This document shows positions 1 through 64,000 of a DNA stretch of 64,000 bases, in pieces. Positions within the stretch are counted from its first letter, which is position 1, and each line of letters opens with the position of its first letter. A program made the position numbers and the translations under genes. Source of the stretch: Urechis unicinctus (taxonomy: Eukaryota > Annelida > Polychaeta > Xenopneusta > Urechidae). The notes beneath the pieces were generated by a model. The model searched no databases. It was not told the origin of the DNA and saw only the letters and a list, made by a program, of their open reading frames with translations. The DNA lies in assembly GCA_034190875.2 (NCBI GenBank), contig CM067344.1, positions 14,712,149-14,776,148 of the forward strand. Direction: 5' to 3'.

Positions 1-57
1 TACAGGATTACTAAGCAGTCACCATGTGGAGCCGCTCATTGTTCCGATACAGAAGTA

Positions 58-875
58 CTAGATAACGTATATTACAATAACATTCTGGCCCAAAGAAGCT
101 CGCCAAAGTAGGTGTGAGGCTGGGTACTCATCGTGGGCATAGAGTCGCGTTATGATGTACATGCCCTCCTCGTGTACGGACGTGGCGGGGATGAGGTTCA
201 GCTGGTAGCCATCATCATGCTGAATGATGATCTGGGCTGAGTTCTGAGCCATTACAAACGGCAGCACCTTAGCATGGGGGTGGACTCTCAGTGTCCTCTC
301 GTCCAGGCCGTGAGTGAGACTGGTCATGGAGGAGAGATGGAGGGATCCGGAGGTTCTCCGGGATGATCCTTGTGGCGCTTCAGAGGAAGCCCGAAGTATC
401 CCGATTCAGTCAATTCCGCTTTGGTCTTTTGTCGGTCAAACATAATAAATACGTCCATCTGGGCCGGGCTTATGACATGGGAATCGTCGAACGTACTGCC
501 TGCGTATCGCACGCCTTGGATCTGAATTCAGTCCTGAAGAAATCGCGAGATTTTCGGTAAAATGTAGCTGACGAGTTCTTTACAGCTGGAAATAGCAGCT
601 GCTTGTATGTGGTCTGGAATAGCGACAACATTATGGTAGAACTCCCCGAGAGCGTCCGAAAGGTCGCTATGTAACCCCACGGTGGTTTTTTCGCGAGTTA
701 TGCGACGCGGGGATTCTACTAAACAATTGTCAGCGAATATATCGCAGTTTGTCAATGAGGTAGTCTTTGCGACAATTCCCGATGCCTTCTTGGAGGGCTT
801 TTTCCGATGCGTGGATGCTTGTGGTTGTGCCTTTTGCGCATGCGCTTTGCTGTAGTTGATAGTAACGGTAGCCAT
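58..875 (-). pseudogene. Mab-21/cGAS-like nucleotidyltransferase-fold gene, broken
   Basis: The start is taken at the ATG ending at 875. About 115 codons with a Lys/Arg-rich N-terminus (AHAQKAQPQAS, then HRKKPSKK) run to an in-frame TGA near 528. The same frame resumes at once with QGVRYAGSTFDDSHV, which resembles the Gly-Ser motif region of Mab-21/cGAS-like proteins, followed by QMDVFIMFD. A frame change near 327 leads to QLNLIPAT and LLWRASL, which resemble the conserved Mab-21 core strands, and a stop lies at about 58. One in-frame stop plus one frame change argue for a decaying copy, or for sequence errors in a live gene. The family's C-terminal half is not visible and would lie beyond the window edge. 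A long TAGG microsatellite begins 130 bp upstream. The family assignment rests on remembered motif patterns and is moderate. Confidence 0.5.
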
Positions 876-1007
876 GTTGCCTTCGTGGTCACGTGATTCA
901 TAGAGAAAGTGACATCACCTACACGAGCACACCATGAAATATCAATCCCGGGAGCCGTTACTAATTTTATAATGCAAGTCAGTGACACCAGGAGAGAGAG
1001 TGGAAGG

Positions 1008-1422
1008 TAGGTAGGTAGGTAGGTAGGTAGGTAGGTAGGTAGGTAGGTAGGTAGGTAGGTAGGTAGGTAGGTAGGTAGGTAGGTAGGTAGGTAGATAGGT
1101 AGGTTGGTAGGTAGGTAGGTAGGTAGGTAGGTAGGTAGGTAGGTAGGTAGGTAGGTAGGTAGGTAGGTAGGTAGGTAGGTAGGTAGGTAGGTAGGTAGGT
1201 AGGTAGGTAGGTAGGTAGGTAGGTAGGTAGGTAGGTAGGTAGGTAGGTAGGTAGGTAGGTAGGTAGGTAGGTAGGTAGGTAGGGTAGGTAGGTAGGTAGG
1301 TAGGCAGGTAGGTAGGTAGGTAGGTAGGTAGGTAGGTAGGTAGGTAGGTAGGTAGGTAGGTAGGTAGGTAGGTAGGTAGGTAGGTAGGTAGGTAGGTAGG
1401 TAGGTAGGTAGGTAGGTAGGTA
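1008..1422. repeat. (TAGG)n tetranucleotide microsatellite
   Basis: About 415 bp of nearly pure TAGG repeat with a few interruptions (near 1094-1105, 1282 and 1305). On the minus strand it reads as a false Tyr-Leu-Pro-Thr repeat protein, which is not a gene. Confidence 0.97.
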
Positions 1423-1525
1423 GAGAGAGAGAGGGAGGGAGAGACAGAGAAACAGACAGACAGACATAAATAAAGAAAAAAAGAGACAGACAGACAGACA
1501 GACAGAATAAAAGAAAAAGAGAGAG

Positions 1526-1591
<66 letters not shown>
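1423..1591. repeat. Purine-rich GA / GACA low-complexity tract
   Basis: GAGAGG and GACAGACA runs, then about 70 bp of (GA)n ending near 1591. It directly follows the TAGG microsatellite. Confidence 0.9.
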
Positions 1592-1593
<2 letters not shown>

Positions 1594-2074
1594 ATGATGA
1601 TCTAGACAGCTTCAAGTGCTTGTCATCATTAACGTACATACCTACTTACGCTAGTTATTTAACCAGTTCATCCACACGATTTGACTTCTCAGTAACTCGC
1701 AAATAACCCATTCTCACGAACGGTATTCCTCTGAACCGCTTTACCCGCATTACAACTAGAGTCGGCACAAACGCCAACGGCATGTCTTCCAATGACAAGC
1801 CTGGAAGACCAGCAATACGGTATCTCTAAACAAAATAAAATTTTTGACCTATTAGTTCAGCAATCGGGACTGTGATTTTGCCTTGTTTACATAACGTAAG
1901 GTTGGTGTTAAGACACCCTATGCGCCGCGCCGCTCATGTTTACGATAGATGTCAGCGAGGGGAGCTGGTACCGCGCACTATTTTCGGATAGATGTCACAA
2001 GCTGCAGCCCGTTAGATGTTTTGACATGACCCCTTAACCAAGTCAATACAAAGCCGAGGGTATGCCACTAAGAC
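1592..2074. other. Unannotated intergenic DNA
   Basis: No convincing open frame, splice pattern or repeat was seen between the GA tract and the SINE-like sequence. Confidence 0.5.
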
Positions 2075-2379
<305 letters not shown>

Positions 2380-2385
2380 CACCTT

Positions 2386-3878
2386 AGTTCCCTTGCGACC
2401 CCACGCTTATCCCAAAAAGTGTTTGTCTACTCTAATCCTTACCGACACTCCACCTAAAACACTGAGACCCCAACCGGTATTTAGCATGCATGAAATTAGC
2501 ATAATGCGCATAAAGGTCTTGAGAAGGAATTGCGTCATTTGAAGGAAAACAATCCATAGCGGCCGATACTTAAATGTCTTAAAAATGTACGAGGCACGAC
2601 AGCAAATCTGTACATATCTCAAACTTCATACAAGATAACCTACACACATGCTTGATATTAAAGTATGGTATTGCTTAGGCAGTCTAAAGTGCACAATTAC
2701 TTCTCACACAAGTACAGTGCAAGTAACTCAGCAAACGGCAACCGGCGAGGAACCGGTCTCAATCCACCATCATAGATCAAGGGAACATCGAACAAAATAT
2801 CACCACTGTGTTAACGTTGTTGAGTGGTTGCTGGAAAATGTGAAGGAGAAAGTGATTTAGAGGGTGCTGGTAAATGTGAAGTAGAAAGTGATTAAGTGGG
2901 GCTGGTAAATGTAAAGGAAAAAGTGATTTAAAGGGTGCTGGTAAATGTGGAGTAAAACGTGATTAAGTGGGGCTGGTAAATGTGAAGGAGAATGTGATTA
3001 GTGGGTGCTGGTACATGTGAAGGAGAAAGTGATTTAGAGGGTGCTGGTAAATGTGAAGTAGAAAGTGATTAAGTGGGGGCTGGTAAATGTAAAGGAGAAA
3101 GTGGTGTAAAGGGTGTAGTTAAATGCAAAGGAGAAAGTGATTCAGAGGATGCTTGTATATGTGAAGGAGAAAGTGATTTAGAGGGTGTAGTTAAATGCAA
3201 AGGAGAACGGAATTCAGAGGGTGCTGGTAAATGTGAAGGATTGCGACAAAGAGTGCGAAATATGGAAATGCAGCTGATTAAAAGGCACCTGCCACTGGTA
3301 TCGATTTTGGTGCATAATTGAAGACTCAATAATGATATATCATAGGCGAAATTAGATAGATAGTTGAAATGACAGACGCAACGGGTCATTTAAATGGCAA
3401 AATTAACGAAGAGATATTTCAAAATATCGTTACATAGTAACATAATAGTATATGCAGATGGTGGTAGATCTAAGCGACCTAAAAAAGTTAATGCTTAAAT
3501 CATTCTAACGGTCTGAAGAAATTTCGACTTGCTTTTGTTAACTTTATTTAATTGTTTTAAGATGCCTTGGCATATCCGCGCACCTATATCTGCTACATAA
3601 CTACACATACCTTACTGTACACACCTAAACAAACACTCACATGTTAACACACTTCCCTTAACACACCCACCTTACCATACAAATATCAACACAGTGCAAG
3701 GAGTTACATAGGTTATAACTCCTTGCACAGTGACACCCACATCTACCCACCAACATCAGCACACTTACAACAGCACAGCAACCTCACCACATTCACCAAG
3801 AGTCTTATCAACCGCTAGACGAACCCATTCCTCGAGCTCTGGTCACTCGCCGGTCGTCTTGGTCAGCCACACACCAAC
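2386..3878 (+). repeat. Dispersed repeat with 36-bp minisatellite, copy 1
   Basis: This segment matches 11451-13631 in the same orientation. Shared landmarks are the AGTTCCCTTGCGACCCCACG start, the TAGCATGCATGAAATTAG block, the GCGACAAAGAGTGC block after the minisatellite, and an end near GCCACACACCAACTG. The minisatellite (about 2820-3235) has a unit close to GGTGCTGGTAAATGTGAAGG plus AGAAAGTGATTTAGAG, 36 bp. Copy 1 lacks about 400 bp that copy 2 has near 11580-11960. The superfamily was not recognised and no terminal inverted repeats were seen. Confidence 0.75.
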
Positions 3879-4340
3879 TGACCATGTTTATGTCGTTCAT
3901 GGTAGACTCCTGCCAGGACAGTATTTTAACATTATCAGAAGCGTTGCTAATTGTACAAGATAAACTTACAGCTCTAAGATTCAGGCTTAAACTTAAAAGG
4001 AGATTGTCTGACAAATCATCTTCTTCATTCACGACACTGTATTCCTCAAGCAAATCAACTAAACTAACGAAAAAATGGTCCAATTTTTATTTATAACCAT
4101 TCATCTTACTCTCAAAATTGTAAAAAAATAGATTTCTGTACATATTCCAGACAGTTTTAAAGTAGCTCATGGTGAATGAACTCCCTCATCGCTTCGGTAT
4201 GCGAAATATTCGGGTTCAGTACTCTTATCCTTATCATTATATATACTGTTTATACATATGTTAACAGGCATACATGTAAAAATCAAAAGACAAACATAAC
4301 ACTACCTCACTGATCAGTGTGTATAGAACATGGCTATTTA

Positions 4341-4941
4341 TAGCTCCGGTCGAACGGTAATATGAATATATACCGTTCTGCTTCAACATTTTCCGCGCGT
4401 CCAAGAAAACGCGTTTGGCTAATGTGCAACATAACGCATCTAGAAAATAACAAATAAAAAAAAGTCCTAACGCACCCAAAAACTTAACCCCACTCGACGC
4501 TAATCTTCAAGAAATGCCATCGATATATCATTTCCGAAACATCGCGATACGATGACCGCCATTTTGGAAAATATTGGGTCGCGTGATTTCCCGCGATATC
4601 CCGCCGCCTCATCCGCATTGCCTTAGCATTAGTCGTCGATGGGTCACATCATTCTGAGCATACGCGATGCACGTGGTCTTGAACTTGAAAACAAACATGT
4701 TGCTGTGTTTCGGACTTTTTTTACCGCTTCCCAAATTGATCGAACTTTAAAAAATTACCATGGATAAAATCTTCCGCCGAAAAGGGATAACATTGTCCGT
4801 GAACATCATTGCATTCTAAAACTCCATCACTTGGGTATGTTTGGTGTTTGGTAGTTGTCTGAATCGATCTCAATTTTTTTACATTGCGTCGGTTTAAGAG
4901 AAACTCAGAAAGTACGTCTGAGTAGACGTCTTGTAGGGCTA
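4341..4941 (+). mobile_element. Non-autonomous DNA transposon, 9-bp duplication type, copy A
   Basis: The element starts TAGCTCCGGTCG and ends CTTGTAGGGCTA, the same ends and interior as 16196-16968 (for example GTGGTCTTGAACTTG and CCGCTTCCCAAATTGATC). The flanks are GGCTATTTA (4332-4340) and GGCTAGTTA (4942-4950), a 9-bp target duplication with one mismatch. A 9-bp duplication is typical of Mutator-like elements, and Merlin is another possibility. No transposase is encoded. Confidence 0.75.
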
Positions 4942-4950
4942 GGCTAGTTA

Positions 4951-6307
4951 TATATCAAGAAACTCAGCTTTCAGCTGTTCAGACAACATTAGGTATTCCG
5001 CGAGTTATCTGGTTATATGCGGTATGTTTCAAGGCGCTACTCACATCATTGTTCCAGGCTACGGATACATTTATAGAGCGGAGTTGAACTTTGGTGTCGA
5101 CTCACAAACCAAAAATCTCCTCCAATTTGTTTGCTGTTGTTGAAATCGAACGTTGTGCTGTTTCTGACAGCAAAGGCCATGTACAAGGCTGCCCATACAA
5201 ACTGGAGATCGATCGCTCGGACGCTCCACGTCCTCGTGTTTTTCCCCGTGGTTTTTGACAGCGAGGTATAGCAATGGGTATTTGGTTTGTGATGGGTATC
5301 CAAATGGATCTGTATTCTTTAATTAACATATGATGCTCAATATTGGGTGTTTGTTCAAGTCCCCTGGGTCAAGGACGGCCAGCCCCATCAGTCAGCGTGG
5401 TTGCGTTGTTTCAAAGACAGGTTTTATGGCATGATAAGCAAACAGAAAGGCCAGGTCCGTACATTCTCCTTCCACTGTTTCCTGCAATATCTTCTACCTC
5501 ATGGCCCGGACGTCCTGGGGCGCTCGTTGATAGCCTGCGGGCCCCGCGTAACAAACCTGTTTATTTAGTGGCCGCTATTTAATTAACCGCCTTGCCGTTA
5601 CGAACCATAGCATCGTTTTGGACTGACCACGGAAGTTTTTTTTTTTTTTTTCAGTTGCGAAGCTTAATAAAACTTTTTCATTATGAATCGTTAGTTCGGT
5701 ATATGGATGGGTCCCTTGTAGCTCCTCAAGGTGGTCTAGATATGATTTGGGATGATTAAATTTTGGTATATGTATTGGTGACCCTTTTAAAAAATTTGTA
5801 TATGAATGGGTCTATTTTCTGAGGTTTGGTATGTAAATGATTCCCTTTTCTCACTTTGGCTTGGTATAGATATGGTCCGGTTTTCGTTCCCTTGGCGGCA
5901 CACCCCTACCCTTTTCCAAGGAGAGAACCCCCCCCCCCCCCCCCCCCCCCTCAAAGCCTGCACAGAAGCCGATGCGCAAGGAGAAATAGTGTCCCGGTTG
6001 TCATCTGCTTGCGCGCGCTTTCGAACCCCATGTTGTATGGCGGTGTACGTTATGCCAGGTACTGTGACATTATGACGACTATTCAAACCGACCGAACTCC
6101 GGGACGACGATTGTTATTCAAGGTTAAATACCGTTTATAAATATAACCAAGCTTTAAGCTACGTATTACGAGTAAAGTCTAATAGGACAGAGAAGACTGA
6201 GACATTTTGCACCAAAATTTACACCATTTCATATTCCATTTCCATCCATAAAACAGCATTTTTATCACAAAATGATATTTTATGTCATATTGTGTGGTGG
6301 ATTGTTA
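4951..6307. other. Intergenic DNA without a supported gene
   Basis: Short open frames occur around 5046-5580 on both strands but match nothing recognised and lack plausible splice context. There are homopolymer runs of T near 5638-5651 and of C near 5929-5950. Confidence 0.5.
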
Positions 6308-9300
6308 TCAGCCTATCATGTGTAACTCTGGAGCCAGCTTCCACAATTCCCGCTCTGCCTCCACACCACTCACCAGCATGGGTACCACAACCAACCTCGT
6401 ATTTGTCTCCTGACTTGGTATACAAATGTCAGTGACATGGAATTGATTAGCAGCTGTGTGCCCCAGACATGCCCCTCTCTGACCTTCCTCCTTAACATGA
6501 CCTTGGATAAAGGTGTATATGGAGAAGAAGCTAATGATTGTTTGATTGTTTGAGGAGTAAGTCCATGCAATCGTACAAGAGATAGCAGTCAGATCTGTCT
6601 GGTCAACTTGTTTCCTGGTCAGGTGAGATATTGTTGCACTTGATAGGTCTTCTTCATCCAATGTGAGCTTGCTGCAGGTCATCAGCTGAGAAAATACAAT
6701 GAGGGTCAAATGGTTGAAGATGGCTTGCTGATGCCAATAAAGGGTGATATCAAAAATGCACAAAAGATACATTTACAAAAGTATGTATCCGATTTTTATA
6801 AATTAGAACGAAGTGTATCATTGCACAGCAGGTAAGCTAGTAATCATTGGCCTCTATCTTTACCTTGAATTCACCCAGCAACAATTCCACATGCTTGCTA
6901 TCAGCATCTGCTGGAACTATTTCATTGCCAAACAACAAGGAGGTCCTCTCAATCACATTTACATCTTCATCTATGACATAAGTCCTGTGAAACCACATTT
7001 AAATCACACATTTCTGTTTACAAACAAACCACTGACTTGGTAACATGTTTATATCATATTCCCATGTCATTTTGAGTGAGTTACGCACCTTGACATCCAT
7101 CCGTTTTGAAGCTTCGTCCTTGGGATCAAATGACCTTGATGGAGTCTGTCAAGGTCAGATTGAGCACATTGTGCCACACATGTAACATTGTCAGAGGTAG
7201 ACCAATCATAGAGGTCAGAGGGTAGAAGGATGAACCTCTTGGTCGGGGACGTGGAGGATGACAGATGGGACCGAGCATCCAATTGAATGGACCAAGGTCT
7301 GCCACAGGCTTCATCCTGTTTGTAGGTCATATGGACTGTCACTGGCCTTGATTGTGTTAAAGTGATTCTAGAGGAAAATAACCTGACGGGGCAAGATTCA
7401 TAATCAGATATTGGTGGGTCGATGTGAATAAATGCCTGATATAGAGCCGTATAACAGCTCATATACTTCAGTATTCATTTAATAATCTTACTCACACAAA
7501 CTCAGCAGATCTCTCCACGTTTCCCGTGATTTTGAGAGCACCCCCTCCCCTGTATGCATCATCTGTGTGGTAGAAGGATTCAAGCTTTCTGATACTTTCC
7601 CCGGGCACATTTGACACAGAACTCGTAGGGTTGGTTGTGGATAGGGTATTCTGTAGAGAGAGGTTGGTCCAACCACCTGTACTCACCACCTGCAAATGAA
7701 CATTCCTGATAACCTCAGCAGGCAGGGCACAATATATCATAGTCAATGTTGAAGCAAAGATTAGAATATTGGTAGTGAGATTAACAGAGGTTTTCTAAAA
7801 GAGGAATGATGATTGTACTCTTAAGCACAACCATCCACAGGCTAGCAAATCCCTCACTCGAGAACTTGAACGCATAGTACAGCCATTACTGACTGAACTA
7901 TCATGGTCAGCGTATTGTGTCTGACTCACCTCCCCATTAATGAAGTGTTGATGACCCCAACCCTGACAGAAACTGGTGACAAAACACTCTCCATTGAAAA
8001 GTTCTGGCTTGATACGGTCTTCTAGCAGAGACCAAAACCTGTTCACAGCCACACAGGGACCAATGAGATATTCTGCTCACAACTACCCTGTTCTTATTTA
8101 AATGGGGAATAGGAGGTATGTACATCAAATCTATGCTAATGAATATACAACGTGCACAAAATTGACAACATATCCTATTTGCATATATGTAAATTTGACA
8201 GAAATAAGAGGGATTCATGGCAAGCAAATCAACGTATATATAATGGGATGATGGGCTCGTTATTAAGCAGCATCACCACTCATGTTATATATTAGAATAC
8301 TCTAATCTTCCTTTGATAATGTTTAACAGGTTAGATGGTTAGATAAGGGCAGATAACACATGGTGGGGGGGGGGGTGGAAGTAAAACATCTGTGTAAGTG
8401 GTCATTAATTTTTAACCACAACATGTATTTTCTTGATAGGTTCAAGCAATGAGTTCCTAAGGTTGACCTGTTGTTATTCTGTATGAAATCCTCCTTGCCA
8501 TGTTTTTCATAGACCCAGCCAGGTGCAAAAAGTGCCACAGAGAGACCATGGGGTCTGATCACATCTATGGCCTGCATTGTTCAAACACTCATCAAATACA
8601 CGATGCTGTCACAACGAATAGCAATGCATTAGTATATACAAACTCTTCGTCAACAATGAGATTCATATGAGGGAGATATAATCCTTACATCAATAAACAA
8701 TGAGATTCATATGAGGGAGATATAATCCTTACATCAATAAACAATGAGATTCATATGAGGGAGATATAATCCTTACATCAATAAACAATGAGATTCATAT
8801 CAAGGAGCAAAAGACCCCATATCAGTAAAAGTGAACTTGATATTCAGGAGTAAAAGGCTTTATATTAATAACAAAAAACCAAGTCTGATCTCAGCAAAAG
8901 GCTTTATATCAGTGAACAATAAGCCAAATATCAGGTATTAATAACCAATAGAATATGTATACTTTCACCACAGCCCTTGACTATGGCCACACCAACAGTA
9001 AACACAGACTCACAACAGTCTTACCTCAACCGTGTTGAAACCTCCACCACCGCGGCAGCCGCGTCCAAAGACATCCACACCAACATAAATATCTGTCAAT
9101 CGAGAATTAACTTCTCCTGTTACAGTTCCCATGGCAACAGATCGTTCTAAGTTGCCATCTTTCCAGGTGTAATTTAAGAAGATCCCATCACAGGCATCAA
9201 AGAACTGACTGCAGCAAATACAAGCATCCCTGTTGATGAACATGCCAAGATATCCACGGGAGAATGTTATTCATAATGAACAATGCATTCACTGTGAAAG

Positions 9301-10229
9301 CAATAGGCAGGTTGACAATGCTTACTAGTTGAGTTCATTGAGTTCATTCTGCCATCGGAGTTCACCACTGGATATGACACTATCGTACCAGAGAACCTGC
9401 GAGTCAGCATCTCTCTGCCTCATCCCTTGGCACAGCACTCGGACGAAGTGAACCAGCACTGGCATCTGACTCTCCTGCATGCAGGTCAACGCAACCAAAC
9501 TCTATGTTAGAAAATTGTTGGCCAATGTTGTTGTTGTAGATATACATGATACCATAAACATACGACAGATAAGTTCATCAACAAAAGATTTACCTCCACC
9601 ACATTCTCAATGTTGACTAGCCACCCCTGGAAGCGATAGTGGCAAGCAATGTCCACCAATTTGCTGGCCAATTGTTCTGCAGTTTCGTTTGATTTCAGGA
9701 ACTTTGCGCACAGCTTTTTGCCATCGTCCCATTCCGTAATTATAGTCCCTAGACATGAGATCATTCCCTGTCTTATTGATATGTGGGTATTGGTGATATC
9801 ATGAGAGCAAGTGCTACAAGTCTTATTGGATACATATCAGTCGAGCCGTTTACTCTACCTAGAACGCGGACACCGTTGTGTGCAGCAGCTGTCGTCCATG
9901 CTGGTGGGGGTATGGTGACAAAGTGATGACTGAAATAGACAAAGGTGTCGATTTGGGCCCAGTGGCTGAAACGATAGCCATCCGCACTGTCAACACCCTG
10001 GATGAATCTAGTATAATCAATCAGAAATGCAATCATCAGATCCATGAAACACACCACATTTGGAACCACTGAATGGATATTGATAAGCCTCACCTGTCGT
10101 CCAGGTATCCACCAGCCATATCATGACACAACAGCCATTTACGACCATTATGTTGCCTTGGGATACATCCCGAAGGAAAGCGGGGGATACAAGGGTCGGT
10201 CTCAGAGCCTGTCCACTGTAACACCTCCT
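6308..10229 (-). CDS. ENGASE: Cytosolic endo-beta-N-acetylglucosaminidase (GH85), 5' end not found
   Basis: In known family members this enzyme cleaves the chitobiose core of free N-glycans in the cytosol. Coding exons read from splice sites, in transcript order: 10094-10229, 9859-10007, 9594-9748, 9326-9474, 9025-9208, 8468-8571, 7930-8038, 7496-7689, 7089-7382, 6864-6984, 6308-6685. All phases join without a break, giving about 657 codons, and the stop is TGA. Diagnostic motifs in order are LLCHDMAGGYLDDR, YFSHHFVTIPP, WLVNIENVVE (the GH85 Asn-Ile-Glu catalytic segment), VLWYDSV, DIYVGVDVFGRG, SVALFAPGWVYE and CFVTSFCQGWG. The C-terminal half follows the weaker animal ENGASE pattern and ends at an unconserved tail. 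The first visible exon begins in phase 1, so at least one upstream exon with the start codon is missing from this reading and should lie above 10230. Family members are about 740 residues. Confidence 0.93.
8645..8800. repeat. 44-bp tandem repeat in an ENGASE intron
   Basis: The unit CAATGAGATTCATATGAGGG plus AGATATAATCCTTACATCAATAAA is repeated about three and a half times with near-perfect identity. It lies in the intron between the exons at 9025-9208 and 8468-8571. Confidence 0.9.
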
Positions 10230-10360
10230 CTGTGTTGCACAATGGCTGACACACTGGGTGGGTACTAATGAGTGTAGTCATACTTGTCCTCGGTCATGGA
10301 CACACTGAAAATATAAATCCATAAAAGACTACACTCAAAGTATAAATGATGAAGCTGTGA

Positions 10361-10495
10361 TGCTGTGAGGTAGGGTAAGTATAGTGTTTAACAGTTCACC
10401 AACACCATGTGCTATATGGTGCCTTGAAAGAATATGAAGCGATAACATTGACCTGATTGACCAAACAAAATACACATGGATGATGATGTAGTATA
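10361..10495 (+). mobile_element. Short dispersed repeat (SINE-like), copy 1
   Basis: It shares ordered blocks with 36335-36492 in the same orientation: CACCAACAC, ATGTG, a TGGYGCCTTGAAAG block, ATTGACCTGA and CATGGATGATGATG. The shared length and divergence suggest an old SINE family common in this genome. Confidence 0.5.
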
Positions 10496-10962
10496 GGTCT
10501 ATGATAGTTTCGTTTGGAGCCAGGCTACCTAAGCTCTGGCTTTTCACCTTCATTGAATTACATATTTACAGACCTGGTCGGACAATGATATACATCTATA
10601 CTAACATCACGTTCTGCAGTGCCAGTTGAATTATTGACGATACTGCATTAGTGCATGACGATTAGCAGCCATATGGCCGTTCATGACTACATAAAATGCT
10701 TCCTTGCATATATCCCTGCATGACGTTTTGTTGATAAATATGTAGGCCTATACCTTTCACAATGTATATTCATGTAGGAATGTAGCCCTACACGACGTCC
10801 GAGGTATACCGTTCAATGGGGGCTAGTAGGGATGTAGACCTGCGCGGACGTATCATTTCACTTTAACCACAGGACGTCCTGCACTACACTCAGTCTACAG
10901 GCTGTGCTAGTGGGGATCATAACGCATCAGTACGAAAGGGCACAATGATCGTTCGTCGAGAG

Positions 10963-11099
<137 letters not shown>

Positions 11100-11189
11100 G
11101 GTAGGATTTACTCACAGGTACGATCGCTGAAGAGCTGCAGTAGTTAGTTTCGTTTTCGATTTCATTTGTATGGAAGGCCCTACCAACTT

Positions 11190-11450
11190 AATTGTTTATG
11201 TACTCTGTTAGCCCTACGTCTACCAATGTAATCCCGGCCATGCAAACCCACCCTATTCCCCGACGTTACTGCACCATAACGGGCGCCATGACCCCACTTA
11301 ATCAATGCCATAGGCCAACCCTAATATCCGCCTTGCACATCACCTCACCCAACTCTGATCCTGCTTCTATCCCGGCTTGCTCTAATCGACCCAAACCCCT
11401 GTAACGCCCACCTTGCTAAACCACACTCATCCCCGCCGTTATTTCTACAT
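11190..11450. repeat. Degenerate C-rich tandem repeat
   Basis: Loosely repeated CCC-TAAT-CC-style units (for example CACCCTATTCCCCGACG, CCACCTTGCTAAACC) of about 25-30 bp lead into dispersed-repeat copy 2. Confidence 0.45.
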
Positions 11451-13631
<2,181 letters not shown>

Positions 13632-13806
13632 GCCCAACACCCCAACGAACTCTCTTGAACCTGACCTTATCAGCGCGCCCAGCGGCATGGTCACGTGATT
13701 TCTGTACTTGAGTGTCCCAAATTAAAGCTTTGTGATCAGCCATTTATTAGCATCGCTTCGGCCCACTACATGCCATACTTCCAATAATCTCGCAGAAAAG
13801 GGAGCC

Positions 13807-15281
13807 ATGGCGTCTGTGGAAGCGAGGGACTGGCGCGTAGGCCTCTCTCTCTGTCAACGCCTGCAGAACATGCTGGCTGGACAGTACGGAAGTGACGTCA
13901 TCTTCCAGGTGGGCGATGGGGACGCCAAGGAGACGATTCAGGCACACAGGTTCCCACTTATCGCTGGTTCAGCAGTGCTGGAAGCTGCGTTGACGAGATG
14001 GTCTTCGGGTGTACAGCAGCCTATACTTGTCACTGACGTGGAACCCACAGCTTTCAAAGCAATGCTGAGGTAGGGTGGTGGGGGTGGGGTGGCTTATTAA
14101 ACGCCAATTATTTCAAATGTTGGCAGATGTTTGTTGGTGGTCATTGCATAGTCCCGTGGAAGATTGATCTGAACGAACCATAATGTTTCAGGTTCCTTTA
14201 TTGTGAGGATCTGTCTCTTACAACTGAAAACGTGATGGCTCTGTTATACGTCGCCAAGAAATACCTGATCACCCATCTCTCTGAGAAGTGCGTTGAGTTT
14301 TTGGAGACACAGATCAAGGTTGACAACGTATCTACCATTCTGGATGGAGCCATGCGATACAACGAACCCGACCTGTCCAAGAAATGTCTCACCTTTATCA
14401 ACAAACACACGTCTGACGTCATCAAATCCGGCGACTTCGTTGACATATCAAACAAATCGTTGCTGGCGATCGTGAAGTCTGATGAGCTGTTGGTGGAGAG
14501 TGAGGTGGATGTGTTGACTGCTTGTATCAACTGGGCTGATGCTGAATGTGCGAGACAGGGCAAGGACTGTAGTGATCTCTGCCGGCGAAGCGCTCTCGGG
14601 GACGTGCTTATTCAGATCCGCTTCCCTACCATGACCAATGTGGAGTTCGCTAAAGCATCAAGAAAATCTGAGTTGTTGACGGCATTGGAGAAAAGTGGCG
14701 TTTACGAGCATATAGCTCTACAAGACACTGCATGTACAACATGCAGTTGTGATTCCAAGTTCATCAAGAAGCCAAGATCCTACCACCCGGCCTCAATCTC
14801 GCTCAGCAGGTATACAACTCAAGCGGCCGTCTGTCGATTTAGCTTGACTAATGTGAAGTATGGCTGGCCGGCGAGTGGCACCTCCAGCGCCGTGGATTTC
14901 GTATGCAGTAAGCCTGCTGCGATTGCCGGAGTGGGTATATATGGAAGCAACTCTGTTTGCAGTCATAACGTTACATTGACTCTTTTCAATCGGGATGGTC
15001 AGATATTAGCGAATGCTGACGGACTGTCCTTAATCTCCGACGGCAGTGACAAGCCAAAACGACTTGATTTCACTCAGCCTATTCACATCCTCGCTGGTTT
15101 CAGATACACTGTAACAGCGGCCCTTACCGATTCAGCGAGTACTTATTACGGCCAATTCGGTAGCGTGAATATTGTAACTGACTCTCTCTCGGTGGCTTTC
15201 CATGACTCGTCTCGGGGGACGACCACTGCGTATGGCCATGCCTCTCAGGGACAGATCCCTGAGATATATTTCAGAGTTTAA
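13807..15281 (+). CDS. BTB/POZ-BACK-PHR domain protein, BTBD6/BTBD3-like
   Basis: Two coding exons, 13807-14069 and 14192-15281, join in phase (AG|G) to give 450 codons plus TAA, the normal size for BTBD3/BTBD6/BTBD2 relatives. Exon 1 holds the start and most of the BTB domain (GSDVIFQVGDGD, HRFPLIAGSAVLEA). Exon 2 opens with FLYCEDLSLTTENVMALLYV, completing the BTB, then a BACK-type helical region (LAIVKSDELLVESEVDVLTA, CINWADAECARQ). A C-terminal PHR beta-sandwich follows (CSKPAAIAGVGIYGSNS, YTVTAALTD, GQIPEIYFRV). Family members act as substrate adaptors for CUL3 ubiquitin ligases; here that role is inferred from domain order only. The start ATG sits in a good context (GAGCCATGG). Which of the vertebrate paralogues it matches cannot be told by eye. 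Confidence 0.93.
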
Positions 15282-15831
15282 CGGTGTCACAATATGCGCA
15301 ACTATCAAGGATGTTACACGCGCGTCTATCCACAAACAAATATGTTCTGATGGTTCTCCACAATTTGCTGAGTATCTCTTGTGGTGACCTGTTTGTAATG
15401 TTAAATTACTGCATCATGCTCATTATTTAAGCACCGGTCACTATGGAATGTATGACATGATCAGTTGGGATGAATCCATCTCCAATATATTAACCTGCTT
15501 AACATTCAGTCCCACATTGGAGAGTACCCACACAACAGAAGAGGCGGATGTGGAGAGGAGGTAATCTTTGCCCATGCTAGGTTAGGTCACTCCAATACAA
15601 TACATGCTGAGGGATGAGCCGATCCCTGAATGCATTCCTTGCCCAAGTTTCTGCAATGTTAAGCTCTGATTCTTATCAGGAATCGTTATTTCCATGTTCT
15701 AAATCTCTCACAATTGTTGGAAAGAGTTGATCCATCTAAGGTTCTTGGTTATGTCAGAGAAAAGGATTGTATTACAGGTTTTAAATAATATATAGTAAAT
15801 ACATTTCGCACCAATAGATTAAACTACAAAT

Positions 15832-15837
15832 AATAAA
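15832..15837 (+). promoter_or_regulatory. Candidate polyadenylation signal of the BTB-PHR gene
   Basis: AATAAA about 550 bp after the stop codon, followed by a T-rich stretch. Confidence 0.5.
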
Positions 15838-16124
15838 GGGTTTAAAACAATTGTCAGATTTATTTCATTTCTTCTAACTATTTGTACTTCCCCCTTACTT
15901 TGAATGCACAATTTAACACATTCGTGAACCCCGGCTTGTTGACGAAACAATGCAAGAAAGATGATTGAAATTAATCGGCGAAGTGTCCAATTTATTCAGT
16001 CCATTGACATTCTCTTGTTTCCCACATAAGTCATACAGAAAAAGTAGAGTTGCTATTAAAAAGCAATTTTTTTACGGATGTCAATCCAACGTCAATACTT
16101 CACATTACTCGAACATTTGCAATG
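15838..16124. other. Intergenic DNA, nothing recognised
   Basis: AT-rich sequence between the polyadenylation signal and the transposon cluster, with no supported gene. Confidence 0.5.
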
Positions 16125-16133
16125 GCTTACCTC

Positions 16134-16186
16134 TAGCCCTACAAGACGTCTGCGTATAAATTCATGTTACCGTTACACCGGAGCTA
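16134..16186 (-). mobile_element. 53-bp deletion derivative of the 9-bp-duplication transposon
   Basis: It starts TAGCCCTACAAGACGTC and ends CACCGGAGCTA, so it carries both termini of the 16196-16968 element in inverted orientation with nearly all the interior lost. It is flanked on both sides by GCTTACCTC (16125-16133 and 16187-16195). Confidence 0.85.
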
Positions 16187-16195
16187 GCTTACCTC

Positions 16196-16968
16196 TAGCT
16201 CCGGTCGTAACGGTAACATGAATTTATACCGTTACGAAGAGTTCATCAAACCCAAGTCGGCGAGATCTCGTTTGGGTCGAAGGGCTATATTTCGCACCTA
16301 GAAAATAACATATATCAAGAGCCTTTACAAAAAATAGACCTTTCGCTCCAAAAAACTTACCATCACTCGACGCTATTCTTCAATAAATGCCATCGATAGT
16401 TCGTTTCCGAACAAATCGCTATACGAAGTCTTCCATTTTGGAAACTATTAATTCTCGCGATTTCCCGCATTGCCTTAGCATCCCAAGTGGGGGGCACTTA
16501 CCCTAACTCGGATAGGGGTGTGCCGCGGGACCTCGAAAACCCGTACCCGTTGTACACGTTGAGAATGAGAAAAAGTATACTCCATCGTACAAGGTATTAT
16601 GCGAATGTCTAACCCGTCGTAAAAGTCGAGATGTCGAAAAAACCACCCCCTTCGTGCGGCACATGTATACTATATCTTTACACTTAAGTGCCCCCCCCCC
16701 CGCGCAATGCATGTGGTCTTGAACTTGTAAACAAACATGTTGCTGTGTTTCTGACTTTTTACCGCTTCCCAAATTGATCAAACTATAAATAATTACCACG
16801 GATGAAATCCCCCGCCGAAAAGAGATAAAATCGTTCGTAAAACATCATCTTTAACTCTATCACTTGTGTATGTTTGGTGTTGGTAGTTGTCTGAATCGAT
16901 CTAAAAATATTCGCGTTGCGTTGTTTCGAGAAACGGTAAGACGTCTACGCAGACGTCTTGTAGGGCTA
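16196..16968 (+). mobile_element. Non-autonomous DNA transposon, 9-bp duplication type, copy B
   Basis: It begins TAGCTCCGGTCGTAACGG and ends GTCTTGTAGGGCTA. It is flanked by GCTTACCTC at 16187-16195 and 16969-16977, an exact 9-bp duplication. The interior matches copy A at 4341-4941 at many points, with copy-specific length changes such as the C-run near 16691. No transposase reading frame is present. The duplication length suggests a Mutator-like element. Confidence 0.85.
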
Positions 16969-17515
16969 GCTTACCTCTTGCCTGGCGATGACCTCCACAG
17001 CCACAGGGCAGCCAGAGGTTATGCGCCAGCCAAGAAGCTGCTGCCAAGCGACAGTTATGTATAACAGAGTGCTTCTGATGGTCAACAATGGATTACGATT
17101 GTAAAACATTCGACTATCGATGATCGGCGTAACCAAGTTTCCGTTGTCTCTGAGACTATTTGATGTGATGATAAAAAGGTCAGATGGTGATTTATAATCA
17201 TAATGTGCATCTGCAGTTCGTCATAATGTGATACATTTGCTCCGGGTCCAAGTTAGATTTGAGTACGGATGGCTGGAGTTGTTATGATGCTTTCACCTGT
17301 TCACTTGGACGCTTACTTCCACTTTTGTGACTTTTGTATTTCCCAGCTATGAATGTATGGAACTGATAGTGTACATGTGACATTGCAAAGAGAAGGTGTA
17401 GATATGCTTATCTGGCGACTATGTTACACTTAATGCGGTTTTGACATGCTGTCGAACTAAATGAGTGATATTCTGCTATTCTCATGCAGAGCATTGCATC
17501 GGGTATAAATACAGG

Positions 17516-20500
17516 ATGGATTTCCTGTCTCTGGTTGCCATTTACCTACTGGTTTGGGTGATGGGTTTGTTGTGTTATACTTATTCCGACCACCCTCTGT
17601 TAACGAGTAGACCAGGCCGCCTCTTGAATAAATCTTTCTCCTGTGTAAGTATGAGTTTGATTTCCATGGCATCATGATTAGAAACATTTTCATACTAAAA
17701 CAACATGACCATAAATACTTTGTGGATTAATACTTGGTGCTTTAATATCCATGGCTTTTCACTGAAGCCAAATGCTGTGTTTTAATGAACACAAACAAAT
17801 ATTGCTCTTGGCAGTTCTTATCTGTGACTGAGAGTACTACATTTTCTTATGTTTCAGGTAATGCATTTTATTCTGAGAACTGTTCCATCTCCTTTGAAGT
17901 CCTCATGTATTGCTGCTTCTAACTACCTCTTCTGCCAAAGGTGAGGCTAGTATATGTATATCTGGGTCCTCATATTCTTATTTGATATTGTTCAATTTCC
18001 GAGTCTGCATTGTATGTGCAGCTATGTGCCATGAAATGATAGTAATGTGAGGGCAATCAACTGGGTGGCTATTGGAGTATGGGAAGGACACTCATTCAGA
18101 CAGATGCTACAAACATCTGTATTGTTGCCAATACAGTAACAGTTCATGAAAATTAATGCTGAATTTGTTTATTTAAGCTCTGCTCGTATACCTTTGCTCA
18201 AGTTTCTGTCCATCCTTATGTCCGATCATTAACTTCGGGTGGCATGCTTTCTTATCAACCAAGCTCCCACTCCCAAATTACACATGGATCTTGCATACCA
18301 TGAATCAGCCCCACATGACCTTTGAGTTATGAAATAAAAATTTGTCCCATGTGATGGCACATTTCCATGTAAAGCAAGCTAGCTGCACCAAATAACATTT
18401 GGACCCCTCTGATATTGATTTGTTCCTCACCATCTAAAAATTAGCACTTTATGACCATTGAGTTATGAGTTATTTGAGAAAAACTTAAGCTCCTTGCAAA
18501 CCAGAAATCAGCCTCAAATGACCTTTGATCCCTGAGTTATTAGAGAAAAACTTGTAAGAAAACCTTTTGTACAATGATAAGCCAATGGATAACAATTGTT
18601 AATGTCATATTTACTTATAAAGCAAGCTAGCTTTGTTCCTTACCTTGGACCCCTCTGATATCGATTTGTTCCTTACCTTGGACCCCTCTTATGTTGATGG
18701 CTCCTCGCTAACCAAAAAATCAGCCCCACAGGATCTCTGACCCCTGAGTTGTTTGAGAAAAACCTTGTTCTATGTAAATTTAATGCAGATTTCCACAAGT
18801 AGGTGTCCCAGATAACAAATGGACTAGTCTAAAGTTGATGTCTCTTTGCAAACTTTAATTCAGCCCTGCATGACTTTTAAAAAAAAACATCAAAAACTTT
18901 TGCACGAAGTAAACACTGTGCGGAATAATATGTTTCTCTGTTCAGCTGTTTCATCAGGCTTTTGTGCGTTTGTTAATTTTTATGGCGAGTTTTCCAATAA
19001 AGCCAACTAGCTACCCCAAATAAGAATTCTTATTATAATTAGTATTTGCATACTAAAAATCAGCTCTTCATGACCTCTGACGCTGAGTCATTATTGGAAA
19101 TCTCATGCACCATTTACATCAAAGACAGCATCATGATCTCATCCTGTTCTAACCAAAATCTTTAGTCATGTAACCCCTTGGTCAAAAGTGGGGGTGGTTC
19201 AAGGCATATTGTTTGTTGTGCCATGGATTTTTAATTGTGCATTGCTGTTTCTTTCTTACATTTACAAGAAATAGTTACTAAAACAAGTGCTTTTTAAATT
19301 GTGATAAGAAAAATTTGTTAAAACTAGTCTTGAGGATTGTTAAGTACTAGCATGAAAAATAAATCTCTTAACAAGGCTGATTTCATGTTTCTGGCTTAAA
19401 TCTTAGTAGGGGCTTAGGATTTTGATTATGATGAATGATTTTGCCTGCTATATTAAGCAAGTCAACTATGGTGAAGAGATAATTTCATTAATCATTTGTG
19501 TCATTGAAGACAATTGTGATTCATTTCATAGAAAAAGTATTCGGATGTCTATTGAAGCCATTTGAAACGGGTTATTTGTGTCAAGGTACTACAAACACTT
19601 TGACCCAGTTTGAGTGAATCATGCACAGAACAATTGCTTTTAGTTCATACGTCATAAAATCTAAATTTAGAATTAACATTTATAAAGCAACCCACATCCA
19701 TATAGCATAAGTACTCCTTTATAATGTTTTGCCTGCATAGCGTGTATTCTCTTTGTTATTTTATAAATAAGGTGTTATGAAATCTCGATATGTTATACGG
19801 CCCTTTTTACCTTGAGATTTGGTCCAAAACTTTTCGTAATGGAAAGTTACATTGAAGATGACCCTATCAGACTGCTTCTCCATAATTTATCCAGGTGTTG
19901 GTCACTTTCCAATCACACAAAAGGTATCCTAAAATTACAGACTTTTTGTCCTCCCAAAATGGCGAATTAGCCCCAGTGCAACAATTTGAAATGACCTTGA
20001 GAGAGGGGCCCAATATTACACAGTTGCATAGACCAGTCACACTTAGCGTTTTTATGCCTGTAGACAGTCTCAGGTTCTTCTTGTCAGTAGACAGTCTCAG
20101 GTTATTGCCTGTAGACTGTCTCAGGTTGTTCTTGTCTGTAGACAGTCTCAGGTTATTGCCTGTAGACTGTCTCAGGTTCTTCTTGTCTGTAGACAGTTTC
20201 AGGTTATTGTTTGTCGACTCTCTCAGGTTCTTCTTGTCTGTAGACAGTCTCAGGTTCTTCTTGGCTGGAGACAGTCTTAGGTTCTTCTCGTCTGTAGACA
20301 GTCTCAGGTTCTCATATGTAGACAGTTGTAGGTTATTCTTGGCTGAAGACAGTCTCAGGTTCTTCTTGACTGAAGACAGTCTCAGGTTCTTGTCTGTAGA
20401 CATTTTCAGGTTCTCATCTGGAGACAGTCTCAGGTTCTTGTCTGTTAACAGTCTCTGGTTCTCGTCTGTAGACAGTCTCAGGTTCTTGTCTGTTAACAGT

Positions 20501-23500
20501 CTCTGGTTCTCATCTGTAGACAGTCCCAGGTTCTTGTCTGTAGACAGTCTCGGGTTCTCATCTGTAGACAGTCTCAGCTTCTTGTCTGTAGACAGTCTCA
20601 GGTTCTCATCTGTAGACAGTCTCAGCTTCTTGTCTGTAGACAATCTCAGGTTCTCATCTGTAGACAGTCTCAGGTTCTTGTCTGTAGACAGTCTTAGGTT
20701 ATTCTTGGCTGAAGATGGTCTCATGTTATTCTTATCTGTAGACAACCTCAGGTTCTTGTCTGTAGACAGTCACAGGTCCTACCTGTCTGTAGACAGTCAC
20801 AAGTCGTACCTGTCTGTAGACAGTCACATGTCCTACCTGTCTATAGATAGTCACATGTCCTACCTGTCTGTAGACAGTCACATGTCCTACTTGTCTGTAG
20901 ACAGTCACATGTCCTACCTGTCTGTTGATAGTCACAGGTCCTACCTGTCTGAAGACAGTCTCAGGTGCCTCCTGGCTAATGACACCATCAGGTTCTTCCA
21001 GGCTGAACACCGTTTGAGGTCTCCTTATCCATGGACAGTCTTAGGTTCTTCTTGACTGGATTAAGTCTCAGATTCTTCCCTATATGTTGCCTGGTGTTCT
21101 TTTTGTCTAACTTGTCTAATGTTCTTCTGGTTTGTAGTTTGTGTCCCGTCCTTGATGTCTGTAGCTTGCTTGATTTTCTTTTTGTCATTGGATAATCCGA
21201 TGTTTTTCTTAACTGTATAATGGTTTGTTGACATATATAACTACAGTTTTACAGTAGATGTAATTACATATGAACCTTTTGTCACAGTTGTCTATGAATT
21301 ACGATGAGCTTATAACTGGGTGGTTTTATCTTATATATACAGTATATACATCAAGTTCTATTTCTGCTGTTTAATATACTACAGCACATCCATGAGGCTG
21401 CAGGAAAATGTATCACCCATGCTAGGGCAATATAGATAACTAATCAATGAGTTACTTGTGTTATGTCTTCAATAACAGTGATACATTAATATAGGCCAAC
21501 ATAAGAGACATTTGGAATTAGGTATCACATCTATTAAGCATATGGTAAATAAAATTAATGACAAATATACAGGCTTGGTGAAATAGTTGAATGCCTGTCT
21601 GAATAAGCTGGTAAAATAGTGACTTGTTCTCTGCAGTTATAGTTACCTGGCTGGCAATAATTACATATAAAATGAGGAAGTCTGTAAACTGCTTCTTGCC
21701 TCATACACCATCATACAAACCACACCCCTGTTTGTGACCATGCCCCCCTTGTTCCCTGGTGGTTGCTCCTCATTATGAGATCCACCCAGGGGTAATTTCC
21801 TTAATGGTCGCTAAAGCTTGTTCAGGCTAAGCCAGCTAAGTGTTGGTGATTGCTGCTGGTGCTTGGACCCTGGTGGCCTCTGGGGCAGCAGTGTCATAGC
21901 GTGTTAAGTAATCATTGGAACATAGTGCACTTAATGAATGGGGATGGAGTCAGGCTTGCGTGGGTTGTCTGCTCATATCTCCTACATACTGTCACTGAGA
22001 AGATAACTGCCAGATAAGTGTCATTCAGTGCATGGATATCTCTTACAAGTCATAGGTGTCTGGACAAACAAGGGTAACAAAAGTGCTTACTGTGTTACCA
22101 GGAGACAAAAGAAGGCAAACATTGATCACTGTGTTATCTGGTGGCCAATGAAAGCAAACATAGGTCACTGTGTTATCTGGAGGGAAGCAAAAATTGTTAC
22201 TGCATTATCTAGAGGCCAAAGAAAGCAAACATTGTTACTGCATTATCTGGAGGCCAAAGAAAGCAAACATTGTTACTGCATTATCTAGAGGCCAAAGAAA
22301 GCAAACATTGTTACTGCATTATCTAGAGGCCAAAGAAAGCAAACATTGTTACTGCATTATCTGGAGGCCAAAGAAAGCAAACATTGTTACTGCATTATCT
22401 GGAGGCCAAAGAAAGCAAACATTGTTACTGCATTATCTGGAGGCCAAAGAAAGCAAACTGTTACTGCATTTATCTGGAGGCCAAAAACAAACATTGTTAC
22501 TGCATTATCTGGAGGCCAAAGAAAGCAAACATTGTTACTGCATTATCTGGAGGCCAAAGAAATCAAACATTGTTACTGCATTATCTGGAGGCCAAAGAAA
22601 GCAAACATTGTTACTGTGTAATCTGATGGACAGAGAGAGCATATATTGGTCACTGCGTTATTTGGAGGCACAACATGCTGGAGCACATTTTATAATGGTG
22701 TGCAAAATCAGCTTGCAATGGTCGTTGTATTGATTTTACAGCACGTTTTGTTTTTTCTCTGCAGGAATCACGTGTTTCAAGTGATCTACTGCAGCCTGGT
22801 GCTAGCTGGCCATGTGATCATAGTGGTGGACGTTCTGCCTCTGCTGTATCACATGGACTCACACACCAATCACACATTCTGGTGTCTCACCCTGCTCATC
22901 ATCAATGCAGCCTGCTTCTCAGTGTGTTGTATCAGTGATCCAGGCTGCATTTCAGCTGCTACTCTCAAGCATTATCAGGAAATCTATAAAGCTGATGGCA
23001 TCCTCTATAAACCGTATAATAAATGCCTCACGTGTTCTTTCATCAAGCCACCCAGATCAAAACACTGTGGTAAGTACGGCACATGGTGTTTGGGATATGA
23101 GAGATGCAAGTTGTGTGGGATCTTTAGGAGGTGCATTGTATATTTTCTCAGTTGGATTTGAATTATGTGTCGACAGCTTTTACTGATTGGTGCGTTTTCA
23201 AGTTCGATCACTTCTGTGTTTGGACGAATAACACCGTGGGGGGGAAGAACCATCGGTATTTTGTGTGCTTTCTGGTGTCTGTTGTGATCATGTCACTGAA
23301 TGCTGCTCTCATGGCGCTTAAAGCATTAGTGAATATCACAGTGCTCTACCAGCTCTGGAATGTTCGTTATATTGATGGGACCGGGCGCTCACAGCCAATC
23401 ACATTCCCCATATTAGCTCAGGTAAGTTACTGCTTAAGTTGATCAAGCCCAAATACTGTGGTGAGCCATACAGGTGTACTTGATAAGAGATCCTCGGACT

Positions 23501-25873
23501 AAATCAGTTACAGCAGACAGTGAGATGGAGTTGGTGGAAATAGTTCCTCACTGAGGAAGATTACATTTGACCTAACCTTGTGAGTGTTGTGAGTCCAGTG
23601 GTCATTTGGTTTGCTGTGATGTGTTTTTATGGTGAGAATTTTATAAGCTTAAAGAAGTCCCTACATGTTGGCAGTCTTTCATGAAAATACAGTTATATTT
23701 TCATTTGGTCTCTTTTTGATGTTCCTTTATGAGCTTATTGAGTATGATATTGCTGTAAAATATCAGTTATTAATTACATCAATTAAGGTGATATGATTAG
23801 ATCATTAATCATTCAACTCTATGGCTGTTTGGGTTGGAACTGAGTGGAGTGATCGCAGTAGGTGGGCATGATATGTGCTGATTCAGATTGGCTGACCAGC
23901 ATTCCAGATGCATAAGATATATAATCCACTGGTGCACTTATCCAATTAACTATGGCTGAGGGATGCATTAAGGTAATGCTTGCTTGCAGACCGAATTAAA
24001 CTGGCAGGTGGTGGATCAGGGGGAGGCTATTGCTGTTGTGTGTGACAGGACTGGATGTGTTTAGGGGGAATTGTTGGGTCTGTGTTGCAGGTGAATGACT
24101 GTCCCATGTGGTAAGCAGTTATATATACTGTTTGTAACTATGGTGTTATGTAGCAAAGATAAGTGATCATTCACCTGCAACACAGTGATCATTAATTATG
24201 ATCACTTATCTATGATCATTATATCTGTCGCATATACACAGCTTCCTCCCAATTTGGTGTTATGCGTCTGTAGGACCTTACAGACCTTGTTAAATCCTTA
24301 AAATGTCTATGTGAAATGGATTTTTGAATTAATCAATTTTTATCTGGACCAGGTGTTATCTGTTTGTCTCAGGTGGTAGTTTTATGTCTGTGTCAGGTGA
24401 TTGTTGTCAGTTTGTGCCAGGTGGTAGTTCTATGTCTGTGCCAGGTGATTGTTGTCAGTTTGTGCCAGGTGATGGCTGTCTGTCCAATGGCAGGTAATTG
24501 TTTTCTGCCTGTGCCAGGTGGTGGCTTGTCTGGGCCAGGAAATTGTCAGTCTGTGCCAGGTGGTGGCTTGTCTGGGCCAGGTAATTGTCAGTCTGTGCCA
24601 GGTGGTGGCTTGTCTAGGCCAGATAATTGTCAGTCTGTGCCACAAGATTTGCGTCTGTGTGCAACGGTGGCCGTCTGGCGTGGCTGTCTGTCCATGTTGG
24701 TGGTGCCAGGTAATGTTTGCTGGCGGGCCATGTCTGGTGGAGGTGTCCATGTCTGGCTGGCCGTCTGTGGCATGTCTGGTGGTGGCCGGTGGCCGTCTGT
24801 TCATGCGGTGGTCTGTCTGTCGTCATCCATGTCTGGTGGTGGCTGTCTGTCCATGTCTGGCAATAGCCTTCTGTCCATGTCTGGCGGCTGTCTGTCTGTC
24901 TGTCTGTCCATGTCTGGTGGAGGTCTGTCTGTCCATGTCTGGTGGTGGCCGTCTGTCCATGTCTGGTGGTAGCCGTGTCTGTCCATGTCTGGTGGTGGTC
25001 GTCAGTCCATGTCTGGTGGAGGTTGTCTGTCCATGTCTGGTGGTGGCTGTCTAGTCCATGTCTGGCGGTGGCCGTCTGTCCATGTCTGGAGGTGGTCGTC
25101 TGTCTGAGCCAGGTGATAGCTGTCTCCGAGTGTCAGGTGATTGTTATTGGTCTGGGTCACATGGAGGGTGTTTCTGTTGAGGATGTTTGCCCATGGCTTG
25201 TGGTTGTTGACTTTGTGGTGGTTTGGGGTCATGTGGCTGTCTATTTCAAGTGGTGAATGTTTTTTCCTGTTTCAAGTGGTGATTGTCTGTCTATATTAAG
25301 TGGTGGCTGTCAGTATGTTTCAAGTGGTGGCTTTCTGTCAGTGTCAGATAGTGGTTAAGGGCCGCATGTTTGTCTTTTACTGCCTGGTTGTGGCTCTGTA
25401 TCTGGGGCGAGAGGTTTCGCCCAGTTATCTTATCCAACATGCATCACCAGATCATCCAAGCCCAAAGTGTTGGTACAACTGACTCAAGCAGTACTTTCCG
25501 ATGTTCCTGGCAGTACATTTATTATTTCCATGTTACAGACTTTGTTTATGCAGTTCCCCCGCCTGGTGTTACTGGCAGTACATTTATTATTTCCATGTTA
25601 CAGACTTTGTTTATGCAGTACCCCCGCCTGGTGTTCCTGACAGTTTCCCTCGCTGTAGTCACAGCCATCATGACTTGCTTCACTGGATACCATGTCTACC
25701 TCACCCTAACCAACCAGACCACCAATGAGCGATATAAAAGGTATTACTTGCACAAAGCTGGCCACAGACTCGCATGCAACCCCTATAATAAAGGTCTGCT
25801 CAAAAACATTATGGAAGATCTATTCCCCCTTTGTTGTACGAAGAGACCCTCACATCAAAATAAAGTAAAATAG
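17516..25873 (+). CDS. ZDHHC4: ZDHHC4-like palmitoyltransferase with degenerate zinc site
   Basis: Family members are multi-pass membrane S-acyltransferases. The exons are 17516-17644, 17858-17940, 22765-23069, 23177-23421 and 25604-25873. All phases agree, giving 343 residues plus TAG against 344 in human ZDHHC4. The N-terminus [19 protein letters not shown] is a membrane segment like the human start, and two more hydrophobic segments precede the cysteine-rich domain. That domain reads [15 protein letters not shown], then across the splice [14 protein letters not shown], then VWTNNTVG. The DHHC motif is DHFC: the catalytic Cys is kept, but His-3 is Phe and two further expected Cys are Thr. 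The C-terminal part is typical ([27 protein letters not shown]). Introns 2 and 4 hold large minisatellites. The exon 5 acceptor is tandemly duplicated. Confidence 0.9.
18200..19110. repeat. Degenerate ~130-170-bp tandem repeats in ZDHHC4 intron 2
   Basis: At least five diverged units share blocks such as AATCAGCCCCACA, GACCCCTGAGTTRTTNGAG and GGACCCCTCTGATATTGAT. The divergence suggests an old array. Confidence 0.6.
20045..21060. repeat. 24-27-bp minisatellite (TCTGTAGACAGTCTCAGGTT unit), ZDHHC4 intron 2
   Basis: About 1 kb of units close to GTAGACAGTCTCAGGTTCTT. In one frame it reads as an SVDSLRF-type repeat for 386 codons, and a long frame on the other strand is also open. Openness on both strands follows from a unit length divisible by three that lacks stops, so neither frame is called a gene. 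Confidence 0.9.
22170..22630. repeat. 38-bp minisatellite in ZDHHC4 intron 2
   Basis: About 11 near-identical units of ATTGTTACTGCATTATCTGG plus AGGCCAAAGAAAGCAAAC, ending about 135 bp before the exon 3 acceptor. Confidence 0.93.
24360..25115. repeat. GT-rich minisatellite (CCATGTCTGGTGGTGG unit), ZDHHC4 intron 4
   Basis: Two related sub-arrays: CAGGTGRTNGTTGTCAGTTTGTGC-like units first, then GTCTGTCCATGTCTGGTGGT-like units. Open frames on both strands are artefacts of the repeat. Confidence 0.9.
25503..25632 (+). repeat. 65-bp tandem duplication spanning the exon 5 splice acceptor of ZDHHC4
   Basis: Two copies (25503-25567 and 25568-25632) differ at only two bases. Each has the pyrimidine tract, the TTACAG acceptor and the first exon codons (ACTTTGTTTATGCAG). 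Because 65 is not a multiple of three, only the second acceptor (exon start 25604) keeps the frame. Confidence 0.9.
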
Positions 25874-25974
25874 TTACAAATGTTGACAAGTTGTTTATGC
25901 TAACAACACGGTTTGCATTATCTAGGTATGGATTGTAGGTGCACCAGTCAAAACAAATATGCATTCCATTCTGT

Positions 25975-25980
25975 TTTATT
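25975..25980 (-). promoter_or_regulatory. Candidate polyadenylation signal of NOP2
   Basis: AATAAA on the minus strand, about 120 bp after the NOP2 stop. It lies inside the likely ZDHHC4 3' UTR. Confidence 0.5.
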
Positions 25981-26021
25981 GTACATTGACAGTTGTACAT
26001 GATTTTTTGTTTGTTAACATG

Positions 26022-26027
26022 AATAAA
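26022..26027 (+). promoter_or_regulatory. Candidate polyadenylation signal of ZDHHC4
   Basis: AATAAA about 150 bp after the ZDHHC4 stop codon. It falls within the likely NOP2 3' UTR on the other strand. Confidence 0.55.
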
Positions 26028-26100
26028 ATGAGCCATTAAACTTCATTCATTTGTCTGACAGTTCAATATGGACAATTAAAACATGAGTTTCCATCGCATT

Positions 26101-29100
26101 TCATTTCTTTGTTTTTTTACCCTTCTTTTTCCCTGAATTAGACTGTTTCTTTTGTTGCTTCATTTGACCAATTTTCCCTTTCTTGGCAAATATCCTCTTC
26201 GGTCCTGCCTTTGTTTTCAGTTTCTTTAAAGGAGGTGATTTTGGTTGACTTGACTCGTCCTCTGATTGGTCAGATCCAGGTTCATCCTCCTCCGATTCAT
26301 CTGATTGGCTGACTGGTTTTGCAGGAGAAGAACGGCTTTTATCTCCCTGTTTGTCTTTACTCTCAGCTTTTGGTGAACTCTTTTTAGAAACAATTTTCTT
26401 GGCTGAAACATTAGGAACATTTTAAAATGCCACACTTCTGAGATGACAACGATCATATCTTACACATGAACTCACACAGGTCATATACATGTAAAGGTGG
26501 CAACCCCCTTTTTTTGGTCCAGAATTGTTGTAATTGAAAAATAACACTGAAGACAACTTATAGTCCCGGGAGCTTTGCAGTTTTTGTTGTGTGTCTAAGC
26601 TCGATTATAAGGCGTGGATTTGGTTGATAAAATGAGTAACCATGCTGAACACATTCAAGGTTGATAAGCCAATACCCAAAATGCAGGGGTAGACAGCATC
26701 AGCTTGTCCCGAATGACAACTGGAAACTACACAAATTTCTAAGACTACTATTTCACACAATCCATTTCTGATGTTGCAATAACCAACCTAGCGAAAAGCA
26801 GCAAGAAATTTGAGCTGCTGTGATTTGGGTTGTGTCAAGCAAAGGAATAAGTCCGAGTCTCTTCAATTAAAACTGTACATGTACTGGGTACATGCAGAAA
26901 TGTGATCTCAGCACGCCAAACTGGCATAAGAGTCATTCCAAGTCAAATCAACCAGAGCCTCCCGCGAAGGATTTTTGATTTTTTTCTAGCTTCTCACAGT
27001 GAAAGATCCATATATCTGACGGACTTTGGTCAAATAATTAAGCCCAAATATGATTACTTCTTCAGATTCAGCCTATTTTATGACAGGGGGGTCATTTTTT
27101 ATATTAAGGCCTTCATTTTGGAGCATGTTGAGGCCCCTGGAAAAGGCATTTTAAGAACAACCAGGCCCATAGCTTTCATTTTCCCTTCAGAAAAGTAAGA
27201 ATATATTTGTATTGTATCATTTTTCTCTCACCTTGGACCCTTGGTTATCCTCTCACAAGCTCCAGTAAATGCGAAATATCACCGTGACGCGAATTCGCGA
27301 GTGGTTTTTAGTGATGTTGATTTGTATTTTTCTCAAGGAATATTCATGATGGGACCTTCATCTTTGGTATGCAAACTCAGAATCAACTTTTCTAATAGTC
27401 TAAGCAAGCCAGAAGCTCTCAGTGATGAATATCAAGATTTATAGTGTTTCAAAGTTGGCTCCAGCCTGAAAAGTGCTATTTTTATCACTTTTCGGGGGTA
27501 CTTTTCTCAAAAGGGACACATGTTGTCCCTATAATTTTTTTTGTGGTGATAGATAGGTATCTTATCCAGAACATATAAAAAAATTGGAAAAGTAATATGT
27601 GTCCTTTTCATTTTACAGCATATTTCCTATAGTGATGTCGTGGAAGCATCTTAGCCATGATTATGAGTGTATTGGTTGCAAATTATGCTGTCTAATACTT
27701 TGAGATACTGGCAGATTAATTTTGCATTAATACCTGGACTAAACATGTGTATTTGCAAGATTTATATCATCATTTTCAGCGTTTTTTTTAACATTTCTGT
27801 GACATTCCTTTTCTAAAATATAAACAATCAGATTAACATCTACAATAAATTAGAAATGAAAACCTCTATATTCCCCTAAGCTCCATGAAGACAGAATACT
27901 TCATCCAATGTCTTGAGAAACCGGGAATTCTCCATATTGGGTTATGAGACTTCTAGGAATCCCACATTTGGTTTCAGTCTACAAAGTACACTCCCTATAT
28001 AAAGGTGGCTCCTCAGCAGAAATCAACAGGTTTTATTGCTCTCCTAAACTGTGTGCAAATATGGAGGGTTGCAGCATAGGGTTGCATCTTGGAAAAAAAG
28101 GCGACTAAACAACTTATTCCACTGCAGCTGGATTCAACAAGGTGTTTGATCTACAGTTAGAAGATCGTGAGCTTCTCCTTCGGAGAACTGAATTTTCAGA
28201 GCCCGATTCTTATACAACCGTGTGTTTTCATCATCAGAAAATCTGTTGTGATCCATATAGCCTACATAAAGAAATGAAATCTGAACAGTTCTCACATGGT
28301 TTGTCATGAGATCCTTGTTCAATAGCATCTGGAGGAACTCCTAAACAGGCTGCAACCTGATAGGATACAGCTTCCTAAGCTTCTAGGGCCTTTCTTTTGC
28401 CATACCTTACTCGGTCTCTTGAGCTGACTCTCTTAAACTTCAGGGAGAAAAGCCAGCTTCGGTGAGACTGGTATCCATTGTCTCCAGGTGATGTTCAGTC
28501 AAGCTCTCCTGTACTACCTGCGCTTCTCTGGATGCACTGGTCAACAAACCAGAGGGTCCAGCCTCAGGTTCTTCTTCTTCTGATGATGGAAATGCTGGGG
28601 GGCTGTAGGTTAGACATTGAGTACAGAGCTTTTGACCAGGATGCACTTTCTTTCCAGCTTGTACGCTTAAGGTGTCGGCAGTTTGAAGGTCTAGAGTACG
28701 GAGTGATTTGCGTCATGATGAATCTTTATGTAGGCTATATGGATCACAACAGTTCCTCTGCAGGAATGCATATTTGTCAATGTAGCTTTTCTGATGATGA
28801 AAACACACGGTTGTATAAGAATCGGGCTCTGAAAATTCAGTTCTCCGAAGGAGAAGCTCACGATCTTCTAATTGTAGCTCAAACACCTTGTTGAATCCAG
28901 CTGCAGTGGAATAAGTTGTTTTGTGACAGTCGCCTGTTTTACCAAGATGCAACCCTATGCTGCAACACTCCTTATTTGCAAACAGTTTAGGAGAGCAATA
29001 AAATCTGTTGATTTCTGCTGAGGAGCCACCTTTATATAGGGTGTGTACTTTGTAGACTGAAACCAAATGTGGGATTCCTAGAAATCTCATAACCCAATAT

Positions 29101-32100
29101 GGGGAATTCTCGGTTTCTCAAGACATTGGATGAAGTATTCTGTCTTCATGGAACTTAGGGGAATATAGAGGTTTTCATTTCTAATTTATTGTAGATGTTA
29201 ATCATGATTGCTTATATATAGATATACTAGTAGCCATTTTAGAAAAGGAATGTCACAGAAATGTTAAAAAAAACGCTGAAAATGATGATATAAATCTTGC
29301 AAATACACATGTTTAGTCCAGGTATTAATGCAAAATTAATCTGCCAGTATCTCAAAGTATTAGACAGCATAATTTGCAACCAATACACTCATAATCATGG
29401 CTAAGATGCTTCCACGACATCACTATAGGAAATATGCTGTAAAATGAAAAGGACACATATTACTTTTCCAATTTTTTTATATGTTCTGGATAAGATACCT
29501 ATCTATCACCACAAAAAAAAAATTATAGGGACAACATGTGTCCCTTTTGAGAAAAGTACCCCCGAAAAGTGATAAAAATAGCACTTTTCAGGCTGGAGCC
29601 AACTTTGAAACACTATAAATCTTGATATTCATCACTGAGAGCTTCTGGCTTGCTTAGACTATTAGAAAAGTTGATTCTGAGTTTGCATACCAAAGATGAA
29701 GGTCCCATCATGAATATTCCTTGAGAAAAATACAAATCAACATCACTAAAAACCACTCGCGAATTCGCGTCACGGTGATATTTCGCATTTACTGGAGCTT
29801 GTGAGAGGATAACCAAGGGTCCAAGGTGAGAAAAAATGATACAATACAAATATATTCTTACTTTTCTGAAGGGAAAATGAAAGCTATGGGCCTGGTTGTT
29901 CTTAAAATGCCTTTTCCAGGGGCCTCAACATGCTCCAAAATGAAGGCCTTTATATAAAAAATGACCCCCCTGTCATAAAATAGGCTGAATCTGAAGAAGT
30001 AATCATATTTGGGCTTAATTATTTGACCAAAGTCCGTCAGATATATGGAACTTTCACTGTGAGAAGCTAGAAAAAAATCAAAAATCCTTCGCGGGGAATT
30101 TTCCAAATTTTGGTTCATTTGAAATGGAATGACTCATAAGCATCAGTGCCGTACAATTACTGGTTATTCAGTCGGATGCACTTTGCTGAGCTCTGAAAAA
30201 CGCTATAATTTTAGGGCGAGAGGTATAAATGTTTGCTGTAGATAAGAATTGCAAACAGGGAAGTTATTAACTTGTCAAGTCAGCAGTAAACGGGGCCAGC
30301 TAACTGATCCACTATTTACAGATATGCAGAGAGCCAGTTTAGTATAGCACCACAAAATGGATCTGATATCAATTGTTGCTCATGGTAAGAGCCATATTCT
30401 TGCGCCCGATCAATCCTTTCTAGACCAATTAAATATACAAGAGTTAAAAGACTGTAATAGCCATAAGAAATTAAGCCCCACATCTTTTGTGGATCTATTC
30501 TACCTTGCTGCAGAGGTTGGTCTCCAGGTGTTGTCAAAGACAATGACTCTGTTGTCTCCTCCTCATCTTCCGACACCTCAGCAGATTTGGCAGTCTTTGA
30601 TCTCCCTGGTTAATTAACATATGACATGAAGTCCATACACAAATAGAAGTAAAACCAATCTCACAAGGACCAAACTTACAGTCCACTTATACATAACTCA
30701 CCATACAAGATCAATGCAATACACAGTTAATTATTTGAAACGTTAACTTTTCTTGGGAAGCAAGCCCAGTTTATTTAATCACTGGTCAATAAATTGTAAG
30801 CTCAATCAAGTGATGTCAGACTCTAAGATGAACAGAAGATGGCCCATCACATGTGGCCATTACCAACTCAAAAGCACAGCTGAACCTTCTCACATGATGT
30901 ACAACATTAACCATTATGAGATGGTTATTGAGATGATGGAAACAAATGAGGTTTGATGAAATGTTGTACCCCATATGACCCCATTCATATACAGCCTAGC
31001 CATGCTGCTGTTCAGAAGACAATAATGCAACAGCAACGCCAACCAGGAATATAGTCACTCATATTTACTTCTATCAAAATCATATTGGCTTCAACATAGG
31101 TCTGATTTTGTAATTACCAAACTGTCATTATGAAAAGGACACACACAAGAGCAAGACACTTGGACGCAGTCAACACTAGATACATACCTGGAATTATGTT
31201 GGAGAATTTCTTGAGTTTGGCCACAAAGAAGCCATCGAGATTGTGAACATGAGGATAGAATCGTCTGGTGTGCTTGAGACTGGGATGGAAACGATGCTCT
31301 CTGAAGCTGGAATCACAGGAGTCGTGTTTATCAGCAACAGTGAAAAAGCTCATGCAGCTGGCTGATGGCCTTCATCGGGGTGTGGCTGGGGGGTGGGGGG
31401 GAGGGGTGGTTGTAATGTTACATTATATGCTAGATCACTTACTTAACGAAGCCTTCAACTCCAAAGTCAAGGCCTGTAGGAACAAGCTTGACATTGCGTT
31501 TCTTGAGAGCGTACTCAACGACACGCTCATTCTCCTCCACCTGTACCACACAATCCCGCACCCTCATAAAACACTCCCTCCACAAACCAGCACGTGGTCA
31601 ATTGAGAAATGACATCATATTCAACGTCGAGTCCGAGAGATGAGGAACAACGGCCAACATTAATCAGCCATTGTTAGTTATTAGAAGTTCAGCCCCACAT
31701 ACGCACCATGATGGAACAGGTGGAGTACACAATGTAACCTCCTGTCTTGGACTTAGCATGGCAGCTGTCAATCGCAGCCAGAAGAAGTTCTCTCTGGAGG
31801 TGGGAACATCGCAATATGTCCTTCTCATCCTGTTACAGGGAAATACCAACAGAGAGAGGTCAATACAGAGAGAAGGGCTTACATAGGTATAGAGAAGGGG
31901 TAAGAGAAGGTGTAACACTGGCAGAGAAAAGGGGGTATTTAGGCAGATGGAAGGGGTAATATAGGTATAGAGAAGGTGTAACACAGGCAAAGAGAAGGTA
32001 ACACAGGCACAGAGAGGGGTTACACTAGCACACAGCTCACAGTCAAACAATGAAGCACAACAGGAGAAAGTTCCTGAAAGTGGTAACTTGTGACCGAGGT

Positions 32101-35100
32101 AAAGTCAAAGCTACTGCCATGAACAAAAACGCAGCACCGGGTATTACCAATGGGCACAGCCGCATGAGAAGGCTATCTGTCTGGGGTGACTTTTACCTTG
32201 TTTGTCTTGACAGCGGGATCCTTCGCAATGACGCCTGTTCCACTGCATGGTGCATCAAGCAATACCCGGTCAAAACAGTTCATAACCTGGAAAACATGTC
32301 AAGAACCACAGGGGTCACACAAAATAGGATGATAAGAGAAATTCACTCGAGCTGATGAGGACAAAGCTACCATACAAGCACTGGTGAGTGAGCGTTACAT
32401 ACTTTTGGCATCTCTTTGCCGTTGTAGCACGAGATGACGGTGTTGGTAACACCCAACCTGTGAATGTTGCCTACAATGGCTTTGGCTCTCTCTGCATTGG
32501 CGTCGTTGGCAAATAAGAGTCCAGTGTTTCTCATCAATTGAGCTGCAAGGTCAAACCAGACATTCATCTTGTGACATGAGATTCAATTAACAGGAATAAT
32601 GGATTTGTGCATTTGTTCAATGTATGCAAGCATTACGGAGATATCACAGTACCTATATATGTAGTTTTGCCACCGGGAGCTGCGGCCATGTCAAGTATCT
32701 TCTCACCCTCCTGCGGAGCCAGTGACATTACAGGAAGCATACTTGACCCCCCTTGTAACATGTAGTGGCCTGCCAGGTACTCTGGTGTTGCCCCTGACAA
32801 TACAAAAAAACATCTCTGACATGATTTGTCTGGGTTTTTTTTCAGCTTTAGGTGAAATACTCTTTGAGATAAGCATGCCAAATTGGCACCTACCAAGTGG
32901 GACTTGTGTATCATAAACAACCAGGCCCACTTTGGACCACTTGCCAATAGGATCCAAGTTCACCCCCCGGTTGATCAAAGCCTGCATACAACGAAACAAA
33001 TAGTGAAATCAGTTATCCTAAATACAGATCTATATTCAAAACCCATAATCATTGAAAGAATAGCTAGGAACAAGAGGCATTGGCCCTCATTCGATTTTAA
33101 ACTACAATACCTGGTTGTGTTAACCTTCATTCTATTGCAACATGATCCAACAAACACTCACCTGTGCCAGATCTCTCCGTCTGGTTTTCAGTGTGTTTGT
33201 GCGGATGGTCACTGGCCTCTGAACTTCATTAGCTTCCAGAAACTCCACAATCTGCCCATAGATCAAATCACTTCCACATTAGCTTAAGTTATTTTAAGAC
33301 TATGATATAACGTATCTATTTTTAGAGCTTTCAATGTAATACATCTGGATCACACTGTGTTGTCACCTGATCTGGGAAGAGCTGTAGAGTAAGTGGGTCA
33401 TTAGGAATTCATTGTAGCTGTAGTAGGTGCAGAGGTCCTGGTTCAACTGGTTCATGTATTCTGTTCTGGTCCTGTTCAACAGATACAAGTTATGCCACAC
33501 AGTTAGAGGCTATCTAGTATTCCACAGGTAGAGGCTATCTGATAATGTACTACAGACACTATGACACAGACACTAATTCTACAACAGCGAGTGAACCAGC
33601 ATGGACATTGCCACCTATCCTCACCTGCCTGGCTCCCTACGCTCCTTGAAGTTACTTAACACACCCATAACATCCTTCATCCTCTGCTGAATCAGGGTCA
33701 GGTCCGCTGAATCTCCACCTACATCACACACGCAACTCTACGTTAACCTCGACACCCATGAATATCACCAGAATCCCACCAACATGAAACAGAATAATGC
33801 CAATGATGATAAAGAAGCTTGTAAGGAGTAGTGGGCACCCAACAGCACCTGTCATAGTACTGTTGAGAGCGATGTTTTCATTTAATCAGAAGGTTAAATG
33901 ACCTGATTTAGAAATCTCCTGCCCACTGGGCAGCTGGTACGTTTCTTGCTTGGCGATATTGGTTTGAAGCTCCATGTCAGCTAATTTTCTTTCATGAAAA
34001 ACGACAGCCTAATGATTATAATGCAGTTACAAAATGCCACATCGAAAACAACACAACTTATATGTGGGATAATATCACATGGATTTAGTTGAGACCTACT
34101 TATCCCGAGCCTGTTTCTTTTCCAGCTTCTTGGATGCTCGTTCCACAGGAAGTAAGTCCTGCAGTCACGCAAAAAATTGATGCAATAATCTTTATCAAAG
34201 TCAATTATAAACTCTCAGACTCATTCATACAAATAACCACCTCATCATCTTCATCATCATCTTCATCATCACTTTCATCATCATCATCCACCTGGTCGCT
34301 GTCAAGTTCCTCGTCCTCACTTCCCATCTCCTCCTCACCATCATCATCGGAATCCTCATCACTGTCATCCACGCCACTGGATCCTCCTTCTTCTTCCCCA
34401 TCAAAATCATCCTCAGGCTGCCACATGGACAAACATGACAGTATACGTGAAGTGACTTCTGGGTGTAGAATGGGAAATGAGGGCCACAGTTTGTTTGACG
34501 AGAGAAATTTCATGCAATCGAGGAAAAATATTTTGATATAATAGGCACATATTTCATCGGTGACTTTTTGAAGTCATAACTTGACACTGTCACCTACCCA
34601 CTCATCATCATCTTCATCATCACTTTCCTCACTGTCGCTGGCTGTCAAACTCAGTTTACTCTTCTTGGCTGGGATGGCACTTCGCTCAGTTGATTGTGGT
34701 ACTCGTTTCTTCCCAGTCACTGCTATGTACGAAATGTGAAATGCAAATGCATTGAAATTCTTTTTTTCAATATATAAGTTGCATTTTTGTAGAAATGCAT
34801 GTCTATGCTATGTGTGTTTGTGAGAGAGAGAACAATTCGTTCACAAGATATGAACATTATTGTTTAAGCTGAGTATACGTCTACAAAGATAATAAGTAAT
34901 TGAAATAAGCATATAAGAATTACCCATTATATTTTTCCCTGACTTGGCATTCTTCTGTGATCTTGCAGCATTTTCCTTATTTGCATCTTGGATATTTTGT
35001 AATTTCTGTTGACGCTTTGCTTGTCTAAAACACGTATCACCACAAAATACATTCACATATTGCTTTCTTTGATTTTCCCTTCCAAGTTAATAGGTTTCAA

Positions 35101-37130
35101 AACTTACAGCTATCACAACTTATTACCTTTGTGCAGCTCTTCTACCCACGGCTTTCTTTGGCGCATCACCTGAACACAGATATCAAATTACAAAGTGTTA
35201 TTCAAATTGGTGGTTGTGTTTCAGAACTGATCCAGTCTCTGCATTCACACTCTAGAAGGTACTTCCTTTTGTTAATGCTGCACCACACCCTGAAGTTCAG
35301 CATAGACTTTCGTAACTTTGACAAACCCTGCAATCTCCTGATCGCAGCTTCAACATTTACACACCACAGCAGCATGCAGAACTAAGCTTGGGCTGTATGC
35401 TCAATAATATGCTGATGAAGGTTTAGTTGAAGCCTGGTCCTACTTTCTTTACTGATGAAATGGACATTATCTTTATCTGTACCCTACTATTATTAATCTA
35501 TTTGAATAGTTAAGTAGCTCTCCACTGACTAAAATAATAAACGAACTTGTCTACCACTGATGGTGCACTTTTCACCACCTTTTTTAAGGGAATATATAAA
35601 AATTGATGAGTTTATTTGCGCTTTCTTAGAGGGAGTGAACAAGATGTGTTGACACAGAAGTGTTCTATAATTGCAAGATATGGCACCATGGTAAGGCCAA
35701 GTAAAATAAATGTTGTAGTTGTTAACACTAAAAACAAATAGTAGGTAGGAAGGAAGATTTATCAAGCCGAATAATAAACCATGGTGCTATTTCAATAATT
35801 TTGGATTCAAACTGAACTATAGATTAGCTTTTGAAACTTACATAAGTCATTTACAAATACATTTACATAACATTTAACAGAACAATTTCATACATATTCT
35901 TTGTGATGAGACATTGAACTAGACTATGAATGAAGTCAATAATTCAAATACTGTATACACTTCTACAGTTTATGTAGGACTCCAGCAGCCTCTCATCCTT
36001 CCCACAATGGAAAGACTGTTTTGTACGATGCCAAAGAAGCAAGTCTCCTTGAAAAGAGGCGTCATTATTTTTCTGATGTTGAATACAAATTTCAAGGGTA
36101 GGAAAGTTTTTCGAGGTTATTAGAACCACATCATGCATTTAACTTGGCCTAAGAGACAAAAGCACTGATAGAAGTACCTCTAGCAGAAGAAATCTGAATG
36201 GTTAAGTTCCCCATTAAGCAACTGAGTACAGCAATAATATATATTTTGACGACTGGATATATATACAGATTAATATTTCAGCTCTCCTGCTTTCATTCTA
36301 AACCTTCCCACTGTATCATTTGTTCATAGACCAGCATTGGGTGAGTGAGTGAGTAAAGGGTTGAACAGCACACCAACACTAATGTGTTATGTGGCGCCTT
36401 GAAAGGTAAATAGATATGATTGACCTGAATAAGCAGCCGCCTTCTGGGATAAATGGGGGGAAAAGAGTGAAAAAAACATGGATGATGATGAAAAAGATCA
36501 AAATGCAAATGATTATCCTAGGGCAAGTCACCACCAGAGTACAGAACTATTCTGAAAAAGTAGAGGCTTCTAATCAACCCATTAAAAAACAAAATCATAC
36601 TTTTCCACAATATGAAAAATAATACCAGACCTGAATAGCAACGGCCAACGAATTGAAAACGTCAATTCTTATTAAAGTTATTGTGGAATATTGGTACTCA
36701 GGGAACCTATTTAGGATTTACAAAAACGGGTTCCTTTAAGGACCTTTCTGGGAAATATTGGATCAACATGTGAATTGTGATCGATGTCAATATGCACCAA
36801 TTATTTCTTTGAGTTTGAACTAGTTTAGCTTTCTTGTGTTCCTGTTGTTTTGTGTTGTATTGACATGTATTATATATTCTGTACCTAGTTGAGTTGCTAA
36901 TAGACTGTAACCTTTATTGACAATGATTCACATTCACAAATATGCAAGCTGAAATCCATAAACATAACATATTATTACATTGTAATTTACAATATTAGTC
37001 GTAGGACTCCCAGTCCCACTAGGCACTACTGCCAGCACTTACCTGTCGTTATCTTTGGTTCTTCTTGTTTTTTAGCTTTACGACCAGGACCACGCTTGGC
37101 TCTTTCCTCAAAGTCTCTCTTTCTACCCAT
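26101..37130 (-). CDS. NOP2: 28S rRNA cytosine-C5 methyltransferase NOP2/NSUN1
   Basis: Nucleolar m5C methyltransferase of large-subunit rRNA, needed for ribosome biogenesis. Nineteen coding exons in transcript order: 37043-37130, 35127-35169, 34924-35024, 34598-34722, about 34241-34417, 34100-34158, 33903-33988, 33625-33718, 33367-33471, 33162-33251, 32894-32981, 32653-32793, 32403-32542, 32197-32286, 31707-31829, 31443-31540, 31188-31306, 30504-30605, 26101-26402; about 723 residues. Motifs are an N-terminal [20 protein letters not shown], acidic DDDE tracts, [49 protein letters not shown] (SAM loop), [21 protein letters not shown] (motif IV Cys), YSTCSIM (catalytic Cys) and [19 protein letters not shown]. 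The last exon is a Lys-rich tail. All phases fit except 33367-33471, which is one base short. The last intron holds a foldback transposon. Confidence 0.95.
26931..30134. mobile_element. 3.2-kb foldback DNA transposon in the last NOP2 intron
   Basis: The termini are AGTCATTCC and GGAATGACT, flanked by an exact 6-bp CATAAG duplication (26925-26930 and 30135-30140). The arms run about 26931-28272 and 28725-30134 and are near-identical inverted copies of about 1.35-1.4 kb, around a 450-bp unique centre. Arm differences include a short stretch near 28753-28788 and one near 29203-29230 present only on the right. Both arms contain the same short open frames ([48 protein letters not shown]). The superfamily is unresolved: a 6-bp duplication fits only a few families, and no DDE transposase motif was seen. 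Confidence 0.85.
28440..29090 (-). pseudogene. Cys/His-rich coding region inside the foldback element
   Basis: On the minus strand one frame reads [36 protein letters not shown]. After a TGA and without leaving the frame it continues with RKSLRTLDL and [13 protein letters not shown], then an acidic Ser/Glu-rich stretch. The spacing of Cys and His (C-C, CFHH, CCDP-H, C-x2-C) looks like a zinc-binding module. The left arm carries a partial inverted copy of its first half (28090-28272). I recall similar Cys/His proteins as repeated, unnamed families in aquatic invertebrate genomes, but no function is known to me. Confidence 0.5.
30141..30503. other. NOP2 last intron, remaining sequence
   Basis: Nothing recognised between the foldback element and the NOP2 exon at 30504-30605. 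Confidence 0.5.
36335..36492 (+). mobile_element. Short dispersed repeat (SINE-like), copy 2, in a NOP2 intron
   Basis: It begins with GTGAGTGAGTGAG and shares ordered blocks with 10361-10495 (CACCAACAC, GCCTTGAAAG, ATTGACCTGA, CATGGATGATGATG). It lies in the long first intron of NOP2, 35170-37042. Confidence 0.5.
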
Positions 37131-37923
37131 AACAGTATAACTTCTGTGTCTATAACAAGGATATAAAACAGTCAACGAAATATTTTAGGCCACACACATG
37201 CACAGATGAGCGATGTTAAGAGATGTAATATGCATTCGAGAAATAATAAGTCACAGACGCGTAAAGTATAAATATGAAAATGATCTCACGGAACTTCCTA
37301 AATAAATCTTGAACAAAATATTAAAAACCTTTCAAAACCATTTCATTCAGAAAATAGACGGATACCACAATTAAACATTACCATAAAGAGTGACTTAAAA
37401 TTTGAATGGACTTTTTGTGGAATATTGAGATATATTGATAATGCATCATATGTGACAAAAATATAACAACGATCTTTGGGGATGTGATGTTGATCAATGT
37501 AAACATTTTTGTTTATTGTTGTCTACAGTATGCTAGATTTATAGGATTATAACAGTCTATATGTCGGTTTTTAATGAATATCTATCTTTGAATCCAATAG
37601 AGCCTGCTTTACATTATACAAACATTTTCTCCTAATGAGTGAACTTTTATAGCATATGGTCACCTGTAGACCCTCATCACATTCGTTTTATTTTCATTGT
37701 CGACTGTTTCTAAAGATTTACCCGGAATATGGTAGAAGGGAAATAACACATTACATGCCTTGTTCATAACTTTAGAGTTCTGCGGACGTCAAGAAATAAG
37801 AAAAAAAAAATGAGAAAAAATCACGTGACTGAAACGAGCGAAAATAATATTTGATCGCGAAAATGAGCTGATAAAGTTGCAGCTAATGTATAACTGCGTG
37901 GACGGATGACATCAAGACCATAC
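37131..37923. promoter_or_regulatory. Shared NOP2 / ING head-to-head promoter region
   Basis: 793 bp separates the divergent start codons of NOP2 (37130, minus) and the ING gene (37924, plus). The stretch is AT-rich, with a TCACGTGACT E-box-like site near 37822. No TATA box could be assigned to either gene. Divergent sharing is inferred from geometry only. Confidence 0.5.
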
Positions 37924-40900
37924 ATGATGGCCACTGCTTTGTATTTAGAACATTACTTAGATAGTAAGCATTCTAGAATTTCGCCATCAAGCTTTGTAAA
38001 TCTTAGTCCTAAATAGACGCATTGGAAAATATATTGTGGAAGGAGAGGTTTCAGGATGTTTTGATATGGCGCGAAAGGGCAAGGGGTCGGTTTATTAATC
38101 AGAATCTTTTCACTGGTTTTATGGAATGTCATACTGCTTTCTATTGCATGTTAATTCATGATCATGGGCAGAGGACTAGAACGTTGCCTGTGTGAGAACG
38201 GGCCATGCGTTGGCAAATAAATTTTGACTCGGACAGCGTACGCGCTGTTTACCTCTTTCGATCTCTAATGTCCGAGCTGTTTACATAGGATATCAGATAC
38301 TCAACCATGTGGTGCAATGTAACTTAACTAGCTTGTGCGATGAGGATCTATGATCCCACTATTGTAGCACATAAGGGACACAACCTCACTGTGCATGCGT
38401 CACAACTTGCTAACGTTGCAGATCCGATGCTGCCACGAGAACATCTTGTGCATCTTATATTTGATCAGACAAAACTTTATAAAATATATTAATGCACAAC
38501 ACTGTTATGAGCATTGTTATTAAAATCTTATTGGGGTAGCAGCATGGTGGTGGTACCTTCTTGTAGATACAACTATAATTAATTATTTTGCAAAGGGATG
38601 CAGAACTCGTATCTTCTGCAGTACTATCACTCTATCTGTTATTGTCCTGGCAAGAACATGCCTATTCAACAGCGCCGCTCACGTGCTGTTCCTCACATGC
38701 TGGGCGCACATGTCGTTGGCTTGTCAGATCCTAGCCCCACCCCCAGTTGGGTTGTGCATCATCTGATATGTTTGGCTTGAGGTCTAGGTCCCAGCCTTCA
38801 TCTATGCAATGTTTTAGATGACCACTGATTTCCCTGACAACTAGTTTCTGTGGTGAAATAGTTAAATGTGTCGGTCTTTTGACCACAGGTTGTCGGTTAG
38901 ATCCCAAGGTGTGAAAACCTGACTGGTTACTTGTGACTTAAGTGTTCACCTAAAATGGAAGTTCCATCTCTGAAAGGGATATGTGGTGCCGAGTAGCAAG
39001 TTGGAACGGATTGAGGATTGCTAAGATGTGGCCGAAGCAGGTTTTGTGCAAATTTTTATGGATTTCCGTGATCAGTTGATGATGAACTTCTCCCAGTGAA
39101 AAGGGAAACTGTTAGTGTCTAGCCCTTTCTGATTTTTATAATCGTTCATTGGATTATCCATTGGTTGATTAATAATATTCACACGATTCAAATCAAGAGG
39201 TGTCAATCTCAACATTCTCATTCTGGCGCTTCTGGTTGGCATCGATCTTTATGTGGTTATTCTGGAGACCAACTTACAAAATAGGGGATCAAAACTGCTG
39301 TTGGTAAGCTTTTACAAGACCTTCAGCTATTTATTTGAGGCACTTCTACCAATGTAGTACAAACATCTACTTTGTGTTGTAAAATATGGACATTTCCATA
39401 AAGAAAGGTGTACTGACAGTTATGGCAAGCTGTAACATTCTGCTTAAACAGGTGATCACATTGTGAGACGGTATCGTCAAGTAGATATTGAAGTTTAACA
39501 AACCATCTTTAGCTTATGTTGAAATATACAACATGCTATCTTGATACCAAATACATAAAAATAAATATATGGCCTAAAACAGAAAAAACTAAGTCATAGC
39601 CATTGCTGTTGCCCTAGGATTGGAATTGAAGTCTTTGTAAGTCACTTGAGATTCCCTTGTTGGGCATTGTTTTTAAATTACAATCCCTTCTAATATAAAA
39701 ACAAATTTGAAGGTTTTCTGACTATTCTTAGATTTTGACTTGTTTTTATTGCTTATTGTACAAATTGTATTGAAGTGACCTTCACCTGTGGTATCATGGT
39801 GTTTCTGATCAGGTCTAGAGACACTACCCATGGAACTGCAGAGAAATTTCAACTTGATGAGGGACCTTGATGCTCGATCTCAAGGTATGGCCTAATTGAA
39901 TAGTTTTAATAAGGATACTATTTTATGTAAAGCAAAATTTTGGATTAACTTCTGTACGTTTTAGATCTTCTCAAGGACATAGACACAATGGCTGATGATT
40001 ACATGGCGCGCGTGAGGTCGTTAGCTTCAGACAAGCGCACAGACCACCTCAAAGGCATACAGAAGCTATTTAACAAGAGCAGAGAGTTTGGTGATGATAA
40101 AGTGTCACTGGCCATGCAAACTTACGAAATGGTTGGTATCAGCTGCTGTGACTAGATGTGTGAGGCAAATGAGCGCATGTATACATATCACATTATTGTA
40201 GGAGCTTATATGCATTTATTTTCTATAATCATAAATATATTCCATCGTTAAAACTTGTATTTATCGGTCATTTGTGCTATTTTATTTCCAGGTAGATAAG
40301 CACATAAGGAAGTTGGATGCTGACTTGGCCAGGTTTGAGGCTGAGCTGAAGGAGAAATCGCTAGCCACAAGTAAGTCTTGGCTCTGTAATGCCCAGATGT
40401 GTTTTTACTTGTCTTGGTCAGAGTAAAAATGAAGTTCTATATTAACCTCTGCCTTTTTGTGGACCCACCTTCACCTGTTGTGATAATTACAGCTTACACA
40501 TGTTGTGATAATTACAGCTTACACCTGTTGTGATAATTACAGGTGTAAATAAGTTCTGAAATGTTCGTGTTCTTACTCATGAGAGGCGGATGGTGTTTGT
40601 GATCAGATATAAATACAGTGAGCCAGCCTGTTGCTAAGGCTAGGGGTGCAGAGAAAGTAGACAAACGAAGGAAGAGGGAGGAAAAGGAGGAGGAAGAACT
40701 GCCTAAAAAGAAGAAGCGCAAATCTGCTGCAGCATCAGCAGCCCTGTCTGAGTGAGTATCACCCTCTGTGCATGTCTGTCCTATTTACCTCCCCCAATCC
40801 TCCTCATCAACTCGGTGCAATATGATTAGTAAATCACCCCCACACCATTCTATGGAATCGGCCTTACGTTCAATGACCCACTGTGTTTATTGTTTGTTGG

Positions 40901-41310
40901 TGCAGCGGGGAGCCTAGCAGCCCGCCCCCAGTTCTGGCTGTTCCAATCAGTTTGGGTCTCTCCCACCCCTCTGATGTCCTGGATATGCCGGTCGACCCCA
41001 ACGAGCCCACCTACTGCCTCTGCCACCAGGTGTCCTACGGTGAAATGATCGGCTGTGATAACCAGGATGTACGTTGTGTGCTATTCCTTTGTTTGTAGAA
41101 ATTTACTTCATACTTTTGGTGATGTTTATTGAAATTATACCTTGATGCCTAAGTCGATGTAAACTTGAGCGGTTTTGTTACATTTATGATTTTGTTTGTG
41201 TGCAGTGCCCCATTGAGTGGTTCCATTTTGCCTGTGTATCGTTGACAACTAAACCAAAGGGTAAATGGTTCTGCCCTCGCTGTACAACAGAGCGCAAGAA
41301 GAAGCCTTAG
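37924..41310 (+). CDS. Inhibitor-of-growth PHD-finger protein, ING4/ING5 type
   Basis: Family members bind H3K4me3 and act as subunits of HBO1-type acetyltransferase complexes. The exons are 37924-37963, 39813-39884, 39965-40131, 40292-40370, 40607-40751, 40906-41068 and 41206-41310. All phases fit, giving 256 residues plus TAG (human ING4 has 249). There are two adjacent ATGs (37924, 37927), and [14 protein letters not shown] matches the ING4/5 start. The ING dimerisation helices follow ([40 protein letters not shown]), then a basic nuclear-localisation stretch (KKKKRKS). The PHD finger starts at [17 protein letters not shown], with [13 protein letters not shown] and WFCPRC completing the C4HC3 zinc ligands. 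ING4 and ING5 are vertebrate duplicates, so this single gene is best seen as pre-duplication. Confidence 0.95.
38845..38945 (+). mobile_element. tRNA-derived SINE fragment in ING intron 1
   Basis: It contains GGTTAGATCCCAAGGTGTG and CCTGACTGGTTACTTGTGAC, matching 2120-2170. The B-box-like sequence supports a tRNA origin. Confidence 0.5.
40471..40545. repeat. 27-bp tandem repeat, ING intron 4
   Basis: Three units of CACCTGTTGTGATAATTACA plus GCTTACA, slightly varied. Confidence 0.85.
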
Positions 41311-43684
41311 CCCAGTGCTTCATTCACTGATTTTATCCACTTCCTCTGTGCTCACATACCTGCATACGTGCTCACCGCTTGAATGTTTCACCACTTCCTC
41401 CGTATCAAGCCTCCTTCCTCCCACAATGCTCTTCCGATATTTCATGTGCTGGTTTCTTCTGTGGACTTGCATATTTCATAGTGCAGCCATATTATAAACA
41501 GACAGTATTCAATGCTGTGCACTGGGCATGGAAGAGGCAGCTCCAGATACTATGGTATACCAACTGCACATTGTAGACTTAACTCATCTGCCTAGAACAT
41601 TCCCTCTCCTCTCATTGTTATGGTGTTGAAATACTTGTGGCATTCGGATCTATCTGCTTTGCCATTGCAACCTGTTCCATAATCATGTTCACTTAGCATA
41701 CAATATATGGGCTTTGGTTTTTGAAACCATCCTTGGCTTAAGATAGTGACTGTGTGGATGATTATAAATGATTGCCAGGTATATATTTTAACAAAAATAA
41801 ATTCACATGTGGAAGACTTAGTATCTCATTCAGCCTGTGAAAGATTTGCCCTTAGCTGTATGATTGTGACAGTTTTGCTAAGCTATAAGTAAAGAATGAT
41901 ATTTAATTGCTATTGTTGAAGATGTTAGGAAAAAGTCTGTGGCTGTTTGAAATTATGGAGAAAATGTTGTGGGGTTGGGAATGTATGTTAGTTTCTCAAG
42001 TATGTTCACTTCTGATATTTCCTTTGAAGAAATAAAAGTTTACTTGCATGTATCTCACATTTTTCTTTCATTATTTAGCATTTAAGTATATATTATTCTA
42101 TCCATAATTGTGAATATCATCTCACACATCTTTCCATATTACACGACTACAGATTTGGAACAAGTAACTTTTATTTACATGGCAAAATTCACACTGTATA
42201 AAAGAAACATAAGTCAAGGCTGTACAAGAGCATCATCAGTGGAACATGTGATCAAAGTTTCTGAAATGTACAAAATATATCATTCGGGGTGGGGGGGGGG
42301 GAAGCAGAAAACTGACATGGGCATAAAGACGGCACAACCAATAACTTGCCTACATGATGGCATAGTGTCAAACCATAGCTGCCAGCAGTGTCACTGCATA
42401 ATAGGTTACCATTATAATGTAGCTGCCTGAATTGGTGTCCCTAACCAGTCCAATCCTTGCTGGTCGTGAGCTTCCAAAGGATAGATCTAAGAGAATTAAC
42501 ATCCTCCTGTTCCTCACATCGACTAATCACTCCGTAACAACCATCGCACAAAGGGTCAACTGCAAAACCAAGAGGGTGATAGGTTCCTTGCCCAAAACTG
42601 GTCTTAATCCAGATAATAAAACATGTTATTTTCATACAATGAATAGGGAGGGGACATTTTGTTTTTCATAAATTTCCGAGCAATTGCTGCACCGACCTGA
42701 ATCATTATTTTCTATGCCAGTGGTTAACCAAGTTTGTACAAAATGAAATAATAAATATAAACTTGATGCATTCAGCTATATTAAGAAGTTAAAATTGTCA
42801 TGACAATTACTATTAATAAGCAGTTATTAAATGGTAAATTTCTAAACTAATTAAAATCATTTTCAAATTTAAGATGAAACCTGAAATTTACACTATGGTT
42901 TCATTGGTATTACATGTACTCATAAGCCATCACTGCTTCCTTTTATTACAGTTAAAAAGGTGTTCTCTTCAGCAGCTCCACTGGTGCATAATGATCAACA
43001 ACATAACAACAATGCAATAGTAATAATTGCTGAATTGTGCTGGTTATGGCATACTGCGGTTTACCTATATAAAAGCTCACACCAGTATACAACCATGTTA
43101 TACAACGGCATAAATTTTGCTAATAAGGTAAATTTCAATTTATAATTCAATCCTTTTGCAAAATGAATTGTTCATTGAAACTTCTTTGTGTTGATAATGA
43201 AAAGATTCAACAATGGGAATTTGAAGATTCACACAGGAAAAAAAAAATGAAATAATTTAGCTAATATTGAAAAACAGATTTATCAGAAAGGACAATGTAC
43301 AGACAGGTTTTTACATAATTTGTTCAGTTGCTGATTTCTTAAATATATTTTAACCTGTATTTGACATAACATCAGTCTAGATACCCATGCCTCTGCCTGT
43401 ATTACAGATGATTTGTATTTCCCTTAATGTCACCCTCTTGTTACATAAGAAATATAATAACCAATGAGATATTTAAAATAAAAGTCTCAAACATTACTTT
43501 GCCATATATTTTAAAGTGACAGAAGATGACAAGACCAATTCAATACACGAATAACAATTTAATGTTCATTTAATGTTAAATTTGTTTACAATACATGACA
43601 GGATAATTATTCATCCTCACCACACAGCCAGACAGAGGCATGCCACTTACTATGCAACGTTATAAAAAAAAAAGACACCCAGCG
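41311..43684. other. ING 3' UTR and intergenic DNA
   Basis: A likely ING 3' UTR runs to the AATAAA at 42031-42036. Beyond it, to the SZRD1 stop, the sequence is AT-rich with a G-run near 42289-42301 and no supported gene. Confidence 0.55.
42031..42036 (+). promoter_or_regulatory. Candidate polyadenylation signal of the ING gene
   Basis: AATAAA about 720 bp after the stop codon, followed by T/GT-rich sequence. Confidence 0.5.
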
Positions 43685-46600
43685 TTACGTTGGTTCACTT
43701 GAATCGTGCTGTCTAAAGCCTGAGCTGCCATCTGGGCCTTTTGGTTGACGTAGAACACCGCCTGATTGTGTTCTTAACCGCCCCATACTTGCTTCTAAAC
43801 CGGATACATTTGAATCACTGCCAGAAACCTTCTGGCCCCTGAAACAATGAAAAAACAGTAGCCAGTGATGGCTGATAATCCTGACTGTTGAATACAGCAG
43901 CGAAATAATAGGGTTTTACATAAATTCTGATTCATTTAACGTCATGGTTTGGGCCACTGAAATTACTACACAGATGCCTGTTGTTCTGTTGTACATTAGA
44001 AAAAGCTCAGTATGGTTTTCAGGCGAGCCAATATTGAACTTACGATGCAACAGAATGAAAAGAACAAAAGTTACCCTTGGGAGGAGATCTTTGTGGACTG
44101 TTTGGTCTGATCACTAGTGCTAGTTGCGTCTGGACCCAGGATCCTCAAACGAGCTTCTGCATAAGCTGCTTCTCTCTCCTCTAGGGTTTTGATGTTTCTG
44201 GGTTGTACAGGCTTATCTCTGTGAGAATCAATAACAACAGAGGGTCATGAATGGGGTGGGGCGATAATTGACAGGATATGGCAGGGTGTTTTTGAAGAGG
44301 GTTGGGGAGTTCGTCAGGGATAGGGGTTAGCATTGGGAGTGGTGTTGGTATTGGTCAGACTATTTGGTGTTCTATAATAACCAGGAAGTAGGAACTCCAC
44401 GCACCCTGCAGAGGCTGTTGTGGTTGCTGAGGAGGAGGAGGGTCGCTTCAGAATACGTAACTGTGGTTGGTAAGCGGTACGATGGCTGTCTTCCTTCATG
44501 AGCCTAGGTGAACTGCATCATATCACAATAACAATCAGTGCCACTTCTCATCAGTTGAGGTGAACTGAATCATACGACAATAGCAATCAGCACCACTTCT
44601 CATGAAATGAATCATACATCAACAACAATCAGCATCACTTCTCATGAGCTGAATCATACAACAATCAGCACCACTTCTCACGAACTGAATCATACAACAA
44701 TCAGCATCACTTCCCACGAACTGGATCATACAACAACAACAATCAGCACTACTTGTATTTCTCATCTGAATTAAGCAAATAGTGCAAATGTGTCTTAGCA
44801 ACCAAATTCACACAATTGCTTCAACTTCTCATACAAAATTATATTTGTCGTGCATACCACAAAACCATCTAATATATTCTTTAACCAATTAATGGAACTT
44901 GTTAACACACCCAAGTTCTCCGCGCTGTAAAAGACACACATGGCATCATACATTGAAGCAACGAAGGGAGAGATTTGGATCTACCGACCTGTTTGATTTC
45001 CTATCTGATGACGAGGATCCTGATGTGAAATGGTTGAGTTGTCGATCTAATTCCTGTCACACAAAGGAACAAAATCACAACTTTGCATTGTAGATACCCA
45101 TCTCGTAACTGTTTAGCAGTTATTGTACAACACATTATTGCAGGGTCGATTTTGCACCAAAAATGTAATTTGTTTACTGCAAGTTCATGACTTAGTGATG
45201 GGTACGGTCACTTGGACAACTTGTGCATCATATCACAACTTGGACCTACAATTCACATCTGATGGGTTAGTGAAGATGCCATTGATTGGCAGAATGAGAT
45301 TAAATCAAGTCTACATACATATGCAAGAGCACCCAAAAATATTATAAAACCCACTGCTAAGGAAAAAATACATGTTAGTCCCCAAGTGCTGAATTACACA
45401 TTTTGCATTTTTTAATGGGCACATCTTCAAAACCATATTGAGTTAAACTTCATCCACAAGAAGTTGATTAATCTAAATTCAAACAGCTTAGCTTAAAGAT
45501 CAATACCTATGATTCATATTCTGTCATATGAATCTATCTGAGTCACCAGGAATGCCAACTTTAATGATCCGAATATCATCCCTGCATATTTCTTTAAAGA
45601 TGAAAGGCTAAGCATGAGTCAAGGAACTAAAATACTGTAAATGCTTAGTCTCTCCAAATTGTGGACAAAAAATCAAATAAAGTGGGGTGTGACCTGTACA
45701 CACAAATCATGAGAGCCGGAATATGAACAGCATGTCATATTAAAAGCAACCATTTGTCCTTGGTAAGTGGTTCTGCTCAGGGGCTAGTGAACAGAAAAGT
45801 TAATAACTTTGCTTACTGCAAGTCTCATCTTGAGCAATCACTTATACCTTGCATGCAAAGGTTCAAGCGTCTTTTGACACCAAGTGTGTCCAACAGATTA
45901 ATCACTAACAGTACAGCACTGATGCTTACGCCAGTTTGGTGTGAAGGTCTTCCACTTGGCTTACCTATGACTGGATCGTGTATGGATTCACTTTATATCT
46001 TAATCTAAGAAACTTGTGATAATGCCCCAAACATGACGGCATAAATTTTGTGCCGGTTTTCGTTACATGTACGACTATGAGCTATTGCAACATCAGAATT
46101 GGAAGAAGTAGGAGACATATTGCAGCATCCACTTGTAATTTGGGACAGTTGGATGGTGAAAGTTTGTGACTTTCCCTGCATATTACATAAGTTGACACGC
46201 TCTATCTAACAACTCCACTTCTACTAAATGAGCTTAGACAAACAATACATTTGAAACGCTATACACAGCCCTTGTTTAAAACATTTGAAGCAAATCCTAT
46301 TTAAGTTTACAACTTTGACCCTTATATTTCCATCATCTAAACATGAAGAGTCATAATTGCATTCATGAAAAAACATTAATCTGTACTGAAGGCGAGTTTC
46401 AACAACACAAAATCACACCAAGGGGTAATTATCTAGGCCCGATTTAGACCTAAATAAGGCCTCTAGGTCAGCAGTAGAGGTCTGCCTCATGCCAAGCCAA
46501 ATGTGGTGGACTGATCAATCATGAAATATTTATTCTCCCTATTCTTTATCCATTTGAAATAGCCATACAGATGTCATTTTGTTCGATTCATTAGTTGATT

Positions 46601-49600
46601 ACCTTGTTCGATGAAGTTGTAGGAACGCTGTAATACATCACTTGCAAATGTCCGGGGAAAATCAATGCACAGCCTAATATCGTCCACAAATGCGTCTGCA
46701 TTAGTCTATGTGAAATCGAGGCTGGATGTATTTGTAAATTGCTTCTGTGCCTTGGTGTGTGCAGAGAGAACAAATGGACCTTGTATTGATAAATAACATG
46801 CTTAACTCTTTCACCCTGACGCCCATATGTACAATATACCCTGGTACATTGTTTGTGTACTGTGCCCTAAGGCAATTAGCAGCATCAACAGGAATTGACA
46901 CCACCCTTACTGAAATTGTCATAAATCAGCCAATACTTATTCTTTCACTCATTTTTTTTACAGAAGTTCAGTTTTGGATTGGCCTAACTCCTCATGTCAA
47001 AAATATCTTGAGTACCTATTTCATATTTGCAGTTATTATTAATATAAATGGAAAAAACGTAATTTGAAGAAAAAAAAAAAATTTTACAATTCAAACAGAA
47101 AACATCAACATTAATACAGTTCAGGGAAATTGTCCTTGTGGTACTGCTTGAAGCAGCCCACACACAAATTGACATGACATTGTTCACAGCTCCTTGCGAA
47201 TCTTAATTTTTGCACACTGCTTACCGGTTCTTTTTTTCCCCTAATTCTGTGGGCCAGTGAATCAGGCCTGCTGCCTATCTGTCTCCAATAGACTCCCTCT
47301 TCCTCTTGGCCCTGTACTGACCAATCAGTTGGTGAGCAAGATTTGACCTGTACTCTATCCGGGTACGCGACCTGGTTCTCCCCGTCTTGGTCTTGATCTG
47401 GTGGTGCACTGACTCCTTAATCATGAGTTGCATATGCATATATCCACCAGGAACCAGAACAGATACTTCCACCACTTCGCAGCTTTCCTGCCGATGGTGT
47501 AGGCAGAGCGAAGCTGGTCGGCACGGTACATCTTGAGTGTACATCTTGACGGATATAGGGTATGCAACAGAGTTCACCGTGCCATCTTTCTTCTTGGGCA
47601 GAACCTCTGTCATTTGCAGCGGATTAGCGTTTATGACAGCAAGGTGATAGTTCGTTTGTCATGCCAAACGGTAGCCACCATCGCCCCTTTTCGCTGTTGC
47701 AGAAGGTCACCCTGGTTTCTCAGCTTGACCTTGGTGACTGTAGCTGGTTGCCCCTTTCGATTGGTTCGAATGGTCCCACAGGCGTATGTCTTCTGCGACA
47801 GAAGGTGTTGGAATAGAGGGACAGAGGTAAAATAACTATCACAATATACGCGATGGTTGCGGCCCCTTAATATCCGCTGTCAAATCCCGCACCACTCTCT
47901 CTCCAAGGCCCTTCTCCACCACTCCATTTATCTTGCCATCTTGGAAGTCATCAATAGCATCCACACCTTCCTTTGTGGGCTTCATGGGCACATACTGTTT
48001 AAAACCCAACCGACCGGTGACTCCCTTCCTTGTATACTCCCTCTTTATGTTGTTGCCGTGTTGCTCTATGACTGGACGGACATGGACAAGTTTGTCGTGG
48101 CCAGCCTGGTGTCATGGAGGTTGTCAGATGTGTTAGAGACATGCAAATACTGGTTCAGCTTGTCCAGTCTGTCACGTGTTATCCTCTCGTGGATACCCTT
48201 TGGCCTGAACAGTGCGTCTTTGGTGAAATACATGTCTTGGTTGGGAGCTACAGCAATGCCCATCACGATCTGTATTCTGATGTAGGCATGGATCACCTCA
48301 GTATTGGTAGCTCTCCACTTGGGGTCATTCCCATTCTTCCTCATTTGCTCTTCAGCATAGCGGTTTGTCTCGTCGGCGATTTCGGCGAAGATGCTGTCAG
48401 GAAAAATCAAATTGAGGAAATCGATTTCCTTAGCCTCCGCAGGCAAGACTGTAGAGGGACCTACTCTCTCTGTGTAGGGATCCGTGTGCACCGCCGACAG
48501 GTCGTCTTACCACAACGCACCACATTATCGTCCTCTTCACTCAAATCTTCCTCGCTACTAAAATCGTAGTCACTGCAGTCTGACATTTCATTCTTCATTC
48601 AACAGTAACAGGTTGTTGGCTGCAGCTCGCACGACATCTCCCCCAAATCCTTCGAAATCAGACACGTCGATATCGCTATTAGTCGCCATTTTCAACAGGT
48701 GTGTAGTGAAAACATACCAGACCTAAAAATAGTTATAGGTCGAGTTTCTGAGCCAATAACATGCTAGTAACTACTCTATCCCAGTCTCTAACCTCCCTTC
48801 TTATTGGCTGTAAGAATGGTCACATGGTTCTTTTCATGGATTTGAACCAATCATACACTATTTCACAGGGGGTGTATGTCACGACTCAAGGTGTGAATTC
48901 AACTGTGGGCGCAAAATGAAAACACGCCTGTAGGCGGGAGCCGACTCTGAGCGTGCGCTCGCATCACGCCTGTAGTCGTGACCAGGGATGAATGAGTTAA
49001 AGTAATATGATAATGCGTTATTACTTCTGTACGCAGGTTGATATATAATAAGGAGCGTTGGTATATTGCGACACCCACACAGTCATATCTGTTACGTGGT
49101 ACAGGAAGCAATTTTGTCATAGTGCCTTTCGTCATCGAAAACAAAAATGGCCAGAGAAGGAGCAGTGTAAATGTTTGCGGTGTGTGTTATTTTGGTTGAC
49201 TCCTGCATTTAACAAAGATTAATGACGATCTGGATTTTTCAGTGAGCACCGTAAGACCAACTGGAACATAGGCGAGGCAGCAGCAAGATGTGGGTTTTAT
49301 TATCAGGAAGGATCAGCTACAGTTTATGCCTATGTCCTTGCTGCCATGTTTACATGGGAAGTTGCAGGGCTATCTGGGATACCATCCTTCACGCTTGTAA
49401 TTCAGAAGGGAATATCACCGGTAAACATGTAAAAGTTATTGCAAATATATTTTTTTAGGTAGACAATCGGAATATGAAACATTATCCTAAGCAAAACCAA
49501 ATTATCACTGCCTCCTGAAAATCGACAGGACATGCATATTTCGTGAAAGTGGTGTGTTCTGTTAGCATGTATCTAAATTAGTCTGAATCTGTTAGACCTA

Positions 49601-50023
49601 CAAGGTAATAAAACCTGACGTTGGTCTGTCTGGCTACTCCATAACTTTTGAACTCGATGGAATAGAACCGAGGAGGCTTTTATCGGTTAATGTCTGTTTT
49701 AAAAAAATAGGGAATTCGGTGAGTTGTACTTTTGAGGATTAAGTCCAATCCTATATAATTGTGTTAAGCTACCACATGGAAAACAATACGCAAACATGAA
49801 AACTGCATCAATAACAAAAACAAGCTAACTGATCTCTGCGGGCGATAACGTGGTATCGTTGAATAACATCTGATACTTATTTTATCATCGAAGTGCGCCG
49901 TAGAATGTAGATGGTCTAAAATAATCAACCAGTGATGTTTGGTAAGGGTTAGAGTCTTGGAAGTTTACTTACACCGCTTTCTTCGAAATCTTCCCAACTG
50001 TCAAATACATGCTCTCCTGCCAT
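43685..50023 (-). CDS. SZRD1: SUZ RNA-binding domain-containing protein 1
   Basis: A small conserved protein with a SUZ domain, a putative RNA-binding motif, and a SUZ-C tail. Exons in transcript order: 49973-50023, 44989-45053, 44405-44503, 44075-44218, 43685-43838. All phases fit, giving 170 residues plus TAA. MAGEHVFDSWEDFEESG matches the acidic start of the family, and ELDRQLNH follows. The SUZ core is seen in QLRILKRPSSSS and NIKTLEEREAAYAEARLRIL. The SUZ-C tail is VLRQPKGPDGSSGF. Human SZRD1 is about 152 residues, so this one is slightly longer, mainly in low-complexity Ser/Thr linkers. Intron 1 (45054-49972) is by far the largest and contains a piggyBac remnant. The function is known only by family, and no regulatory signal was identified. 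Confidence 0.92.
44511..44760. repeat. Degenerate tandem repeat in SZRD1 intron 2
   Basis: About five to six imperfect units of GAACTGAATCATACAACAAT plus CAGCACCACTTCTCAC, unit length about 36-60 bp. Confidence 0.75.
46806..48996 (-). mobile_element. piggyBac DNA transposon in SZRD1 intron 1
   Basis: The ends are TTAA-CTCTTTCACCCTG on the left and CAGGGATGAATGAG-TTAA on the right (TTAA at 46802-46805 and 48997-49000), the classic piggyBac target and imperfect inverted repeats. The 2.19-kb length fits a full-length simple element. It encodes a broken transposase on the minus strand. Confidence 0.85.
47111..48690 (-). pseudogene. piggyBac transposase, frame-broken
   Basis: It runs from MATNSDIDVSDFEGFGG at 48690 to a stop at 47111, a length of about 525 codons that is normal for the family. 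Middle segments read EIDFLNLIFPDSIFAEIADE and FTKDALFRPKG. The C-terminal cysteine-rich domain is visible as CEQCHVNLCVGCFKQYH. The reading frame changes several times (around 48590, 48500, 48070, 47860 and between 47860 and 47610), so the copy is inactive. Most motifs are still readable, so decay is moderate. Confidence 0.8.
49001..49972. other. SZRD1 intron 1, 5' part
   Basis: AT-rich intron sequence between the piggyBac end and SZRD1 exon 1, with nothing recognised. Confidence 0.5.
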
Positions 50024-50331
50024 TTTTGGTGGTTTGTGGCAAATATCCGATAATTCATATCATTTAAGTGAAGCTGATAATATTTTGTCATAAAAAAAAA
50101 TACTAAAACCGTTATGATAACATAATACAACAAAACACAATGATAAAGTATAAACAGGCAGAAAAATGCAGATTATTTACTGATGACAATTTGAGATCAC
50201 CTATGTTGGCCATATACAGTGAATTTATCTTCACCAGTGTTTCCACTTGTCAGATATGTATCTAGTTCTGCTAGCGGTAGGATTGATTTTACAATACTGT
50301 TTTAACTAGAATCTAACTTACACATTAACTT

Positions 50332-50750
50332 TTACATAATATTTCTTATTACACCCTCACACGCAGGTACACACACATTAGCAAACATATGACTAGCATT
50401 AGCAAATCTTGGAAGGCCAAATAGCATTATCATGGCATCATTATATGCCACTGTGAGCCTCCGCATACTAAGTTTTTTATACCTATAACCCAGTATACAT
50501 TGGGGTACAAATACTCGAAATAAAGCCATTTTAGCATCAATTGTGCACATTGTAGGCATGGAAGATATATGTCTTTATCATCTGTTAAATGATAATTGAA
50601 TATGTGACCAAGATATTTAATTTCACTAACATTTTTCACTTCCTCTCCAGACAGGTAAAAATCAGGAAAGGCAAGATGACAGCATTTTCCGAAGACAAAT
50701 AAGCCAATAAAATATCGAATGCCCATCAAGTAAATGCAAAATGTCAGCAT
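50332..50750 (-). mobile_element. Non-LTR retrotransposon (LINE) reverse transcriptase fragment
   Basis: Minus-strand reading gives FPDFYLSGEEVKNVSEIKYL (the GH block that follows the polymerase core in many LINE reverse transcriptases), then LTVAYNDAMIMLFGLPRFAN and FANVCVPACEGVIRN. These belong to the region after the RT palm. A frame change separates the two parts. Only the C-terminal end is present, typical of a dead 5'-truncated copy. Confidence 0.75.
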
Positions 50751-50971
50751 ATAACAGAGTTACATGGTGGCTTTAAATGAGATGCCTTGCTTTTCAACAC
50801 ATTAATTTTGTTGTTGCGACTCATTCGCATTTGAATCCGAGTTAAGATTTTTTTTATTATCACTGATTAGTATATGAGCCTTGTGATGATTTTGTCAGAA
50901 AATCTCTGGATAAACATGACTGTTTCTCATACAGGCAGTAATGAAAAATAAGCTTATCTGTAAAAAATATA

Positions 50972-50977
50972 TTTATT
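50972..50977 (-). promoter_or_regulatory. Candidate polyadenylation signal of arginase
   Basis: AATAAA on the minus strand about 260 bp after the arginase stop. Confidence 0.45.
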
Positions 50978-51233
50978 GTACATTTGAAGACATTATAATC
51001 ACAAAGTATATATAAGGTTACTTATTAAACACAAACAACAGAACATCACTTTAATTCTAGGTTGACGTTTGCACAAATAGCCAGCAAATAGTATGTACCT
51101 ATACATCATAAGTCACGCCCAAATAAACTGTGATATGATGATACATACCGACAAGAATGAAGACAATTAAATAGTTTGAGAATAAAATTATTGATAAATG
51201 TCTTGACGAAAGGCTAGATGGCACGAAAAAAAA

Positions 51234-54200
51234 TCACCATGACCTCTGACCAAAGCATGCACCAATGATTCGTCCGGCTGCAGCCAAAGTGAGGCTGTTT
51301 TCCTCCTGGTTACCCAGTTGTGTGTTGACTTCAACCAGATCGACGCCTTTTAGCATACCTGTAATAAGATCAGAGTCTTCTTGGGCTTCTGCATGTGAAT
51401 ATGTATAGGTCATGATTTAAACGCAAAACCCTTCTATCCAAAGTTCTGGTATAAACAGCGGAAGACACCAAATATTATAGACTCGTGCGCTAGCCGTTGG
51501 GTACTTACCCGTGGCTGCCAACTCATGGGCCACATACAAACCCTCACGCATCGTCAGCCCGCCAGCCACTGTAACAACAGAAGATTATGATACATGCAAA
51601 ATTGCCGGTACCCAATATCAGCTTTCCGAGTGCCGGTCACATTCCGCTCTAAATTTTATCGTTATTCTTTTTGGAAATCCATCATGGGTATCAGAGCGCT
51701 ACGAAAGCACTAAAGCAAAACCGAAAGTACAATTATTAATGATAGTAGTCCGTATATAACAACCTTTTGTTCCAGTACTTGGAGCAATAGCAGGATCCAG
51801 CGAATCGATGTCGTAACTGAGATGGATTGGTTTATCTTTTCTGAAAGAATACCAGCGGTAACAACTGACATTGTAAGTACAGCAGAAAGAGCCTACAACG
51901 GTTATTCATAATACTGGGGAATCACATCAGAAAACATCAACGAAGTTTTAACTTGAATCTTCGTGTACGGATTTAATCGTGTCAGCCATGATATGTAAGT
52001 CTCACTTGGGATTAACAGCATCTATTGCTTTTTTGAGCACCGCACTGATTCCCAACTTGTCGACATCGTGCATGGTGAAGCACGTTATGTTGTTGTCTTT
52101 GATGATGCGCTTTTCAGCAGGGTCCACGTCTCGTAGGGCGATATAAGCGACGTCCTTGGCATGCAGACTGCGGAGAAAAAACACACAGCTCAAACGCTGA
52201 TGGAAGCTATAGTTTATATGGATATACGCGTGATTTAAAACGGATTAAGAAAGACAAATCAGACTGAAGTTGCCCTCATTTCAGAGATGGCTGTAAAACA
52301 CAAATATTGTATAGCTACGCTTAGAATGCGTTGATGCCAGGCGGCCATAATATACCATGGAGTGATCCAGTCCAACCCTTCCATACGCGGAACCAGATGC
52401 TGGGTCTCGTGCAGCAGCAATGAAAGCACGATGCCATGCAGATTGCCACTGAGGGACTCACATGGAGGGTTGAGGTCGGCATGGGCGTCCACCCACACAA
52501 GGCACATGTCAGGCTCGGCCTGGGCATGCCCATGTACCGTGCCAATAGCTAGACTGTGGTCCCCTCCCAAGGTGAGCGCAATCTGTCCTTTTCTTACTAT
52601 GTCGGCGACTTTTTCAGATATCTGGAAAATGAGGGACGACGTGGGAAAAAACACAACAACACAAACATCATTAAATTAGATATTTCTATTGATTTGGTAC
52701 ATAACTTTCATTTTGATTTAAGGGGCCTTACAAATAAGGATGTTCCGAAGTTAGGAAGGTGTACAATGTGTAGTTTATAATTCCATCTTTATAATTATAT
52801 GTAGAATATAGCCTAAATCAGAAAGCATACGCGCACTTGCAGTCTATGCCACAATTGGCTGCAGGCCAGTCTATCACAAGTGGTCCCGCCCACGTGATTT
52901 ATTACGCTATTTATGTCCACCCGACTGTTGCATTATTTGATTGCTCCACAAATGCTGCGCGTGAAATGGACGTTGGTCTGTGTTATTTAGTGTGAGTGCA
53001 AGACCGATAGTTTCCCTAGTGCCGGCCGGTCTTTATCGAGTCACGTACAAAATACAACACCCAAAGGAATGTTTGCGATCATTAATTGCATTCAGTTGGT
53101 ATGGATCGATGGTAATCTTGATCGTTGGTCGGTTTGTCTTATCAACGGGAAGAGTGCATATCGATGTGACGTCCCAAGAGAGAAAATGAAAACGTTAAAC
53201 ACATTCCTTGGTCTACGCTGTATGTTAATGTAACATAAATTATGCAAATCACCAGATCACGCTATTGTTGAGTGCTTTGAGAGAGAAAAGATTGAATTTT
53301 TGCTTCGGGTTTCAAAAGCAAAATATAATCACAGATTTAAGAATTTGTTATGTATATACACTCGAGTTTATTTAAGAGATCGAATATAGAACGATGGAAG
53401 GAAAATGCAACTACGCTGTTTAACAAAAAATCAGTTAGACGAGTCACAGATAACAACTGGAGATGGTTTCATATAGGGTAAGGCGGGGGTAAGGCACAAG
53501 GCTTCCGTCTCATGTTAGTCCGGACGCATTGAAAATTAACATTATTTAACGGGGAATTGCTGAATTAAAAAAAATTGAGAAAACATATCAATGCAGAATA
53601 TAAAAAACAAAGCGCAAAACAAAACAATTTAACCAGTGCGTTTTTAATATTCCTGTTTATCACAGGGAGAGGGATTGTGTCTTCACTATACATATTTGAT
53701 AGAGCCCGTCAGACCTACCTTCTTACAGGCAGCTCCCACGTTGCGTGTGTTAGGTATAACAATATCCTCGTCTGTTTTGTGCGTCGTTTTCATATCTCTC
53801 AAACTGCAGGTCTCCATAGTCGTGAACGTTATGACCTATGGAATTGTACACATAATGTCGACATGGCCCAAAAAAAGGCGCTTAATACACCTGTTGTGGC
53901 AAATAAGTCCGAATGGTATTTTTTTTAATAAACGTAACATACCTAAATTTTGCAGATCCGACAGGATGCCAGATTCGCGAATATGCATAGGTGCCAATTC
54001 GACACCGGGTTTTGGCTGAAACAATTAAATTATCGTAGGAGTTTGTGGTCACGCGGAGATATGTACCCAATGTCAGTTGCCAATAACCATATTATGCGCA
54101 AATAATTTGACTTCATTACAAATATTAACAACGGACCTGACTCAATTAATCGAGCTCTTATGCGTTTATTTTTTTCTCTCTCGCTGACAATGCTCATAAT

Positions 54201-54427
54201 AGGTAAACCTATGTTTTATCAATCATGATTGATAATCAAATTACTATTTTACAAAGCTAAGAGCAAAATAATCATGGATGACAAATTGAACAATTACTTT
54301 ATAATAGAATTTTGTGTACTACCTGTCCTTTTTGGAGAGGTGCACCAAGCACACCAATGTTTGTCTTGTGAAAGTACCTCAGCCCACTTGCCACAGCAGT
54401 CCTCGAAATTCTTAGTAAAGTCGCCAT
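51234..54427 (-). CDS. Arginase, mitochondrial-type
   Basis: A manganese enzyme that hydrolyses arginine to ornithine and urea. Exons in transcript order: 54323-54427, 53943-54015, 53719-53835, 52356-52621, 52006-52167, 51764-51840, 51509-51568, 51234-51358; about 327 residues. The first 20 residues (MATLLRISRTAVASGLRYFH) are Arg/Ser-rich without acids, as in a mitochondrial presequence. Motifs are IGVLGAPLQKGQ, LTLGGDHSLAIGT, WVDAHADLNPP (Mn ligands D/H/D), LSGNLHG, SYDIDSLDPAIAP (two Asp Mn ligands) and GMLKGVDLVEVN. Exon 53719-53835 starts NVHDYGDLQF in one frame and ends IVIPNTRNVGAACKK in another. It has one base too many, with an AAAA run near 53774-53777 as the likely spot. All other joins are in phase. 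Confidence 0.93.
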
Positions 54428-55052
54428 TTTGTGAAGAGAATTGTCCGCGTCTAGTCTATACCAACAGACAGAGCTTTATATAGCCATTGTATCGAAAATG
54501 AAAGGATTCTAGATGCGTAGTCACACGAGGTTATTTCGAAAAGCTCTCTGAGTCCTATCAGACACTGGTTCATACTCTCTCACCCGCCTCCCCTGCCAAC
54601 GCAGTTCTGCTCATTGTGGTGGGGTTATTATTCAGGTGCGCAAAACGCAACATTTTCACTGAACTTTCATAATTACACGCAACCGAGACTCGCCTACTTC
54701 AGTGTTTACAATATCTTGCATGTTATGAATGTTATCATTGAGGGAGGAGGCAACCTCACATTCTCTCTATGAAATGCGTCTTGTGTTGATCACGATAGTG
54801 TATAAGCTAGAAGCCGCAATGAATCAGCGTGGAGAAGATGATATATATATGCAATGGTAGCGGGGCTAATGGACTTGTTCATGGCGGTTTCGCATCATAT
54901 GTTATCTTGTCCACTCTCTGTCCAGTAAAATAATCGTCAAACAATGACCTCGAGAATGACCTCGAGAATCTTCAGAAATGGACGCAATGACGTGGCATAA
55001 TCTACCGGGCCCTTCTCCGGTATATGCGACAGGGCAAGTTTAGATGCCCAGC
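54428..55052. promoter_or_regulatory. Arginase upstream region
   Basis: Arginase promoter and intergenic DNA. No clear TATA box or repeat was assigned. Confidence 0.35.
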
Positions 55053-58000
55053 AGTAAAGAAAATAGCGGTTCTGACGTATCTTACTTAATTCAATAATTC
55101 AGTATAGAAAATAGCGGTTCGGGCGCACCTTACTTAATTCAATAATTCAGTATAGAAAATAGCGGTTCTGTCCTAACTTAATTGAACCAACGGTGGCCAG
55201 TTCCGCTCATACAAGGTTTTCAATTTTTGCTCCCTGTCAAGTTAAGGTGACCCCCAACAGGGCTACGTGGCTGAAAGGTAGGTCCGGTCCAATCCCCAAC
55301 AGGCCAGACTCCGAGCTGGTAAATTAACATGAAGTAACGCTAAGGTGTCTACGCCTGCATCTCACCACTGACAAGCTCCCCAAAGTGTTTCACTCGTTGC
55401 ACAAGGTCATCAAAATTCCTGACATCATCTCTCAGCTCGATCTCCAAATCTATTTTCTCTTCTCTCAGATAATTTACTTCTTCCTGCAACTCTTTTGCAC
55501 AACCTTCAAGCTCAGCAATACGCCCTACGGTGTTCATTTCTATACATAAACCCTCGTTTATTTAACAGACCAGGTATATTCAACGCATAAAAGTCCATGC
55601 AATGAAATCACTGTATTGAGGTGGGTCGATATCACTCACAATCCCCTGGTCGGTGTAGAAGCAGATGCACCCAATTTTTCTCCGAAGTCTTCTAATGCTT
55701 CGTCTTTTCCACGTTGTATAAGTGCGGTTTTTTTCATTGATTGAAACAGTCTAGTATGCTTTGAAAGATCTAGCCTTAATTTCCCCCTTCATTTGGGTAT
55801 ATTTTGTTACCTCAGCTAAGACGAGTTTAAAATCATGATTGAGATATTGCCATCTTCAAGTGCTGTTGATACAATGTCAGCGAAGGTATTCAATTTGCTC
55901 TGTGCAAGAATGCAGATCTGATTATGTTATTTTACCTTGATGGTCAGTCGCCGACTGATAAATTTTCCAGCGATTCCATGTAGCCCACAAGCGGCCCCAG
56001 TAGCACCTAACACTGTGGCAATAAGTATGACAACTATAGTAGACATTATACCTACACCACTTGCGCCAAGACACATATCAGCAGTAACTAAAGCAGTGTC
56101 TACTGCATCCAATGAGTTACATGCACGGATATAGTACATAGTACAATCTCTTTCTCGAGGTATTGCTTCTTGAGGCTGATCTCATTCAACTGATAGCAGT
56201 TCAGGATATAGAGGTGCCGTCGGAACGGTTGGTTGTTGTTTCATAAGTCTACGCTGCAGTTGTTCTAAAGATATTTCAACAGCCCGCTGGTCAACAAGCT
56301 TACTTATCCCTTTGGCTTGGTTTGTTCCATTTATAATTGGGACCTAGTATCAGTATCAGCGCCCACACAAGAATACCGCCCCATACGAATGACCTTACCA
56401 CTTGATAACATGATATATCCACAGCTTGTGTCTCATGAGGTTTGACCCATGGCTCCATCACCAAATCACCACTCATATCCTCTGCACAGGGCCCCACTTG
56501 CTTCTGCCCAAATAGTAATCAAGGGCTTCTTCCGTAATTCTATATATTCTCTCATGTCCCTGTGCTGCTCTCTATTTCTGCCATCAACATACTTTTTTAT
56601 TAGCAGCACCCTTTAGTGATATTTGGTCTCCCAACCGAAGGATTTGATTATCTCGCATTTCGAGGTCTCCAGTCACCGTTATCCATTTTTTGTGAGTCAC
56701 CAATAGATACATAGGTCTTTGTTGCATACTCAGAGAAGTCGGATTGAGTACTCGTTTTTATTGACATCTTGTGAATTCAAGAACAACGCTAACAGGTAAG
56801 TCGTGGTTATCCAATAGCCTTCCTTTGTTATCGTGTAACTGAACCTTCAACTTATGCACAGTTCTGCTAGTAACACTCTTAGAGACAGGATTAGTGATGT
56901 TCACCAAAAGAGCCACCATCTTAGCCCACAACTTCAAGAAGAACAGTAGGCGCACCATCTAGTAAGTTGTGCGTGGTATTGACTTGATCGAGTTGGACAT
57001 AAAGTGTGTTGAAGATGCTAAAGTTGATGGCCGAGTAATCACCTGAATGAATCCAACGCCTACCGTCATCAAGACAAAGAGAAGTTTGTGATCCACTACA
57101 GGAACCTTAAGCTCTACCTATCGCTAGAAATGAAACTGACTAAGATACACTGCGCACTCTCATTCGACCAAAGCCCATGGATGGAGCCCTAGTTTAGGAT
57201 GACCACCAACCTACGTTAGGTTGCCAGCCAGCGACTTTGAGAAGGACCTGTACAAGCTGATGAACAACTCCTTGTTCGGTAAGACAATGGAGAATTTCCG
57301 AATGCGAGTCAATGTTAAGATTGTGCACTCGGCAGAAGAGGAAAAATAAGCGGGCTTGTGGCCAGTCCCGCCTATACCCTGCAAACCGCCCGGTGTATGT
57401 AGGCATACTCAACCTCTCCAAGCACCTGATGTACGACTTCTAATACAACAAAATGAAGTCCAGTAGCGACCTGCGCCTGCTATACACAGACACAGACTCG
57501 CTGCTTAAGGAGATCTGCACAGCTGACGTGTACGCAGCCATGCAGGCGGACTTCACCCACTTTGACACCAGCAACTACTCACCTGATCACACACTCAAGA
57601 CCATCACCAATTAGAAGGTCTTGGGAAAAATGAAGGATGAGTGTGCCGGTGTGCCTATCAAGGATCAAGGAGTATATGGGTCTGCGCCAAAAGATGTACT
57701 CAATCCTGATGTCTGACGCAGGTGAGATTAAAAAGGCTAAGGGAGTGGAGAAGGTTGTAGTGAAGAAGCACCTACAGCACGCGCAATACATGGAGACTCT
57801 GTTCACATAGAAGCAGTTCCGCCATGGGATGAACATACTACGCAGTGATGGTCACAAGATATATGGGCTACATGTCAAAAAGGTGTCACTCTCCCCATTT
57901 GATACATAGCTGTGGACAGTCACGAACGGCGTAGACACATTAGCCCCTGGTCACGTTAATTTACCAGCGTGGAGTCGGGCCCGTTGGGGGTCGGATCGGA

Positions 58001-58118
58001 CCCACCTTTCAGCCGCGTAGCCCTGATGGTGGTCACCTTAAATTGAAAGGGAGCAAAAATCGGAAACCCGATGGTTGAATTAAGTAAAGTGCGCCGGAAC
58101 CGCTATTTTTTATACTAC
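55053..58118. mobile_element. Polinton (Maverick) fossil, internally shrunken
   Basis: Inverted terminal repeats of about 150-215 bp are readable at about 55100-55316 and 57971-58118. The left end carries about three tandem copies of a roughly 50-bp terminal block from 55053. Remains of a protein-primed family B DNA polymerase lie on the plus strand at about 57030-57910. Minus-strand remnants include a short coiled-coil frame (55349-55537), membrane-segment frames (55927-56139, 56300-56497) and an unassigned frame (56758-56958). At about 3 kb it is far below the 15-20 kb of intact Polintons, so most of the element is gone. It is clearly broken, with many interruptions. Old, but the terminal repeats are still alignable. 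Confidence 0.75.
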
Positions 58119-58833
58119 TTGCCCAATGGAAATTATATCACATGACATGAGATAGAGAGAAGAACCAATTCATGGGTTTTATGAAAAGCGAGAGGAGAAT
58201 CTGCGTTGAATTTGCTTTCGGAATTGCGCCATCTGCTGCCGAAGCACAGATTCCATCCCGCTTCCTGACCACCTTGATTCTGAATTCAGGCGCTGGGAAT
58301 GTAAATTTCGTTGTGTTTCCTGGAACCCTGGTTATCCTTCCGCAATATTGTGCACTATCACTTTCCGTTTCCATGGCACAATGCCAATCTGCACAGCCTT
58401 CTGCTGGTAGCTGAGCGAGACATATCGACCGCAGCGGCAGTCGCAATATGGTGATAACCGCATTGTTGTTGTGCTTTTTTGTGGAAACAGGGAAAATTAC
58501 GAAATGAAAGCACATTTAAATATATTGTGATATAAGAGAAAGCTCACAATTTATCAGTCGGGGAGAGCTGTCATTAATTGGGAGGAGGAGGAGGAGGAAG
58601 ATAGGCCTCAACTTGGCGGGGAAGTCATTTCCCCCCATAGCTTTTAGGGTAAGAGTGTAAATATTTGTTGAGTGCATGATATTACGGAAACCCGTTCCTC
58701 CCCGGCATAGTACTTCCAATCAATGCGACTACGCAAAATGCGAGGAATGGCCTGAAGAGTAGAATAAATAGTAGTGAATCTGGTTCACTTTCCCCAGTTA
58801 CCCCCTAATCAGCTAATTCAAATGAAGTAACAT
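58119..58833. other. Intergenic DNA, nothing recognised
   Basis: No supported gene. Short open frames on both strands overlap each other and lack family signals. Confidence 0.5.
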
Positions 58834-60457
58834 CCCAGATAACACAACGCCAGCGGCCCGCTGGTGGCTACCGTCGGCAGTTCCCAGCTGAAGGTCCGCC
58901 GGCGGCACAACGGTGGCTCGTCTTCGGCTGGATGTCTGCCATCGCGCCATCTAGCTGCATCTTTGCAAATTAGTAACGACCTTCACCTTAGTTCAGTCAT
59001 TGAATGTTGGCGGGTATTTGGAAATTCGTAAAAATCGCTCAGTGTTCATCACTTCTACTGTGTTAGGTGAGTTGCAGTACTTTTATCCATTTGAAATACG
59101 TATTAAGATAATACATGGGATATGAAAACATCTAGTATTCATCGCATTTCTTTGTATTTGGTTGGTTTTTTTTCATGTAATTTTAGTCTAAAAAATATTA
59201 TAGTATTATACAGGGTAAATATTGACATTATAATGGTACACATATTTGGAACTTATTGCCTCTGACATTCCAAATAACACAAAAATATGCTATAAAAGTG
59301 AAATATTTCCACAATACATGTCGCATTCTTCCAAGAATAGGTCTGATGAAGAGGAAGAAGCAGAGCCAGCCCAGGAACTTCAGTCTGACATGTAGGAATC
59401 TCACCTGTACCACAGTTGTTTTGTGTTCAACCTGTGAAATCAAACCCACATGCAGTAATTAGTAACTTTAATGATATTTTCAACAGTGATTTAGAGGGAG
59501 ACAGTGTCAAAGCTTCACAGAAAAAGGTGTTGGCGCATCAGCCCCAAGTACCTCCTTGGTTTCATTACTATAGTTACAATATATTAGATTAATATGTAGT
59601 TTCACAGATATATATTGGACAATCCAATTTCTTGGATCTGAATAATTATACTATAGGTTAATATCTATGTAGCATCATTATCAATTTCAGGATCTGAATT
59701 GGTTAACTGGGGCATTGTTGTTGTCTGCTCTGCACAGTACTGTAGATGCTGACATAAATATACCTGCAGACCCCTTCGAAAGGTAAATTTGTATAATATA
59801 TATGTTTACACAAACTAGAAGAAGTTTCTGTTTGCAACTATTCGAGCTTAACACTTCACATTTTAACATCATTTCCATTACATACAGCAATGATGTGCAT
59901 AAAACTTTGTATCAAAGCAGTGATAAACTGAACATGCAGCATATATGGTATGTTGATATTTATTTACTTCAAATATTTACTTATGAATTTTCCCATTTGT
60001 TGGTTAGTTAGCTCTCAACCCTGGGTGTATATTTCATCAAAGAGGCGATCCACAGAATGATGGGTTCTCTATTCATAACAAACCTGGCCAGGCGGTTTAA
60101 CCCGTCTGATAGGCCCCCAAGCTGGTTCTGGGCAAGCTGACACTCACTACTGTTATTCTTGGTAGTAAATTTATACCACATCTTAAGGTTTTTGGTTTTT
60201 TCATGTTTAATTAATTAGATAATTTCATTTAGTGAATGTACGATTTGTCTTCTGAGGAAGAAATTTAGTTTTCTTAATAAACTAATTGAAATATGGTGTT
60301 GCTGTTCTTCTTTGTATATTAGTTTGAGGCATTTTTAAATACTTGATGAATTATCGGTGGGCCACTGTCGGCCCGTCGGCTTGCCACTATGAGCGGCTAT
60401 CAGCTGGTCACGCCACCGTCGGGCCACCGGTGGCCCATCAGCGTTGTGCTATCTGGA
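58834..60457. mobile_element. 1.6-kb non-autonomous element with GC-rich inverted ends
   Basis: The left end reads CCCAGATAACACAACGCC and the right end, reversed, TCCAGATAGCACAACGCTG. Both are followed by about 90 bp of GC-rich sequence with repeated CGGCCC/GGGCCA motifs, in contrast to an AT-rich interior. No transposase was recognised. One internal frame (59349-59460) is Lys/Cys-rich (CRNLTCTTVVLCSTCE) but unassigned. Target duplications are not clear. Confidence 0.6.
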
Positions 60458-62757
60458 ATACAGATCAATACCATTTGTTTCCAAATAGGAGATTTGCTTC
60501 CGGTTATTACTCGAAGATAAGCTGACTTACAACTGTCCAGCGATTCCTTCGAAATTCACCATAAAAAGTACAAAACTGAGATTTGATGAATATTGTGTTG
60601 ATATACAGGATTAGTTTACGTTTATATTCGTTTTCATTTGTTTGGGAATCTGGTATTTTTCTTATTAAGAGCGATACACAGGGACGCCAATTTTCCGCGG
60701 ATTCGCGGAAATCCGCGGATTTCGTGGCCGCCAGGACCATTTTTGAGATCAATGCAAATCCGAGGAGAAAAATAGGGGGGGGGGGGGCTTTTCCTTTTTC
60801 GGCAAATTTCCTCTTTATTTACAAAAACCTGTTGGCATCCCTGGATATAATGCCACTTAAAAATTAGTAAACTTAAGAGAAGAAAGGTAACAAGGTGATC
60901 AAGGCTGTCAAAGATGGTCTCGTCCAGTGTTGGGAATGCAATATGTGTCGGAAAAGGGTGTCAGGGAGAGGCAACAAACGGGTCTAAGTGTTTATATTCT
61001 CTGTGGCGAAACCTGAGGGAGCCGGTAACAGGGCGTCAACAGATCAAGTAATAGGACCGGAAATGAGAACAGGAACAGCAGCGCATCAAGCTCTGTCATC
61101 AACACGCCGAGCTTGTGTAAGGTGAGGATGGTTGGCTGAAGACAGTCGGTGAGGCAGGTTGAGGCGATGACCAAGGAGGGAAGAACAGTTTGTCTAGTGT
61201 TGGGGGTTGGGAAGAATTACAGGGTTATGATTGAATACAATCCTTCTTATGGATTATTCGAGATCCTTCGATTGTCGTTAACATGTAATCCAGGTAAATT
61301 CTAGAAAAATGTTTTCAATGAGGTTGCACTTATTGAATTGTACGCCCTTATCATGAAGAAGTTAAACTTCAAATGTGTGCCCTGTTCCAAACATCACCTG
61401 TCAAGAGATAGGATAAGAAATACCATATTACCCCAAGAGCCTTCCCACAAGCAGTTATACAGGCAATACTCCTACACACGACATATTAATCGTTGTAAGA
61501 TGTTAGTCATTGTACAGGTTTCAGCGAGATGATACTGAAGAGTGCAAAGCCACCTCCTGTTTCTTTGGCATTGTTGTTGAGACCCTTGGTGTCGCCTCTT
61601 TATTTAAACAGGTCTCACAACAAACGAGGAAAACACTTCGAAAACGAGGAGGTTATTCTAGTTACCGTTTTTGACATAAACAGCTACCTTGTTCCATGCA
61701 TATGAAATATTGAGACAGATCGTGTGGAAATATTGTCAAAGTCGTTTGATAATAATTGACTATCACAGTCATTTGGTTCAAATAGAATATAGACCACCAG
61801 TTAAATATATGTAAAAAGTATATGCTGATGACCAAGGAGCTATTTCGTGTGAATTAGGGCTTAAATTGGTTAGCTAACCTGAATCCCAAATAGTTATACC
61901 ACTGAGAGAAATACCATTGAACTACCGGGTTGGGGTCATACACTCGTATATATGTCTACGTGACCCCACCTGACTGACTAGCGAGGAAAATGTGACGCCA
62001 AGAGATAGGTATGTAGGTAACTTGGCAGGCAGGTAGGTAGGTAGATGGTAATTTAGCTAAGTGGCGAGGTAAGTAGGTAGCAACCTGTTGTGATTGATGT
62101 ATGTGCATGACAAATAGAAGTTTTAATCAGCATTATAATACAAACGGACACTAAAGTATGCAATGTTTTATTGCTTCTTTATCCAAATAATTCAGCAACC
62201 CACACCATATGGACAGCAAGTATAAAAGCAACATTAACATCCAAACATAAGCACAAATTGAGTTTGCTATAGATTATTTTAAAAGCTGTGTATATAAGGT
62301 GCTCTACTGGGCTGTCTCTCGTTTGTTGTTTACAGATTCAGAGCATGATTTTATTACTAAATCATCTCAATCACCAGGGATCAGCCGACATATATTTATT
62401 AGAATCCGCATGGTGGGAGTTCGGCTCATAAGATAACATGGCGCTTCCCTTAAGCGGATGTCCCCTACTGGGCGAAAAACGAAGTGTTTGCAGTAGGAGC
62501 CCCGAGAGGAAGCAGCACAGTGCGGGATGGATGGAATATTCCCTAAACTCAATATGTCCGGTAGTACTATGAACTCCTATATTAAAGGGAATTAAGATGC
62601 ATAGCATGAGATTTGCACAGCTGGCATATACACTGTGGTTATTCATGGAAAACGATAAAATAAGCTTCAATTTATATTCGTAGATTAGCCCAGTGAACCC
62701 GGTCAGAACATGGCGAGAAGCTGCTGACGCAGGGCACATTGGTTGGTAGCGGTAGGG
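60458..62757. other. Intergenic DNA
   Basis: No supported gene. A palindrome-rich TCCGCGGA cluster lies at about 60692-60722, a G-run at 60775-60787, and short GGTA-type repeats at about 62007-62080. The 3' UTR of the PLAC8-like gene probably extends below 62758. Confidence 0.45.
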
Positions 62758-63459
62758 TTATTGTGGCCAGCCGGCCGCATCCAACTCGCGGGACATCTGA
62801 CAGACGCTACAGAGGCCGCAGCACGTGAAGACAAGACAGTCGTTACACAGGCTTCCCTACAAAACCAAACATATGTCACACTGTCTGATACGAGTCGTCG
62901 AAAAAAGCATGCATTGGTTTGACAAGCAGAATTTCTTTGTGGTAAACTATTTCTACTGATTTGCCTATAGTTGTATTTATTATAACATGATAATGATATT
63001 ATCCAAATATGTAATTGATAGCATCTTACCATTAACATAATAACAATATTTTAACCATTAAATGAAATGCATTCCCATTGCATGTGTCTAATATGTGATT
63101 TATTATAACTAAATATTTTATACTTGCAATTCTTTCTCACGGTTATTGGGTCAGCAAACGATTTGATAAACATAACACCTCACAACTAATTAATAAATAT
63201 GTATGTCATTAACTGCGTGAAAATATAAAAAAAAATATCTTTCCCAACAAATTTAAGTACGAGAAATTAGTTTACTATTATTTGCTTCAAGCACGCTGGA
63301 CATAGTGGTAGGAACTAACCTGTATACCCAGCATGTATCGGACCTTGGCCCTCATTGCAATCAGGCCTCCTGGCATGACGCATGGAAGACAGCAATGCTC
63401 GCCCATGCGCTGTGACAGCTGACCCGCGAAGCATGGCAGACAGAACAGGGTGCACAGCA
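62758..63459 (-). CDS. PLAC8/cornifelin-like cysteine-rich protein, 3' exons only
   Basis: Two coding exons in transcript order, 63320-63459 and 62758-62856, join in phase. The first reads LCTLFCLPCFAGQLSQRMGE, then HCCLPCVMPGGLIAMR and VRYMLGIQ. The second reads GSLCNDCLVFTCCGLCSVCQ, then MSRELDAAGWPQ and TAA. The paired Cys clusters and the CxxCQMxRE ending are the PLAC8 domain signature. The exon with the N-terminal Trp-Ser-Gly and Cys-Phe-Asp segment was not found in the last 540 bp and may lie beyond the window. Family proteins are about 100-130 residues, and their molecular role is poorly defined. Confidence 0.85.
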
Positions 63460-64000
63460 CTGAAACATTATGACGTGAGTTATGCAGCGCTTATCATAAA
63501 GGCGATGGACAATCCGTTAGAGATACTTCGGGATGCATTCTTAGAGCTTATGGCTACGCTATGAGGGATCACTCAAGCCTCCGCCCGACAAAATATGTGA
63601 ACACGCCACATGTGAGCAGCGTGGTGCTTTGTCATAGCGTCTCACGGGGAACTTTCTGGAGCACGGATGCCCATCAGAAGACTCCGTATCTTTTGCAGCC
63701 AGACGCCCCATGTGCTTTTGTTGATATCATGGTAGCGTCCGCTATGACGAGCGTGTGTTTCATTCATTTGCATACTCCCCGCACAGCAAGACGGAGTGAC
63801 CCCTCTCAGCATAGCAAGAGGCTCTTTGATGAATTCACCAGGTTATATGCCATCTGAGTGGGCAGGTTTGTATATGGGTGTACTCGAGTTTTACATAGTA
63901 TTAACTGAAGTCGTGATGAGAAACTTATCACAATTGTTACGGAATATGCTATGTAATTCACTACAATATCAAAAAGAAGATCGCTGTTTCAAATCCCAAC
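63460..64000. other. 5' side of the PLAC8-like gene, no exon recognised
   Basis: No PLAC8 first exon was identified on the minus strand. Plus-strand frames here have no family signal. Confidence 0.4.

Follow-up and report, generated by a model that had tools for sequence, protein, structure and literature searches.

The window analysed here, a stretch of 64,000 nucleotides (C3:14712149-14776148) from a 1.19 Gb genome made up of 926 contigs, carries a ZDHHC4-like gene in which most ligands of the second zinc finger have been replaced. The observation of the lost finger-2 ligands is real, and the gene is a true, unusual variant of a known enzyme, for which an active enzyme and a pseudoenzyme are both in play. 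Among four readings, whose probabilities are our own judgement and were not calculated, we lean slightly towards a ZDHHC4-type membrane palmitoyltransferase that has had its second CCHC finger dismantled and would still be active with one zinc.

The gene lies at window positions 17516-25873 on the plus strand and consists of five exons with 343 codons and a stop codon. The protein had been described from the sequence alone as full length and in frame, and this was borne out when the exons were joined: the frame runs without stop or frameshift, and all four introns start with GT and end with AG. The exons are as follows.

17516-17644, plus strand: exon 1, with the ATG and the first predicted membrane helix (hydropathy peak at residues 3-21), an open frame up to the gtaagtat donor.
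17858-17940, plus strand: exon 2 (inferred), 27 codons and two bases, in a phase that fits exons 1 and 3.
22765-23069, plus strand: exon 3, with predicted membrane helices 2 and 3 and the CxxC and KHC of the cysteine-rich domain, from translation and splice sites.
23177-23421, plus strand: exon 4, with AFTDWC, DHFC, NNTVG and predicted membrane helix 4, from the Pfam match and splice sites.
25604-25873, plus strand: exon 5, with predicted membrane helix 5, TTNE (the TTxE motif), NPYNKG, a C-terminal KVK (KXX) and the stop codon.

Exon 2 has the weakest footing and is the least certain of these: it was the sole candidate from a scan of 17651-22763 for splice sites, phase and open frame under the thresholds of that scan, and its probable position is set by splice sites and phase rather than by homology of its own. 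The cysteine-rich domain spans the junction of exons 3 and 4, where exon 3 ends at 23069 (TGTG/gtaagtacg) and exon 4 starts at 23177 (tgtgtcgacag/CTTT), with the codon G/CT across the junction giving Ala173.

Membership in the DHHC family was significant, as translated exons 3-5 matched the Pfam DHHC family (PF01529) with 106.4 bits against a cut-off of 28.7. Taken singly, exon 4 gave 60.7 bits and exon 5 gave 19.3 bits, under the curated cut-off, while exon 3 by itself gave no PF01529 match. The catalytic Asp-His-x-Cys (DHFC at 23206) and the TTxE motif (TTNE at 25718) are both present. Eight matches to solved structures were obtained, led by ZDHHC9 (E 2.8e-18) and followed by ZDHHC5, Erf2 and DHHC20; ZDHHC4 is not among the eight. 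Overall the protein probably resembles ZDHHC4. Hydropathy peaks at residues 3-21, 77-95, 109-127 (overlapping 115-133), 202-220 and 263-281 point to five membrane segments, three of them before the cysteine-rich domain, and the C-terminus reads NKVK, that is KXX. A review gives zDHHC4, a vertebrate ER palmitoyltransferase, five predicted helices, three of them ahead of the domain, as well as an ER signal of the KXX type at the C-terminus (PMC8059564). The predicted topology and C-terminal signal of the window protein fit ZDHHC4, and both proteins have a DHHC domain with TTxE; the window protein differs in reading DHFC instead of DHHC and in carrying Thr, Phe and Thr at three of the four zinc ligands of finger 2.

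To place the ligands we used zDHHC5, in which finger 2 is made up of C120-C123-H133-C140 (PMC11870023), and counted along its chain in the structure alignment. These numbers fall on the HC cysteine, the cysteine two positions further along, the second His of DHHC and the NNC cysteine, the same set that the sequence-only reading had claimed for the second zinc. At these positions the window protein has Cys172, which is kept, followed by Thr175, Phe185 and Thr192. Finger 1 is complete with Cys158, Cys161, His171 and Cys178, the domain beginning at residue 158, and the catalytic Asp183, His184 and Cys186 are retained. Two complete CCHC zinc fingers are used as a family criterion, and here finger 1 has four of four ligands and finger 2 has one of four, in agreement with the earlier claim that three ligands of one site were lost together while the other site and the catalytic Cys were kept. 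This criterion is not absolute, as yeast Akr1 counts as a family member although it lacks them (PMC8227752). The spacing of the domain is canonical, since five alignments (ZDHHC9, ZDHHC5, Erf2 and two DHHC20 chains) run through it without a gap; the joined exons confirmed the domain sequence and the Thr, Phe and Thr substitutions as first described. The positions concerned are listed below.

23024-23068, plus strand: three of the four finger-1 ligands (both Cys of CxxC and the His of KHC) and Cys172 of finger 2, from the sequence, zDHHC5 numbering and alignment.
23182-23184, plus strand: ACT, Thr175 replacing the second finger-2 Cys; all 20 non-redundant DHHC domains found elsewhere in the genome have Cys here.
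23206-23217, plus strand: DHFC, with Asp183, His184 and Cys186 kept and Phe185 replacing the finger-2 His, a His in 20 of 20 others.
23233-23235, plus strand: ACC, Thr192 replacing the fourth finger-2 ligand (the Cys of NNC), a Cys in 20 of 20 others.

The comparison with other DHHC domains of the genome was based on a family search that gave 24 matches: the window gene, 22 other loci (L001-L022) and a second piece of one locus. As this search scores the best candidates only, the count is a lower bound (at least 22 other loci). L002 and L018 were left out as repeats of L001 and L017, leaving 20 domains, and where a domain was split between exons the pieces were joined by eye at a splice point that is approximate. 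Each finger-2 ligand is present in all 20. For the first two Cys of finger 1, 17 and 18 of these domains were readable, none of them lacking the residue; the remaining two finger-1 ligands occur in every one of the 20. Fifteen columns are conserved at 90% or more, of which the window gene keeps 12, including the catalytic D, H and C and the complete set of finger-1 ligands, and departs at three, all of them finger-2 ligands (hypergeometric P 0.009, with columns treated as independent and computed post hoc, when the pattern was already known). Because the other domains all keep each residue, and because the codons ACT, TTC and ACC are each at least two base changes away from any Cys or His codon, we regard the loss as going beyond chance. 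Sequencing or assembly error was rejected, given these distances and a frame that is otherwise open.

In the reading we prefer, the starting point is that Cys, His and Cys of finger 2 have given way to Thr, Phe and Thr while finger 1, Asp-His-x-Cys, TTxE and the frame are intact. The hairpin formerly pinned by the second zinc might then be held by packing of Phe174, Phe180 and Phe185 and by the Thr side chains, which is a guess from composition. Cys186 would still be placed at the membrane, where it could be acylated by acyl-CoA and hand the fatty acid on to ER substrates, by analogy with Akr1 working without the normal zinc set. Akr1 is a palmitoyltransferase although five Cys and one His are missing from its two fingers (PMC8227752). 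It differs from the window protein in being an ankyrin-repeat protein and in that six lost ligands must hit both fingers, whereas finger 1 is complete here. Akr1, Akr2 and Pfa5 read DHYC (PMC8107437) and so, like the window protein, have an aromatic side chain where DHHC has its second His; the Phe at this finger-2 position therefore has an active parallel. There is also an animal precedent for missing ligands. In a camel DHHC8 record -PLQR replaces SHCSV and ligands are lost in both fingers, with zinc binding and activity called unclear there (PMC8227752); like the window gene it is an animal sequence without some zinc ligands, but there one ligand is lost from each finger, with a deletion, whereas the window gene loses finger-2 ligands only. 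The case is thus less singular than the sequence-only reading implied, given Akr1 and the DHYC enzymes, although the variant itself is real and unusual. Our search of open-licence papers found none naming DHFC together with DHHC, and with a mollusc term none on finger-2 ligand loss, as judged by title and start of abstract; a C. elegans survey (PMC4192757) yielded no passage on zinc-ligand variants.

The main argument against activity comes from mutants of canonical enzymes. Autoacylation is eliminated in zDHHC5 C123S and zDHHC14 C181Y, and loss of function upon zinc finger disruption is called well established in the same paper (PMC11870023). In these mutants, as in the window gene, a finger-2 Cys is lost, and C123 corresponds to the position of Thr175. 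It is possible that the window gene encodes a pseudoenzyme, a protein that is made and conserved and acts as partner or decoy at the ER, with autoacylation abolished by the loss of the second site; we consider this unlikely, without being far-fetched. The mutants, of laboratory or tumour-related origin, differ from the window gene in that they carry a single change in an otherwise canonical domain, as compared to three replacements in a natural gene. A further point for a pseudoenzyme comes from one review, in which the second His of DHHC is assigned the deprotonation of the catalytic Cys (PMC7586229), so that Phe185 would equal the loss of a catalytic residue. This role is at odds with H133 of zDHHC5 as a zinc ligand and with the active DHYC enzymes. 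In a pseudoenzyme the loss of some of Asp183, His184, Cys186 and TTxE would be expected, and since all of them are retained we favour the active enzyme.

Another possibility, which we hold to be improbable, is an early pseudogene or a recently relaxed gene, where the substitutions are lesions and decay has yet to reach the reading frame. A feature that could be another early lesion is found at the start of exon 5.

25502-25644, plus strand: 65-base tandem duplication (94% match) that spans the exon-5 acceptor and the start of the exon, giving two acceptors that end at 25538 and 25603.

Splicing to the upstream acceptor (25538) would shift the frame and lead to a stop after residue 287, and the duplication might give rise to non-productive transcripts. 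With the downstream acceptor the frame is preserved, a point against early decay. Likewise, damage would have to account for three codons with two base changes each, all in one metal site, in a gene whose 343 codons are open and whose splice sites are intact. We simulated neutral substitution on the frame of the gene, and copies free of stops made up 15% at 5% divergence, 2.5% at 10% and 0.13% at 20%. When indels were added at an assumed rate of 0.1 per substitution, the probability of an intact frame at 10% divergence fell to ~1e-6. Long neutral decay is therefore a poor fit to the gene and unlikely. At 0.5-1% divergence, with indels, an intact frame had a probability of 0.49 and 0.24, but six changes at six named sites would then be a remarkable chance. 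Relaxed constraint on the finger-2 site alone, or a recent burst of change, is possible. The joint loss at one site, with the other site and the catalytic residues kept, and the poor fit of long decay uphold one part of the earlier proposal, that random decay is unlikely; adaptation to a fold without the second zinc, and an active enzyme, would go beyond this. Least probable of the four is that the wrong exon or a secondary copy was read, with the transcript using a canonical exon 4 from elsewhere or a normal ZDHHC4 alongside in the genome. The family search leaves some room for this, as its counts are lower bounds from the best candidates only. A motif scan of both strands of the window, of a kind that would miss exons with fewer than five of eight scored motif residues, turned up no further canonical DHHC exon with an open frame; splicing to a canonical exon 4 was one of the two outcomes that the sequence-only reading had named as refuting it. 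A DHHC on the minus strand near 57853 was rejected as an alternative exon, having stops around it. None of the 22 other loci found resembles a second ZDHHC4, as compared by eye on the cysteine-rich domain and not by a tree, and a canonical ZDHHC4 exon 4 would be expected to outscore the 58.5 bits of this exon in the family search.

An animal ZDHHC4 lineage may have evolved an active palmitoyltransferase that needs just one zinc ion, a hydrophobic core having taken the place of finger 2, a proposal that we would put just short of an even chance. The gene would then offer naturally evolved changes that compensate at a site where one mutation is enough to inactivate canonical enzymes. DHHC enzymes are usually taken to need their zinc ions for folding and activity, Akr1 being the odd exception, and an enzyme with one site cleanly lost and the other kept would make it possible to tell apart what each zinc does. 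Such an enzyme could reveal which replacements allow the active site to dispense with zinc, and what finger 2 contributes, be it to catalysis, to stability or to the recognition of substrates.

Searches beyond the genome gave no relatives: exon 4 had no match among plasmids and 16 pattern matches among viral contigs, none of them a relative, and the whole protein had 17 pattern matches among prokaryote genomes, again with no relative. Within the genome, nine loci (L001-L008 and L021) have their Pfam match inside one open frame of 288-401 amino acids; the residue after DHHC is Y, F, A or W, and seven of the nine have TGxC instead of NNC. As judged by eye they may form an expanded, intron-poor DHHC group, and L001 and L002, about 55 kb apart, have an identical domain sequence.

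Introns 2 and 4 of the ZDHHC4-like gene hold minisatellite arrays at 20058-21078, 22087-22669 and 24354-25104, with units of 21-49 bases and one row of 180, and some of these arrays are open over long stretches in several frames. Upstream, at 13807-15281 on the plus strand, lies a two-piece open gene for what looks by eye like a BTB-domain protein. Downstream of the gene, near-identical peptides are encoded on opposite strands at 27199-27444 (plus) and 29613-29924 (minus), forming an inverted repeat that is perhaps a mobile element.
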